DNA of 37,727 nucleotides from assembly GCA_016219225.1 (NCBI GenBank), contig JACRBX010000287.1, positions 1-37,727 of the forward strand, written 5' to 3'. The notes under the pieces were generated by a model. It did no database searches and had not been told where the DNA came from. It saw only the letters and a program-made list of their open reading frames with translations. Source of the DNA: Deltaproteobacteria bacterium. GTDB lineage: Bacteria; Desulfobacterota; RBG-13-43-22. Of this stretch, positions 1 to 37,727 are shown piece by piece. Numbering within the stretch: the first letter of the stretch is position 1; each line of letters starts with the position of its first letter. The translations under genes were made by a program, and so were the position numbers.

Positions 1-10
1 AGTCCCTGGA

Positions 11-33
11 TTCCGGCTTAAAGCATGCCGGAA
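11..33. repeat. palindromic intergenic repeat at the window edge
   Basis: Seven-base arms (TTCCGGC / GCCGGAA) enclose a 9-nt loop, flanked by CTGGA and TGACGG. The same CTGGATTCC...GGAATGACG framework forms the inner palindrome of the two MITE-like copies at 4165-4328 and 31921-32118, so this is probably a relative or fragment of that repeat family. The rest of 1-269 holds no gene that I can support. Confidence 0.55.
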
Positions 34-138
34 TGACGGTTAAGGGGCGCATTAGCAAAAAAATACGCTGTAGTACTAATTCGTAAGACTATAAATGTAA
101 AAACAATAACTACGTTAAAATCTCTGCCTGGGCGGGAT

Positions 139-171
139 TTGAACAATCCCGCCTCTCACGGGATTGTTCAA
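139..171. other. perfect 13-bp stem-loop in an intergenic region
   Basis: Arms TTGAACAATCCCG and CGGGATTGTTCAA are perfectly complementary around a 7-nt loop. The stem lies about 100 bp downstream of the minus-strand acyl-CoA dehydrogenase gene that ends at 270. In the minus-strand orientation no T-tract follows the stem, so it is not a canonical intrinsic terminator. It may still act as a transcript 3' end or as a repeat. Confidence 0.5.
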
Positions 172-269
172 AAAAAATTTCTCTGCGTCCTTGGCTTGAC
201 CCGTTAAATTTGGATTTTATTTAACTGGGGCGGCTTTGCGGTGAACAAAACCCCCTTTTCAAGAAAATT

Positions 270-1451
270 TCACTCCAGCTCCCGAAAGTCACTGGGCACA
301 TGAATCCTGGGCCGGTTGGCCTTTTTGATGCCCAGGGCATCATCGGCGATCAACAGACGCATGATGTTAGCCGTCCCTTCGCCCACCTGATACAGTTTGG
401 AATCCCGATAATATTTTTCCACCGGCATTTCCAACGAATAGCCCATGCCTCCATGGATCTCCATAGCCATCCCGGCGGCCCGGACCACTGCCTCCCCGGC
501 TAAATACTTGGCAATAGCGATCTCCCGGGAAAAGGGACGGTCCTGGTCGTTGAGCCAGGCGGCCCGGCGGACCAAAAGACGGGCGGCCTCGATCTGGGCG
601 ACCATTTCGGCCACCAGTCCTTTGATCAATTGATATTCCCGGATGAGCTTTCCGAACTGGACCCTCTGGTTGGCATAGGCCACCGAGGCTTCCAAGCAGG
701 CCTGGGCCAGGCCGATGGCCCCGCTGGCCACGCTGATCCGACCGCGGTCCAGGGCGGTCATGGCCACTATAAACCCTTCTCCCCATTGGCCCAAAAGATT
801 TTCTTTGGGGGCCCGAACATTTTCCAGATGGATTTCGGCAATAGGTGAAGATTTATCGCCTAACTTAGGGGTTTCCCGGGAAGTCCAGCCCGGTTGGGCC
901 GTATCGACCACCACGGCGCATAAACCCCGGTGTTTAAGATTCCGGTCATAGGTCCCATAAACCAGGGCCACTTCGGCCACGCTGCCATTGGAGATCCAGG
1001 TCTTGGCCCCGTTGATTTCAAAATATTCGCCACGGTCTTCGATGCGGGTCTCGATGGCGGAAAGGTCGGAACCGGCGTTGGGTTCGGAAAAACAGGTGCA
1101 ACCGATCTTTTTTCCCTGAACCAGGTCGCCCACGTACCGCTCTTTGGCCTCCGGAGTTCCCCATTCCATGATGGTGTAGGGGACGGTCATGGCCTGGAGG
1201 TTGAATAAAGATCTGAGACCTGAATCGACCCGGGAGATCTCTTCGCAAACCACCGAATGGGCCAGAAAACCGGCCTCCGATCCGCCGTAGCGGACAGGAA
1301 AGGCGCAACCGAAAAACCCCTGTTCGCCCATCCTGGTCACCAGGTCCCTTTTAAATCCTTCTTCTTTGATATGGGGGGAAATCTCCTTTTCGGCGAAACG
1401 GCGGGCCGTTTCCTGAATCCCCTTGACCTCTTCGGTTAAATCAAAATCCAT
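270..1451 (-). CDS. acyl-CoA dehydrogenase, glutaryl-CoA dehydrogenase-like
   Basis: A 393-aa flavoprotein of the acyl-CoA dehydrogenase family, which oxidises an acyl-CoA thioester at the alpha-beta bond and passes electrons to ETF. The FAD-contacting motif SEPNAGSD is at about residues 122-129 and TWIS at 151-154. The likely catalytic base is Glu358 in GEGT, the usual C-terminal position. The stretch RVDSGLRS near residue 74 followed by EPNAGSD recalls glutaryl-CoA dehydrogenases, but the substrate cannot be fixed from sequence, and other dicarboxyl- or alicyclic acyl-CoAs are possible. The ATG start has GGAGGG 5 nt upstream. A promoter-like TTGACC-17-TATCTT lies at 1510-1538, so the gene is probably transcribed alone. 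Family assignment is very secure; substrate is not. Confidence 0.93.
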   Translation of the reverse strand: MDFDLTEEVKGIQETARRFAEKEISPHIKEEGFKRDLVTRMGEQGFFGCAFPVRYGGSEAGFLAHSVVCEEISRVDSGLRSLFNLQAMTVPYTIMEWGTPEAKERYVGDLVQGKKIGCTCFSEPNAGSDLSAIETRIEDRGEYFEINGAKTWISNGSVAEVALVYGTYDRNLKHRGLCAVVVDTAQPGWTSRETPKLGDKSSPIAEIHLENVRAPKENLLGQWGEGFIVAMTALDRGRISVASGAIGLAQACLEASVAYANQRVQFGKLIREYQLIKGLVAEMVAQIEAARLLVRRAAWLNDQDRPFSREIAIAKYLAGEAVVRAAGMAMEIHGGMGYSLEMPVEKYYRDSKLYQVGEGTANIMRLLIADDALGIKKANRPRIHVPSDFRELE

Positions 1452-1509
1452 GGCCGCCCTCCCCGGATATTTTTCCTTACCCCCTTCATTGTTGGATAAC
1501 TTATTGAAG

Positions 1510-1538
1510 AAGATAACGGTTTCTATCTATGAGGTCAA
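1510..1538 (-). promoter_or_regulatory. sigma-70 promoter for the acyl-CoA dehydrogenase
   Basis: On the minus strand, TTGACC (1533-1538), a 17-nt spacer and TATCTT (1510-1515) lie about 60 bp upstream of the start codon at 1451. The -35 matches consensus at 5 of 6 positions and the -10 at 4 of 6. It sits in the 108-bp gap after the DUF3795 gene. Confidence 0.45.
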
Positions 1539-1559
1539 GGGGTCTTTTTTTCCGGGCTG

Positions 1560-1904
1560 TTACAGCGTTTTTCTTATCTCCTCCAGGTTGGCTTTTCCTT
1601 GGGGGATCAGCATAAATAGGTTGGTCAATTTTTGGCAGGGATATTCATTGCAAAAAGCGCAATTCTTGAGATCCTTTTCCTGACCGCATTTCCTGATTTC
1701 GCAAACCTGGCAGTGGTTGAAAAGTCTTCCGGTTGCCGAATGGCATCCGTCACAATTGATGTCTTCCGGTTTGAGCGACATTTGAAAAAATTGGGACCAT
1801 TGTTCGGCGACCTTTTTCCTTTTACTATCGTCATTCTCCTGGGTGGCCAGGAAAGTCGGGCATTCGGTACAGCCCATACCGCAAAAAGCAATCATCTTCT
1901 CCAT
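1560..1904 (-). CDS. DUF3795 cysteine-rich protein
   Basis: A 114-aa soluble protein with eleven cysteines, in the patterns CGMGCTECP near the N-terminus, CDGCHS in the middle, and CQVCEIRKCG then CAFCNEYPC near the C-terminus. This arrangement is characteristic of the DUF3795 family, whose members are presumed metal or Fe-S binding and have no established reaction. The ATG is preceded by AAAGGA at good spacing. The gene starts only 27 bp after a truncated ECF sigma-factor reading frame, and both were probably on one transcript. It is not linked to the downstream dehydrogenase, which has its own promoter-like sequence. Confidence 0.8.
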   Translation of the reverse strand: MEKMIAFCGMGCTECPTFLATQENDDSKRKKVAEQWSQFFQMSLKPEDINCDGCHSATGRLFNHCQVCEIRKCGQEKDLKNCAFCNEYPCQKLTNLFMLIPQGKANLEEIRKTL

Positions 1905-1930
1905 GTTCTTTTCCTTTCCGTTTTTTTTAT

Positions 1931-2098
1931 TTAGAGCAACAATATTTCCTGGGAGGCATCTTCGGCATCGGACGGATTATAAAGCATTCTCAGGGCCAGC
2001 CCATAGATCTTATCTTGAATCTTCAAGATCAGGTCTTCCAGAGCCTTTATATCCCCTTCTTTTGCGGCGTTGACCAACAGTTCAACATCCGATCCCAT
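1931..2098 (-). pseudogene. truncated ECF sigma factor (region 2 fragment)
   Basis: A 55-codon reading frame. The sequence AAKEGDIKALEDLI...KIYGLALRML...DAEDASQEI is the N-terminal half of sigma-70 region 2 as found in ECF sigma factors, where the DAEDxxQEI segment is region 2.2. The frame stops three residues later, so the rest of region 2 and all of region 4, which recognise -10 and -35 promoter elements, are missing. A full-length ECF factor has about 170-200 residues. It could not work as a sigma factor and is best read as a deletion remnant. A short functional peptide is less likely. The DUF3795 gene begins 27 bp further on. Confidence 0.7.
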
Positions 2099-2252
2099 AT
2101 TTTTTTCTTCCTTTTCTGCCTTCTTATTCCTTTTGACTCTTTGAAACCGTCAGGTGTGACTAAAAAAATGGGGTCGGGGGGCGGGGGAATCACGAAAGAT
2201 GAAAATTGAACAGTCAAAGGCTTATTTAGGCACGGGTCAGGCACAAAGCCTG

Positions 2253-2422
2253 ACACGCGGATTAGACGGATTAACCGTTTCATTTCTCAAGAAAAGGGAT
2301 TTCCCTTTTCTTGAGACCAGCTTCCGCCGAAGGCGGATATTGGCCATCCCTCAAGCCAGACTCAACACGGATTAAGGGATACCCCATTGCTTTAACCCGT
2401 GTAATCCGTGTAATCCGTGCCA
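2253..2422. repeat. intergenic GGATTA-word repeats with hairpins
   Basis: The gap between the sigma-factor stub and the DUF6125 gene (2099-2439) has no credible gene. It contains direct and inverted copies of the words CACGGATTA / GTGTAATCC at about 2255-2276, 2370-2380 and 2396-2420. Between them are a perfect 14-bp hairpin (2285-2316, arms TCTCAAGAAAAGGG and CCCTTTTCTTGAGA, loop ATTT) and a smaller hairpin TCCGCC-GAA-GGCGGA (2323-2337). These may act as transcript ends, but neither has a clear T-tract. Confidence 0.55.
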
Positions 2423-2439
2423 AAAAATCTATTTTAGAA

Positions 2440-2943
2440 CTAAAAGAAAAACCGGATCTCTCCGGAACACTTCCCGGTCTTTGGTATCAGACAGGAACCC
2501 ACCGGGGGATCGAAGCGGCACTCCAGGCCCAGGACATCGAACCAACACTGGATCCGGTAAAGAACCCCGCACCGATATTGATCGATCACTCCCAGCCGCT
2601 TCATGCCTTCATAGGCAAAGCAGCGCTCCATCTCCCAGGCCATAAGATTGTCGGCCGGAAAACTATAGTTGAATCGCATGAAGTCCCCTTTGACGACTCT
2701 GAACAGGGCTTCGAAGCCTTCTTTGAATTTTTCAAAGGTTTTGATTTCACCCTTTTCCATCCCCAGGGCCTTGGTGATTCTGGGAACCTCAATGGCCGAA
2801 AGCGACTTGATGGAGGCCAGATTCAAGGCATTGGCCTTCTCAATCCCCAATTGCTGCAGACAGTTGGCGAACCACAGGCCGTCATGGGTTATCCAGCATT
2901 TGATCAGGAGCTCTTTTAATTCATGTATTTCGAGCTGATTCAT
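2440..2943 (-). CDS. DUF6125-like protein, paralogue B
   Basis: A 167-aa soluble protein, clearly homologous along its whole length to the product of 3443-3955. Shared blocks include ELL.K.W.THD..WF at the N-terminus, CFAYEG in the middle, CG...RI..W and a C-terminal GKC....RF.F. I recognise the pattern as DUF6125 (moderate confidence), a family without a known reaction. The conserved cysteines (CFAYEG, GSC, GKC) could bind a metal or cofactor. I chose the ATG at 2943 because AGGGA lies 9 nt upstream; a TTG at 2949 is too close to it. It is the last gene of a three-gene operon starting at 3955, and a different small cysteine-containing protein sits between the two paralogues. Confidence 0.75.
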   Translation of the reverse strand: MNQLEIHELKELLIKCWITHDGLWFANCLQQLGIEKANALNLASIKSLSAIEVPRITKALGMEKGEIKTFEKFKEGFEALFRVVKGDFMRFNYSFPADNLMAWEMERCFAYEGMKRLGVIDQYRCGVLYRIQCWFDVLGLECRFDPPVGSCLIPKTGKCSGEIRFFF

Positions 2944-2982
2944 GGCCAAGGTCCCTTCCTATTGGTGCATACAGCCTCTGAT

Positions 2983-3423
2983 CTATTTATTCATCTTCTG
3001 ACGATCTTCGACCCGGGCTTCCATGACGATATGTCCCCAACCGCCGCATTGTATCCCCACATCCGGGCACCCGAATCGTCTGAAGCGCATTTCATTGGGG
3101 TCAACGCCGGCATAGGAAAGCTCGGCCAGGGCCGGCATGGCCAGAGAAATCGAATGCAAGGCAAAGATACAGATCCGGGCCGGACCCAATTTGGTTAAAA
3201 GGCTAATGCCTCTGCCGTCAAAATAAAACTTGTCGCCGGCCTTATGCCCGCTGTCACAACCATGAGATTCAATGACCTCGACGACAATCGTTTTATTCAA
3301 CATGGGAGCCGTTTTGGATAAGGCATCTTCATTCCGGGGATCGGCACGAAAAATTTTCATTTCCTCATCATTATAACCCAGGTGTTGTTGTACCATATTC
3401 CAAATGTCTTCGTTGATAACCAT
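2983..3423 (-). CDS. TIGR04076-like small protein
   Basis: A 146-aa protein. After about 40 unassigned residues it carries VVEVIESHG-CDSGHKAGDKFYFDG, then ICIFALHSI and a late GCPD. This resembles the TIGR04076 family (V.ev.G.C..GHk.GD.f, C.fa.h.i.P, CPD), whose function is unknown. Cysteines in the CDSGH and GCPD blocks suggest a metal-binding fold. AAAGGAGG lies 6 nt upstream of the ATG. The gene sits between two DUF6125-like paralogues, 19 bp and 39 bp away, so the three are almost certainly one transcript and may act on the same substrate or cofactor. The family name is an inference from motif similarity only. Confidence 0.7.
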   Translation of the reverse strand: MVINEDIWNMVQQHLGYNDEEMKIFRADPRNEDALSKTAPMLNKTIVVEVIESHGCDSGHKAGDKFYFDGRGISLLTKLGPARICIFALHSISLAMPALAELSYAGVDPNEMRFRRFGCPDVGIQCGGWGHIVMEARVEDRQKMNK

Positions 3424-3442
3424 ACCTTTCCTCCTTTGAAGT

Positions 3443-3955
3443 TTATTGGTGAAAGTAAAATCGATAGTCCCTAAAACATTTTCCGTCGGTATGCATCATG
3501 CAACCCACCACTTTGGGCTCCACTTCAAATTTTATTCCCAGGGTATCAAACCAGGTTTCAATCCGCAACATGATACCGCATTCATAGCGGTCAGCGACGC
3601 CCAGAGCCTTGACGCCCTCATAGGCAAAGCACGACTCCCACTCACTGCGCATAACATTGTCGGCGTAACGGTTAGAATATTTCATGAATCTGCCGGCTAC
3701 GATAGCCATGACTTTCTCAAAAAAATGTTTAAATTCATCAATAGTATTAAATTTTCCCTGGCCCAAGGCCTTTTGGAGGCGTTTAATTTCTATGGACGCC
3801 ATCGCCTTAACCGCTGCTTTGTTGACCAGGTTAGTCTTCTCGATTCCGAATTCCTGCAGGCAGTGATAAAACCACATGGCATCGTGGGTCATCCAACCCT
3901 TGGTTAATAGTTCCTTTAATTCTTCTTTTTCGAGAGGAATCCGATCTGGTATCAT
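3443..3955 (-). CDS. DUF6125-like protein, paralogue A
   Basis: A 170-aa soluble protein, first gene of the DUF6125 / TIGR04076-like / DUF6125 operon. It has the blocks LTKGWMTHDAMWF, CFAYEGVKALG, CGIMLRIETW and a C-terminal GKCFRDYRFYF that also define paralogue B. No signal peptide or membrane segment is seen. The start is fixed by sequence: AAAGGAGG at 3963-3970 is 7 nt from the ATG at 3955, while the in-frame ATG at 3973 lies upstream of that Shine-Dalgarno. The leader from the predicted promoter is about 135 nt and can form a hairpin around AAGGTTCAA / TTGAACCCT. Regulation by the divergent XRE protein is suggested by operator-like repeats in the promoter. Function unknown. Confidence 0.78.
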   Translation of the reverse strand: MIPDRIPLEKEELKELLTKGWMTHDAMWFYHCLQEFGIEKTNLVNKAAVKAMASIEIKRLQKALGQGKFNTIDEFKHFFEKVMAIVAGRFMKYSNRYADNVMRSEWESCFAYEGVKALGVADRYECGIMLRIETWFDTLGIKFEVEPKVVGCMMHTDGKCFRDYRFYFHQ

Positions 3956-4078
3956 TTCAAAACCTCCTTTCATATGAAGATAGGGTTCAAGGTGACAAGG
4001 TGAATGGAATGGGGCTTACGGTTTTCTTTGAACCTTAGACCTATAACCTCCTGTTTTGGAAATTCTATCTGGCCTAAA

Positions 4079-4137
4079 ACAAATTGTCGTTAAGAAACTC
4101 TATATAACAAATTGTAATATTTGTCAAGACGAATTGT
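4079..4137 (-). promoter_or_regulatory. sigma-70 promoter with three operator-like repeats
   Basis: On the minus strand TTGACA (4122-4127), a 17-nt spacer and TATAGA (4099-4104) form a near-consensus promoter reading into the DUF6125 operon, with a start predicted near 4092. Three copies of a 9-bp word coincide with it: ACAAATTGT at 4079-4087 (just past the start), ACAAATTGT at 4107-4115 (inside the spacer) and ACGAATTGT at 4129-4137 (touching the -35). This is the usual placement for repressor sites, and the nearest candidate regulator is the divergent XRE protein encoded from 4363. Confidence 0.6.
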
Positions 4138-4164
4138 TGTAAAAATTCAAAAAATTTGTTATTA

Positions 4165-4328
4165 TTGATGCGTTCGTAATAAGTCCAAAAGCGCCGATTT
4201 ACGTCATTCCTCGTGAAAGCTTGTCCTCGAATGTCTTAATCGGGGACGGGAATCCAGTGTTTTGAATTAGTTACATATAGCCTGGATTCCCGCCTGCGCG
4301 GGAATGACGAGTTTTTACGAGACCATCA
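4165..4328 (+). mobile_element. MITE-like element, copy A
   Basis: A non-coding element of about 164 bp with imperfect terminal inverted repeats: it starts TTGATGCGTTCGTAATAAGTC and ends GACGAGTTTTTACGAGACCATCA. The interior holds a CTGGATTCCCGCC...GGGAATGACG palindrome. A nearly identical copy in the opposite orientation is at 31921-32118. There is no transposase, so it would depend on one supplied elsewhere. It fills the space between the DUF6125 operon promoter and the XRE regulator, ending about 35 bp before that gene's start codon, and may therefore supply or disturb its promoter. Confidence 0.7.
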
Positions 4329-4362
4329 TTATAATTATAATGTCCTCATAAATTTGGGATCG

Positions 4363-4707
4363 ATGATCTATAAGACCATAGGTAAAAAGATTCAAAAGGC
4401 CAGGGAAGAGGCCGGTCTTTCCCAGGAGGAACTTTCCTCCCGGCTGGGGTATACCCAGGCGGCCCTGTCTAATTACGAGTTGGGTAAGAGACGTCTTTAT
4501 CTCCCTAATATTGAACAAATAGCCCGTGAACTGAATAAACCCTTAAGCTATTTCCTGGAAGAGTCCATTAAACCGGTGCCTAGTGAACAGAAAGAAAATC
4601 AAGATGATATTCTGTCCGAGATAATGACCTTACTTTCTGAAATGCCGGCAGAGGAGAAGGTATATCTCCTTGAATATATCAAATGGAGGAGGGATCGTTT
4701 GCGATGA
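4363..4707 (+). CDS. XRE-family helix-turn-helix regulator
   Basis: A 114-aa DNA-binding protein. Residues 6-60 form a Cro/C1-type helix-turn-helix (IQKAREEAGLSQEELSSRLG, then QAALSNYELGKR). The remaining 50 residues are a short acidic-amphipathic tail, probably for dimerisation. I chose the ATG at 4363; an in-frame TTG at 4354 is possible, and neither has a strong Shine-Dalgarno. The stop overlaps the next start as ATGA, so the regulator and the acyl-CoA dehydrogenase are translationally coupled. Likely targets are the 9-bp repeats at 4079-4137, which lie between this gene and the divergent DUF6125 operon. The fold is certain; target and ligand are inferred. Confidence 0.88.
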   Translation: MIYKTIGKKIQKAREEAGLSQEELSSRLGYTQAALSNYELGKRRLYLPNIEQIARELNKPLSYFLEESIKPVPSEQKENQDDILSEIMTLLSEMPAEEKVYLLEYIKWRRDRLR

Positions 4708-5846
4708 TTGGCTTCGACCTCAACGAGGAACAACTCGTCTATCAGAAAACAGTCAGGATATTTGCCGAAAAAGAGATGAAACCTTACGCCGCTGAACTGG
4801 ATAGACGTCAAGGGCCAGGATTTGATTGGGGGATTGTCAGAAGATTTGCCAAGGCTAATCTGCCGGGATTATGTATTCCTGAAGAATATGGCGGACAGGG
4901 GGTCGGCGTTCTCACTACCGCCGTGGTCTTTGAGGAATTATGTGCCGTCTGCCTGGGGATTAGCGAGGTATTGGGTGGGACCTGGCTGGCCACCACCTGC
5001 CTGAACCTGGTCGGGAATGAAGACCAGAAAAGACGCTACCTTCCTTTGGTCTGCGGGGAGAATGACAAACTGGCCGGCCTGGCGGTGACCGAGCCCGAGG
5101 CCGGGTCGGATATCGGCGCCATCAGAACCCTGGCAATCAGAAAGGGGGATTATGATATCCTCAATGGGACCAAGACCTTTATAACCAATGCCGGTCTGGC
5201 CAGGTTTTATGTCGTCTTTGCCACTACCGATCCAAAGAAACGCCATGGCGGGCTTAATGCCTTTATCGTGGACGGGGATTCCAAAGGCCTGACCCTGGGT
5301 GCGGTGGATGACAAGATGGGGCTGCGAGCCTGCCAAAGCGGCGAGTTGATCTTCGATAACGTGCAGGTCCCGGTGGATAACCTGCTCGGCACTGAAAACA
5401 GCGGGTTTCTGATAGCTATGCAGACCCTGGATATGACCAGGCCGTGCTTGGGAGCCAGTGCCGTCGGGGTGGCCCGGGCGGCCCTGGAAACGGCCCTGGA
5501 TTATGCCCGCCAACGCCGGCAATACGGCCGCCCGATCATCGAGAACCAGGCCATTTCCTTCATGTTAGCCGATATGGCAACAGAGATTGAGGCCGCCAGG
5601 CTCCTGACCTGGAAGGCCTGCTGGCTGGTAGACCGGGGGTTGGATTCCACCAAAGCCTCTTCCATGTGCAAGGTATTTGCCTCGGAAATGGCCGAAAGGG
5701 TCTGCAGTAAGGCCATTCAGATCCTGGGAGGGAACGGTTATACCCGCGGTTGGCCCTTGGAAAAATATTTAAGAGATGCCAAGGCCCTCCAGATCTATGA
5801 AGGGACCAACCAGATTCAAAGGTTGATTATCAGTTCCATGCTTTAA
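4704..5846 (+). CDS. acyl-CoA dehydrogenase (short-chain type)
   Basis: A 380-aa FAD enzyme of the butyryl/short-chain acyl-CoA dehydrogenase type that would pass electrons to ETF. The FAD-contact motif AVTEPEAGSD is at residues 127-136, TKTFITNA at about 156-163, and the catalytic base is Glu366 in IYEGTNQIQR, the standard position and context. The ATG at 4704 overlaps the stop of the XRE gene (ATGA), with GGAGGAGGG 8-18 nt upstream; a start at 4683 would lie inside the regulator gene and is less likely. The pairing with an XRE regulator suggests control by substrate or growth state. Chain length is not readable from sequence. Confidence 0.93.
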   Translation: MIGFDLNEEQLVYQKTVRIFAEKEMKPYAAELDRRQGPGFDWGIVRRFAKANLPGLCIPEEYGGQGVGVLTTAVVFEELCAVCLGISEVLGGTWLATTCLNLVGNEDQKRRYLPLVCGENDKLAGLAVTEPEAGSDIGAIRTLAIRKGDYDILNGTKTFITNAGLARFYVVFATTDPKKRHGGLNAFIVDGDSKGLTLGAVDDKMGLRACQSGELIFDNVQVPVDNLLGTENSGFLIAMQTLDMTRPCLGASAVGVARAALETALDYARQRRQYGRPIIENQAISFMLADMATEIEAARLLTWKACWLVDRGLDSTKASSMCKVFASEMAERVCSKAIQILGGNGYTRGWPLEKYLRDAKALQIYEGTNQIQRLIISSML

Positions 5847-5867
5847 GATCAGGTAAGTCCCCTTAAT

Positions 5868-5898
5868 CCTCTGCTCTAACCGAATGGTAGAGCAGAGG
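5868..5898. terminator. hairpin between convergent genes
   Basis: Perfect 11-bp arms CCTCTGCTCTA and TAGAGCAGAGG around a 9-nt loop, placed exactly between the ends of the plus-strand acyl-CoA dehydrogenase (5846) and the minus-strand 4Fe-4S gene (5910). The position fits a shared bidirectional terminator, but neither strand has a T-tract, so a transcript-protecting 3' structure is equally possible. Confidence 0.45.
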
Positions 5899-5909
5899 AC
5901 CTCCCCAAA

Positions 5910-7010
5910 TTAAACCTTTTTGAGGCGCTCCATCTTATCGCCCAGATCAGCCCTGGCCCGGGCCCGGGCCTGGAGGCGCAAAGAAAAGGCCTCCATTTGA
6001 TTTTTGGGAACCGCCGGCTGGCTTCCTTCGGGTTTCCGTTCCAGCGTCAAGGCCCCGCTGGGACAGGTGGAGACACACAGACCGCAACCGATGCAGCGAT
6101 CCGGGTTGAGGGTCGCCTTTTCCTCTTCCAGGCCCAGGGCTTCCATCTGGCAGCGCTCCTGACAGGTCTCACAACCGGTGCAGGTCTCCCTGTCCAACCG
6201 GGCGACGAAAGGGGAGGAGACCATGGCCGCGGGGACGGGATGCCTTTTGAGATTCAAGAGGATCTGGCAGCAGTCGCCGCAGCAACAGCAGATGTTGACG
6301 ATTTCCTGGGTATTGCTCGGTTGTAACACCAAGCCCTCCTCTTCGGCCTTTCGAACGATCTCTAAAGTCTCCTCCAGGGAGATAACCCGTCCCAGTCCGT
6401 TTCGCTCATAATAATCCGCCCCCCAGCCGAAGATAAGGCAGGCTTCCGAAAGCTTGTCGCAGCCGGCGCCCTTCAGATGGTATTCCTTGCGGCAGATACA
6501 GGGAGCAACCAAAAATTTCTTTTGTTTCCGGATCAGTTCTTCGGCCCTTTCGTAAGGCAGTATCTCCATTCCGGCATCGATACTTTTCCCCACCGGGATG
6601 GTCCGGAGCTGAGGCAACTTATCGAAGGACTCTTTATTCAGGAAGGGCGTATACTCTTCCATATCCCTGACGAATTCTTCATCCAGGACATTGACGTGAT
6701 ATTCCCAGATGCCCACCACAAACTGGGCGGCCATGTAGGCCGGAGGTCTGTCTTTAGCTTCTATACTGAAAATGAGCCCTTTTCTGGCCATTTTTTCCAG
6801 CCTGGGGGCCGCATCTTCCTCGCTCAAGCCGGCCCGCCCGGCGATCACCGCCGCTGGTTCCAGCTTCGGACTCAGGTGCCGGGCCAGATCCGCTTCATCC
6901 GGGGTGAACAGACGTTTGAGTATACGGATTTCAACTCCGGTCTCGGTGGACGGATACCCGCCGGGCAGGGAATCGAGGTGGGCTCTTAGATTTTCATAGA
7001 CATCTTGCAT
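5910..7010 (-). CDS. multi-cluster 4Fe-4S ferredoxin-domain protein
   Basis: A 366-aa cytoplasmic iron-sulfur protein. The N-terminal third holds a winged-helix-like stretch (LEPAAVIAGRAGLSEEDAAPRLEKMARKGL). The middle has CICRKEYH...C...C and then the cysteine cluster CCCCGDCC at about 242-249. The C-terminus carries two ferredoxin motifs, CTGCETCQERC and CIGCGLCVSTC, followed by a basic tail. Such proteins occur in anaerobes as electron carriers or sensors next to acyl-CoA dehydrogenases or reductases, but no reaction is established for this architecture. I chose the ATG at 7010 because GGAG lies 7 nt upstream, whereas the ATG at 7016 is too close. It is divergent from the FadE-type gene and probably shares its redox pathway (inference). 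Confidence 0.82.
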   Translation of the reverse strand: MQDVYENLRAHLDSLPGGYPSTETGVEIRILKRLFTPDEADLARHLSPKLEPAAVIAGRAGLSEEDAAPRLEKMARKGLIFSIEAKDRPPAYMAAQFVVGIWEYHVNVLDEEFVRDMEEYTPFLNKESFDKLPQLRTIPVGKSIDAGMEILPYERAEELIRKQKKFLVAPCICRKEYHLKGAGCDKLSEACLIFGWGADYYERNGLGRVISLEETLEIVRKAEEEGLVLQPSNTQEIVNICCCCGDCCQILLNLKRHPVPAAMVSSPFVARLDRETCTGCETCQERCQMEALGLEEEKATLNPDRCIGCGLCVSTCPSGALTLERKPEGSQPAVPKNQMEAFSLRLQARARARADLGDKMERLKKV

Positions 7011-7024
7011 GCTCATTCTCCTTT

Positions 7025-7067
7025 AAAAATCATTTGATTTTTGATCGGGTTACCGTTAGATTCTAAC
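7025..7067. promoter_or_regulatory. two palindromes in a divergent control region
   Basis: Directly upstream of the 4Fe-4S gene is an 18-bp palindrome (7025-7042, arms AAAAATCA / TGATTTTT). A second palindrome, GTTAGATTCTAAC, is at 7055-7067. A weak plus-strand promoter (TTGATC, 17 nt, TAACAT, 7041-7069) overlaps both. The arrangement fits operators for a dimeric regulator controlling the divergent 4Fe-4S and FadE-type genes. No regulator gene is adjacent. Confidence 0.4.
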
Positions 7068-7110
7068 ATTATTCGGGCTAAGAATTTGTTACATGAAATT
7101 TTTTTTAGGA

Positions 7111-7202
7111 GCTACGGGCAATAGGCGATATGCAAGATAAAAATGAATTTATGGTTTTTTCGCCTATAGCCTCTTGCAACTTGCATCTTGCATCTTGAAA
7201 CT
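7111..7202. repeat. degenerate intergenic repeat (ATAGGC / TTGCATCTTGC words)
   Basis: An imperfect inverted repeat (GGCAATAGGCGA against TCGCCTATAGCC) is followed by tandem CTTGCATCTTGCATCTTG words. The 13-mers GGGCAATAGGCGA and ACTTGCATCTTGC are found again at 23547-23625. It lies in the leader region of the FadE-type gene and is non-coding. Confidence 0.6.
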
Positions 7203-7261
7203 GTATTTTCTAACTTAATACCAAATCCCGGGCCTGCTGTCAAAAAAGAAAGGAGATCATT

Positions 7262-9082
7262 ATGGGAACAAACTTTTTCCGTCGGGACGACCGCGATCCG
7301 AAATTCGTACTCTTTGAAACCCTGGATCTACAAAGATTGCTTCAATACGAAGCCTTTAAAGACTTCAGTCTGGAAGACTTCAAGATGATCCTGGACGAAG
7401 GTCTCAAGGTGGCCAGGGAAGCCATCGGCCCCACCTTGCAGGACGGCGACCAGCAGGGTCTGGTCTATGACCAGGGCCGCGTCAAGGTCCCGGCCTCCTT
7501 CCACGACTGCTGGAAGGTTCTCTCGGAAAACGGCTGGCATGGGTTGGCCGCCTCACAAGAACATGGCGGGCAGGGTCTGCCTTTGGCGATCTACGGGCAA
7601 GTGGCCGAATACTTCATCAGCGCCAACACGGCCATAAAAATTTATTCCGGCCTGGCCATCGGGGCCGGTCATCTTATCGAGACCTTCGGCACCGGGGAAG
7701 ACAAGGCCCTGTTTTGCGAGAAGATGTTTACCGGCATCTGGGGCGGAACCATGTGTCTGACCGAACCGGAGGCCGGAAGCGACGTCGGCTACCTACGCAC
7801 CAAGGCCGTCCCCGATCCTTCGGCCGGCGACCCCCGAATTTACAAGATAGAGGGGACCAAACGCTTTATCAGCGGCGGGGAACAGGACCTGACCGAGAAT
7901 ATCATCCACCTGGTCCTGGCCCGTATCGAAGGGGCCCCGTCAGGGACAAAGGGGATCAGTCTGTTTATTGTGCCCAAGATATGGGTCCATCCGGACGGCT
8001 CTCTGGGAGAGCCGAACGACGTCTTTTGTACCAACATCGAACACAAGATGGGCTTACACGGCTCGGCTACTTGCGGGCTCAGCTTCGGAGAGAACGGACG
8101 CTGCCGGGGCTTTCTGCTCGGCGAACCCCACAGCGGCATAGCCAAGATGTTCCAGATGATGAACGAGGCCCGTATCGGCACCGGCCTTCTGGCCCAGGGG
8201 GTGGCCGCCAGTGCCTATGATGCCGCCCGCTACTACGCCAGGGAACGCCTTCAGGGACCGCCCTTCACCGCCCGGAGCACCCCGAGAGTCCGGATTATCG
8301 AACACGAGGACGTCCGCCGCATGCTTATGATGCTCAAGGCCGGGACGGAGGCCATGCGGGCCTTTGTTTTAAAACTCTTTTACCTGACCGACATTTCCAA
8401 TCACGATCCCGATGAAAAGGTCCGACAGGAGACCGGCCGGACAGTCGATCTCTTGACGCCCCTGGTCAAGGCCTACTGCTCCGACTTCGCTTACCTGCTC
8501 TGTCGGGAAGCCATCCAGGTTCTGGGAGGGGTGGGTTATTGCCGGGAATTCCCGGTCGAGCAATACACCCGGGATGTGAAAAGTGCTTCGATCTACGAAG
8601 GCACCACCTATATCCAGTCTCTGGATCTGATCGGCCGGAAGCTGATGATGGCCGGCGGCGCTGTTTTCCAGGGCTGGCTGGAGAATCTGATGGACTTCGC
8701 CCAGACCCATCAGGAAGACCCGGACTTCGCCCAGGATTTTGATCTGCTGAATAAGGCCGGGGCGATCTTAAGGGACTATGCCGAACGATTGATGCACTAT
8801 TTTCAGGACGGACGTCTTAAACTGATCCCCCTTTCCGCCACCCGCTTCCAGGAGTGCATGTCCGAAGCGGTCCTGGCCCAGTTGATGCTCGAACAAGGGC
8901 TGGTGGCCCGGGACAAACTCAAAACAGTAGATCCGGCCTCGGCCAACGGGATCTTTTACCGGGGTAAGATGGAGACGGTCCGCTTCTTCTGCCGCAATAT
9001 CCTGACCAATGTTTTCTCCCGCCATGCGGCCCTTCGGCAGGAGGATATGTCGGCGGTGGATATCCCGGAGGAGGCGTTTTAG
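7262..9082 (+). CDS. FadE/DmdC-type large acyl-CoA dehydrogenase
   Basis: A 606-aa acyl-CoA dehydrogenase of the long form, with an extra N-terminal segment and a C-terminal helical extension of about 130 residues, as in the FadE12 / DmdC-like (3-methylmercaptopropionyl-CoA dehydrogenase-type) group. The FAD-contact motif is CLTEPEAGSD near residue 163 and the catalytic base is Glu446 in IYEGTTYIQ. AAAGGAGA stands 5-6 nt upstream of the ATG. The substrate is unknown; long-chain or branched acyl-CoA is plausible. Downstream, after 10 bp, comes a small zinc-ribbon gene on the same strand. A remnant of a paralogue's C-terminus is found at 23404-23469. Confidence 0.93.
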   Translation: MGTNFFRRDDRDPKFVLFETLDLQRLLQYEAFKDFSLEDFKMILDEGLKVAREAIGPTLQDGDQQGLVYDQGRVKVPASFHDCWKVLSENGWHGLAASQEHGGQGLPLAIYGQVAEYFISANTAIKIYSGLAIGAGHLIETFGTGEDKALFCEKMFTGIWGGTMCLTEPEAGSDVGYLRTKAVPDPSAGDPRIYKIEGTKRFISGGEQDLTENIIHLVLARIEGAPSGTKGISLFIVPKIWVHPDGSLGEPNDVFCTNIEHKMGLHGSATCGLSFGENGRCRGFLLGEPHSGIAKMFQMMNEARIGTGLLAQGVAASAYDAARYYARERLQGPPFTARSTPRVRIIEHEDVRRMLMMLKAGTEAMRAFVLKLFYLTDISNHDPDEKVRQETGRTVDLLTPLVKAYCSDFAYLLCREAIQVLGGVGYCREFPVEQYTRDVKSASIYEGTTYIQSLDLIGRKLMMAGGAVFQGWLENLMDFAQTHQEDPDFAQDFDLLNKAGAILRDYAERLMHYFQDGRLKLIPLSATRFQECMSEAVLAQLMLEQGLVARDKLKTVDPASANGIFYRGKMETVRFFCRNILTNVFSRHAALRQEDMSAVDIPEEAF

Positions 9083-9092
9083 AGGAATGAGA

Positions 9093-9449
9093 ATGGAATG
9101 CGAAAAATGTCGGGATCAAATCGAACCGGGAGAGGAAAGGGAAATCCACGGCCGGTTTTTATGTGAGGATTGTTATATGGATGCCCTTTCCCCGGCCCGG
9201 TCCTGCGATCCCTGGGCCGTTCATTCAGCCAAGTCTTTTCAAAAAGAAACCGGAAGGGCTGAGATCAATCCCCTGCAGGCAAAAATCTTGGCATATCTAC
9301 AGGAAACTGGCGGGGTGGAATTCCCGAGGATTGTTGAAAGACTCCAGATAAAGCCTTCCGACCTGGAAAGGGAAATAGCCTCCTTGCGTCATATGGAAAA
9401 AATAAGGGCCGAATTACGGGACGGGAAAAAAGTAATCCGCTTATGGTAA
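9093..9449 (+). CDS. small zinc-ribbon / winged-helix protein
   Basis: A 118-aa soluble protein in two parts. The N-terminus has CEKC...HGRFLCEDCYMDAL, a four-cysteine zinc ribbon. The C-terminal 70 residues (INPLQAKILAYLQETGGVEFPRIVERLQIKPSDLEREIASLRHMEKI...) read as a winged helix with a basic wing. It could be a transcriptional or translational accessory factor, but I do not recognise a named family. AGAGGA lies 6 nt before the ATG at 9093; an ATG at 9087 is also possible. It follows the FadE-type gene by 10 bp and is probably co-transcribed. The gap 9450-9586 after it holds nothing I can name. Confidence 0.72.
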   Translation: MECEKCRDQIEPGEEREIHGRFLCEDCYMDALSPARSCDPWAVHSAKSFQKETGRAEINPLQAKILAYLQETGGVEFPRIVERLQIKPSDLEREIASLRHMEKIRAELRDGKKVIRLW

Positions 9450-9586
9450 ACCGGGGATGGATAGAGAGCGGTTTTGTACGCAAGGCCTTATCCGGAGTAG
9501 ATCGGGGCCACTAAAATTAAGGGAATTCGGAATGCCTCAATCCATTTCACCTGAGAGGCCCCGGGAGCCTAGAGACCATTTTTTTC

Positions 9587-10243
9587 TTAAAATACACCGG
9601 GTAAAAATCGATAGGTCTTTAAGCTATAGGATTCATATTCAGCGAACATCCGGGAGAGGAGCCTTTCCTCTTGAAAGGCCCTGTAGGTCTGCAAGCCGAT
9701 AAGCAGAAAGAAGGCGGCGACTTGAGAGGCATTATGATGCACCAGGATAAGGCCCAGGACACTGATCAATTCTCCGGCATATAAGGGGTGTCTTATCAGG
9801 CGATAGGGTCCGTTTTGTATCAAATTCCTGGCCTGGGGAATAATGCTTAAATTGCGCCCCAACGTTAAAAGGGCATAAATGGTCAGGCCCATGCCGAAGA
9901 GAATGATTAAATCTCCGGCAATAAGAACCGATGGATCTTCTAATCTCTTTTGGTTTAGAAGAGGAATAAGGAAGGGAAGAAAGGTGGCTGATAAGGCGGC
10001 CGTATTAACCGCCAAAGAAGTACTGGTTGATTTGGCCCTGTGTCTGAAGACGTAAAGTAAAACCAGCAGGCCATAAAACCCGATGACCAGGGATTGATGG
10101 ATCAATTCGATCACTTTTAAAGAGGCGACAGGGAAAAAGACCTTTGATTTTTCCAAAAACCCATAGATATTTATTACCAGCAATAAGGTGAAAATGGGAA
10201 TAACCAGAATTTTTCCCCAATCTATTTTGAACATACTATTCAC
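9587..10243 (-). CDS. isoprenylcysteine carboxyl methyltransferase-family membrane protein
   Basis: A 218-aa integral membrane protein with about five or six hydrophobic segments. The C-terminal half carries the family signature NGPYRLIRHPLYAGEL (about residues 145-160), followed by a hydrophobic hairpin and a conserved Glu-rich tail (FQEERLLSRMF), as in ICMT/PEMT-like SAM-dependent methyltransferases. In bacteria these may methylate lipids, quinone-like molecules or protein thiols; the substrate here is unknown. Its start overlaps the end of the last TPR gene of the Tad locus by 8 bp, so it is expressed as the terminal gene of that operon. It is the only enzyme in the operon with no recognised role in pilus assembly. 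Confidence 0.82.
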   Translation of the reverse strand: MNSMFKIDWGKILVIPIFTLLLVINIYGFLEKSKVFFPVASLKVIELIHQSLVIGFYGLLVLLYVFRHRAKSTSTSLAVNTAALSATFLPFLIPLLNQKRLEDPSVLIAGDLIILFGMGLTIYALLTLGRNLSIIPQARNLIQNGPYRLIRHPLYAGELISVLGLILVHHNASQVAAFFLLIGLQTYRAFQEERLLSRMFAEYESYSLKTYRFLPGVF

Positions 10244-11234
10244 CTGAATTCCCGCTTTCGGCTTTGGCGGCTCCCTTGAAAAGTGCCTGTTGGGCGATTT
10301 TCAATTTTTCAGCGGCTGGACTGAAATAAGCCGGATTGCCGGCCATGGCCTTTTCAAAATGTTGGATGGCTTCTGGATATTTTCCTTCCCTTAAGTAGAT
10401 TGTTCCCATGTTGTAGTAGGCCAGGTACGGTTTTCCGCTTTCTTTAAAGGCCTGCAGTGCTTCATCATATTTTTTTAATCCAATTAAAACCTGAGCCAGA
10501 TTATTATGCACTCTTGAATCGGTATAGCCTTTTTTTATGGCTTCATTATAGGAAGTCAGGGCCTTCTGATGTTCTCCCTGGAGGAAATAGCACATGCCTA
10601 AGTTATTAAACAAACTGCCCATATTGGGTTTGAGCGCAATGGCCGCCTGATAATGGGTTATGGCCTTATCCAACTGCCCCTGTTGATCGTAAATGACCCC
10701 TAAAAGATTATGAGCCAGCCACAGCTCGGAGTTGATCCGAAGGGCCTGTGACAGGGCTTTTTCGGCCTCCTTCGGATCATGGGCCTTAAAATAGGCCCGA
10801 CCTAAGCCTTCGAAGGCCAAAGCATAGTCAGGCCTTTCTTTTAAGATCTGCCGGAACTCCGTTTTGGCCTCTTCAACCAGACCTTTTTTTAGAAAAAGGC
10901 AGGCTATTTTATAATGCACTCCGGTTCTTTTCGGCTCTAACCTTAAAGACTTGTCATACTGAAGGAAGGCCAGATCGGTATTCCCCGCCCGGAGATAATG
11001 ATCGCCTAATTCTTCATGTCCCGGGGCACTCATCTCCGGGATTTTCCTGGCGGCTTCCTCATCGGTTTTTGCCATGGCCTCCTGTTTCTGGCGCTGTCGT
11101 TCCATGATCTTTTTATAATCGCTATCCTTGAACAGGCCTTGCTGTGCATTCGGAGAAGCACATCCCGTCAAAAGGGCCAGGGCAGTTAAAAAAATGGAAA
11201 AATAAATAAATAGGGGATAACGTTGAGACTTCAT
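10236..11234 (-). CDS. TPR-repeat lipoprotein (TadD-like)
   Basis: A 332-aa lipoprotein. A signal peptide ending in the lipobox LLTGC puts Cys25 at the mature N-terminus. From about residue 75 onward it is a chain of TPR repeats (e.g. HYKIACLFLKKGLVEEAKTEF, AHNLLGVIYDQQGQLDKAI, LFNNLGMCYFLQGEHQKAL). In Tad systems the TadD lipoprotein with TPRs supports secretin assembly or outer-membrane placement, and this gene and its neighbour at 11231 both fit. The start overlaps the stop of the upstream gene as ATGA, so the two are translationally coupled. The downstream methyltransferase-like gene overlaps this gene's end. Confidence 0.85.
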   Translation of the reverse strand: MKSQRYPLFIYFSIFLTALALLTGCASPNAQQGLFKDSDYKKIMERQRQKQEAMAKTDEEAARKIPEMSAPGHEELGDHYLRAGNTDLAFLQYDKSLRLEPKRTGVHYKIACLFLKKGLVEEAKTEFRQILKERPDYALAFEGLGRAYFKAHDPKEAEKALSQALRINSELWLAHNLLGVIYDQQGQLDKAITHYQAAIALKPNMGSLFNNLGMCYFLQGEHQKALTSYNEAIKKGYTDSRVHNNLAQVLIGLKKYDEALQAFKESGKPYLAYYNMGTIYLREGKYPEAIQHFEKAMAGNPAYFSPAAEKLKIAQQALFKGAAKAESGNSGE

Positions 11235-12475
11235 GATGTCCTGTCTCCCTTGAAAAATATTTTTCTATGAGGAATCATGTCCTTCCCAATCAGTATTTTA
11301 ACCTTCAGGTCTGGACGATCCAGCTTCTTGATCTCTTCCATCTTCAGGACTATCGGGATCTTGCGCTCGATTTTGCGGGCTGTTTCCAGATACCCCTGGC
11401 GGTAATAAACCCTGCTTCCGGTATGATCAAACGTATCGGCATTAGTTAATCGGGCTATTTTGAAATTCTTTTCCTTCAAAAACGCACCCACGGCTTTGGC
11501 CATCCGGCTGATTCCGTTGCCGTTGGAAACTTCGATGGGAACCGGCTGGGCTGGTGTCCAATCATTTTCCCTGAAGGCCTGCCCGGTATTCGTTGATTCA
11601 TTAAAATATTTTTCCTCCAGGGGATGTACGGCTTTTCCCGGAGGAATCTCTAAATCATTTTTTGCATCAGGACCAGGCAAGGCCAGTTGTAAAGGCGGTG
11701 GAGCCGATTGAGGAGAGGAAACAGACAGAGTGATCCTGGACAGGCTCTCGGTGGCTTCCAAACGGATTTTGGCATCCTGCAAAGAGGGGTCCAGTCTGAT
11801 AGCCACCCGATAATGCTCCCGGGCTTTCTCAAAGGATCCCTTTCCGTAAAGGAAATTAGCCAGATGGTAATGGCCCTGGGCCTTCCCCCCGGCCTGTGCG
11901 AATTCGGCAAAGGCCAGATCATGATCACCTTTTTCGGCATAGGCCAGGGCCAGATTGCTGTGATATCTTTCATTTCGGTCATTCAAGGCTATGGCTTTTT
12001 GAAAAGCGGAAACGGCCTCATCCGGCCTTCCCTGCAACAGAAAGGAATATCCCATATTATTATACACATAATCCAGGTTGGGATTCAATTTTAAGGCCTC
12101 TTGATAAAAGGCGCTGGCCTTCAAAAAATCTCCGGACAGATCATAAGAAACCCCGATTCCATTGTAGGCTTTAACGTATTGGGGATTAAGGATAAGCGTT
12201 TTTTTAAATTCTGTTATCGCCTCGGGATGCTTTCCCCTCTCCTGATAATAACAGCCCAACAAATAATGGGAATCCGGATTTCCATAGTTAGGCCGAAATT
12301 GGGAAATAAATTGGTTCATATCCTTCTCAGCAACGGTCGAATTCAAGACCGCTGATCCCGAAGGGGTCCCCTCAAAGAAACTATTCATGGCGGAACATCC
12401 CCATTGCAAAAGCAGGAAAGATCCCGTCAGGGAAGCCATTCCCACCAGCATCCATCTCCTATTCCTGATGTTCAT
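11231..12475 (-). CDS. TPR lipoprotein with C-terminal LytR_C-like domain
   Basis: A 414-aa lipoprotein. The signal peptide ends in LLQWGC (Cys27). TPR repeats run from about residue 60 to 240 (e.g. HYLLGCYYQERGKHPEAITEF, VYNNMGYSFLLQGRPDEAV). A linker leads to a C-terminal domain from about 310 (PVPIEVSNGNGISRMAKAVGAFL...SRVYYRQGYLETARKI...ILIGKD). That matches the LytR_C fold (VEVLNGNG..G.A......L...GF) found at the end of LytR-CpsA-Psr proteins and in some Tad-associated TPR proteins. It may tie the pilus apparatus to the cell wall (inference). GGAGG stands 5 nt upstream of the ATG. Confidence 0.85.
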   Translation of the reverse strand: MNIRNRRWMLVGMASLTGSFLLLQWGCSAMNSFFEGTPSGSAVLNSTVAEKDMNQFISQFRPNYGNPDSHYLLGCYYQERGKHPEAITEFKKTLILNPQYVKAYNGIGVSYDLSGDFLKASAFYQEALKLNPNLDYVYNNMGYSFLLQGRPDEAVSAFQKAIALNDRNERYHSNLALAYAEKGDHDLAFAEFAQAGGKAQGHYHLANFLYGKGSFEKAREHYRVAIRLDPSLQDAKIRLEATESLSRITLSVSSPQSAPPPLQLALPGPDAKNDLEIPPGKAVHPLEEKYFNESTNTGQAFRENDWTPAQPVPIEVSNGNGISRMAKAVGAFLKEKNFKIARLTNADTFDHTGSRVYYRQGYLETARKIERKIPIVLKMEEIKKLDRPDLKVKILIGKDMIPHRKIFFKGDRTS

Positions 12476-12521
12476 AACGCCTCCTCCATCGGTTCGAGTG
12501 CCCCTTTTCCCTTTAAAAATA

Positions 12522-13466
12522 TTATCCCAAAAAGGTCCTGTAGACTCTAATCATAGCCGGGCCCATGATGGCCACAAATAGAGAAGGAAAAATGAAGAGA
12601 ATCAGGGGAAAGATTAATTTCACGGTAAGCTTTCCGGCGATCTCTTCTGCTTTTTGAAATCTCTTGGTCCTCATGGAGTCGGAATAGACCCTTAAGGCCT
12701 GGGCTATGTTGGTGCCGAATTTGTCGGTTTGTATCAAAAGGGACACCAGGCTCTCCACGTCCTCCAGATCCGCCCGGAAAGCCAAATTCCGCAAGGCTTC
12801 CTGACGTGATTTCCCAGCTCGCACTTCCAAATTAACCTGCCGCAACTCATCGCTCAGGATCTTATTGCTCAAAGCCATTTCTTCCGCGATCCGGCTGATT
12901 GCCGCATCCATTCCCATGCCGGCTTCCACACAAACCACCAGCATGTCCAAGGCATCCGGAAATCCCTTAAATATCGCATCTTTTCTTCGGGCCAGGCGTA
13001 ATCTCAGCCAGAGATCGGGCAGATAATATCCGGCTAAAGCCAGGATAAGGGAAAAAATTACAACTTTAAATACCGGCATGGTATGGTCGATAAAAAAATA
13101 GGCTATTACAGAAAGGGCAAGTATCGCAACCGGCAGGAAGGCCTTGGCACCGTAAAAGAGGAGCGAGGCCTTGGGGTTGCGATATCCGGCCCGGAGGAAT
13201 TTTTGTCGCGTTTGTGTGAGTTCCTCCTTTTTTTTGGGCTGGGTCAGGCCACTGAAGGTGCTGACAATACTCAGGACTATTTTTTTAAGCGGGGAATCTC
13301 CGCTCTCCGCGTTATTTTCGGACTCTGTCTTTCTTTCCGTCCCTTGGAGACGATTAATGATCTCCTGACGCTCGCTGCGGTATTTAAGATATCCGGCTAT
13401 ACCGGCAACCGATAATAGCGTAGCGAAAAAGACCAGAACCGGAATCAATACCATCATGGGTTCCAT
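12522..13466 (-). CDS. tadC: Tad pilus inner-membrane platform protein TadC
   Basis: A 314-aa polytopic protein of the type II secretion F family. It has an N-terminal TM segment, a pair of TM segments around residues 105-150, a cytoplasmic F domain (FPDALDMLVVCVEAGMGMDAAI...LSDELRQVNLEVRAGKSRQEALRNLAFR), and a C-terminal TM hairpin (LTVKLIFPLILFIFPSLFVAIMGP). With TadB it forms the membrane platform that converts TadA ATPase action into pilin movement. It follows TadB by 12 bp in the Tad operon, and the order tadA-tadB-tadC is the usual one. Confidence 0.93.
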   Translation of the reverse strand: MEPMMVLIPVLVFFATLLSVAGIAGYLKYRSERQEIINRLQGTERKTESENNAESGDSPLKKIVLSIVSTFSGLTQPKKKEELTQTRQKFLRAGYRNPKASLLFYGAKAFLPVAILALSVIAYFFIDHTMPVFKVVIFSLILALAGYYLPDLWLRLRLARRKDAIFKGFPDALDMLVVCVEAGMGMDAAISRIAEEMALSNKILSDELRQVNLEVRAGKSRQEALRNLAFRADLEDVESLVSLLIQTDKFGTNIAQALRVYSDSMRTKRFQKAEEIAGKLTVKLIFPLILFIFPSLFVAIMGPAMIRVYRTFLG

Positions 13467-13478
13467 GGCTCTATCCTC

Positions 13479-14447
13479 TCAAACTCGAATGGCAATCATT
13501 TTTTTCATCACGATTACGCCCAACGCCATGAACACCATAGACACCGCCGACAGTATTCTGCCGATCGGGTCTGTGGCCAGAAATCCTATATATTCCGGCC
13601 GGATGATGATTAAGACAAAAACCACAAAGAAGGGGAGGGCAATCAGTAGTATGGCTGACAGCCTCCCCTCCGCCGACAAAGTGCGAACCTTACCTTGGAA
13701 TTTAAATCGTTCCCGCATCAGACGGCTGATGTTTCCCAGAATTTCAGCCAAATTACCCCCTGTTTCCCTCTGAAGCAGGATGGACATGACAAAAAATCTC
13801 AAGTCCGGACAATCCAGCCGGTTCAGTAAATTTTTTAAGGCCCTGTTGATATTAATCCCGAAATTAACTTCACCCAAAGTCCGATCAAATTCAGGACCCA
13901 GGGGATCTTTGAATTCTTCAGCCACCATTTTTAAACCGGTGGTGAAGGCATGGCCGGCCCTCAAGGCCTGGACGATCAGATCCAAGGCATCCGGCAATTG
14001 CCTTTCAAACTTTTCCATCCGGCGTTTTCTTTTAATAGTTAAATAAAGGAACGGCAAAGCCCCTAAGAAAGCGGCCCCCGGCAGGCGAAACAGCCAATGG
14101 GCGGAAGTCGTTATCGAGCCCAGAAAAAATCCCAGGACGGCCAAAATCATCGCAATTAAAATGAAAAAACCAAGCGGATACTCCGTATGGGCCTGCTCCC
14201 GAATCCGTTCCAACCGTCTGATCTTAGGGACACGCCAGAGCATCCTGTCCAACCAGGGGACCTGGCTCAAAATTTTTTTCCGTTCGATGTCTAAGGCCTC
14301 TTCCTGGGAAGTTTGGGAGGATAACAGATTTAACTGTGTTTTGACCCGTTTCCATTCCGGATTGCGCATGGCCCTTATAGCCAGATAAACCCCCTCTACC
14401 AGCATTACCGTCACCACAAATATCCCCATAGTGATGATTAATTCCAT
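13479..14447 (-). CDS. tadB: Tad pilus inner-membrane platform protein TadB
   Basis: A 322-aa membrane protein of the type II secretion F family. A TM segment at the N-terminus is followed by a basic cytoplasmic stretch, two TM segments near residues 110-150, the F domain (LPDALDLIVQALRAGHAFTTGLKMVAEEF...LLQRETGGNLAEILGNIS) and two C-terminal TM segments. AAGGA lies 7 nt upstream of the ATG. It is directly downstream of the TadA ATPase and upstream of TadC, and the three form the motor-platform unit of the Tad secretion machine. Confidence 0.93.
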   Translation of the reverse strand: MELIITMGIFVVTVMLVEGVYLAIRAMRNPEWKRVKTQLNLLSSQTSQEEALDIERKKILSQVPWLDRMLWRVPKIRRLERIREQAHTEYPLGFFILIAMILAVLGFFLGSITTSAHWLFRLPGAAFLGALPFLYLTIKRKRRMEKFERQLPDALDLIVQALRAGHAFTTGLKMVAEEFKDPLGPEFDRTLGEVNFGININRALKNLLNRLDCPDLRFFVMSILLQRETGGNLAEILGNISRLMRERFKFQGKVRTLSAEGRLSAILLIALPFFVVFVLIIIRPEYIGFLATDPIGRILSAVSMVFMALGVIVMKKMIAIRV

Positions 14448-14459
14448 TGCAGTATCCTT

Positions 14460-15836
14460 CTAAATCTCATAAACCTTTTGAGGATCGAATAGATCCATAG
14501 CGACCGGTATATTAAAAGCCTTAAACTTCTCAATAAATCTGGGCCTGATACCGGTCGATCGAAACTTTCCCTGCACCCTTCCGCTGGAATCGATACCGGT
14601 CTGTTCAAAGGAAAATATTTCCTGCATGGTGATGATATCCCCTTCCATGCCGGTGATTTCCTGAAAACTGACCGCTTTCCTGCTACCATCGATCAAACGA
14701 TTGAGATGGATAACCACATTCAGAGCCGAGCTGATATATCTACGAAGGGATTCCACGGAAATCCTGAGTCCGGCCATGGAAACAATAGTCTCCAAACGAA
14801 TCAAGGCATCCCGGGGCGAATTGGCATGAACGGTAGTCAACGAACCATCATGACCGGTATTCATGGCCTGAAGCATATCCAGGGCCTCCCGCCCTCTTAC
14901 CTCACCGACGATAATCCGGTCCGGCCGCATGCGCAGACTATTGATCACCAAGTCCCGTTGGGTGATTTCGCCTTTGCCCTCAATATTCGGGGGGCGTGTT
15001 TCCAGACGGACCACATGCTCCTGTTTTAACTGAAGCTCCGCAGAATCCTCAATAGTGACGATTCGTTCTTCCGCAGGGATGAATCGGGAAAGCACATTGA
15101 GCAATGTGGTTTTTCCCGTCCCGGTGCCGCCGGAGATAAGCACATTCAACCGGGCCCTGACAATTCCTTTAATCAGTTCCCCCAGTTCCGGAATAATTGT
15201 TTTTAAGGCAATCAGGTCTTTCATCTCCAGGGGATCAACGGCAAAACGCCGGATGGATAAGATCGGACCGTCGATGGCCAGAGGTGGAACAATGGCGTTG
15301 ACCCGGGAGCCGTCAAACAACCGGGCATCCACCATCGGTGAGGATTCGTCCACTCTGCGCCCTACAGCGGAAACAATCTTATCGATGATCCTCTTCAGGT
15401 GCATATCATCTTTAAATCGGGCCTCGGTCTTCTCCAGTCTCCCGAACCGCTCCAAATAAATATGTCTATAGGTGTTGACCAGGATATCCGATACCGTCGG
15501 ATCTTGCAGGAAGGGTTCCAGCGGTCCCAAGCCCAACACCTCATCCAGGATCTCCCGGAATAATCTCTCCCGCTCAAAAAAATTCAAGGGTAGACTTTTT
15601 TTCTCTTCCGAGAGTATCTTCTCAACCAACTTTTTTATCTCTTGTCTAAGCAGTCCTTTATCCAGGGTGTCGATCAGGGTGAGATCGAGCAAATCCAGCA
15701 GGCGGTCGTGGATCCTGGTTTTCAACTCATAATAGTCATTGGTCGACAGGTCTCTTTCGGTCTCCTCAGAAAGGGCCTGTGAAAATCCTTTGGGATGCAA
15801 CGGAATGGCTCTATTCATTCGATCGGTGATATCCAT
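14460..15836 (-). CDS. tadA: Tad pilus assembly ATPase TadA/CpaF
   Basis: A 458-aa type II/IV secretion ATPase. The N-terminal about 170 residues are the regulatory domain ([19 protein letters not shown]). The core carries Walker [10 protein letters not shown] near residues 239-247, an Asp box, Walker B ([16 protein letters not shown]) and a His box ([13 protein letters not shown]), all intact. It powers Flp pilin assembly and retraction or secretion at the inner membrane through TadB and TadC. It lies between tadZ and tadB with gaps of 39 and 12 bp. Confidence 0.96.
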
Positions 15837-15875
15837 CTTAAATGCCTCTCACTCCTGTCCATAGAATGTTTTTTT

Positions 15876-17060
15876 TTAAACGGTCTGACGGGCTGTTTTC
15901 ATCTTCCGATTGAATAAATTTCCGCCCCAAGTCCAACTTTTCCCGGATTCTTCCTCTTGGGTTTCCATAAAGGTGGATGAAAATTCCCTGAAATTTTTAC
16001 TGATTTCTGTCTTGGGTTCAATCTCCAGGGGAGTCCGTCCCTGGTTGATGGCGGCTGTCGTGGTGGAGTAATCATTGGGAATAAACCAGGAAATTCTCTT
16101 ATTAATACTTTTCTCCGCCTCTTCCCGGGAAATGAGCGATCTCCTCTGATAGCGGTTGATGATGATCCGGACCTTTTCTTCTCCGGGAAATCCTAATTCC
16201 TTAAAAGCCCAGAGGAGCCTCTTAAGGTTGGTCAAGCAAGAGAGATTCAGTTCGGCAACCAGAAGCACAAAATCGGACAACTCCAACATCTTTAAACCGG
16301 CTTTATTCAGAGATTGCCCCCCATCGATAACAATAAAATCAAAGGTGGCTTTCAATAAATTCAAAAGCCGCTCGGACATCTCCGGGGTCGCTGCCAGACC
16401 GTTCAAGATAGTCGGAGAGGGCAGGACATGGACCCCCGAACTGTGCCTTGAAAGAATACTCATCAGAAATGTGGCATCCACCCGGTTGATGTTCTTAACG
16501 ATTTCCCCCCAGTCGAAAGAGGGTCTCATATCCAGAAAGAGGGGAATTTCACCGAAGAACAATTTCATATCTACCAGGGCAACGGATTGAACCTTCTCCA
16601 ATTGTCTGAGGCTGGTGGCCAGGTTGACCGCCACCGTAGTGGTCCCCACCCCGCCTTTGCTTCCTATAAGGTGGAGGATCTTCCCTTTTCCCCGGATCTG
16701 ACTCAAATTTAATTTTCGTGCCCTGAAACGAATGAGAGCCTTTCTTATTTCATCCTTATTGACGGGTTGGTGGAAAAATTCCTTGATGCCCATTCTAAGA
16801 ATCCGGATTAAAATATCCGGGTCCTTTTGCAGGGAAGTTAAAAAAATCTCCCCGATCTCTCCGGACGCCTGAAGGAAATGGATATGCTGAAACGCCTTCA
16901 TCAAATCTTCTCCTAATTCCATAATAAGAAGATCTGCCGGTTCCGAATCCCCTACTCTCTGAAGGGAAAACCCTTCCATTTGGGGGATGATCTTTTCAAA
17001 TTCGCTCCTTATTTCCTTCTGATCAATGGCTAATCGAACGGATATTTGATTTGGATCCAT
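15876..17060 (-). CDS. tadZ: Tad pilus localisation ATPase TadZ/CpaE
   Basis: A 394-aa ParA/MinD-type protein. Residues 1-125 form an atypical receiver domain (ADLLIMELGED..., RILRMGIKEFFHQPVNKDEI) of the kind that places CpaE at the pole. The P-loop follows as IGSKGGVGTTTVAVNLA near residue 133 and lacks the signature second lysine region expected of a strict MinD, as is common in TadZ. VIDGGQSLNKAGL is the Walker B region. It positions the Tad machine in the cell. The gene is followed by tadA after 39 bp. Confidence 0.92.
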   Translation of the reverse strand: MDPNQISVRLAIDQKEIRSEFEKIIPQMEGFSLQRVGDSEPADLLIMELGEDLMKAFQHIHFLQASGEIGEIFLTSLQKDPDILIRILRMGIKEFFHQPVNKDEIRKALIRFRARKLNLSQIRGKGKILHLIGSKGGVGTTTVAVNLATSLRQLEKVQSVALVDMKLFFGEIPLFLDMRPSFDWGEIVKNINRVDATFLMSILSRHSSGVHVLPSPTILNGLAATPEMSERLLNLLKATFDFIVIDGGQSLNKAGLKMLELSDFVLLVAELNLSCLTNLKRLLWAFKELGFPGEEKVRIIINRYQRRSLISREEAEKSINKRISWFIPNDYSTTTAAINQGRTPLEIEPKTEISKNFREFSSTFMETQEEESGKSWTWGGNLFNRKMKTARQTV

Positions 17061-17085
17061 GGGATTTCTCTTCTTTCATAAAATA

Positions 17086-18189
17086 TTATTTAACCAACCC
17101 CGGAATAGTACCGATATTCCCGCTGTTACCCCCCCCGCCCCTACCGAGATCTATGTAATCACACTTGAATCGGGCCTTGATGCTCTTAGGGTGGCATGTC
17201 ACCTCATAGATAGTAACCGTAGTAAATCCAACAATTTTAATCGACTGATTCGGGTTGGAACAATCATCCCGGTCATAAACCACCAGGGTGCTCGTCCAGC
17301 TATTCGGATCATTATCAGCATCCATTGTGCCGTCATTCTTTATCTTCATGGCATCAAAAAGATTCTGAAAGGCCTCGAAGGTATTGGTACTTAGTTCACC
17401 ACCGATAAAATTGAAATAGGTACTCCCGGCATAAGTAGCCGGACTTTGATAGGTGCCGTTTGTTAATCCATCCAAAATGGCCCTTAATTTACTGTCGCTG
17501 GCCGGCGAAGTATCATAAACCATCCAACCGGCGCATCCCTCCCAGGTTCCGGTGGGGGCAAATTGGATTTCACCGTTATTCGGACACCCGGCCTCAACCC
17601 TTGCCTTGGAAATGCCGATAGGCAGCGGTACCCCCCCCGGCAAGGCCGTGCCCTGGCCGGTTAAAGAGGCGGTCGCCACGGCGGAAAGGGGGACATCGCT
17701 TTGTCCGAACACGCTGGCAAAGAAGGTGGCAACTTTTCCGTTGGCCGAATTATCCCGTCTGGCCGTTACGCTTACGGCATCCGGGTGATTTAGAGTCGGG
17801 GTTAGAACCCGGTTCGTTTTATCCCATACGCCGACGATAACATCCCCGTCGGCGATACTGATATTTAGTCCGGCCGCCTTGTTTTTCAGGGCTATGTCTT
17901 TAGCCATAGCTATAAGGGTGGATGGGTCACAGAGGTAGGCCTGTTGCTCATCATAGGTCATTCCCGCATAAATCGACCCCAATTGACTGGCAGCCGCCAG
18001 GGCCGAAGCATCCGCTATATTCTGGAGTTCATTCCTGGAGGCCAGGATATAACCCACATCTATGGCCAGAGCGGATATGGCCACCAGGACAAAAAGCATT
18101 ATACCTGCCATGATAGCGGTAGCCCCCCGTCTTTCCTCTATTTTGGCCATTAGCCCCGAATTTATCTTCATATCCCTTTTCACTCGCAT
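17086..18189 (-). CDS. TadG-like pilus assembly protein
   Basis: A 367-aa protein with a single N-terminal membrane anchor inside a Tad/TadG signature: RRGATAIMAGIMLFVLVAISALAIDVGYILASRNELQNIADASALAAA (PF13400-type). The remainder is a periplasmic domain with several cysteines, probably disulfide-bonded (GCPNNGEIQFAP, DDCSNPN, ...VTCHPK, ...FKCDYI). It ends in a glycine-rich tail. Such pseudopilin-like proteins are minor components of Tad pili. The assigned start overlaps the end of tadE by 10 bp; internal ATGs at 18171 and about 18150 are alternatives and none has a strong Shine-Dalgarno. Confidence 0.85.
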   Translation of the reverse strand: MRVKRDMKINSGLMAKIEERRGATAIMAGIMLFVLVAISALAIDVGYILASRNELQNIADASALAAASQLGSIYAGMTYDEQQAYLCDPSTLIAMAKDIALKNKAAGLNISIADGDVIVGVWDKTNRVLTPTLNHPDAVSVTARRDNSANGKVATFFASVFGQSDVPLSAVATASLTGQGTALPGGVPLPIGISKARVEAGCPNNGEIQFAPTGTWEGCAGWMVYDTSPASDSKLRAILDGLTNGTYQSPATYAGSTYFNFIGGELSTNTFEAFQNLFDAMKIKNDGTMDADNDPNSWTSTLVVYDRDDCSNPNQSIKIVGFTTVTIYEVTCHPKSIKARFKCDYIDLGRGGGGNSGNIGTIPGLVK

Positions 18190-18617
18190 TTCATTACCGT
18201 TGAGGCCGTTAAAATCATGGGACCGCTCATGCTTTCGGAGCCGAGAAGAGCCAGTAGATTAGGGAAAGCCAGGAAATTATAGTTATAACTTACGGTGACC
18301 GTTACCTCATTGGTTCCAAACATCCCCCTTGGCGGATCGGGGCAGACCGTCGAGGTGATTGCAGGCGTAGCCTTTGGAAAACCGATCAGGTAATTATTGC
18401 AATAATTGGAAACCACGGTACTAATCTGCCCCGCGGTCATACTGGGATCGGCCATGACTATTCCATAACGGGCCCCTTCCCGGCTGGCATTGGTGATCAC
18501 TTGTTTGTTGTAAAAAAGAAGGGCGAATTCAATGATGCCAAAAAGGATCAACGCCAGGAGGGGCAGGACCAACCCGAACTCTACGGCCGCCCCGCCCCGT
18601 TGACTTTTCAATCTCAT
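18180..18617 (-). CDS. tadE: TadE-like minor pseudopilin
   Basis: A 145-aa protein beginning with a basic segment and the TadE signature RGGAAVEFGLVLPLLALILFGIIEFALLFYNKQVITNASREGARYG, i.e. a pilin-like hydrophobic helix preceded by a glycine and containing the conserved Glu. The C-terminal part is exported. I chose the ATG at 18617 because GGAG lies 6 nt upstream; the longer form from 18629 places that Shine-Dalgarno inside the gene. Minor pseudopilins are cleaved by the same prepilin peptidase as Flp and help start pilus assembly. It overlaps the next gene by 10 bp. Confidence 0.87.
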   Translation of the reverse strand: MRLKSQRGGAAVEFGLVLPLLALILFGIIEFALLFYNKQVITNASREGARYGIVMADPSMTAGQISTVVSNYCNNYLIGFPKATPAITSTVCPDPPRGMFGTNEVTVTVSYNYNFLAFPNLLALLGSESMSGPMILTASTVMKCE

Positions 18618-18634
18618 TGTTTTCTCCATAATGT

Positions 18635-18925
18635 TTATTTGATGGTGCCGAAGTTAATGGAATAAACCGGAGACTTATCCTCTTTTTCAAAACCCTTCCA
18701 ATATCTTTCCAGGGCCTTCTGGGCCGCCTGGGCATTCAACCCGACAACCGGCTCCAGATTTTTTTCGGCCTGTGGATTTAATATCTGGTTAAACCTGGCC
18801 AGCTTAACAGAGGTCCCGTAATCCATTTCCAGTCGGCTGAGATTTTTTTCTTGAGCAAAAACCATATCAGCCGGCAAAGAAGAAAGACCTATTATTCCCA
18901 GTAGGATTAAACATTTTGTTGTCAT
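18635..18925 (-). CDS. small exported protein of the Tad locus, unassigned
   Basis: A 96-aa protein with a cleavable signal peptide (LILLGIIGLSSLPADMVFAQ, cleavage after about residue 24). The mature part of about 70 residues contains no cysteine and has the block LNPQAEKNLEPVVGLNAQAAQKALERYWKGF. I do not recognise a named family. AAGGAGG lies 6 nt upstream of the ATG. It sits between the secretin gene and tadE within the operon, which suggests a periplasmic accessory or chaperone role for the secretin or pseudopilins (inference from position only). Confidence 0.75.
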   Translation of the reverse strand: MTTKCLILLGIIGLSSLPADMVFAQEKNLSRLEMDYGTSVKLARFNQILNPQAEKNLEPVVGLNAQAAQKALERYWKGFEKEDKSPVYSINFGTIK

Positions 18926-19001
18926 TTTATCCTCCTTGTATTTAATCGGGTTACGCTGCTATTCCCATTTCCCCGATTTCCCGGTCATTCCGCTTTCATC
19001 T

Positions 19002-20534
19002 CTATTGAGGAACGGCATGTCCAAATTTTCCGACCAACCCTTCCTCTTTCTTCGAGGGGGTTGTGGGCCAGGCGGAGGAAGGATTTCCAGGTCTGGGTTT
19101 TTCTTTTCCCGTGCCCTCCAAACTCCCCAACAGATAAAACTCAAAATCCGTCGGCTCGACAAACTGATCGGTCGGAAGCGTCTGTTTGGTCATATCTAAA
19201 GGCTTCACCAGATGAGGGGTGACAATAACAATCAATTCCGATTCATTTTTCCGGAAAGCACTGCTTCTGAATAAAGAACCCAATATGGGGATGTCCCCTA
19301 AAACAGGAAACTTGGAGACCACTTCCCGCACATCTTCTTTAAGGAGACCGGCAATGGCGAAACTTTGTCCGTCCCCCAGTTCGATGGAGGTAGCCACCCG
19401 TCTGGTATTGATACTCGGCAAAAGAAAGCCTTGGACGACCACGGCATTGGAGAAATCAAGTTCGGACACCTCGGGGGCCACCTGCATATGGATCTTACCG
19501 TTACTTAATACCGTCGGAGTGAAGGCCAATCCCACACCGAAGGGTTTGTATTCGACCGAAACGGTTCCTAATCCGGAAGAATAAGGAATAGGGAATTCCC
19601 CACCGGCCAGGAAATTGGCTTTCTGCCCGCTCTGGGTGATGAGGGTAGGTTCCGCCAGGACTTTTAAAAGACCGTTCTCCTTTAAAGCATCTATCAAAAC
19701 CGTCCAGGGGGTGCCGTTGACCAGAAATCGCAACACTCCATTAATGTTGGAAGAAACAGCCAACGGATCCAAAGGATAGCCGTCAATAGAAGTATAAACT
19801 CCCGAACCGCTCAGGGGGGCCAAGCCTTTGGGGGGCAGATTCGATAAATTATTAAGCAAGGTCAGGCCAATCTCTCCGCTGCGGTTAAGGAGCCCGAAAT
19901 TAAATCCAAACCTTTTAACCACATTTCGAGACATTTCGGATACCCGCACCTCCAACATCACCTGATGCACCCCGCCGACCTGGAGCAGATTAACGATCCT
20001 GCCCTTTTTGTTTTCTTTATCATAAGGGGCATAGGGTTCCACCAGGGAAAGGATCTGAGAAAGATTGGCTGAATTGGAGACCGTTCCGGAAAGGGTGATA
20101 TAATCCTGGTTATAATGGAGACGCAGGCCCTTTTCTTCCGGGAAAAGGGTATGGAGTCGTTCCTTTAATTGAGTGAGATCCGGGGCCACTTCCAGGTCCA
20201 AAACATCGGAAATCTTATTTTCGTCTTCCCATATAGTGACGTTGGTTGAACCCGAGGTTTTTCCAACCAGGTAAAGCTGGTGAGGAGTCAAGACCATGGC
20301 ATCGGCTATCCTCGGTTCGGCCAGGGAAACCCGCTTTATGGGTTTTTGGCTTTGAATGATGATGGACTTTCCCAGGATTAAATTCAATTTCTGGGGGGCG
20401 ATGGTTTGGAGGGAAACCCTTTCCGGTCCCTGCCCCCAGCAGGATGGTGAAACCAAAAGACCCAGGGGCGGCAGAATCAGAAAGGAAAACAATAGACACA
20501 AAATCCCAAACTTAATGGAATGGTCCATTTTCAT
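19002..20534 (-). CDS. cpaC: Tad outer-membrane secretin RcpA/CpaC
   Basis: A 510-aa secretin. After a signal peptide it has an N-terminal pilus-assembly N0-like domain (LNLILGKSIIIQSQKPIKRVSLAEPRIADAMVLTPHQLYLVGK), a BON-like domain (about 130-190, LHYNQDYITLSGTV), and the secretin core (HQVMLEVRVSEMSRNVVKRFGFNFG through SFAIAGLLKEDVREVVSKFPVLGDIPILGSLFRS...ELIVIVTPHLVKP). It forms the outer-membrane gate through which the Flp pilus passes. Its start overlaps the CpaB stop as ATGA. The C-terminal about 60 residues are a low-complexity, proline-rich tail. Confidence 0.94.
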   Translation of the reverse strand: MKMDHSIKFGILCLLFSFLILPPLGLLVSPSCWGQGPERVSLQTIAPQKLNLILGKSIIIQSQKPIKRVSLAEPRIADAMVLTPHQLYLVGKTSGSTNVTIWEDENKISDVLDLEVAPDLTQLKERLHTLFPEEKGLRLHYNQDYITLSGTVSNSANLSQILSLVEPYAPYDKENKKGRIVNLLQVGGVHQVMLEVRVSEMSRNVVKRFGFNFGLLNRSGEIGLTLLNNLSNLPPKGLAPLSGSGVYTSIDGYPLDPLAVSSNINGVLRFLVNGTPWTVLIDALKENGLLKVLAEPTLITQSGQKANFLAGGEFPIPYSSGLGTVSVEYKPFGVGLAFTPTVLSNGKIHMQVAPEVSELDFSNAVVVQGFLLPSINTRRVATSIELGDGQSFAIAGLLKEDVREVVSKFPVLGDIPILGSLFRSSAFRKNESELIVIVTPHLVKPLDMTKQTLPTDQFVEPTDFEFYLLGSLEGTGKEKPRPGNPSSAWPTTPSKKEEGLVGKFGHAVPQ

Positions 20535-21436
20535 TGGTCTTCACCTCTTTCAAAATTGACTTCGCTGACTTTATTGCCTTTGATTAATTGCACGGTAAAA
20601 AAAGCTTTTTTTACCTGCTCGGGTTTTTGGTTATTCGACGATTGACTTTCAGAAGATTTTTTTTTGACTGTAACTCTCTTAACCGGATTATTCGGAGGAT
20701 CGGCCGGGCTATAGGAGGCCAACAGATAGGGAACTGTGGTCCCTCTGGTAAAAACAGATTCCGTGTCGGTATAATTTCTCAGGGCCAATTGTACTTTCCC
20801 TTCCGTAGCGGCCAGGGCCAGCTTTTCCCCTTCTTCCGGAGTAACCTCCAGGGTGATGACATCGACTTGGGCAGGCTTTTCCTTTTTCCCCTTCTCTTCC
20901 ACATCCGAACCGGCAGCCAGCACCAGAACATTTTGCAGAACCACCTTGGTTATCGGATTCTCACTTTTACCTTTTTCTTTATTGAGGGTCACCAGGACAT
21001 CCACCCGGTTGCCCGGATGAATAAACCCGGAGACCCCAACCACCTTATCCACCTTGATGGCCATGGCCCTTTTATTCACCGGTAAGATAGCCGCTACCCC
21101 GCCCTGGACGATGGAGGCCGGGGCCAGTCTGGATTCCGATATCAGTTCATCCTTTTTGATCGGATAGGTTAACACCCGTCCGAAGACCTTGGCCCCATTG
21201 GTAAAACAACCCGGGGGACAACTTTCCCCGAGAAAGGGTTTCATGGTAATCATCTCTTTGGTGATGACTTTTCCCCAGGGGATATCCATGGTCGCCACGG
21301 CAAGCGGATGGGTTTTTAAAGCCATCCCCTCCCGCAGTTGCGCCCTCTTCTGCAGCCAACTGTATGACAACAAACTGGTGATCAGGGCGATCGCCAAAGC
21401 CACTCCCAGCAAAATAATCGGTTTATTTTGTTTCAT
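20531..21436 (-). CDS. cpaB: Flp pilus assembly protein CpaB/RcpC
   Basis: A 301-aa protein with an N-terminal membrane anchor (IILLGVALAIALITSLLSYSW), then a SAF domain (VATMDIPWGKVITKEMITMKPF...VFGRVLTYPIKKDELISESRLA) and an RcpC domain with a conserved VDVLVT stretch. CpaB sits in the periplasm, attached to the inner membrane, and helps stabilise the secretin. AGGAGGT is 4 nt upstream of the ATG. It overlaps the secretin gene by 4 bp, so the two are coupled. Confidence 0.92.
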   Translation of the reverse strand: MKQNKPIILLGVALAIALITSLLSYSWLQKRAQLREGMALKTHPLAVATMDIPWGKVITKEMITMKPFLGESCPPGCFTNGAKVFGRVLTYPIKKDELISESRLAPASIVQGGVAAILPVNKRAMAIKVDKVVGVSGFIHPGNRVDVLVTLNKEKGKSENPITKVVLQNVLVLAAGSDVEEKGKKEKPAQVDVITLEVTPEEGEKLALAATEGKVQLALRNYTDTESVFTRGTTVPYLLASYSPADPPNNPVKRVTVKKKSSESQSSNNQKPEQVKKAFFTVQLIKGNKVSEVNFERGEDQ

Positions 21437-21448
21437 GATGACCTCCTT

Positions 21449-21967
21449 CTATCCTCCCTTTTTTAAAATTGAGAAGACCGTACCTGCGGCGATGGCTAAT
21501 CCGTAACATAACTGAGTCGCTTTCTCTTTAGAACCAGGGAGAGGAACAAACTGTTGCGTCAATAGAAAACTTTTTAAGTTTATCCAGCATCCCTTTATTC
21601 TTTCTTGACAGACGGTATTGATCAGAATAAGAATTAATGCGTAGACTCCCCCGAAAATCCCCGTATAAAGAAAGGCCCAGAAAACACCCTGAGGTCCCAG
21701 CCATCCCCCCACTGCGGCCATTAACTTTACATCGCCGGCCCCCATCCCACCGGCCAGATAAAAAACGATCAGAACAGCGAGTCCGGTCAAGATACCCGCC
21801 AGACTGAAAAGGAAGCCGGACCAGCCGTTATAGCCTGTCCAATAGATAAGGGATAAAGCCATGGTCGGATAAGTAAGACGGTTGGGGATCTTTTGAGAGT
21901 TGAGGTCATTTATTACCGCTAAGATCAAGGCCGCCAATAAGAACCAGGTTTGCGGTGTTTTCATCAT
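21449..21967 (-). CDS. tadV: Tad prepilin peptidase TadV/CpaA
   Basis: A 172-aa polytopic membrane protease of the A24 family that cleaves Flp prepilin and pseudopilins. The first catalytic Asp is in DLNSQKIPN near residue 20, and the second is in the GxGD motif GGMGAGDVKLM near residue 75. There is no N-terminal methyltransferase domain, which is normal for Tad. It is upstream of cpaB by 12 bp. Between it and the flp pilin is a strong stem-loop (22009-22053). Confidence 0.94.
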   Translation of the reverse strand: MMKTPQTWFLLAALILAVINDLNSQKIPNRLTYPTMALSLIYWTGYNGWSGFLFSLAGILTGLAVLIVFYLAGGMGAGDVKLMAAVGGWLGPQGVFWAFLYTGIFGGVYALILILINTVCQERIKGCWINLKSFLLTQQFVPLPGSKEKATQLCYGLAIAAGTVFSILKKGG

Positions 21968-22008
21968 ATAGACAGTATTCCTTAAAAATATTTTATCGGT
22001 CCTGAGAG

Positions 22009-22053
22009 ACAGGATGCATTATTATGAAATCAGACATCAATAATGCACCCTGT
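22009..22053 (-). terminator. stem-loop between the flp pilin and tadV
   Basis: The minus-strand RNA can pair ACAGGGTGCATTATT with AATAATGCATCCTGT (15 bp with one G-U) around a 15-nt loop. It lies 42 bp past the flp stop. It lacks a T-tract, so it looks more like a partial terminator or a 3'-end stabiliser that would let pilin mRNA exceed the downstream assembly genes. That effect is common in pilin operons and is inferred here. Confidence 0.5.
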
Positions 22054-22094
22054 ATTAAAATGGACTTTGTCGATCCCGGTTTGTGGATTAACTG

Positions 22095-22256
22095 CTATAA
22101 GGCTGTAGACACTGCATTGAATTTAGTAACTAAGGCAGTTCCTACTGCGGTGACCGCAGTAATGATAGCCACAGCGATCAATGAGGCGATCAAACCGTAC
22201 TCAATGGCATTGGCGCCTTCCTCTTCTGCTAAAAAACTTTTGATCCACTTTTTCAT
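22095..22256 (-). CDS. flp: Flp major pilin
   Basis: A 53-aa Flp-type prepilin. After a basic leader (MKKWIKSFLAEEEGA) comes NAIEYGLIASLIAVAI, matching the Flp pattern with the prepilin peptidase cleavage site G/A just before the hydrophobic stretch and the Glu-Tyr pair at positions +5/+6. Residues 20-45 are one hydrophobic helix. AAGGAGGT stands 7 nt before the ATG, a strong ribosome-binding site as expected for a highly expressed subunit. A CTGACA-17-TATATT promoter at 22368-22396 gives a leader of about 105 nt. It is the first gene of the Tad locus. Confidence 0.95.
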   Translation of the reverse strand: MKKWIKSFLAEEEGANAIEYGLIASLIAVAIITAVTAVGTALVTKFNAVSTAL

Positions 22257-22361
22257 CAACAACACCTCCTTTCTTATTTTTGACCCATCTTTGATTTTTA
22301 AGATCGACAGGCTTTGGTTTCACCCTCTCCGGATAACCTTTGGAAGCGCTTTAATCCTTTT
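22257..22361 (-). promoter_or_regulatory. structured 5' leader of flp
   Basis: About 105 nt lie between the predicted start site and the flp ATG, long for a 53-aa gene. The minus-strand RNA can fold GGUU-AUCC around GGAGA with GGGU-GA-AACC (22310-22345), followed by a second hairpin AUCUU/AAGAU. The stretch GGTGAAACCAAAGCC recalls the GGUGACGCAAAGCC core of c-di-GMP-I riboswitches, but the rest of that consensus is not met. A riboswitch is therefore a hypothesis only. Confidence 0.28.
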
Positions 22362-22367
22362 GATCTT

Positions 22368-22396
22368 AATATAGGCTTTCTTTTTTTCTTTGTCAG
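22368..22396 (-). promoter_or_regulatory. sigma-70 promoter of flp / Tad locus
   Basis: CTGACA (22391-22396), a 17-nt spacer rich in A and G, and TATATT (22368-22373) on the minus strand, each 5 of 6 to consensus. No other comparably good pair is present in the 290-bp gap between flp and the response-regulator gene. Confidence 0.6.
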
Positions 22397-22546
22397 TCGG
22401 GAGAACCCGGAATATCCTGTGGGGAATTCCTGAAAAGAATTGAAGGGAGGCTTTTTTTAGGCTTCAAATGAGGAAAGTAAAATAGTGGGATAATCTCTTT
22501 GATCGATGGATAGGGATGGCTGGATCAAACAGAATAAGGGGAAAGA

Positions 22547-23200
22547 TTATTCCAAGGGGGTAAGGCCGTGCTTAATGGCAAACTTAACCAGGGTGGGGAG
22601 ATCGCAGATTCCCAACTTCTCCATCAAACGGCCGCGGTAGGTTTCTACTGTCTTGGGGGATATGAACAGGGTTTCTCCGATTTTAACGCTCGAATAACCT
22701 TCCACGACCAGTTGCAGGATTTCCCGCTCCCTGGAACTAAGACGTTCAAGCGGACTTTTTTTTAAATGTTCGTCGCGTTTGACCAGAACCTCGGTAACCA
22801 GGATCTCTGAAATTCTCTGGCTGAGATAATGGTGGCCAGTGTGCACCGTCCGGATCGCTTCGAAGATTTCCTCAGTGGCTGACAACTTGAGAAGGTAACC
22901 TTTAGCCCCTGCCTGAAAGGCCTGATTGATATATTCGAAGTTATCAAACATGGAGAGAATGATTACCCCAATAGCCGGTTGATTTTCGATGATTTGCCGG
23001 GTGGCCTCGATCCCATTTAAGTTCGGCATGGAAATATCCATAAGTACAACATCCGGTTTCAACTTCAGGATCTGCTGCACGGCCCGACGTCCATCTGCGG
23101 CACTTCCGATAAAAACTATTTCCTGCTGAGCCCTGAAGATGGCCTCCAGACCATCTCGAACTAAGGGGTGATCATCGGCTAAAAAAACCTCTATCGACAT
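22547..23200 (-). CDS. NarL/LuxR-family response regulator
   Basis: A 217-aa two-component regulator. The receiver domain has Asp9/Asp10, the phospho-acceptor Asp55 (VVLMDISMP), and the conserved Lys near 105 (GAKGYLLK). The C-terminal LuxR helix-turn-helix is LSSREREILQLVVEGYSSVKIGETLFISPKTVETYRGRLMEKLGI. No histidine kinase is adjacent, so it is an orphan. It is encoded upstream of flp on the same strand, with 290 bp between, and is a reasonable candidate to control the Tad locus (inference). The weak GGAAAG precedes the ATG. Confidence 0.92.
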   Translation of the reverse strand: MSIEVFLADDHPLVRDGLEAIFRAQQEIVFIGSAADGRRAVQQILKLKPDVVLMDISMPNLNGIEATRQIIENQPAIGVIILSMFDNFEYINQAFQAGAKGYLLKLSATEEIFEAIRTVHTGHHYLSQRISEILVTEVLVKRDEHLKKSPLERLSSREREILQLVVEGYSSVKIGETLFISPKTVETYRGRLMEKLGICDLPTLVKFAIKHGLTPLE

Positions 23201-23403
23201 GAGTTTTCTTTCCCAACCTTGATCACTGTGGATTTCCCTTTTCCTTTTCCAATATATTAGGCCTTCAAGTTATCAGAAAAAGGAGATAACGCGCTTAGAT
23301 TCCTTTACAAAATTAAACACTACCAAAACCCATTTGCTAATGGAATAGAGTCAACCCTGTATTTTAATGATAAAATTATAGTAAATCGGTTATTAAACAG
23401 GGC

Positions 23404-23469
23404 TTTCGGCAGGAAGACGCCTCGGCGGTAGACATCCGGAAAGAGGCCTTTAAAAAACGCATAGGCTAA
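23404..23469 (+). pseudogene. C-terminal remnant of a FadE-type dehydrogenase
   Basis: The plus strand reads FRQEDASAVDIRKEAFKKRIG followed by TAA. The end of the intact FadE-type protein encoded at 7262-9082 reads LRQEDMSAVDIPEEAF. RQED.SAVDI..EAF is shared, which is too long for chance. No related sequence is seen upstream, so this is the last about 20 codons of a deleted paralogue. The gap 23201-23669 otherwise holds only the ATAGGC / TTGCATCTTGC repeat. Confidence 0.75.
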
Positions 23470-23546
23470 TACTGAATTCACCATTCAAATTTTCAAACCT
23501 AAGCTTCATGCCTGGCAGGGCACCGCGAAACATGAAAACGTTTTGA

Positions 23547-23625
23547 GGCTATGGGCTATGGGCAATAGGCGAAGGCAGGGTTGCAAGGTTTTCACCTTGA
23601 AACTTGAAACTTGCATCTTGCAACT
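23547..23625. repeat. degenerate intergenic repeat (ATGGGC / CTTGAAACTTG words)
   Basis: The words GGCTATGGGCTATGGGCAATAGGC and CTTGAAACTTGAAACTTGCATC occur in tandem. It shares the 13-mers GGGCAATAGGCGA and ACTTGCATCTTGC with 7111-7202. It stands just after the FadE remnant and before the end of the SPASM radical SAM gene. Confidence 0.6.
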
Positions 23626-23669
23626 ATATTCTTTAACCGCCCCCCCGGCCCCTGACCCATAATTTCCTA

Positions 23670-24710
23670 CTACAAAAAGCACTGGGGATCTTCGGCCAGG
23701 AAATCATTCTCTGCTCTGGACTGGGAACAGGCATAGGCAACGGCCCGGCAACCGCGGCAATTGGCCCATCGGTTGCAAGAACCGCATTTGCCCTGGTACT
23801 GGCTCCTGTCCCGGAGCTTTTCGAGTACCGGAGAGGTAACCCAAAGTTCACGCAGCGAGTCTTCTTTGACATTCCCAATGGGGATCGGGAGCCTTCTGCA
23901 GGGGGTAACCGTTCCATCGGGTAAAATGGTCATTCCGGAAAATCCGGCCGCACAGCCGCCCATGGGCACAGCCCCAAGGTCCACCGTCTCGGCAAAGCGG
24001 TCCATTTGGGAGGCCACCGGATCGCCGGTGACTATTTCCAGACCAGGAAACCGGATCGAAAAGACTTCCAGATAAAGGTCCTTTAGTTCTTCCTTGCTCA
24101 GCATATGCGGCAGCAATCCCACCCCCCGGCCTGAAGGGACCAGCCGGGAAAAACCAAGACGGTCCACCTTGAGGGAATCGGCCAGGACGGCCATTTCTTC
24201 CAGATAAGGGGCGTTGATCTCAGATAAAGTCATATTCAAGGTGGTTTTAAGGCCCGCGGTCAGCAGTTGATCGATCCCTCCCAATGTGGCTGCGAAACTT
24301 CCCTTCCCCCGGATCGATTCATGGATCCTTTCCGGCCCTTCCATACTGACTTGAATCCCCTTCACCCCCAACTGAGAGAGCCGCTCGGCCTTTTCCCGGT
24401 CTATCAAAATCCCGTTGGAAAGCAGGTAAAGTTCAAATCCCTTTTGGCCCATGGCCTCCAAAATCTCAAACAGGTCCGGCCGGAGAAAAGGCTCTCCGCC
24501 GGTGACATTAAAACTGGGTGCGAAGGACATATCATAGGCTTCTGACCAGGCCTCGATCATATCGGCGATCTCCTGTACCACCGGTTTGATCTCAGCCAAG
24601 GACATCTCCTGGGAGGCTTTTCCTTCCTGATAACAATGCCGGCATCGAAGATTGCAGCGCTCGGTGAGGTGCCACTGAACAAAAAAATCCATAGCATTAT
24701 CCGTTAACAT
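23670..24710 (-). CDS. radical SAM/SPASM protein, putative peptide maturase
   Basis: A 346-aa enzyme. The radical SAM cluster motif is CNLRCRHC (Cys19, 23, 26) near the N-terminus, with GGEP at 71-74. The C-terminal SPASM domain holds auxiliary cluster cysteines at 253, 271, 309, 312, 318, 321, 328 and 344 (GGCAAGFSGM...TPC, CGSCNRWANCRGC). SPASM proteins of this size modify ribosomal peptides or proteins, or act in cofactor pathways such as PqqE, AhbD and NirJ. A 34-codon gene with a strong ribosome-binding site starts 258 bp upstream on the same strand, and a B12-binding radical SAM gene is upstream of that. That context favours a RiPP maturase; the substrate is unproven. Confidence 0.86.
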   Translation of the reverse strand: MLTDNAMDFFVQWHLTERCNLRCRHCYQEGKASQEMSLAEIKPVVQEIADMIEAWSEAYDMSFAPSFNVTGGEPFLRPDLFEILEAMGQKGFELYLLSNGILIDREKAERLSQLGVKGIQVSMEGPERIHESIRGKGSFAATLGGIDQLLTAGLKTTLNMTLSEINAPYLEEMAVLADSLKVDRLGFSRLVPSGRGVGLLPHMLSKEELKDLYLEVFSIRFPGLEIVTGDPVASQMDRFAETVDLGAVPMGGCAAGFSGMTILPDGTVTPCRRLPIPIGNVKEDSLRELWVTSPVLEKLRDRSQYQGKCGSCNRWANCRGCRAVAYACSQSRAENDFLAEDPQCFL

Positions 24711-24825
24711 AAACCCTCACTTTTTTTATCGGGTGGTTTTCGATTCGTTTTGATCACGCCATCATCAAAGGAAAAATGGCGGATAAGCAGGAGATTCTTT
24801 ACCCTGCCCATCCGCCACCGGGTTT

Positions 24826-24844
24826 CGTTGCTATCCAAGCAACG
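24826..24844 (-). other. stem-loop between peptide gene and maturase
   Basis: Perfect 6-bp arms CGTTGC / GCAACG with a 7-nt loop, 19 nt past the stop of the small peptide gene. There is no T-tract. In RiPP operons a hairpin here often raises precursor mRNA over maturase mRNA; that role is inferred from position. Confidence 0.4.
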
Positions 24845-24863
24845 TTTAAGATTTTCAACTCTT

Positions 24864-24968
24864 TCACTTGCGGCATACCTTACCAGGATTTTCCTTCAAG
24901 ACCTTCTTCATCTTATCCCAATAGGCAGCTTCCTTGGCCATCACCGTGGGGTTCGGCTTATTAGTCAT
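24864..24968 (-). CDS. 34-aa peptide, candidate RiPP precursor
   Basis: A 34-codon frame from ATG at 24968 to TGA at 24864, not previously assigned. The peptide begins MTNKPNPTVMAKEAAYWDKM, continues KKVLKENPGKV and ends in CRK. It is basic (Lys-rich) and amphipathic in the middle, with Tyr16, Trp17, two later Lys clusters and one Cys (Cys32) near the C-terminus. It has no signal peptide. AAGGAGGT lies 8 nt upstream of the ATG, the strongest ribosome-binding site in this part of the window, which argues that it is translated. It lies between a B12-binding radical SAM gene (ends at 25089) and a SPASM radical SAM gene (starts at 24710). I recognise no family. The role as a modified peptide precursor is inferred from context. 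Confidence 0.6.
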   Translation of the reverse strand: MTNKPNPTVMAKEAAYWDKMKKVLKENPGKVCRK

Positions 24969-25088
24969 CCCGATCCACCTCCTTTCTGTGATAGTTTTCC
25001 TTATAAAATAGCAAATTTTAATTTTAATAGAGATGGAGCCGGTGGGATATAAGGTATTTCCCTTATTTTGCCTTTGGAAATACTGTAT

Positions 25089-26711
25089 TTAACTCGTTTT
25101 AATAATTCTCCCCTCCTGGGTTTTGATATGATCCAATCGGGACCAGAGGTCGGAAAAGAGACCTGCTCTAAAGCGGGGCAGATCTCGATACCCTTCTTTG
25201 ACGGCGGCATAGAGTCGACCTTCGGCTAAAAGCCTTTCGAAAATCTCGGCCCCCAGGGCCGACCTCCTTCCCCCCTTCCGGGCAATCCCCAGGGCTGTTT
25301 TAAGATTTATCGTGGGGTCGTGAAACCGCAGCCCCTTAAAAAAATTGATCATCCTGGTGGCGGCAAAAAGGGTATAAATATCTTCTCGTTTGAAATTATC
25401 GGTTTCAATGGCCATGGCCGTGAGACAGGATTTAAGGACATCGGACTCGGTCGGTTCCGGAAACTTTTGAGCGATGGGGGTTCCGGGGGTTAAATAAAAA
25501 GGGGAGGCACCTAAAAGGACCGGGAGCTGGGAATTGACCCGCAAGGTCCGGATCATGGAGTTGAGTGATTCACCGGGCAGACCTAATATCTGATAAGAGA
25601 CAATCTTAAACCCTAAGCGGAAAGCCTCATGGACCACCGCCAGATAGTGTTTCATCCCCCGGGGTCGAAGGGCTTCTCTCCGGATCACGGGACTGGAACT
25701 GACCAGAGAAAGATTCAGATGGGTAAAACCAGCCTCTTTCATCAAAATCAACAATTCCGAATTCAGGCTCTGATAAGAGATGCCGTTCATGGCCAGCAGT
25801 TCGATTTTCCCCGGCGGAAAGGCCCGGCCTAATTTTTCACAGAGGATTTTTATCTCTCCCTGGTCAAAAGTCAGATTGTCGTCTTCAAAATCAAAGACCC
25901 GGTATCCCTCCTGATAACGAAGCCTGATTTCTTCAAAAACATCCCTTACCGATCGCCTTCGGTAGCCGGGAAAGGTGGTGTGTACCGAGCAAAAGGAACA
26001 CTGATGCGGACAGCCCCGGGAGGTCATGATAAAGCACATGGGGCGCTTTTCATAGGTATAGGTTTCCGGGGCCAAATCGGAAAGATCCGGAATGGGAAGT
26101 TCCTCGATGGGAAAAGGGACGCCAGGGGGATTCAGGAATAGACGGCCGTCTTTTTTGTATCCGAGCCCCTGAACCCCTTCCAACCCCTGGCCTGAGGACC
26201 AGGCCTTGATCAATTCCATCAGAGGCCTTTCCCCCTCTCCCCGGATCACCCAATCGACGGCCGGATGGCGGAGCATCAACTCGGGCAGGGCCGAGCAATG
26301 GGAACCGCCGAGAACAATCGGGCATTCTAATTCCTTCTTGATGGTATCGGCGCATTTCAGCACCTCCCGGAAATAAGGAGAAAAAAGCGAAGAAATCCCC
26401 ACCAGGTCGGGTTTTTCCTGAGCCACTTCCCGGGCAATGGTTTCAAGAGAGGCCCCGAAATGATAATAGTGGTGAAACAATGAAAAAGGGCTTTGGTCCG
26501 GCCAGGGGTAATAGTCTTTCAGATAAGCCAACTCTTTGGGCAGGGCGATGGTCCGTCGGCCCCAGCCTTGATGAAAATCTTTGATCACCACTTCCCATTC
26601 CGGCAGGTGCTTTTTCATCGCCCCCTTTAAATAAGCTAATCCGATGGGCTGAAGCCTAATGGCCGTATCATAGAAATCCTGGACGGGCGGCTGGATCAGG
26701 ACGAGTTTCAT
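25089..26711 (-). CDS. B12-binding radical SAM protein
   Basis: A 540-aa enzyme with an N-terminal cobalamin-binding Rossmann-like domain (MKLVLIQPPVQDFYD..., GISSLFSPYFREVLKCADTIKKELECPIVLGGSHCSA) and a radical SAM domain. The Fe-S motif is CPHQCSFC (Cys234, 238, 241). The C-terminal about 150 residues are a helical extension with no assigned fold. B12-radical SAM enzymes typically methylate unactivated carbons or carry out ring contractions; the target is unknown. The gene is followed at 120 bp by the 34-aa peptide gene and then the SPASM radical SAM gene, all on the same strand. A TATAAT box lies about 35 bp upstream of its start, overlapping a divergent promoter. Confidence 0.88.
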   Translation of the reverse strand: MKLVLIQPPVQDFYDTAIRLQPIGLAYLKGAMKKHLPEWEVVIKDFHQGWGRRTIALPKELAYLKDYYPWPDQSPFSLFHHYYHFGASLETIAREVAQEKPDLVGISSLFSPYFREVLKCADTIKKELECPIVLGGSHCSALPELMLRHPAVDWVIRGEGERPLMELIKAWSSGQGLEGVQGLGYKKDGRLFLNPPGVPFPIEELPIPDLSDLAPETYTYEKRPMCFIMTSRGCPHQCSFCSVHTTFPGYRRRSVRDVFEEIRLRYQEGYRVFDFEDDNLTFDQGEIKILCEKLGRAFPPGKIELLAMNGISYQSLNSELLILMKEAGFTHLNLSLVSSSPVIRREALRPRGMKHYLAVVHEAFRLGFKIVSYQILGLPGESLNSMIRTLRVNSQLPVLLGASPFYLTPGTPIAQKFPEPTESDVLKSCLTAMAIETDNFKREDIYTLFAATRMINFFKGLRFHDPTINLKTALGIARKGGRRSALGAEIFERLLAEGRLYAAVKEGYRDLPRFRAGLFSDLWSRLDHIKTQEGRIIKTS

Positions 26712-26723
26712 GGCGGTTCTTTC

Positions 26724-26752
26724 TTGTATTGTTATCTGGAAATGATTATACT
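26724..26752 (+). promoter_or_regulatory. overlapping divergent promoters
   Basis: In the plus direction TTGTAT (26724-26729), 17 nt, and TATACT (26747-26752) would serve the small gene starting at 26792. On the minus strand a perfect TATAAT (26745-26750) lies about 35 bp upstream of the B12 radical SAM start, though its -35 is weak. The two -10 boxes overlap, so the two directions may compete. Confidence 0.45.
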
Positions 26753-26791
26753 ATAGACAAAAATTGAATCATTAATAAAAGAGATGGTTTT

Positions 26792-27082
26792 ATGGAAAAA
26801 ATTCAGATAATCACTTCTGAACCCCAAAAAGTGCTTCCGGTTCTTCAAGATGCTATCGAACGACAGAAACGTATCCTTTCACAAAGTCTTTTTCAGACGG
26901 AGGAAAGGATTCAACAATTAGCTCATCAACTCCAGGTCAATCCTGATCTCCTTATGGCGGGGGAAGTGCCTCATCCTGAAAATCAGGATATGGATTTGCT
27001 TGAACTTGAAGGGGAATTGGAGATATCCCATCATCTGCGTGAGCAAATAAAGAACCTTGAAGATTTAACCATATGTCTCTAA
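26792..27082 (+). CDS. small protein, probable partner of a TumE-like toxin
   Basis: A 96-aa acidic, largely helical protein (e.g. VLQDAIERQKRILSQSLFQTEERIQQLAHQL, then LELEGELEISHHLREQIKNLEDL). I recognise no named domain. It overlaps by 10 bp the next small gene, whose product is the N-terminal half of a TumE/DUF6516-type toxin, and this is the usual arrangement for the partner or antitoxin of that family. A promoter-like TTGTAT-17-TATACT lies 40 bp upstream. Function as antitoxin is inferred from position. Confidence 0.65.
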   Translation: MEKIQIITSEPQKVLPVLQDAIERQKRILSQSLFQTEERIQQLAHQLQVNPDLLMAGEVPHPENQDMDLLELEGELEISHHLREQIKNLEDLTICL

Positions 27083-27249
27083 CAGGTTACCTGACCGACT
27101 TACAATCTCTCTTAGCAGAAGCCCCTTTTCTCCTCTCCACTTCACTTCATTACGAAGAACGTCCTCCCGTTGCCGGTTTGGTTAAAGGGACTCTGTTTTT
27201 TGCCGATGGATCTCAACTTAATTTCAAGGATGAGGATTGTGTAATATAA
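27073..27249 (+). pseudogene. truncated TumE/DUF6516-family toxin
   Basis: A 58-codon frame whose product (LTGYLTDLQSLLAEAPFLLS...LHYEERPPVAGLVKGTLFFADGSQLNFKDED) matches the N-terminal half of TumE-type (DUF6516) toxins, which normally run to about 100-130 residues with a later Arg-Trp-Asp-Asn-type motif. Here the frame ends in TAA immediately after the first half, and no continuation is seen in 27250-27295. It is therefore probably inactive, although it might still bind the partner. The start overlaps the upstream gene by 10 bp. Confidence 0.6.
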
Positions 27250-27295
27250 TACTTTCAATAAAATTTTTCCGATCCGTCAATTGAGGAGGTGACTC

Positions 27296-28492
27296 ATGAA
27301 CTACATCATTATCGGCAACGGGGTTGCCGGCACCACCGCAGCAGAGACCATCAGAAAAACCGACCCGGCAGGAGAAATCAAAATATTTAGCGATGAAGCC
27401 TTTCCTTTTTACAGCCGCATACGGTTGATGGAATACCTGGCCGGCGAACTGGAGATGCCGAAACTCCAGATCCGTTCCAACGCCTGGTATGATGCCCAGA
27501 AGATCCAACTTCTTCTGAATACCAAAATTAAGGAAATCGATAAAGACCGGAAAGAAGTGGTCACCCGGTCAGGAGAACGGTACGCCTATGATAAACTTTT
27601 ACTGGCCACCGGCGGTTATTCCTTTGTACCGCCTATTAAAGGGGCCGAAAAGCCTGGGGTATTCACCTTGCGCAGTCTCAAGGATGCCCGGGCCATACAG
27701 ACCTTTGCCGCCGGCAAGACCAATGCCTTATTGATAGGCGGCGGGCTCTTGGGTCTGGAAGTGGGCAACAGCCTTCGAAAGACCGGTTTGAAGGTAACGG
27801 TTGCCGAATTCTTCCCCCGTCTTCTTCCACGGCAGACCGATCCGGCCTGTGCGGCCCTGCTTCAAGGCCGCTTGGAGCAGATGGGATTTCATTTTTATCT
27901 GGGTGTTGTTTCCAAGGAAATCACCGGCGATGACCATGCCCAGGGGCTCCTTCTGGAGGATGGCCGGTCCATTGAGACCAATCTGATTATTATATCGGCC
28001 GGGGTCAGGCCCAATCTGGAACTAGGACAAAATTTAGGTTTGAAGATCGGCAAGGCCATCCCGGTTTCGGACCGGATGGAAACGGAGATCCCGGATATCT
28101 ATGCCGCCGGTGACGGCATCGAACATAAAGGGATGGTGTACGGCATCTGGCCGGCTTCGGAAAAGCAGGGCCAGGTGGCCGGTCTGAATATGGCCGGGGG
28201 GACGGCTGAGTATACCGGAACCACCCCTTCCAATCAGCTCAAGGTGGCCGGGATCGATTTATTAGCCGCCGGCGACATCGATCCCGAAGGGAAGCTTTTG
28301 GCCTTTGTCGATCAGAATCAGGCGGCCGGGACCTATCGAAAACTGGTTCTTAAAGATAATCAACTGGTGGGCAGTCTGCTTTTCGGCACCCTGGAAGGAC
28401 GGAAAAAAATCTTAAAGGCCCTGGAAGAAAAAAAGGACCTCTCGGCCATCAAGGACCAATTGGCCCGGTTCGATCTGGAGGCTTTGGGGTAA
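27296..28492 (+). CDS. FAD/NAD(P)-dependent oxidoreductase
   Basis: A 398-aa pyridine nucleotide-disulfide oxidoreductase-class flavoprotein. The FAD motif GNGVAGTTAAE is at residues 7-17 and the NAD(P) motif GGGLLGLEVGNSL near 150. The FAD-closing sequence IYAAGDGIEH is near 265. There is no CxxC redox pair. The nearest described relatives are rubredoxin reductases and the NirB N-terminal domain; it most likely reduces a small iron-sulfur or flavin protein. GAGGAGGT precedes the ATG. It is probably expressed on its own. Confidence 0.9.
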   Translation: MNYIIIGNGVAGTTAAETIRKTDPAGEIKIFSDEAFPFYSRIRLMEYLAGELEMPKLQIRSNAWYDAQKIQLLLNTKIKEIDKDRKEVVTRSGERYAYDKLLLATGGYSFVPPIKGAEKPGVFTLRSLKDARAIQTFAAGKTNALLIGGGLLGLEVGNSLRKTGLKVTVAEFFPRLLPRQTDPACAALLQGRLEQMGFHFYLGVVSKEITGDDHAQGLLLEDGRSIETNLIIISAGVRPNLELGQNLGLKIGKAIPVSDRMETEIPDIYAAGDGIEHKGMVYGIWPASEKQGQVAGLNMAGGTAEYTGTTPSNQLKVAGIDLLAAGDIDPEGKLLAFVDQNQAAGTYRKLVLKDNQLVGSLLFGTLEGRKKILKALEEKKDLSAIKDQLARFDLEALG

Positions 28493-28628
28493 ATTATAAA
28501 AATCATTTATGGCTCAAAGCTGAAGGCTCAAAGGAAGCGCTTATAGTTTGATATGTGAAAGCCAGAAGTTACCTTTAGGGGTGCAACGGGGGTTTTCTCC
28601 TCAGATTCAGTGACGTGGAGGTCGACCA

Positions 28629-30245
28629 TTGCATAGCCGATACAGGGAAATGTTCGAAACAAGATGGTCCGCCCTGGAAAAAAGGCTGTTGCCCGCGTAT
28701 GTGTGGACCAGCGACCCCTTGACCTTCTGGCGAGAGCGTATTCTCTTTCTCATCTGTTTCACCGCCGCCGTATTCGGCCCTATCGCTCTGATCCCTTCCC
28801 TTCTGCTGGCCTATAGAGAAGGACTCTGGAGTGTCCTCCTGATCGATTCCGCAGCCTATATGGCCGCCGTAACCATTCTGATTGCCCGTAATTCGTCTTT
28901 GGTGTTGCGAGCACTGGCTTTCTGTTCCATTCTCTTTACCCTCGGCATCTGCATCCTCTTTATTCTGGGGCCAGTCGGGGCCGGTTATATCTGGCTATTC
29001 GGCGCCTCGGTTCTGATCAGTACCTTCATCGGCCTCGGCGCTGCGATCTGGACATTAGTCTTGAATACGATTGCCCTTTTGTCGGTGGGGATTTTCATCG
29101 CTTATGGCAACCCGGAATGGATCTTACACGTGGTCAACCCACTGGAGAAATGGGTGGTCATGTCGGCCAATTTTCTCCTCCTCAATGCCCTTGTCACCAT
29201 TACCACGGCCTTTTTACTGAACGGCCTGAAAAAATCCCTCCTCATAGAGCAGAGGATCAGCAATCGTCTGCGGGAAAGCGAGGAATTGTTCAGGAGTTAC
29301 TTGGAGTATGCCCCGGATGGCGTCTACATGAGCGATCTGGAAAGCAACTTCCTTTACGGCAACCGCAAGTGCGAAGAGATCATCGGTTACAGGAGAGAGG
29401 ATCTGGTCGGTAAAAACTTCCTGGAGTTGAACATCTTGTCGAAAGAAAGCCTGAACAAAGCCGCCCAGTTGCTCCAGGCCAATATCGAGGGCAAGCCCAC
29501 CGGCCCGGATGAGATTGAACTGATCAGCAGAGAAGGGCGACTTATACCTGTTGAGATTAATACCAATGTAGTTCAACGGAGTGGTCAAAGGATTGTCATC
29601 GCTTCTATTCGTGATGTTACCGAGCGCAAACAAGCTTCGATGGAACTCCAGATAAGTTTGGAAAAACTCCGAAAAGCCTTGGGCGGGATTATCCAGGCCA
29701 TGGCCCTGACCGTAGAGAGCAGAGATCCCTATACCGCCGGCCACCAGCGGCGGGTAGCCGACTTGGCCAGATCCATCGCCCATGAAATGGGGTTTCCCGA
29801 GGACCAGATGGATGGCCTGCGCATGGCCGGTATTATTCACGATTTGGGAAAAATCGCCGTCCCGGCCGAAATCCTGAGTAAACCTACTCAATTAAGTAAG
29901 CTTGAATTTGGTTTGATCAAGGTCCACCCACAGATCAGTCATGACATCCTGAAAGACATTGACTTCCCCTGGCCGGTAGCTGAAATCGTTCTTCAGCACC
30001 ATGAAAGGATGGACGGCTCCGGGTATCCACAAGGCCTGATGGGATCGAATATTCTTTTAGAAGCCCGTATCCTGGCTGTAGCCGATGTGGTTGAGGCCAT
30101 CGCCTCGCACCGTCCTTACCGGCCGGCCCTGGGAATAGATGAGGCACTGGAAGAAATCTCGCAGAACCAAGGAATCCTTTATGACCGGGAGGTGGTCGAT
30201 ATCTGCTTGAGACTTTTTAAGGAGAAGGGGTATAATTTTAATTAA
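28629..30245 (+). CDS. membrane PAS/HD-GYP c-di-GMP phosphodiesterase
   Basis: A 538-aa protein. Residues 36-200 hold about six TM segments, forming a membrane sensor region. A PAS domain runs from about 215 to 333 (YAPDGVYMSDLESNFLYGNRKCEEIIGYRREDLVG...RDVTERK). The C-terminal HD-GYP domain starts near 350, with HDLGK (His404, Asp405), HHE (457-459) and GYP (465-467) all intact, so it should hydrolyse c-di-GMP. The start is TTG at 28629, supported by GGAGGT 6 nt upstream; ATG at 28650 is an alternative. It could be linked to Tad or motility control, but it lies far from the Tad genes. Gap 28493-28628 holds nothing I can name. Confidence 0.93.
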   Translation: MHSRYREMFETRWSALEKRLLPAYVWTSDPLTFWRERILFLICFTAAVFGPIALIPSLLLAYREGLWSVLLIDSAAYMAAVTILIARNSSLVLRALAFCSILFTLGICILFILGPVGAGYIWLFGASVLISTFIGLGAAIWTLVLNTIALLSVGIFIAYGNPEWILHVVNPLEKWVVMSANFLLLNALVTITTAFLLNGLKKSLLIEQRISNRLRESEELFRSYLEYAPDGVYMSDLESNFLYGNRKCEEIIGYRREDLVGKNFLELNILSKESLNKAAQLLQANIEGKPTGPDEIELISREGRLIPVEINTNVVQRSGQRIVIASIRDVTERKQASMELQISLEKLRKALGGIIQAMALTVESRDPYTAGHQRRVADLARSIAHEMGFPEDQMDGLRMAGIIHDLGKIAVPAEILSKPTQLSKLEFGLIKVHPQISHDILKDIDFPWPVAEIVLQHHERMDGSGYPQGLMGSNILLEARILAVADVVEAIASHRPYRPALGIDEALEEISQNQGILYDREVVDICLRLFKEKGYNFN

Positions 30246-30415
30246 TCAGAGGCTTTTCTGTGTCCCACACTGCCGGAGGGGATCATGGGGAGGATATCGG
30301 GGAGGGATTGCACTTCATTCCGCACACTCAACCGGAACTTCCATTTTTCCTCAAAGAGTCCCCGAACAGGATCGAGTGTGGATAGATTTCAGCCTCACGC
30401 CTATCGCCGGCATTA

Positions 30416-31894
30416 TTATTCCTCGATCTGCCAGACCGTTCCCTGAGAAGTATCTTTCAAAAGAACGTGCATTTCCGTTAACTGGTTTCGCAGGGCATCG
30501 GCCCGGGCCCAATCTTTTTCCTTACGGGCCTGGTTGCGTTGGGCGATCAATTCTTCGATCTCCTCCGCGGACAGGCCCATCTTTTTAAGGAGACGGGTCC
30601 GTTCCTGTTCCAAGAATTCCTGGGGAGGCTGGGCCAGGATCCCTAAGATTTGTCCGTATTGTTTGAAAAGTCCGGAAGCCTTCTGAAAGGGACCAAGCAA
30701 GCCTTTTATTTCTTTCGGGCGGATGGTATCCATCACCCGATTCAACTGCCTGGCTAACTCATACATATGTCCAATGGCCTGGGCGGTGTTGAAATCATCT
30801 TCCAGGGCTTCTTGAAAATGGGCCCCGAAATTAGTGATGGCTTCTTCCGTTTCCTGCACCCGTTCCGGGGTCAGGGATTCATTGCCTCTCATCTGAAGAC
30901 GATTTTCCGGGTTTTCCAAATCCCTCAACAGGGCATAAAAGCGGTGAAGGCCCATCTGGGCTTCCTGCATGGCCTGGTCCGAATAATCCAGCGGAGAACG
31001 ATAATGGCGGGAGAGTAAAAGCAGACGGATCCCCTCCGGATGGTACCGCCCGGCCATTTCCTTAATGGTCAAAAAGTTTCCCAGAGACTTGGACATCTTT
31101 TCCCCGTCAATGGTGACAAAGCCGTTGTGCACCCAATACCGGGCCAGAGGCTTCAAGGTAACCGCCATAGACTGGGCCAGCTCATTCTCGTGATGGGGGA
31201 AGATCAAATCCTTTCCGCCCCCATGAATATCAAAGGTCTCCCCTAAGTAACGGGAGCTCATGGCCGAACATTCGATATGCCAGCCCGGCCGGCCCGGTCC
31301 CCAGGGGCTGTCCCAGACCGGGTCTCCGGGCTTGCCTTTTTTCCAGAGGGCAAAGTCCATAGGATGCCGTTTTCGGGGATCGACCTCGATTCTGGCCCCG
31401 GCCTGCATCTCTTCCAAAGTCCTGTTGGAAAGGGCCCCATAGGCCGAAAACTTCTCCACGGCGAAAAAGACATCCCCGTCTATTTCATAAGCTGTGCCCT
31501 GTTCGATGAGTTTCTGAACCAATCGGATGATCTCCGGGATATGCCGGGTTGCCCTGGGCTCCCAATCAGGAACCAAAACCCCCAGGGCCTTCATGTCGTC
31601 TCCAAATTCCTGGATATATTTTTCGGCCAGTGTTTTAGGCTCTACACCCTGTTGCTCGGCCCGGGCGATGATCTTGTCATCGATATCGGTAAAGTTGCGC
31701 ACATAAGTAACCTGAAAGCCTTTAAACCGCAGGGTTCGAACCAGGGCGTCAAAAACAATCATGGACCGGGCATGCCCGATATGACAACTGTCATAAACCG
31801 TCACGCCGCAGACATAGATTCCCACCTGTGGCGGGTTCAGGGGGACAAAAGGTTCTTTCTGTTTGGTTTGGGAATTATAGATTCGAAGGGACAT
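30416..31894 (-). CDS. cysS: cysteinyl-tRNA synthetase
   Basis: A 492-aa class I synthetase that charges tRNA-Cys. The HIGH motif is CHIGHARS (residues 37-44) and KMSKS is KMSKSLGN near residue 269, with the zinc-binding Cys29 (YVCGVT) and HECSAM-like site CSAMS further on. The C-terminus holds the anticodon-binding region with the usual helical tail. Length is typical. It is in the housekeeping cluster upstream of ispF, with a MITE-like element in the gap (31921-32118). The gap 30246-30415 after it has no feature I can name. Confidence 0.96.
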   Translation of the reverse strand: MSLRIYNSQTKQKEPFVPLNPPQVGIYVCGVTVYDSCHIGHARSMIVFDALVRTLRFKGFQVTYVRNFTDIDDKIIARAEQQGVEPKTLAEKYIQEFGDDMKALGVLVPDWEPRATRHIPEIIRLVQKLIEQGTAYEIDGDVFFAVEKFSAYGALSNRTLEEMQAGARIEVDPRKRHPMDFALWKKGKPGDPVWDSPWGPGRPGWHIECSAMSSRYLGETFDIHGGGKDLIFPHHENELAQSMAVTLKPLARYWVHNGFVTIDGEKMSKSLGNFLTIKEMAGRYHPEGIRLLLLSRHYRSPLDYSDQAMQEAQMGLHRFYALLRDLENPENRLQMRGNESLTPERVQETEEAITNFGAHFQEALEDDFNTAQAIGHMYELARQLNRVMDTIRPKEIKGLLGPFQKASGLFKQYGQILGILAQPPQEFLEQERTRLLKKMGLSAEEIEELIAQRNQARKEKDWARADALRNQLTEMHVLLKDTSQGTVWQIEE

Positions 31895-31920
31895 AATTCA
31901 AAACGCTCCAAGATCAAAAA

Positions 31921-32118
31921 TTGATGTTCTCGTAAAAACTCGTCATTCCCGACTCCGTCCCGTTGGGGTCCTACGCCCCGGAGGGCGAAGGCGGGAATCC
32001 AGGCTATATGTAACTAATTAAAAACACTGAATTCCCGTCCCCGATTAAGACATTCGAGGACAAGCTTTCACGGGAATAACGTAAATCGGCGCTTTTGGAC
32101 TTATTACGAACGCATCAA
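31921..32118 (-). mobile_element. MITE-like element, copy B
   Basis: Inverted copy of the element at 4165-4328. When read on the minus strand it follows copy A almost base for base, except that the central palindrome carries about 30 extra bases (an additional GC-rich hairpin, CGCCCTCCGGGGCG...). It starts TTGATGTTCTCGTAAAAACTCG on the plus strand and ends CGAACGCATCAA. It fills the gap between ispF and cysS. Confidence 0.72.
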
Positions 32119-32147
32119 AATTCGATTATTTTAATGTTTTTGAAATC

Positions 32148-32636
32148 TTACTCTTCTTTAGATATAAGGGCCACCGCATAAGCGGCGATGCCTTCCTGCC
32201 GCCCGGCAAAACCCAACCCTTCCGTTGTCGTGGCCTTAATATTGATCCGTTCGGCAGAAAGGTTTAATACCTTGGAGAGAACGGTCTGCATCTCCTGAAT
32301 ATAAGGGGCCAGTTTGGGGGCCTGGGCCACTACCGTGGCATCTACATTTTCGATGCCTAAACCCTGTTGGTGGAGCAGGGAAATAATGGTCTCAAGAAGC
32401 CGGAGGCTGGAGATTCCCTTATATCGGGGATCGGTATCGGGGAAGTGCCGGCCCAGATCCCCGAGACCCGCGGCCCCTAAGAGGGCATCCCCCAGGGCAT
32501 GACATAATACATCGGCATCCGAGTGCCCGGCCAATCCCTGGTGATAGGCAATCTTAACCCCGCCCAATATCAAGGGTCTTCCCGGGACCAAACAATGGAC
32601 ATCATATCCCTGGCCTACGCGGAAAGCCGGCCTCAT
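32148..32636 (-). CDS. ispF: 2-C-methyl-D-erythritol 2,4-cyclodiphosphate synthase
   Basis: A 162-aa enzyme of the MEP isoprenoid pathway, converting CDP-ME 2-phosphate to ME-cPP. The metal-binding residues Asp12 and His14 are in GYDVH. HSDADVLCHALGDALLGAAGLGDLG, the FPDTDPRYKG stretch and the C-terminal GFAGRQEGIAAYAV are all typical. The start overlaps the ispD stop by 4 bp (ATGA), so the two are translationally coupled. Confidence 0.96.
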   Translation of the reverse strand: MRPAFRVGQGYDVHCLVPGRPLILGGVKIAYHQGLAGHSDADVLCHALGDALLGAAGLGDLGRHFPDTDPRYKGISSLRLLETIISLLHQQGLGIENVDATVVAQAPKLAPYIQEMQTVLSKVLNLSAERINIKATTTEGLGFAGRQEGIAAYAVALISKEE

Positions 32637-33325
32637 TTACCTTTTTTTTCTCTTAAAAAATTCTCGGCCATGGACAAATCCTCAGGGGTGGTAATCTTGA
32701 TGTTACTGTAATCGCCTTCGACCATGGTGATCGGGTGTCCCAAGCGTTCTACCAGGAATGAATCGTCGGTACCCCAAATATCCTCTTGTTGGGCCTTTTG
32801 AAAGGCCTTCATCAGTAAGGGGAACTGGAAAGATTGCGGGGTCTGGGCCAGCCAGATTTCCTCCCGGGGCAGGGTCTGAACTTTCTTCCCTTTGGTTATC
32901 CTCTTGACCGTATCCCTGGCCGGAACGCCCACCACGGCTGCCCCGTGTTTTTGGGCCTCTTCGATGCTTTTCTCGATCAATCGACAGGCTATGAGAGGAC
33001 GAACCCCGTCATGGACCACTACAATAGAACATTCGGAACGAATGGCCCGAAGACCGTTCCAAACCGACTGTTGACGCATCTTTCCGCCCCGGACCAATTT
33101 AAGGACCTTATTAAATTGATATTTTTCAACAATATCTTTCTGAACCCTATCTAACTGATCCTGGGGAACAATGACATAAATCCCATCGACGGCCGGGCAC
33201 TCTTCAAAGACCTGGAGGGTTTGGGCCAAAATCGGTTTCCCCCCCAAAGAAAGGTATTGTTTGGGAATCGAAGATTCCATGCGCTGGCCTTTTCCGGCCG
33301 CAGTGATCAGGGCAATGGTTTTCAA
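32633..33325 (-). CDS. ispD: 2-C-methyl-D-erythritol 4-phosphate cytidylyltransferase
   Basis: A 230-aa MEP-pathway enzyme that makes CDP-ME from CTP and MEP. The nucleotide-binding motif is AAGKGQRMESSIPKQYL near residue 10. VVHDGVRPL (about 104-112) and the GTDDS stretch are present. The start codon is TTG at 33325, with AAGGA 5 nt upstream. It overlaps ispF by 4 bp. Together the pair makes a step of isoprenoid precursor synthesis. Confidence 0.96.
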   Translation of the reverse strand: MKTIALITAAGKGQRMESSIPKQYLSLGGKPILAQTLQVFEECPAVDGIYVIVPQDQLDRVQKDIVEKYQFNKVLKLVRGGKMRQQSVWNGLRAIRSECSIVVVHDGVRPLIACRLIEKSIEEAQKHGAAVVGVPARDTVKRITKGKKVQTLPREEIWLAQTPQSFQFPLLMKAFQKAQQEDIWGTDDSFLVERLGHPITMVEGDYSNIKITTPEDLSMAENFLREKKGK

Positions 33326-33359
33326 CTGATTCCTTAATACAAAAATAACGTTGCCCCCT

Positions 33360-33391
33360 CCCTGCCCTCCCTATCGAGGGGGAGGGCAGGG
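33360..33391 (-). terminator. GC-rich hairpin downstream of rnpB
   Basis: Perfect 12-bp arms (CCCTGCCCTCCC / GGGAGGGCAGGG) around an 8-nt loop, 62 nt past the RNase P RNA 3' end and before ispD. Downstream of it on the minus strand is a short T-rich stretch (GTTATTTTTG) about 11 nt later, so termination is possible but not canonical. Confidence 0.45.
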
Positions 33392-33415
33392 AAGGAAGGA
33401 GCGTTTATGATTTTT

Positions 33416-33444
33416 ACTCCGAACTCCGAATTCCGAATTCCGAA
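33416..33444. repeat. TCCGAA-word repeat, rnpB 3' flank
   Basis: Three to four tandem copies of ACTCCGA / ATTCCGA. It is the same repeat family as the insertion inside rnpB (about 33693-33834) and as 33986-34058. Confidence 0.65.
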
Positions 33445-33453
33445 ATAAGGAAG

Positions 33454-33973
<520 letters not shown>

Positions 33974-33985
33974 AACATCAAAAAA

Positions 33986-34058
33986 GTTCGGAGTTCGGAG
34001 TGATGAGTTCGGAGTGAAAACACACATCTCCGAACTCCGAACTAATTACTCCGAACTA
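33986..34058. repeat. TTCGGAGT repeat array between rnhA and rnpB
   Basis: GTTCGGAGTTCGGAGTG and GAGTTCGGAGTG (33986-34016) are followed by inverted copies CTCCGAACTCCGAAC and CTCCGAAC (34027-34058), so the array can fold as a hairpin. Its right end extends into the 3' end of rnhA and supplies the stop codon. Confidence 0.7.
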
Positions 34059-34498
34059 AAAAGGTCACTTTTTTTCTTTCTAATAGCCTCATTGGCCATA
34101 GCATCGGCTTCCCGATTCTTCTCCCTGGGAATATGAATTATATCATACTTTAAAAATTTCATCAAAAGGTCTTGAACCTGATGGAAATAAACGGCCATCC
34201 TTGGATTCCTGACATGGTAGAGACCGGTTAATTGCCTTACCAGAAGTTCCGAATCCATATGAATCCGGATCTTCTGGACCCCGATGGACAAAGCATTTTT
34301 CAGACCCAGAAGCAAGGCCTGATATTCGGCCTCGTTATTGGTCGCCTCCCCCAAGTATTGGAAATCTTTGACCACTACCGAATCCCGGTCGTTTATCAGT
34401 ATCCAGCCGGCCCCGGCCGGCCCTGGATTTCCCTTGGAAGCCCCGTCGGAAAAAAGTTGCCAGGGTTTCGGACTGGTTTTATCCTTTTGGGTCAGCAA
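34046..34498 (-). CDS. rnhA: ribonuclease HI family protein
   Basis: A 150-aa RNase H domain that cleaves the RNA of RNA-DNA hybrids. Active-site acids are visible as LFSDGASKGNPGPAG (first Asp), NNEAEYQALLLGL (Glu), RIHMDSELLV (Asp), and late NREADAMAN (Asp). This is the type found with a zinc-ribbon gene. I chose the TTG at 34498 because GAGGAG is 7 nt upstream; longer starts run into the previous gene. The last codons and the stop (AGTTCGGAGTAA) are made by the intergenic repeat. It follows the zinc-ribbon gene within 4 bp. Confidence 0.85.
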   Translation of the reverse strand: MLTQKDKTSPKPWQLFSDGASKGNPGPAGAGWILINDRDSVVVKDFQYLGEATNNEAEYQALLLGLKNALSIGVQKIRIHMDSELLVRQLTGLYHVRNPRMAVYFHQVQDLLMKFLKYDIIHIPREKNREADAMANEAIRKKKSDLFSSE

Positions 34499-34502
34499 AA
34501 CA

Positions 34503-35228
34503 TCACTCCTCTTTGCTTTGGGCCGGTATGGATAGATAAAGGATTCGAAGGCAACTGGGACAGGTAATAATGCGATCCTGGCGATGCAATTCATTATATA
34601 ACTGCGGGGGGATATGGATATGACAGGTCAGACAGGCGCCCTCTTTAACTTCCGCTACAGCCGTCCCCTTTAACCGATCCCTTAAAAATTCATATTGCTT
34701 CAATAAACCCGGCTCCATCAGGGCACTCATTTCTTTTCTTTTACGATTCAATTTCAACAGGTCTTCTTCCAATTCATGCCCTTCTTTTTCCAGTTCTTTT
34801 TTCTTGAACTCCCCTTTGGCTATTTGAGCTTCGACATCCCCTTTCAAAACCCCTTCTTTTTTAATCCCTTCTTCCAATCTTTCCAGGAAGTCCAGGAGGA
34901 GGTCTTCCTTTCCGGATTTTCCTTTTTTTAATTCATCAACCTCGGTGAGCATGGCCCGATATTCTTTGTTGGTCTTGACTTCCATCAATTTGACCTGGCT
35001 TTTCTTAATCTTCTGCTCTAACTCTTCGACCTCCCGCTCCAGACCTTTTCGTTGCTTTTTTATCTCATTTATTTCCTGTTTAAAGGCCTGAAAGATCTCC
35101 TGGATCTTTTGTGTTTCCTGGTCGATCTGTTCTCTCTTTCTTGGATTTTCCTGAGCATTTACAAGGGCCTGTTCTATAGATTTGTCCAATTGTTGCAGTT
35201 GAATTAAAAAGTTTAATTGTTCTTGCAT
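34503..35228 (-). CDS. C4-type zinc-ribbon coiled-coil protein
   Basis: A 241-aa protein. Residues 1-190 are almost wholly coiled coil (long Glu/Lys/Gln heptads). The C-terminus is a zinc ribbon: CLTCHIHIPPQLYNELHRQDRIITCPSCLRILY, the zf-RING_7 (PF02591) type. Its family is widespread in bacteria next to nif3 and rnhA. Function is not established; suggestions include a role in nucleic-acid or protein handling. GGAG lies 5 nt upstream of the ATG. Confidence 0.9.
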   Translation of the reverse strand: MQEQLNFLIQLQQLDKSIEQALVNAQENPRKREQIDQETQKIQEIFQAFKQEINEIKKQRKGLEREVEELEQKIKKSQVKLMEVKTNKEYRAMLTEVDELKKGKSGKEDLLLDFLERLEEGIKKEGVLKGDVEAQIAKGEFKKKELEKEGHELEEDLLKLNRKRKEMSALMEPGLLKQYEFLRDRLKGTAVAEVKEGACLTCHIHIPPQLYNELHRQDRIITCPSCLRILYLSIPAQSKEE

Positions 35229-35294
35229 AGGTTCTCCAAAAGGATAAAAATTGGTTCAAGAAAAAAGCTCAATATTCGAATTTTCGTATTCAGC

Positions 35295-36413
35295 CTAAAA
35301 AAATTGAAAATAGGGATCTCCCGGTTGCCGGTCCTCAAAAACTTCAACCCCCCATCCCAAACTTTGCCCTGCTTCCCTAATGATATCCGTTAGAATCGGG
35401 AGGATCCACTTTTCAGATGGGTAATGACCGATTTCAATCAGCGTCAGTCCCTGTCCTTCATTAGAGACCACCGGATGATAGCCGATCTCCCCGCAAATTA
35501 AAATTTCCGCTCCGGCGGATACTGCATCAGGAATCATCCGGCCACCGGATCCCCCGCAGACCCCAATTCTTCGTACCAGACCGGGAAGCGGCCCGCTGAC
35601 CCGTACCGAGGGGGCCTCCACGTCTTGTTTCAGGCGATGGATAAGGAGGTCTCCAGGGATTGGTGGATCAAAATCCCCCACCCGGCCTAACCCCACTGCA
35701 GTGGATGGATTTTCAACCGGATAAACATCAAAGGCCATTTCTTCGTAGGGATGGACGGCCCGAATTTTTTCCAGTACTTCAAAAACCGACCCCCTTGGTG
35801 CCAAGAATTCCAAACGCCATTCGGAAACACGCTCTATACGGCCTATGTCCCCCAGAAAAGGCCGGCTGCCCATTTCCGGGACAAAAGTCCCCTCTCCCCG
35901 GGATTTAAAGGTACATAACCGGTAATGGCCGATCCGGGCGGCCTTCGAGGTATCCAAAACCCTGGTTATCTTTTCTTCATACCCGAGGGGGACAAAAACA
36001 ACCAGTTTGACCTGGTCTTCCAAACGTTTTTCCAGGGGAAGAAAATCGGTCAATCCCAAACGATGGGCCAGGGCGGTGCTGACCCCTTCGGGAGCGGCAT
36101 CCAGATTGGTATGGGCTACCAGCAAGGAAAGATCGGCCTTGATCATTTGGACCGCCGTCCGTCCGGGTTCATGATGATTTTCCAGGGATGTTATGGGGTT
36201 AAAAAAAAGGGGATGATGGCAAATCATAAGCTGGAGGTTATTCCGGACGGCCCAGGAAACCGACCGGGGTGTAGCTTCGAGAGAAACCCCGAGGCGCTCT
36301 ACCCGTCGCTCAGGATCCCCCAATTGGAGACCGATACGGTCCCATTCTTCGGCCCAACCCGGAGGAAATCTGGACTCCAGCCAGCCTTGGATTTCCTTAA
36401 CGATTACCGCCAT
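35295..36413 (-). CDS. Nif3-like dinuclear metal centre protein
   Basis: A 372-aa member of the NIF3/YqfO family, which forms a hexameric ring with a two-metal site. The metal ligands lie in ICHHPLFF and VAHTNLDAA near the N-terminus, and in the C-terminal GGSGGRMI and GEIGYHP stretch (GHYPSE). The internal 120-residue insertion (about 130-240, ... FVPLGYEEKITRVLDTSKAARIGHYRLCTF) is the CutA-like domain typical of YqfO. A strong terminator ends only 9 nt before its ATG and the Shine-Dalgarno is weak. It is the first gene of the nif3-zinc ribbon-rnhA group. Confidence 0.92.
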   Translation of the reverse strand: MAVIVKEIQGWLESRFPPGWAEEWDRIGLQLGDPERRVERLGVSLEATPRSVSWAVRNNLQLMICHHPLFFNPITSLENHHEPGRTAVQMIKADLSLLVAHTNLDAAPEGVSTALAHRLGLTDFLPLEKRLEDQVKLVVFVPLGYEEKITRVLDTSKAARIGHYRLCTFKSRGEGTFVPEMGSRPFLGDIGRIERVSEWRLEFLAPRGSVFEVLEKIRAVHPYEEMAFDVYPVENPSTAVGLGRVGDFDPPIPGDLLIHRLKQDVEAPSVRVSGPLPGLVRRIGVCGGSGGRMIPDAVSAGAEILICGEIGYHPVVSNEGQGLTLIEIGHYPSEKWILPILTDIIREAGQSLGWGVEVFEDRQPGDPYFQFF

Positions 36414-36422
36414 CTCTCAAAT

Positions 36423-36457
36423 AAAAAAGGGTGCAGACCCGTGGGAATGCACCCTTT
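36423..36457 (-). terminator. intrinsic terminator after tRNA, before nif3
   Basis: Minus-strand RNA: AAAGGGTGCA pairs with TGCACCCTTT (10 bp) around a 12-nt loop, followed directly by TTTTTTATTT. This is a textbook Rho-independent terminator. It ends the tRNA transcript, yet the T-tract finishes 9 nt before the nif3 start codon. Confidence 0.85.
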
Positions 36458-36545
36458 CTTTACCTCCAGACGCTGGGGGTTTGATGGTTACAAACTTTTT
36501 AACACCCATAAACACAAAGCATAGGTTCTGCCTGGACATTTGATC

Positions 36546-36621
36546 TGGTGGGCCCACCTGGCCTCGAACCAGGGACCTTCCGGTTATGAGCCGGTGGCTC
36601 TTCCAACTGAGCTATGGGCCC
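36546..36621 (-). tRNA. tRNA with CAT anticodon (Met, or Ile2)
   Basis: A 76-nt cloverleaf with encoded CCA. Acceptor stem GGGCCCA pairs with TGGGCCC. The D-arm is GCTCAGTTGGAAGAGC, the anticodon loop CTCATAA (anticodon CAT), and the T-arm CCTGGTTCGAGGCCAGG. Anticodon CAT may belong to elongator Met or to Ile2 (lysidine-modified); sequence alone does not decide, but elongator Met is more likely. It lies downstream of rpoD with its own promoter (36650-36678). Confidence 0.92.
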
Positions 36622-36649
36622 GTACCTTTTTGTGTATTTAAAAAATAAA

Positions 36650-36678
36650 ACTATATTGAATTTAAGGACGGATGTCAA
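36650..36678 (-). promoter_or_regulatory. sigma-70 promoter of the tRNA gene
   Basis: On the minus strand TTGACA (36673-36678), 17 nt, TATAGT (36650-36655), almost consensus, with about 28 bp from the -10 to the tRNA 5' end. It lies between the rpoD stop (36728) and the tRNA. Confidence 0.75.
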
Positions 36679-36727
36679 CCCTGAACAACAAAATTCTCGC
36701 CAAAGATTTTTCTGTCCCGTATACAGA

Positions 36728-37727
36728 CTACTCCACAAAAGACTTGAGCCGTTTACTGCGGCTGGGGTGGCGTAATTTCCGCAAAGCCTTGGCCTCGATC
36801 TGACGGATCCGCTCCCGGGTGACATCAAAATCGCGTCCCACTTCTTCGAGGGTATGGTCGGCCCTTTCCCCGATGCCGAAACGCATGCGCAGCACCTTTT
36901 CTTCCCGTGGGGTCAAAGTGGATAAAACCTTCTGGGTCTGCTCCGATAAATTCAACCGGATTACCGCCTCGGAGGGGGACAAAATCTTTTTATCCTCGAT
37001 AAAATCTCGAAGATGACTGTCCTCTTCCTCCCCGATAGGGGTCTCCAGGGAAATGGGTTCTTTGGCGATCTTTAAGACCTTCCGGACCTTGTCCAAAGGA
37101 AATTCCATGCGTTCGGCGATTTCCTCCGGGGTAGGTTCCCTTCCCAGTTCCTGAACCAGATAACGGGCCGTTCGTATTAATTTATTGATGGTTTCGATCA
37201 TATGGACCGGAATCCGGATCGTCCGGGCCTGATCGGCAATGGCCCGGGTTATGGCCTGCCGAACCCACCAGGTTGCATAGGTACTGAACTTATAACCCCT
37301 TTGATACTCGAATTTATCAACGGCCTTCATCAACCCGATATTCCCTTCCTGAATTAAATCCAGGAACTGAAGACCCCTGTTGGTATATTTCTTGGCGATA
37401 CTGACCACCAGCCGCAAATTGGCCTCGATTAATTCCGCTTTGGCGTCCCGGGCCTTGGTTTCACCATCCTCAACCTGTTTTAAAATCCTCTTGAGAGACT
37501 TGGAAGTCATCCTGGATTCCTGTTCCACCCTTCGGATCTTCCGCTCCCCATTTCGGATCTTTTTGTCGACCTCTAACAAGTCTTCTTTTTGAAAACCGGT
37601 CTGGCGGATCAGCGCCCTGGCCAGACCATCTGTTTTTAACTTGCGAAGGGCTTTTTTGAGTTCCGGCAAAGCCACACAGGTCTTCTCTACACACTCTTCA
37701 GTTTCCCTTTCCCCTTTTTCGATCCGC
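36728..37727 (-). CDS. rpoD: RNA polymerase primary sigma factor RpoD (5' part outside window)
   Basis: The visible 332 residues run from the end of region 1.2 (RIEKGERE at the window edge, in frame with no stop) through region 2 ([61 protein letters not shown]), region 3 ([13 protein letters not shown]) and region 4 ([15 protein letters not shown]...[33 protein letters not shown]), all intact. An apparent GTG start at 37675 is internal: the reading frame continues upstream past the window. This is the primary (housekeeping) sigma-70. It stands at the head of the tRNA-nif3 group. Confidence 0.95.

Follow-up and report, generated by a model that had tools for sequence, protein, structure and literature searches.

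A predicted 40-residue selenopeptide precursor encoded next to a radical SAM/SPASM enzyme in two bacterial phyla

Introduction

The closest described kind of system is SbtA/SbtM (TIGR04081/TIGR04082), which likewise combines a selenocysteine (Sec)-containing precursor with a SECIS element and a radical SAM/SPASM maturase (PMC11002830). SbtM acts on Cys/Sec peptides, in which it generates thio(seleno)oxazoles (PMC11002830). SbtA, listed as Selenobacteriocin with the motif SGUG, is the one RiPP entry in an inventory of 2026 that covers 119 families of prokaryotic selenoproteins (PMC13188914). The ACGX system, with its own SPASM protein (TIGR04340), is linked by its name to Cys repeats of regular spacing, with which the C/U triplets described here can be compared. 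SkfB/CteB are sactipeptide and ranthipeptide maturases, and SkfB links Cys to a backbone carbon through a thioether. The GeoRSP and NirJ2/AhbD families have the radical SAM/SPASM core in common with the enzyme described here.

We analyzed a stretch of 37,727 nucleotides (hereafter the window) from a draft genome of the phylum Desulfobacterota (G000; contig JACRBX010000287.1). The original prediction for this window described a candidate RiPP pathway of three genes, encoding a B12-binding radical SAM enzyme, a 34-residue peptide and a SPASM radical SAM enzyme. We propose a two-gene unit, composed of a 40-residue selenopeptide precursor and a radical SAM/SPASM maturase, and assign to this reading a probability of about 0.85.

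Peptide gene, reading frame and distribution

The three same-strand ORFs were found at the predicted places, on the reverse strand of the window (25089-26711, 24864-24968 and 23670-24710). The second of these is the peptide ORF as first read, with 34 codons and with AAAGGAGGTGG upstream. Its ribosome-binding site, AAAGGAGG, lies at positions 24976..24986 on the same strand, and an AGGAGG-like site was present at the same place in 65 extracted relatives (at least four of six matches being the search criterion). The 34-codon ORF as it stands had no match in NCBIfam or Pfam. The gene itself is real, but its proposed end at codon 34 was wrong, two UGA codons being read through to a TAA in a frame that is conserved. 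After the first “stop”, all the relatives inspected run on as TGA-xxx-xxx-TGA-AAR-xxx-stop. On the basis of alignment and profile searches, the selenopeptide gene of the window extends over 24846..24968 (reverse strand) and is predicted to encode MTNKPNPTVMAKEAAYWDKMKKVLKENPGKVCRK-U-KS-U-KS, followed by the terminal codon TAA (24846-24848, reverse strand). The full peptide would thus have 40 residues, with the C-terminal end CRK-U-KS-U-KS. Having taken the first UGA as a stop, the earlier reading overlooked both selenocysteines, the SECIS and the six C-terminal residues, parts that rank with the most highly conserved.

The first internal codon (UGA-1, codon 35; 24864..24866, reverse strand) is TGA in 64 of 65 relatives and TGC, encoding Cys, in the remaining one. 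The second (UGA-2, codon 38; 24855..24857, reverse strand) is TGA in all 65, and never TAA or TAG. Seven peptides, with TGA read as a residue, aligned over 40 columns, in which both UGA positions and the final K-S were invariant. The conserved parts of the peptide are an N-terminal EAAxW..KK motif and the C-terminal tail C-x-K-U-K-x-U-K-S.

The peptide was present in four of the five genomes of its own order that were searched. Relatives of the SPASM protein with 61-63% identity were found in Nitrospirota, and in three of four such loci the SPASM gene is immediately preceded by the same small gene, which in the fourth (G008) is on another contig. Of the 396 Nitrospirota genomes sampled, 59 matched a profile built from the seven peptides, and each best match had exactly two internal TGA codons. 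The same profile matched 17 of 395 genomes of the phylum to which the window belongs; three weak matches (G562, G501 and G685) were inspected and rejected as not being the peptide, leaving about 14. A wider profile recovered 74 genes, all with two TGA codons, in 73 of the 230 genomes of one Nitrospirota class, in which the family is widespread. Searches of plasmids with the peptide and with the enzyme yielded no match.

The SPASM gene lay directly downstream of the peptide gene in 42 of 44 loci, and the genomes lacking this adjacency (G149 and G276, and also G008) carry the SPASM enzyme elsewhere. Of 74 genomes without the peptide, 73 also lacked the enzyme; the sole exception, G014, has the enzyme with no recognizable peptide beside it. 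Judged from these sequences, the selenopeptide and SPASM genes are a real, conserved two-gene pair in two phyla. The conservation of both pair and reading frame, together with this co-occurrence, favors the earlier suggestion that the short peptide is the substrate of the adjacent SPASM enzyme.

Relationship of the SPASM enzyme to known families

The SPASM gene (23670..24710, reverse strand) encodes a protein of 346 aa with the Pfam domains Radical_SAM and SPASM; these domains, its adjacency to the peptide gene and its fold identify it as the predicted maturase of the selenopeptide. Ten cluster cysteines were invariant in 27 homologues: C19, C23 and C26, which form the CxxxCxxC motif of the SAM cluster, and the seven SPASM cysteines C253, C271, C309, C312, C318, C321 and C344. 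These cysteines agree with the complete auxiliary cluster announced in the original prediction. A SAM cluster and seven SPASM cysteines, with a short conserved peptide gene adjoining the SPASM gene, are features of radical SAM/SPASM RiPP systems that the pair displays.

The enzyme scored below every curated NCBIfam cutoff, its best score being 173 bits against cutoffs of 350-500. With SbtM, it reached 154.6 bits (cutoff 350) and aligned only to positions 199-505 of the 516-position model. The motif of the peptide is CxKUKxUKS, whereas that of SbtA is SGUG, and the read-through peptide had no TIGR04081 match; neither precursor nor maturase belongs to SbtA/SbtM. The SPASM protein of the ACGX system gave one of the three best NCBIfam scores, but its 171 bits fall far below the cutoff of 400, outside membership of that family, and the peptide, with its conserved leader and its C-U-U triplet tail, lacks ACGX repeats. 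The NirJ2 (TIGR04055), AhbD (TIGR04545) and GeoRSP (TIGR04303) models gave 173.5, 173 and 153.7 bits, respectively, for cutoffs of 500, 500 and 400. Although alignment to the NirJ2 and GeoRSP models covers almost the full length, these scores of 154-173 bits place the enzyme outside all three families, and no PqqD or heme genes were conserved in 20 neighborhoods of the pair. The nearest solved folds for the AlphaFold2 model of the enzyme (pLDDT 87) were those of SkfB, PqqE, SuiB and anSME, mostly peptide- or protein-modifying SPASM enzymes. SkfB was the best solved relative by both sequence (1.8e-20, 23% identity) and fold (6.0e-17), but the substrate here is no known sactipeptide and export and immunity genes are not conserved. 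Peptides are the usual substrates of SPASM enzymes with this architecture.

These comparisons bear on the alternative that best withstands the evidence, in which the selenopeptide is real but is not modified by the SPASM enzyme, which would instead be a small-molecule enzyme, of the heme type or another, with the peptide as its redox partner or metal chaperone. The best NCBIfam scores were indeed those of the heme enzymes NirJ2 and AhbD, albeit far under their cutoff, and a C-U-U tail would be plausible as a reductant or metal ligand. We nevertheless consider this alternative unlikely, because the nearest solved folds and sequences are mainly those of peptide maturases, SkfB first, because a short gene just 5' of a SPASM gene is the usual arrangement for a substrate, and because no heme-pathway gene is conserved alongside.

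The read-through peptide had no match in NCBIfam release 20.0, in agreement with the earlier view that it lies outside the known precursor families. The family is also absent from the inventory of 119 selenoprotein families (PMC13188914). By comparison with the open-access literature, it is apparently undescribed, with members in at least two bacterial phyla. It would be the second family of Sec-containing RiPP precursors, beside the SbtA of that inventory and without sequence match to it, and would add a double-Sec, single-SECIS-after-stop design to the bacterial selenoproteome. Ordinary annotation does not reveal such a family, since its two Sec codons resemble stops. The pair provides a testable enzyme-substrate combination for radical chemistry on selenium.

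Neighboring genes and possible role of the product

Neighborhoods of up to 18 kb were compared for 20 genomes and the window, and nothing besides the pair was conserved in most of them. A YceI-like ORF (named from its sequence alone) occurred in five of these neighborhoods.

The B12-binding radical SAM gene (25089-26711, reverse strand; 540 aa; Pfam B12-binding and Radical_SAM) bears on a second alternative, the original three-gene RiPP pathway including B12-dependent C-methylation. This gene is on the same strand as the peptide gene and lies about 120 bp upstream of it in the window and in the congener G003, the only two places in which it adjoins the peptide. It is missing from all the other oriented loci, however, and forms no cluster common to at least four of the 21 neighborhoods. 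The B12 enzyme was ruled out as a member of the pathway, since it is not conserved with the pair. The three genes do not form one set, and a three-gene pathway is very improbable.

In the two-gene reading, comparative sequence evidence shows that UGA-1 and UGA-2 are read as selenocysteine by the ribosome, directed by a single SECIS past the true stop, and the N-terminal EAAxW..KK part would serve as a leader recognized by the SPASM enzyme. The enzyme, which would use its SAM cluster together with two auxiliary Fe-S clusters, may then oxidatively modify the Cys/Sec triplets. The most likely modifications would be selenoether/thioether cross-links to a tail carbon, as in the sactionine of SkfB, or an SbtM-like heterocycle, and we regard SkfB-type cross-links and SbtM-type heterocycles as the leading options. 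No transporter, protease/peptidase or immunity gene was conserved beside the pair, which suggests that the product is cytoplasmic rather than an exported antibiotic; a selenopeptide or cofactor with a redox or metal-binding function in the cytoplasm is the more likely of the two. More tentatively, and with somewhat less than an even chance of being correct, the pair may represent a new class of selenium natural products or cofactors that are genetically encoded, in which one post-stop SECIS specifies two Sec residues in a 40-residue precursor and a dedicated SPASM enzyme converts the Cys-Sec-Sec triplets to heterocycles or joins them by selenoether/thioether cross-links.

Decoding of the internal UGA codons

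Codon usage was tabulated for 65 genes encoding 60 distinct peptides. The terminal codon was TGA in 32, TAA in 19 and TAG in 9 of these genes, and the other five extended one or two codons further. Were UGA-2 an ordinary stop codon subject to this terminal-codon usage, the chance of finding TGA there in 65 of 65 genes would be about 1e-18, a value to be taken as a guide only, because the relatives are not independent. Third positions in the tail varied most where the residue was kept, with Lys encoded by AAA or AAG and Gly by GGN. The last Ser of the tail was encoded by AGC, AGT, TCC, TCT or TCG, and this switch between AGY and TCN requires more than one base change. Codon-like conservation stopped at the mixed terminal codon, beyond which nothing coding was kept. 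The third UGA, which is the terminal codon in some genes, was ruled out as a further Sec codon: it is replaced by TAA or TAG in 28 relatives, and there is no coding conservation after it.

Cys replaced the first Sec in another class, in which the peptides end in CLKCKSUKSK (G590) and CLSCKGUKSK (G656); a second, shortened copy of the peptide gene in G590 has the end CLKUKS-TAA. Computational recognition of a selenoprotein usually relies on exchange between Cys and Sec in homologous proteins (PMC13188914), and the peptide family displays both in-frame UGA codons conserved in homologues and Cys replacement in some of them. All-Cys versions of the peptide were sought in the class of G590 and, via the enzyme, in Omnitrophota; only mixed Cys/Sec forms and the distant locus L009 were recovered. 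At L009, a distant relative of the enzyme in Omnitrophota follows a protein ending in CGGCGGCGG, an end also given as CGGCGGCGGCGG, and neither SelB nor tRNA-Sec was found above cutoffs in that genome.

It is close to certain that UGA-1 and UGA-2 encode selenocysteine. A genuine 34-residue peptide ending at UGA-1, followed by a conserved RNA element that merely contains UGA triplets, might be suggested by the strong hairpins 3' of the peptide gene, where a terminator-like hairpin is common. It is scarcely credible, because the codons past UGA-1 evolve as codons at the Lys, Ser and Gly positions, conservation ceases only at the mixed TGA/TAA/TAG codon, two genomes have a Cys codon at UGA-1, and UGA-2 is never another stop codon. 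Decoding of UGA as some other amino acid, through a change of code or plain suppression, is equally implausible: conservation directly shows the frame and not the inserted residue, but UGA is a true stop in 32 of the same 65 genes, the observed substitution is Cys, the SECIS-like hairpin covaries, and SelB and tRNA-Sec are present.

SECIS element and selenocysteine machinery

The selenocysteine reading is further supported by a stem-loop, CGUUGCU-UGGAU-AGCAACG (24826..24844, reverse strand), identified as a SECIS from its minimum free energy (MFE), covariation and fit to the bSECIS model. It has a stem of 7 bp and the loop UGGAU, which lies 26 nt from UGA-1 and 17 nt from UGA-2, and the stretch from UGA-1 has an MFE of -11 kcal/mol. 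In stem, loop, G position, distances and MFE, it conforms to the published model (stem of 4-16 bp, loop of 3-9 nt with G in its first two positions, distance of 16-37 nt to the UGA and MFE <= -7.5; PMC13188914). The typical hairpin of the relatives is GUUGCxGGUCxGCAAC, with a GGU-type loop, the usual distances from UGA-1 and UGA-2 to the GG being 25 and 16 nt, respectively; a few relatives lie outside the distance range, at 15 nt or more than 37 nt. The UGGAU loop of the window is unlike the GGU(C) of most relatives, and was counted against the preferred reading. In an alignment of 38 sequences, 98.2% of the cells were paired, with 29 double-change cells, as against 7.6 in shuffled alignments (0/500), and the pairing was lost when the partner was shifted by 1-3 columns. 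The hairpin is located past the stop codon in most members, including that of the window, and one SECIS after the stop would serve both UGA codons.

The genome of the window (G000) encodes a full-length SelB (390 bits), with the SelB-specific third winged-helix domain (82 bits). Its relatives G001-G004, like the Nitrospirota genomes G005-G008, have a tRNA-Sec, such that the machinery required for a bacterial selenoprotein is represented by SelB in G000 and by tRNA-Sec in G001-G008, with a partial copy in G000. The search for an intact tRNA-Sec in the draft genome G000 recovered only the 3' 62 of 94 nt, near a contig end. This fragment is identical to the tRNA-Sec of the congener G003, and either an assembly break or an integrated element has probably interrupted the gene. 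Among 40 genomes with the peptide, 36 had the SelB winged-helix domain, compared with 24 of 40 genomes without the peptide (Fisher p = 0.004, uncorrected for lineage); two of the four peptide-positive genomes in which the domain was not found are only 76% and 85% complete.

A second, strong hairpin had been predicted between the peptide and SPASM genes, and it proved to be real. This terminator-like structure, followed by UUUUU, lies at about 24774-24819 on the reverse strand, within a 106-nt stretch of -35.7 kcal/mol (z = -4.1). A strict terminator scan and a sigma-70 scan of the window returned nothing, and Rfam yielded nothing meaningful for the peptide region. A hairpin of at least 8 bp with a T-rich tail was present at that place in 40 of 64 relatives, in an uncontrolled count, and the hairpin at 24774-24819 is probably an attenuator keeping the peptide mRNA in excess.

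Divergent members and distant relatives of the family

In a branch of the family represented by two loci in genome G590 (L118 and L120) and one in G656 (L119), both genomes of another class, one selenopeptide of each genome has Cys in place of the first Sec, and at most a few bases separate the SECIS from the start of the SPASM gene. The peptide of the second unit of G590 stops after one Sec (CLKUKS-TAA). An orthologous SPASM enzyme (1e-153) was identified in genome G014 (contig C135, locus L130), with no recognisable selenopeptide upstream from it. A more distant relative, 35% identical, is encoded at positions 5141-6978 of an Omnitrophota locus (L009, identical to L121), where its gene starts at or slightly before the end of the gene for a membrane-type protein with the C terminus SCSGCSGCSSCGGCGGCGGCGGCGG. 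A sister system may exist here, with this protein as its Cys-repeat substrate.

tRNA-Sec and SelB

In the genome containing the window, tRNA-Sec is represented only by its last 62 nt at the 3' end (G000:C145, about 159-220; L077), which match the congener G003 exactly. This fragment is joined to unrelated sequence close to a contig end, probably because the assembly breaks there or because an element has integrated into selC. Another congener, G004, has neither the selenopeptide nor the SPASM enzyme. It carries an intact SelB on C215 and, at C31:24494-27942, a tRNA-Sec with a second SelB gene after it that is split into two parts, 26028-26837 and 27016-27942.

Other genes close to the unit

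Secretin-like, CpaB-like and prepilin-peptidase-like proteins and a 56-aa Flp-like pilin are encoded on the minus strand of the window (19002-22265); judging from sequence alone, these genes look like a Flp/Tad pilus cluster. In genome G620 (L092), another AhbC/NirJ-like radical SAM ORF lies close to the unit, on the minus strand and some 1375 nt beyond the peptide.
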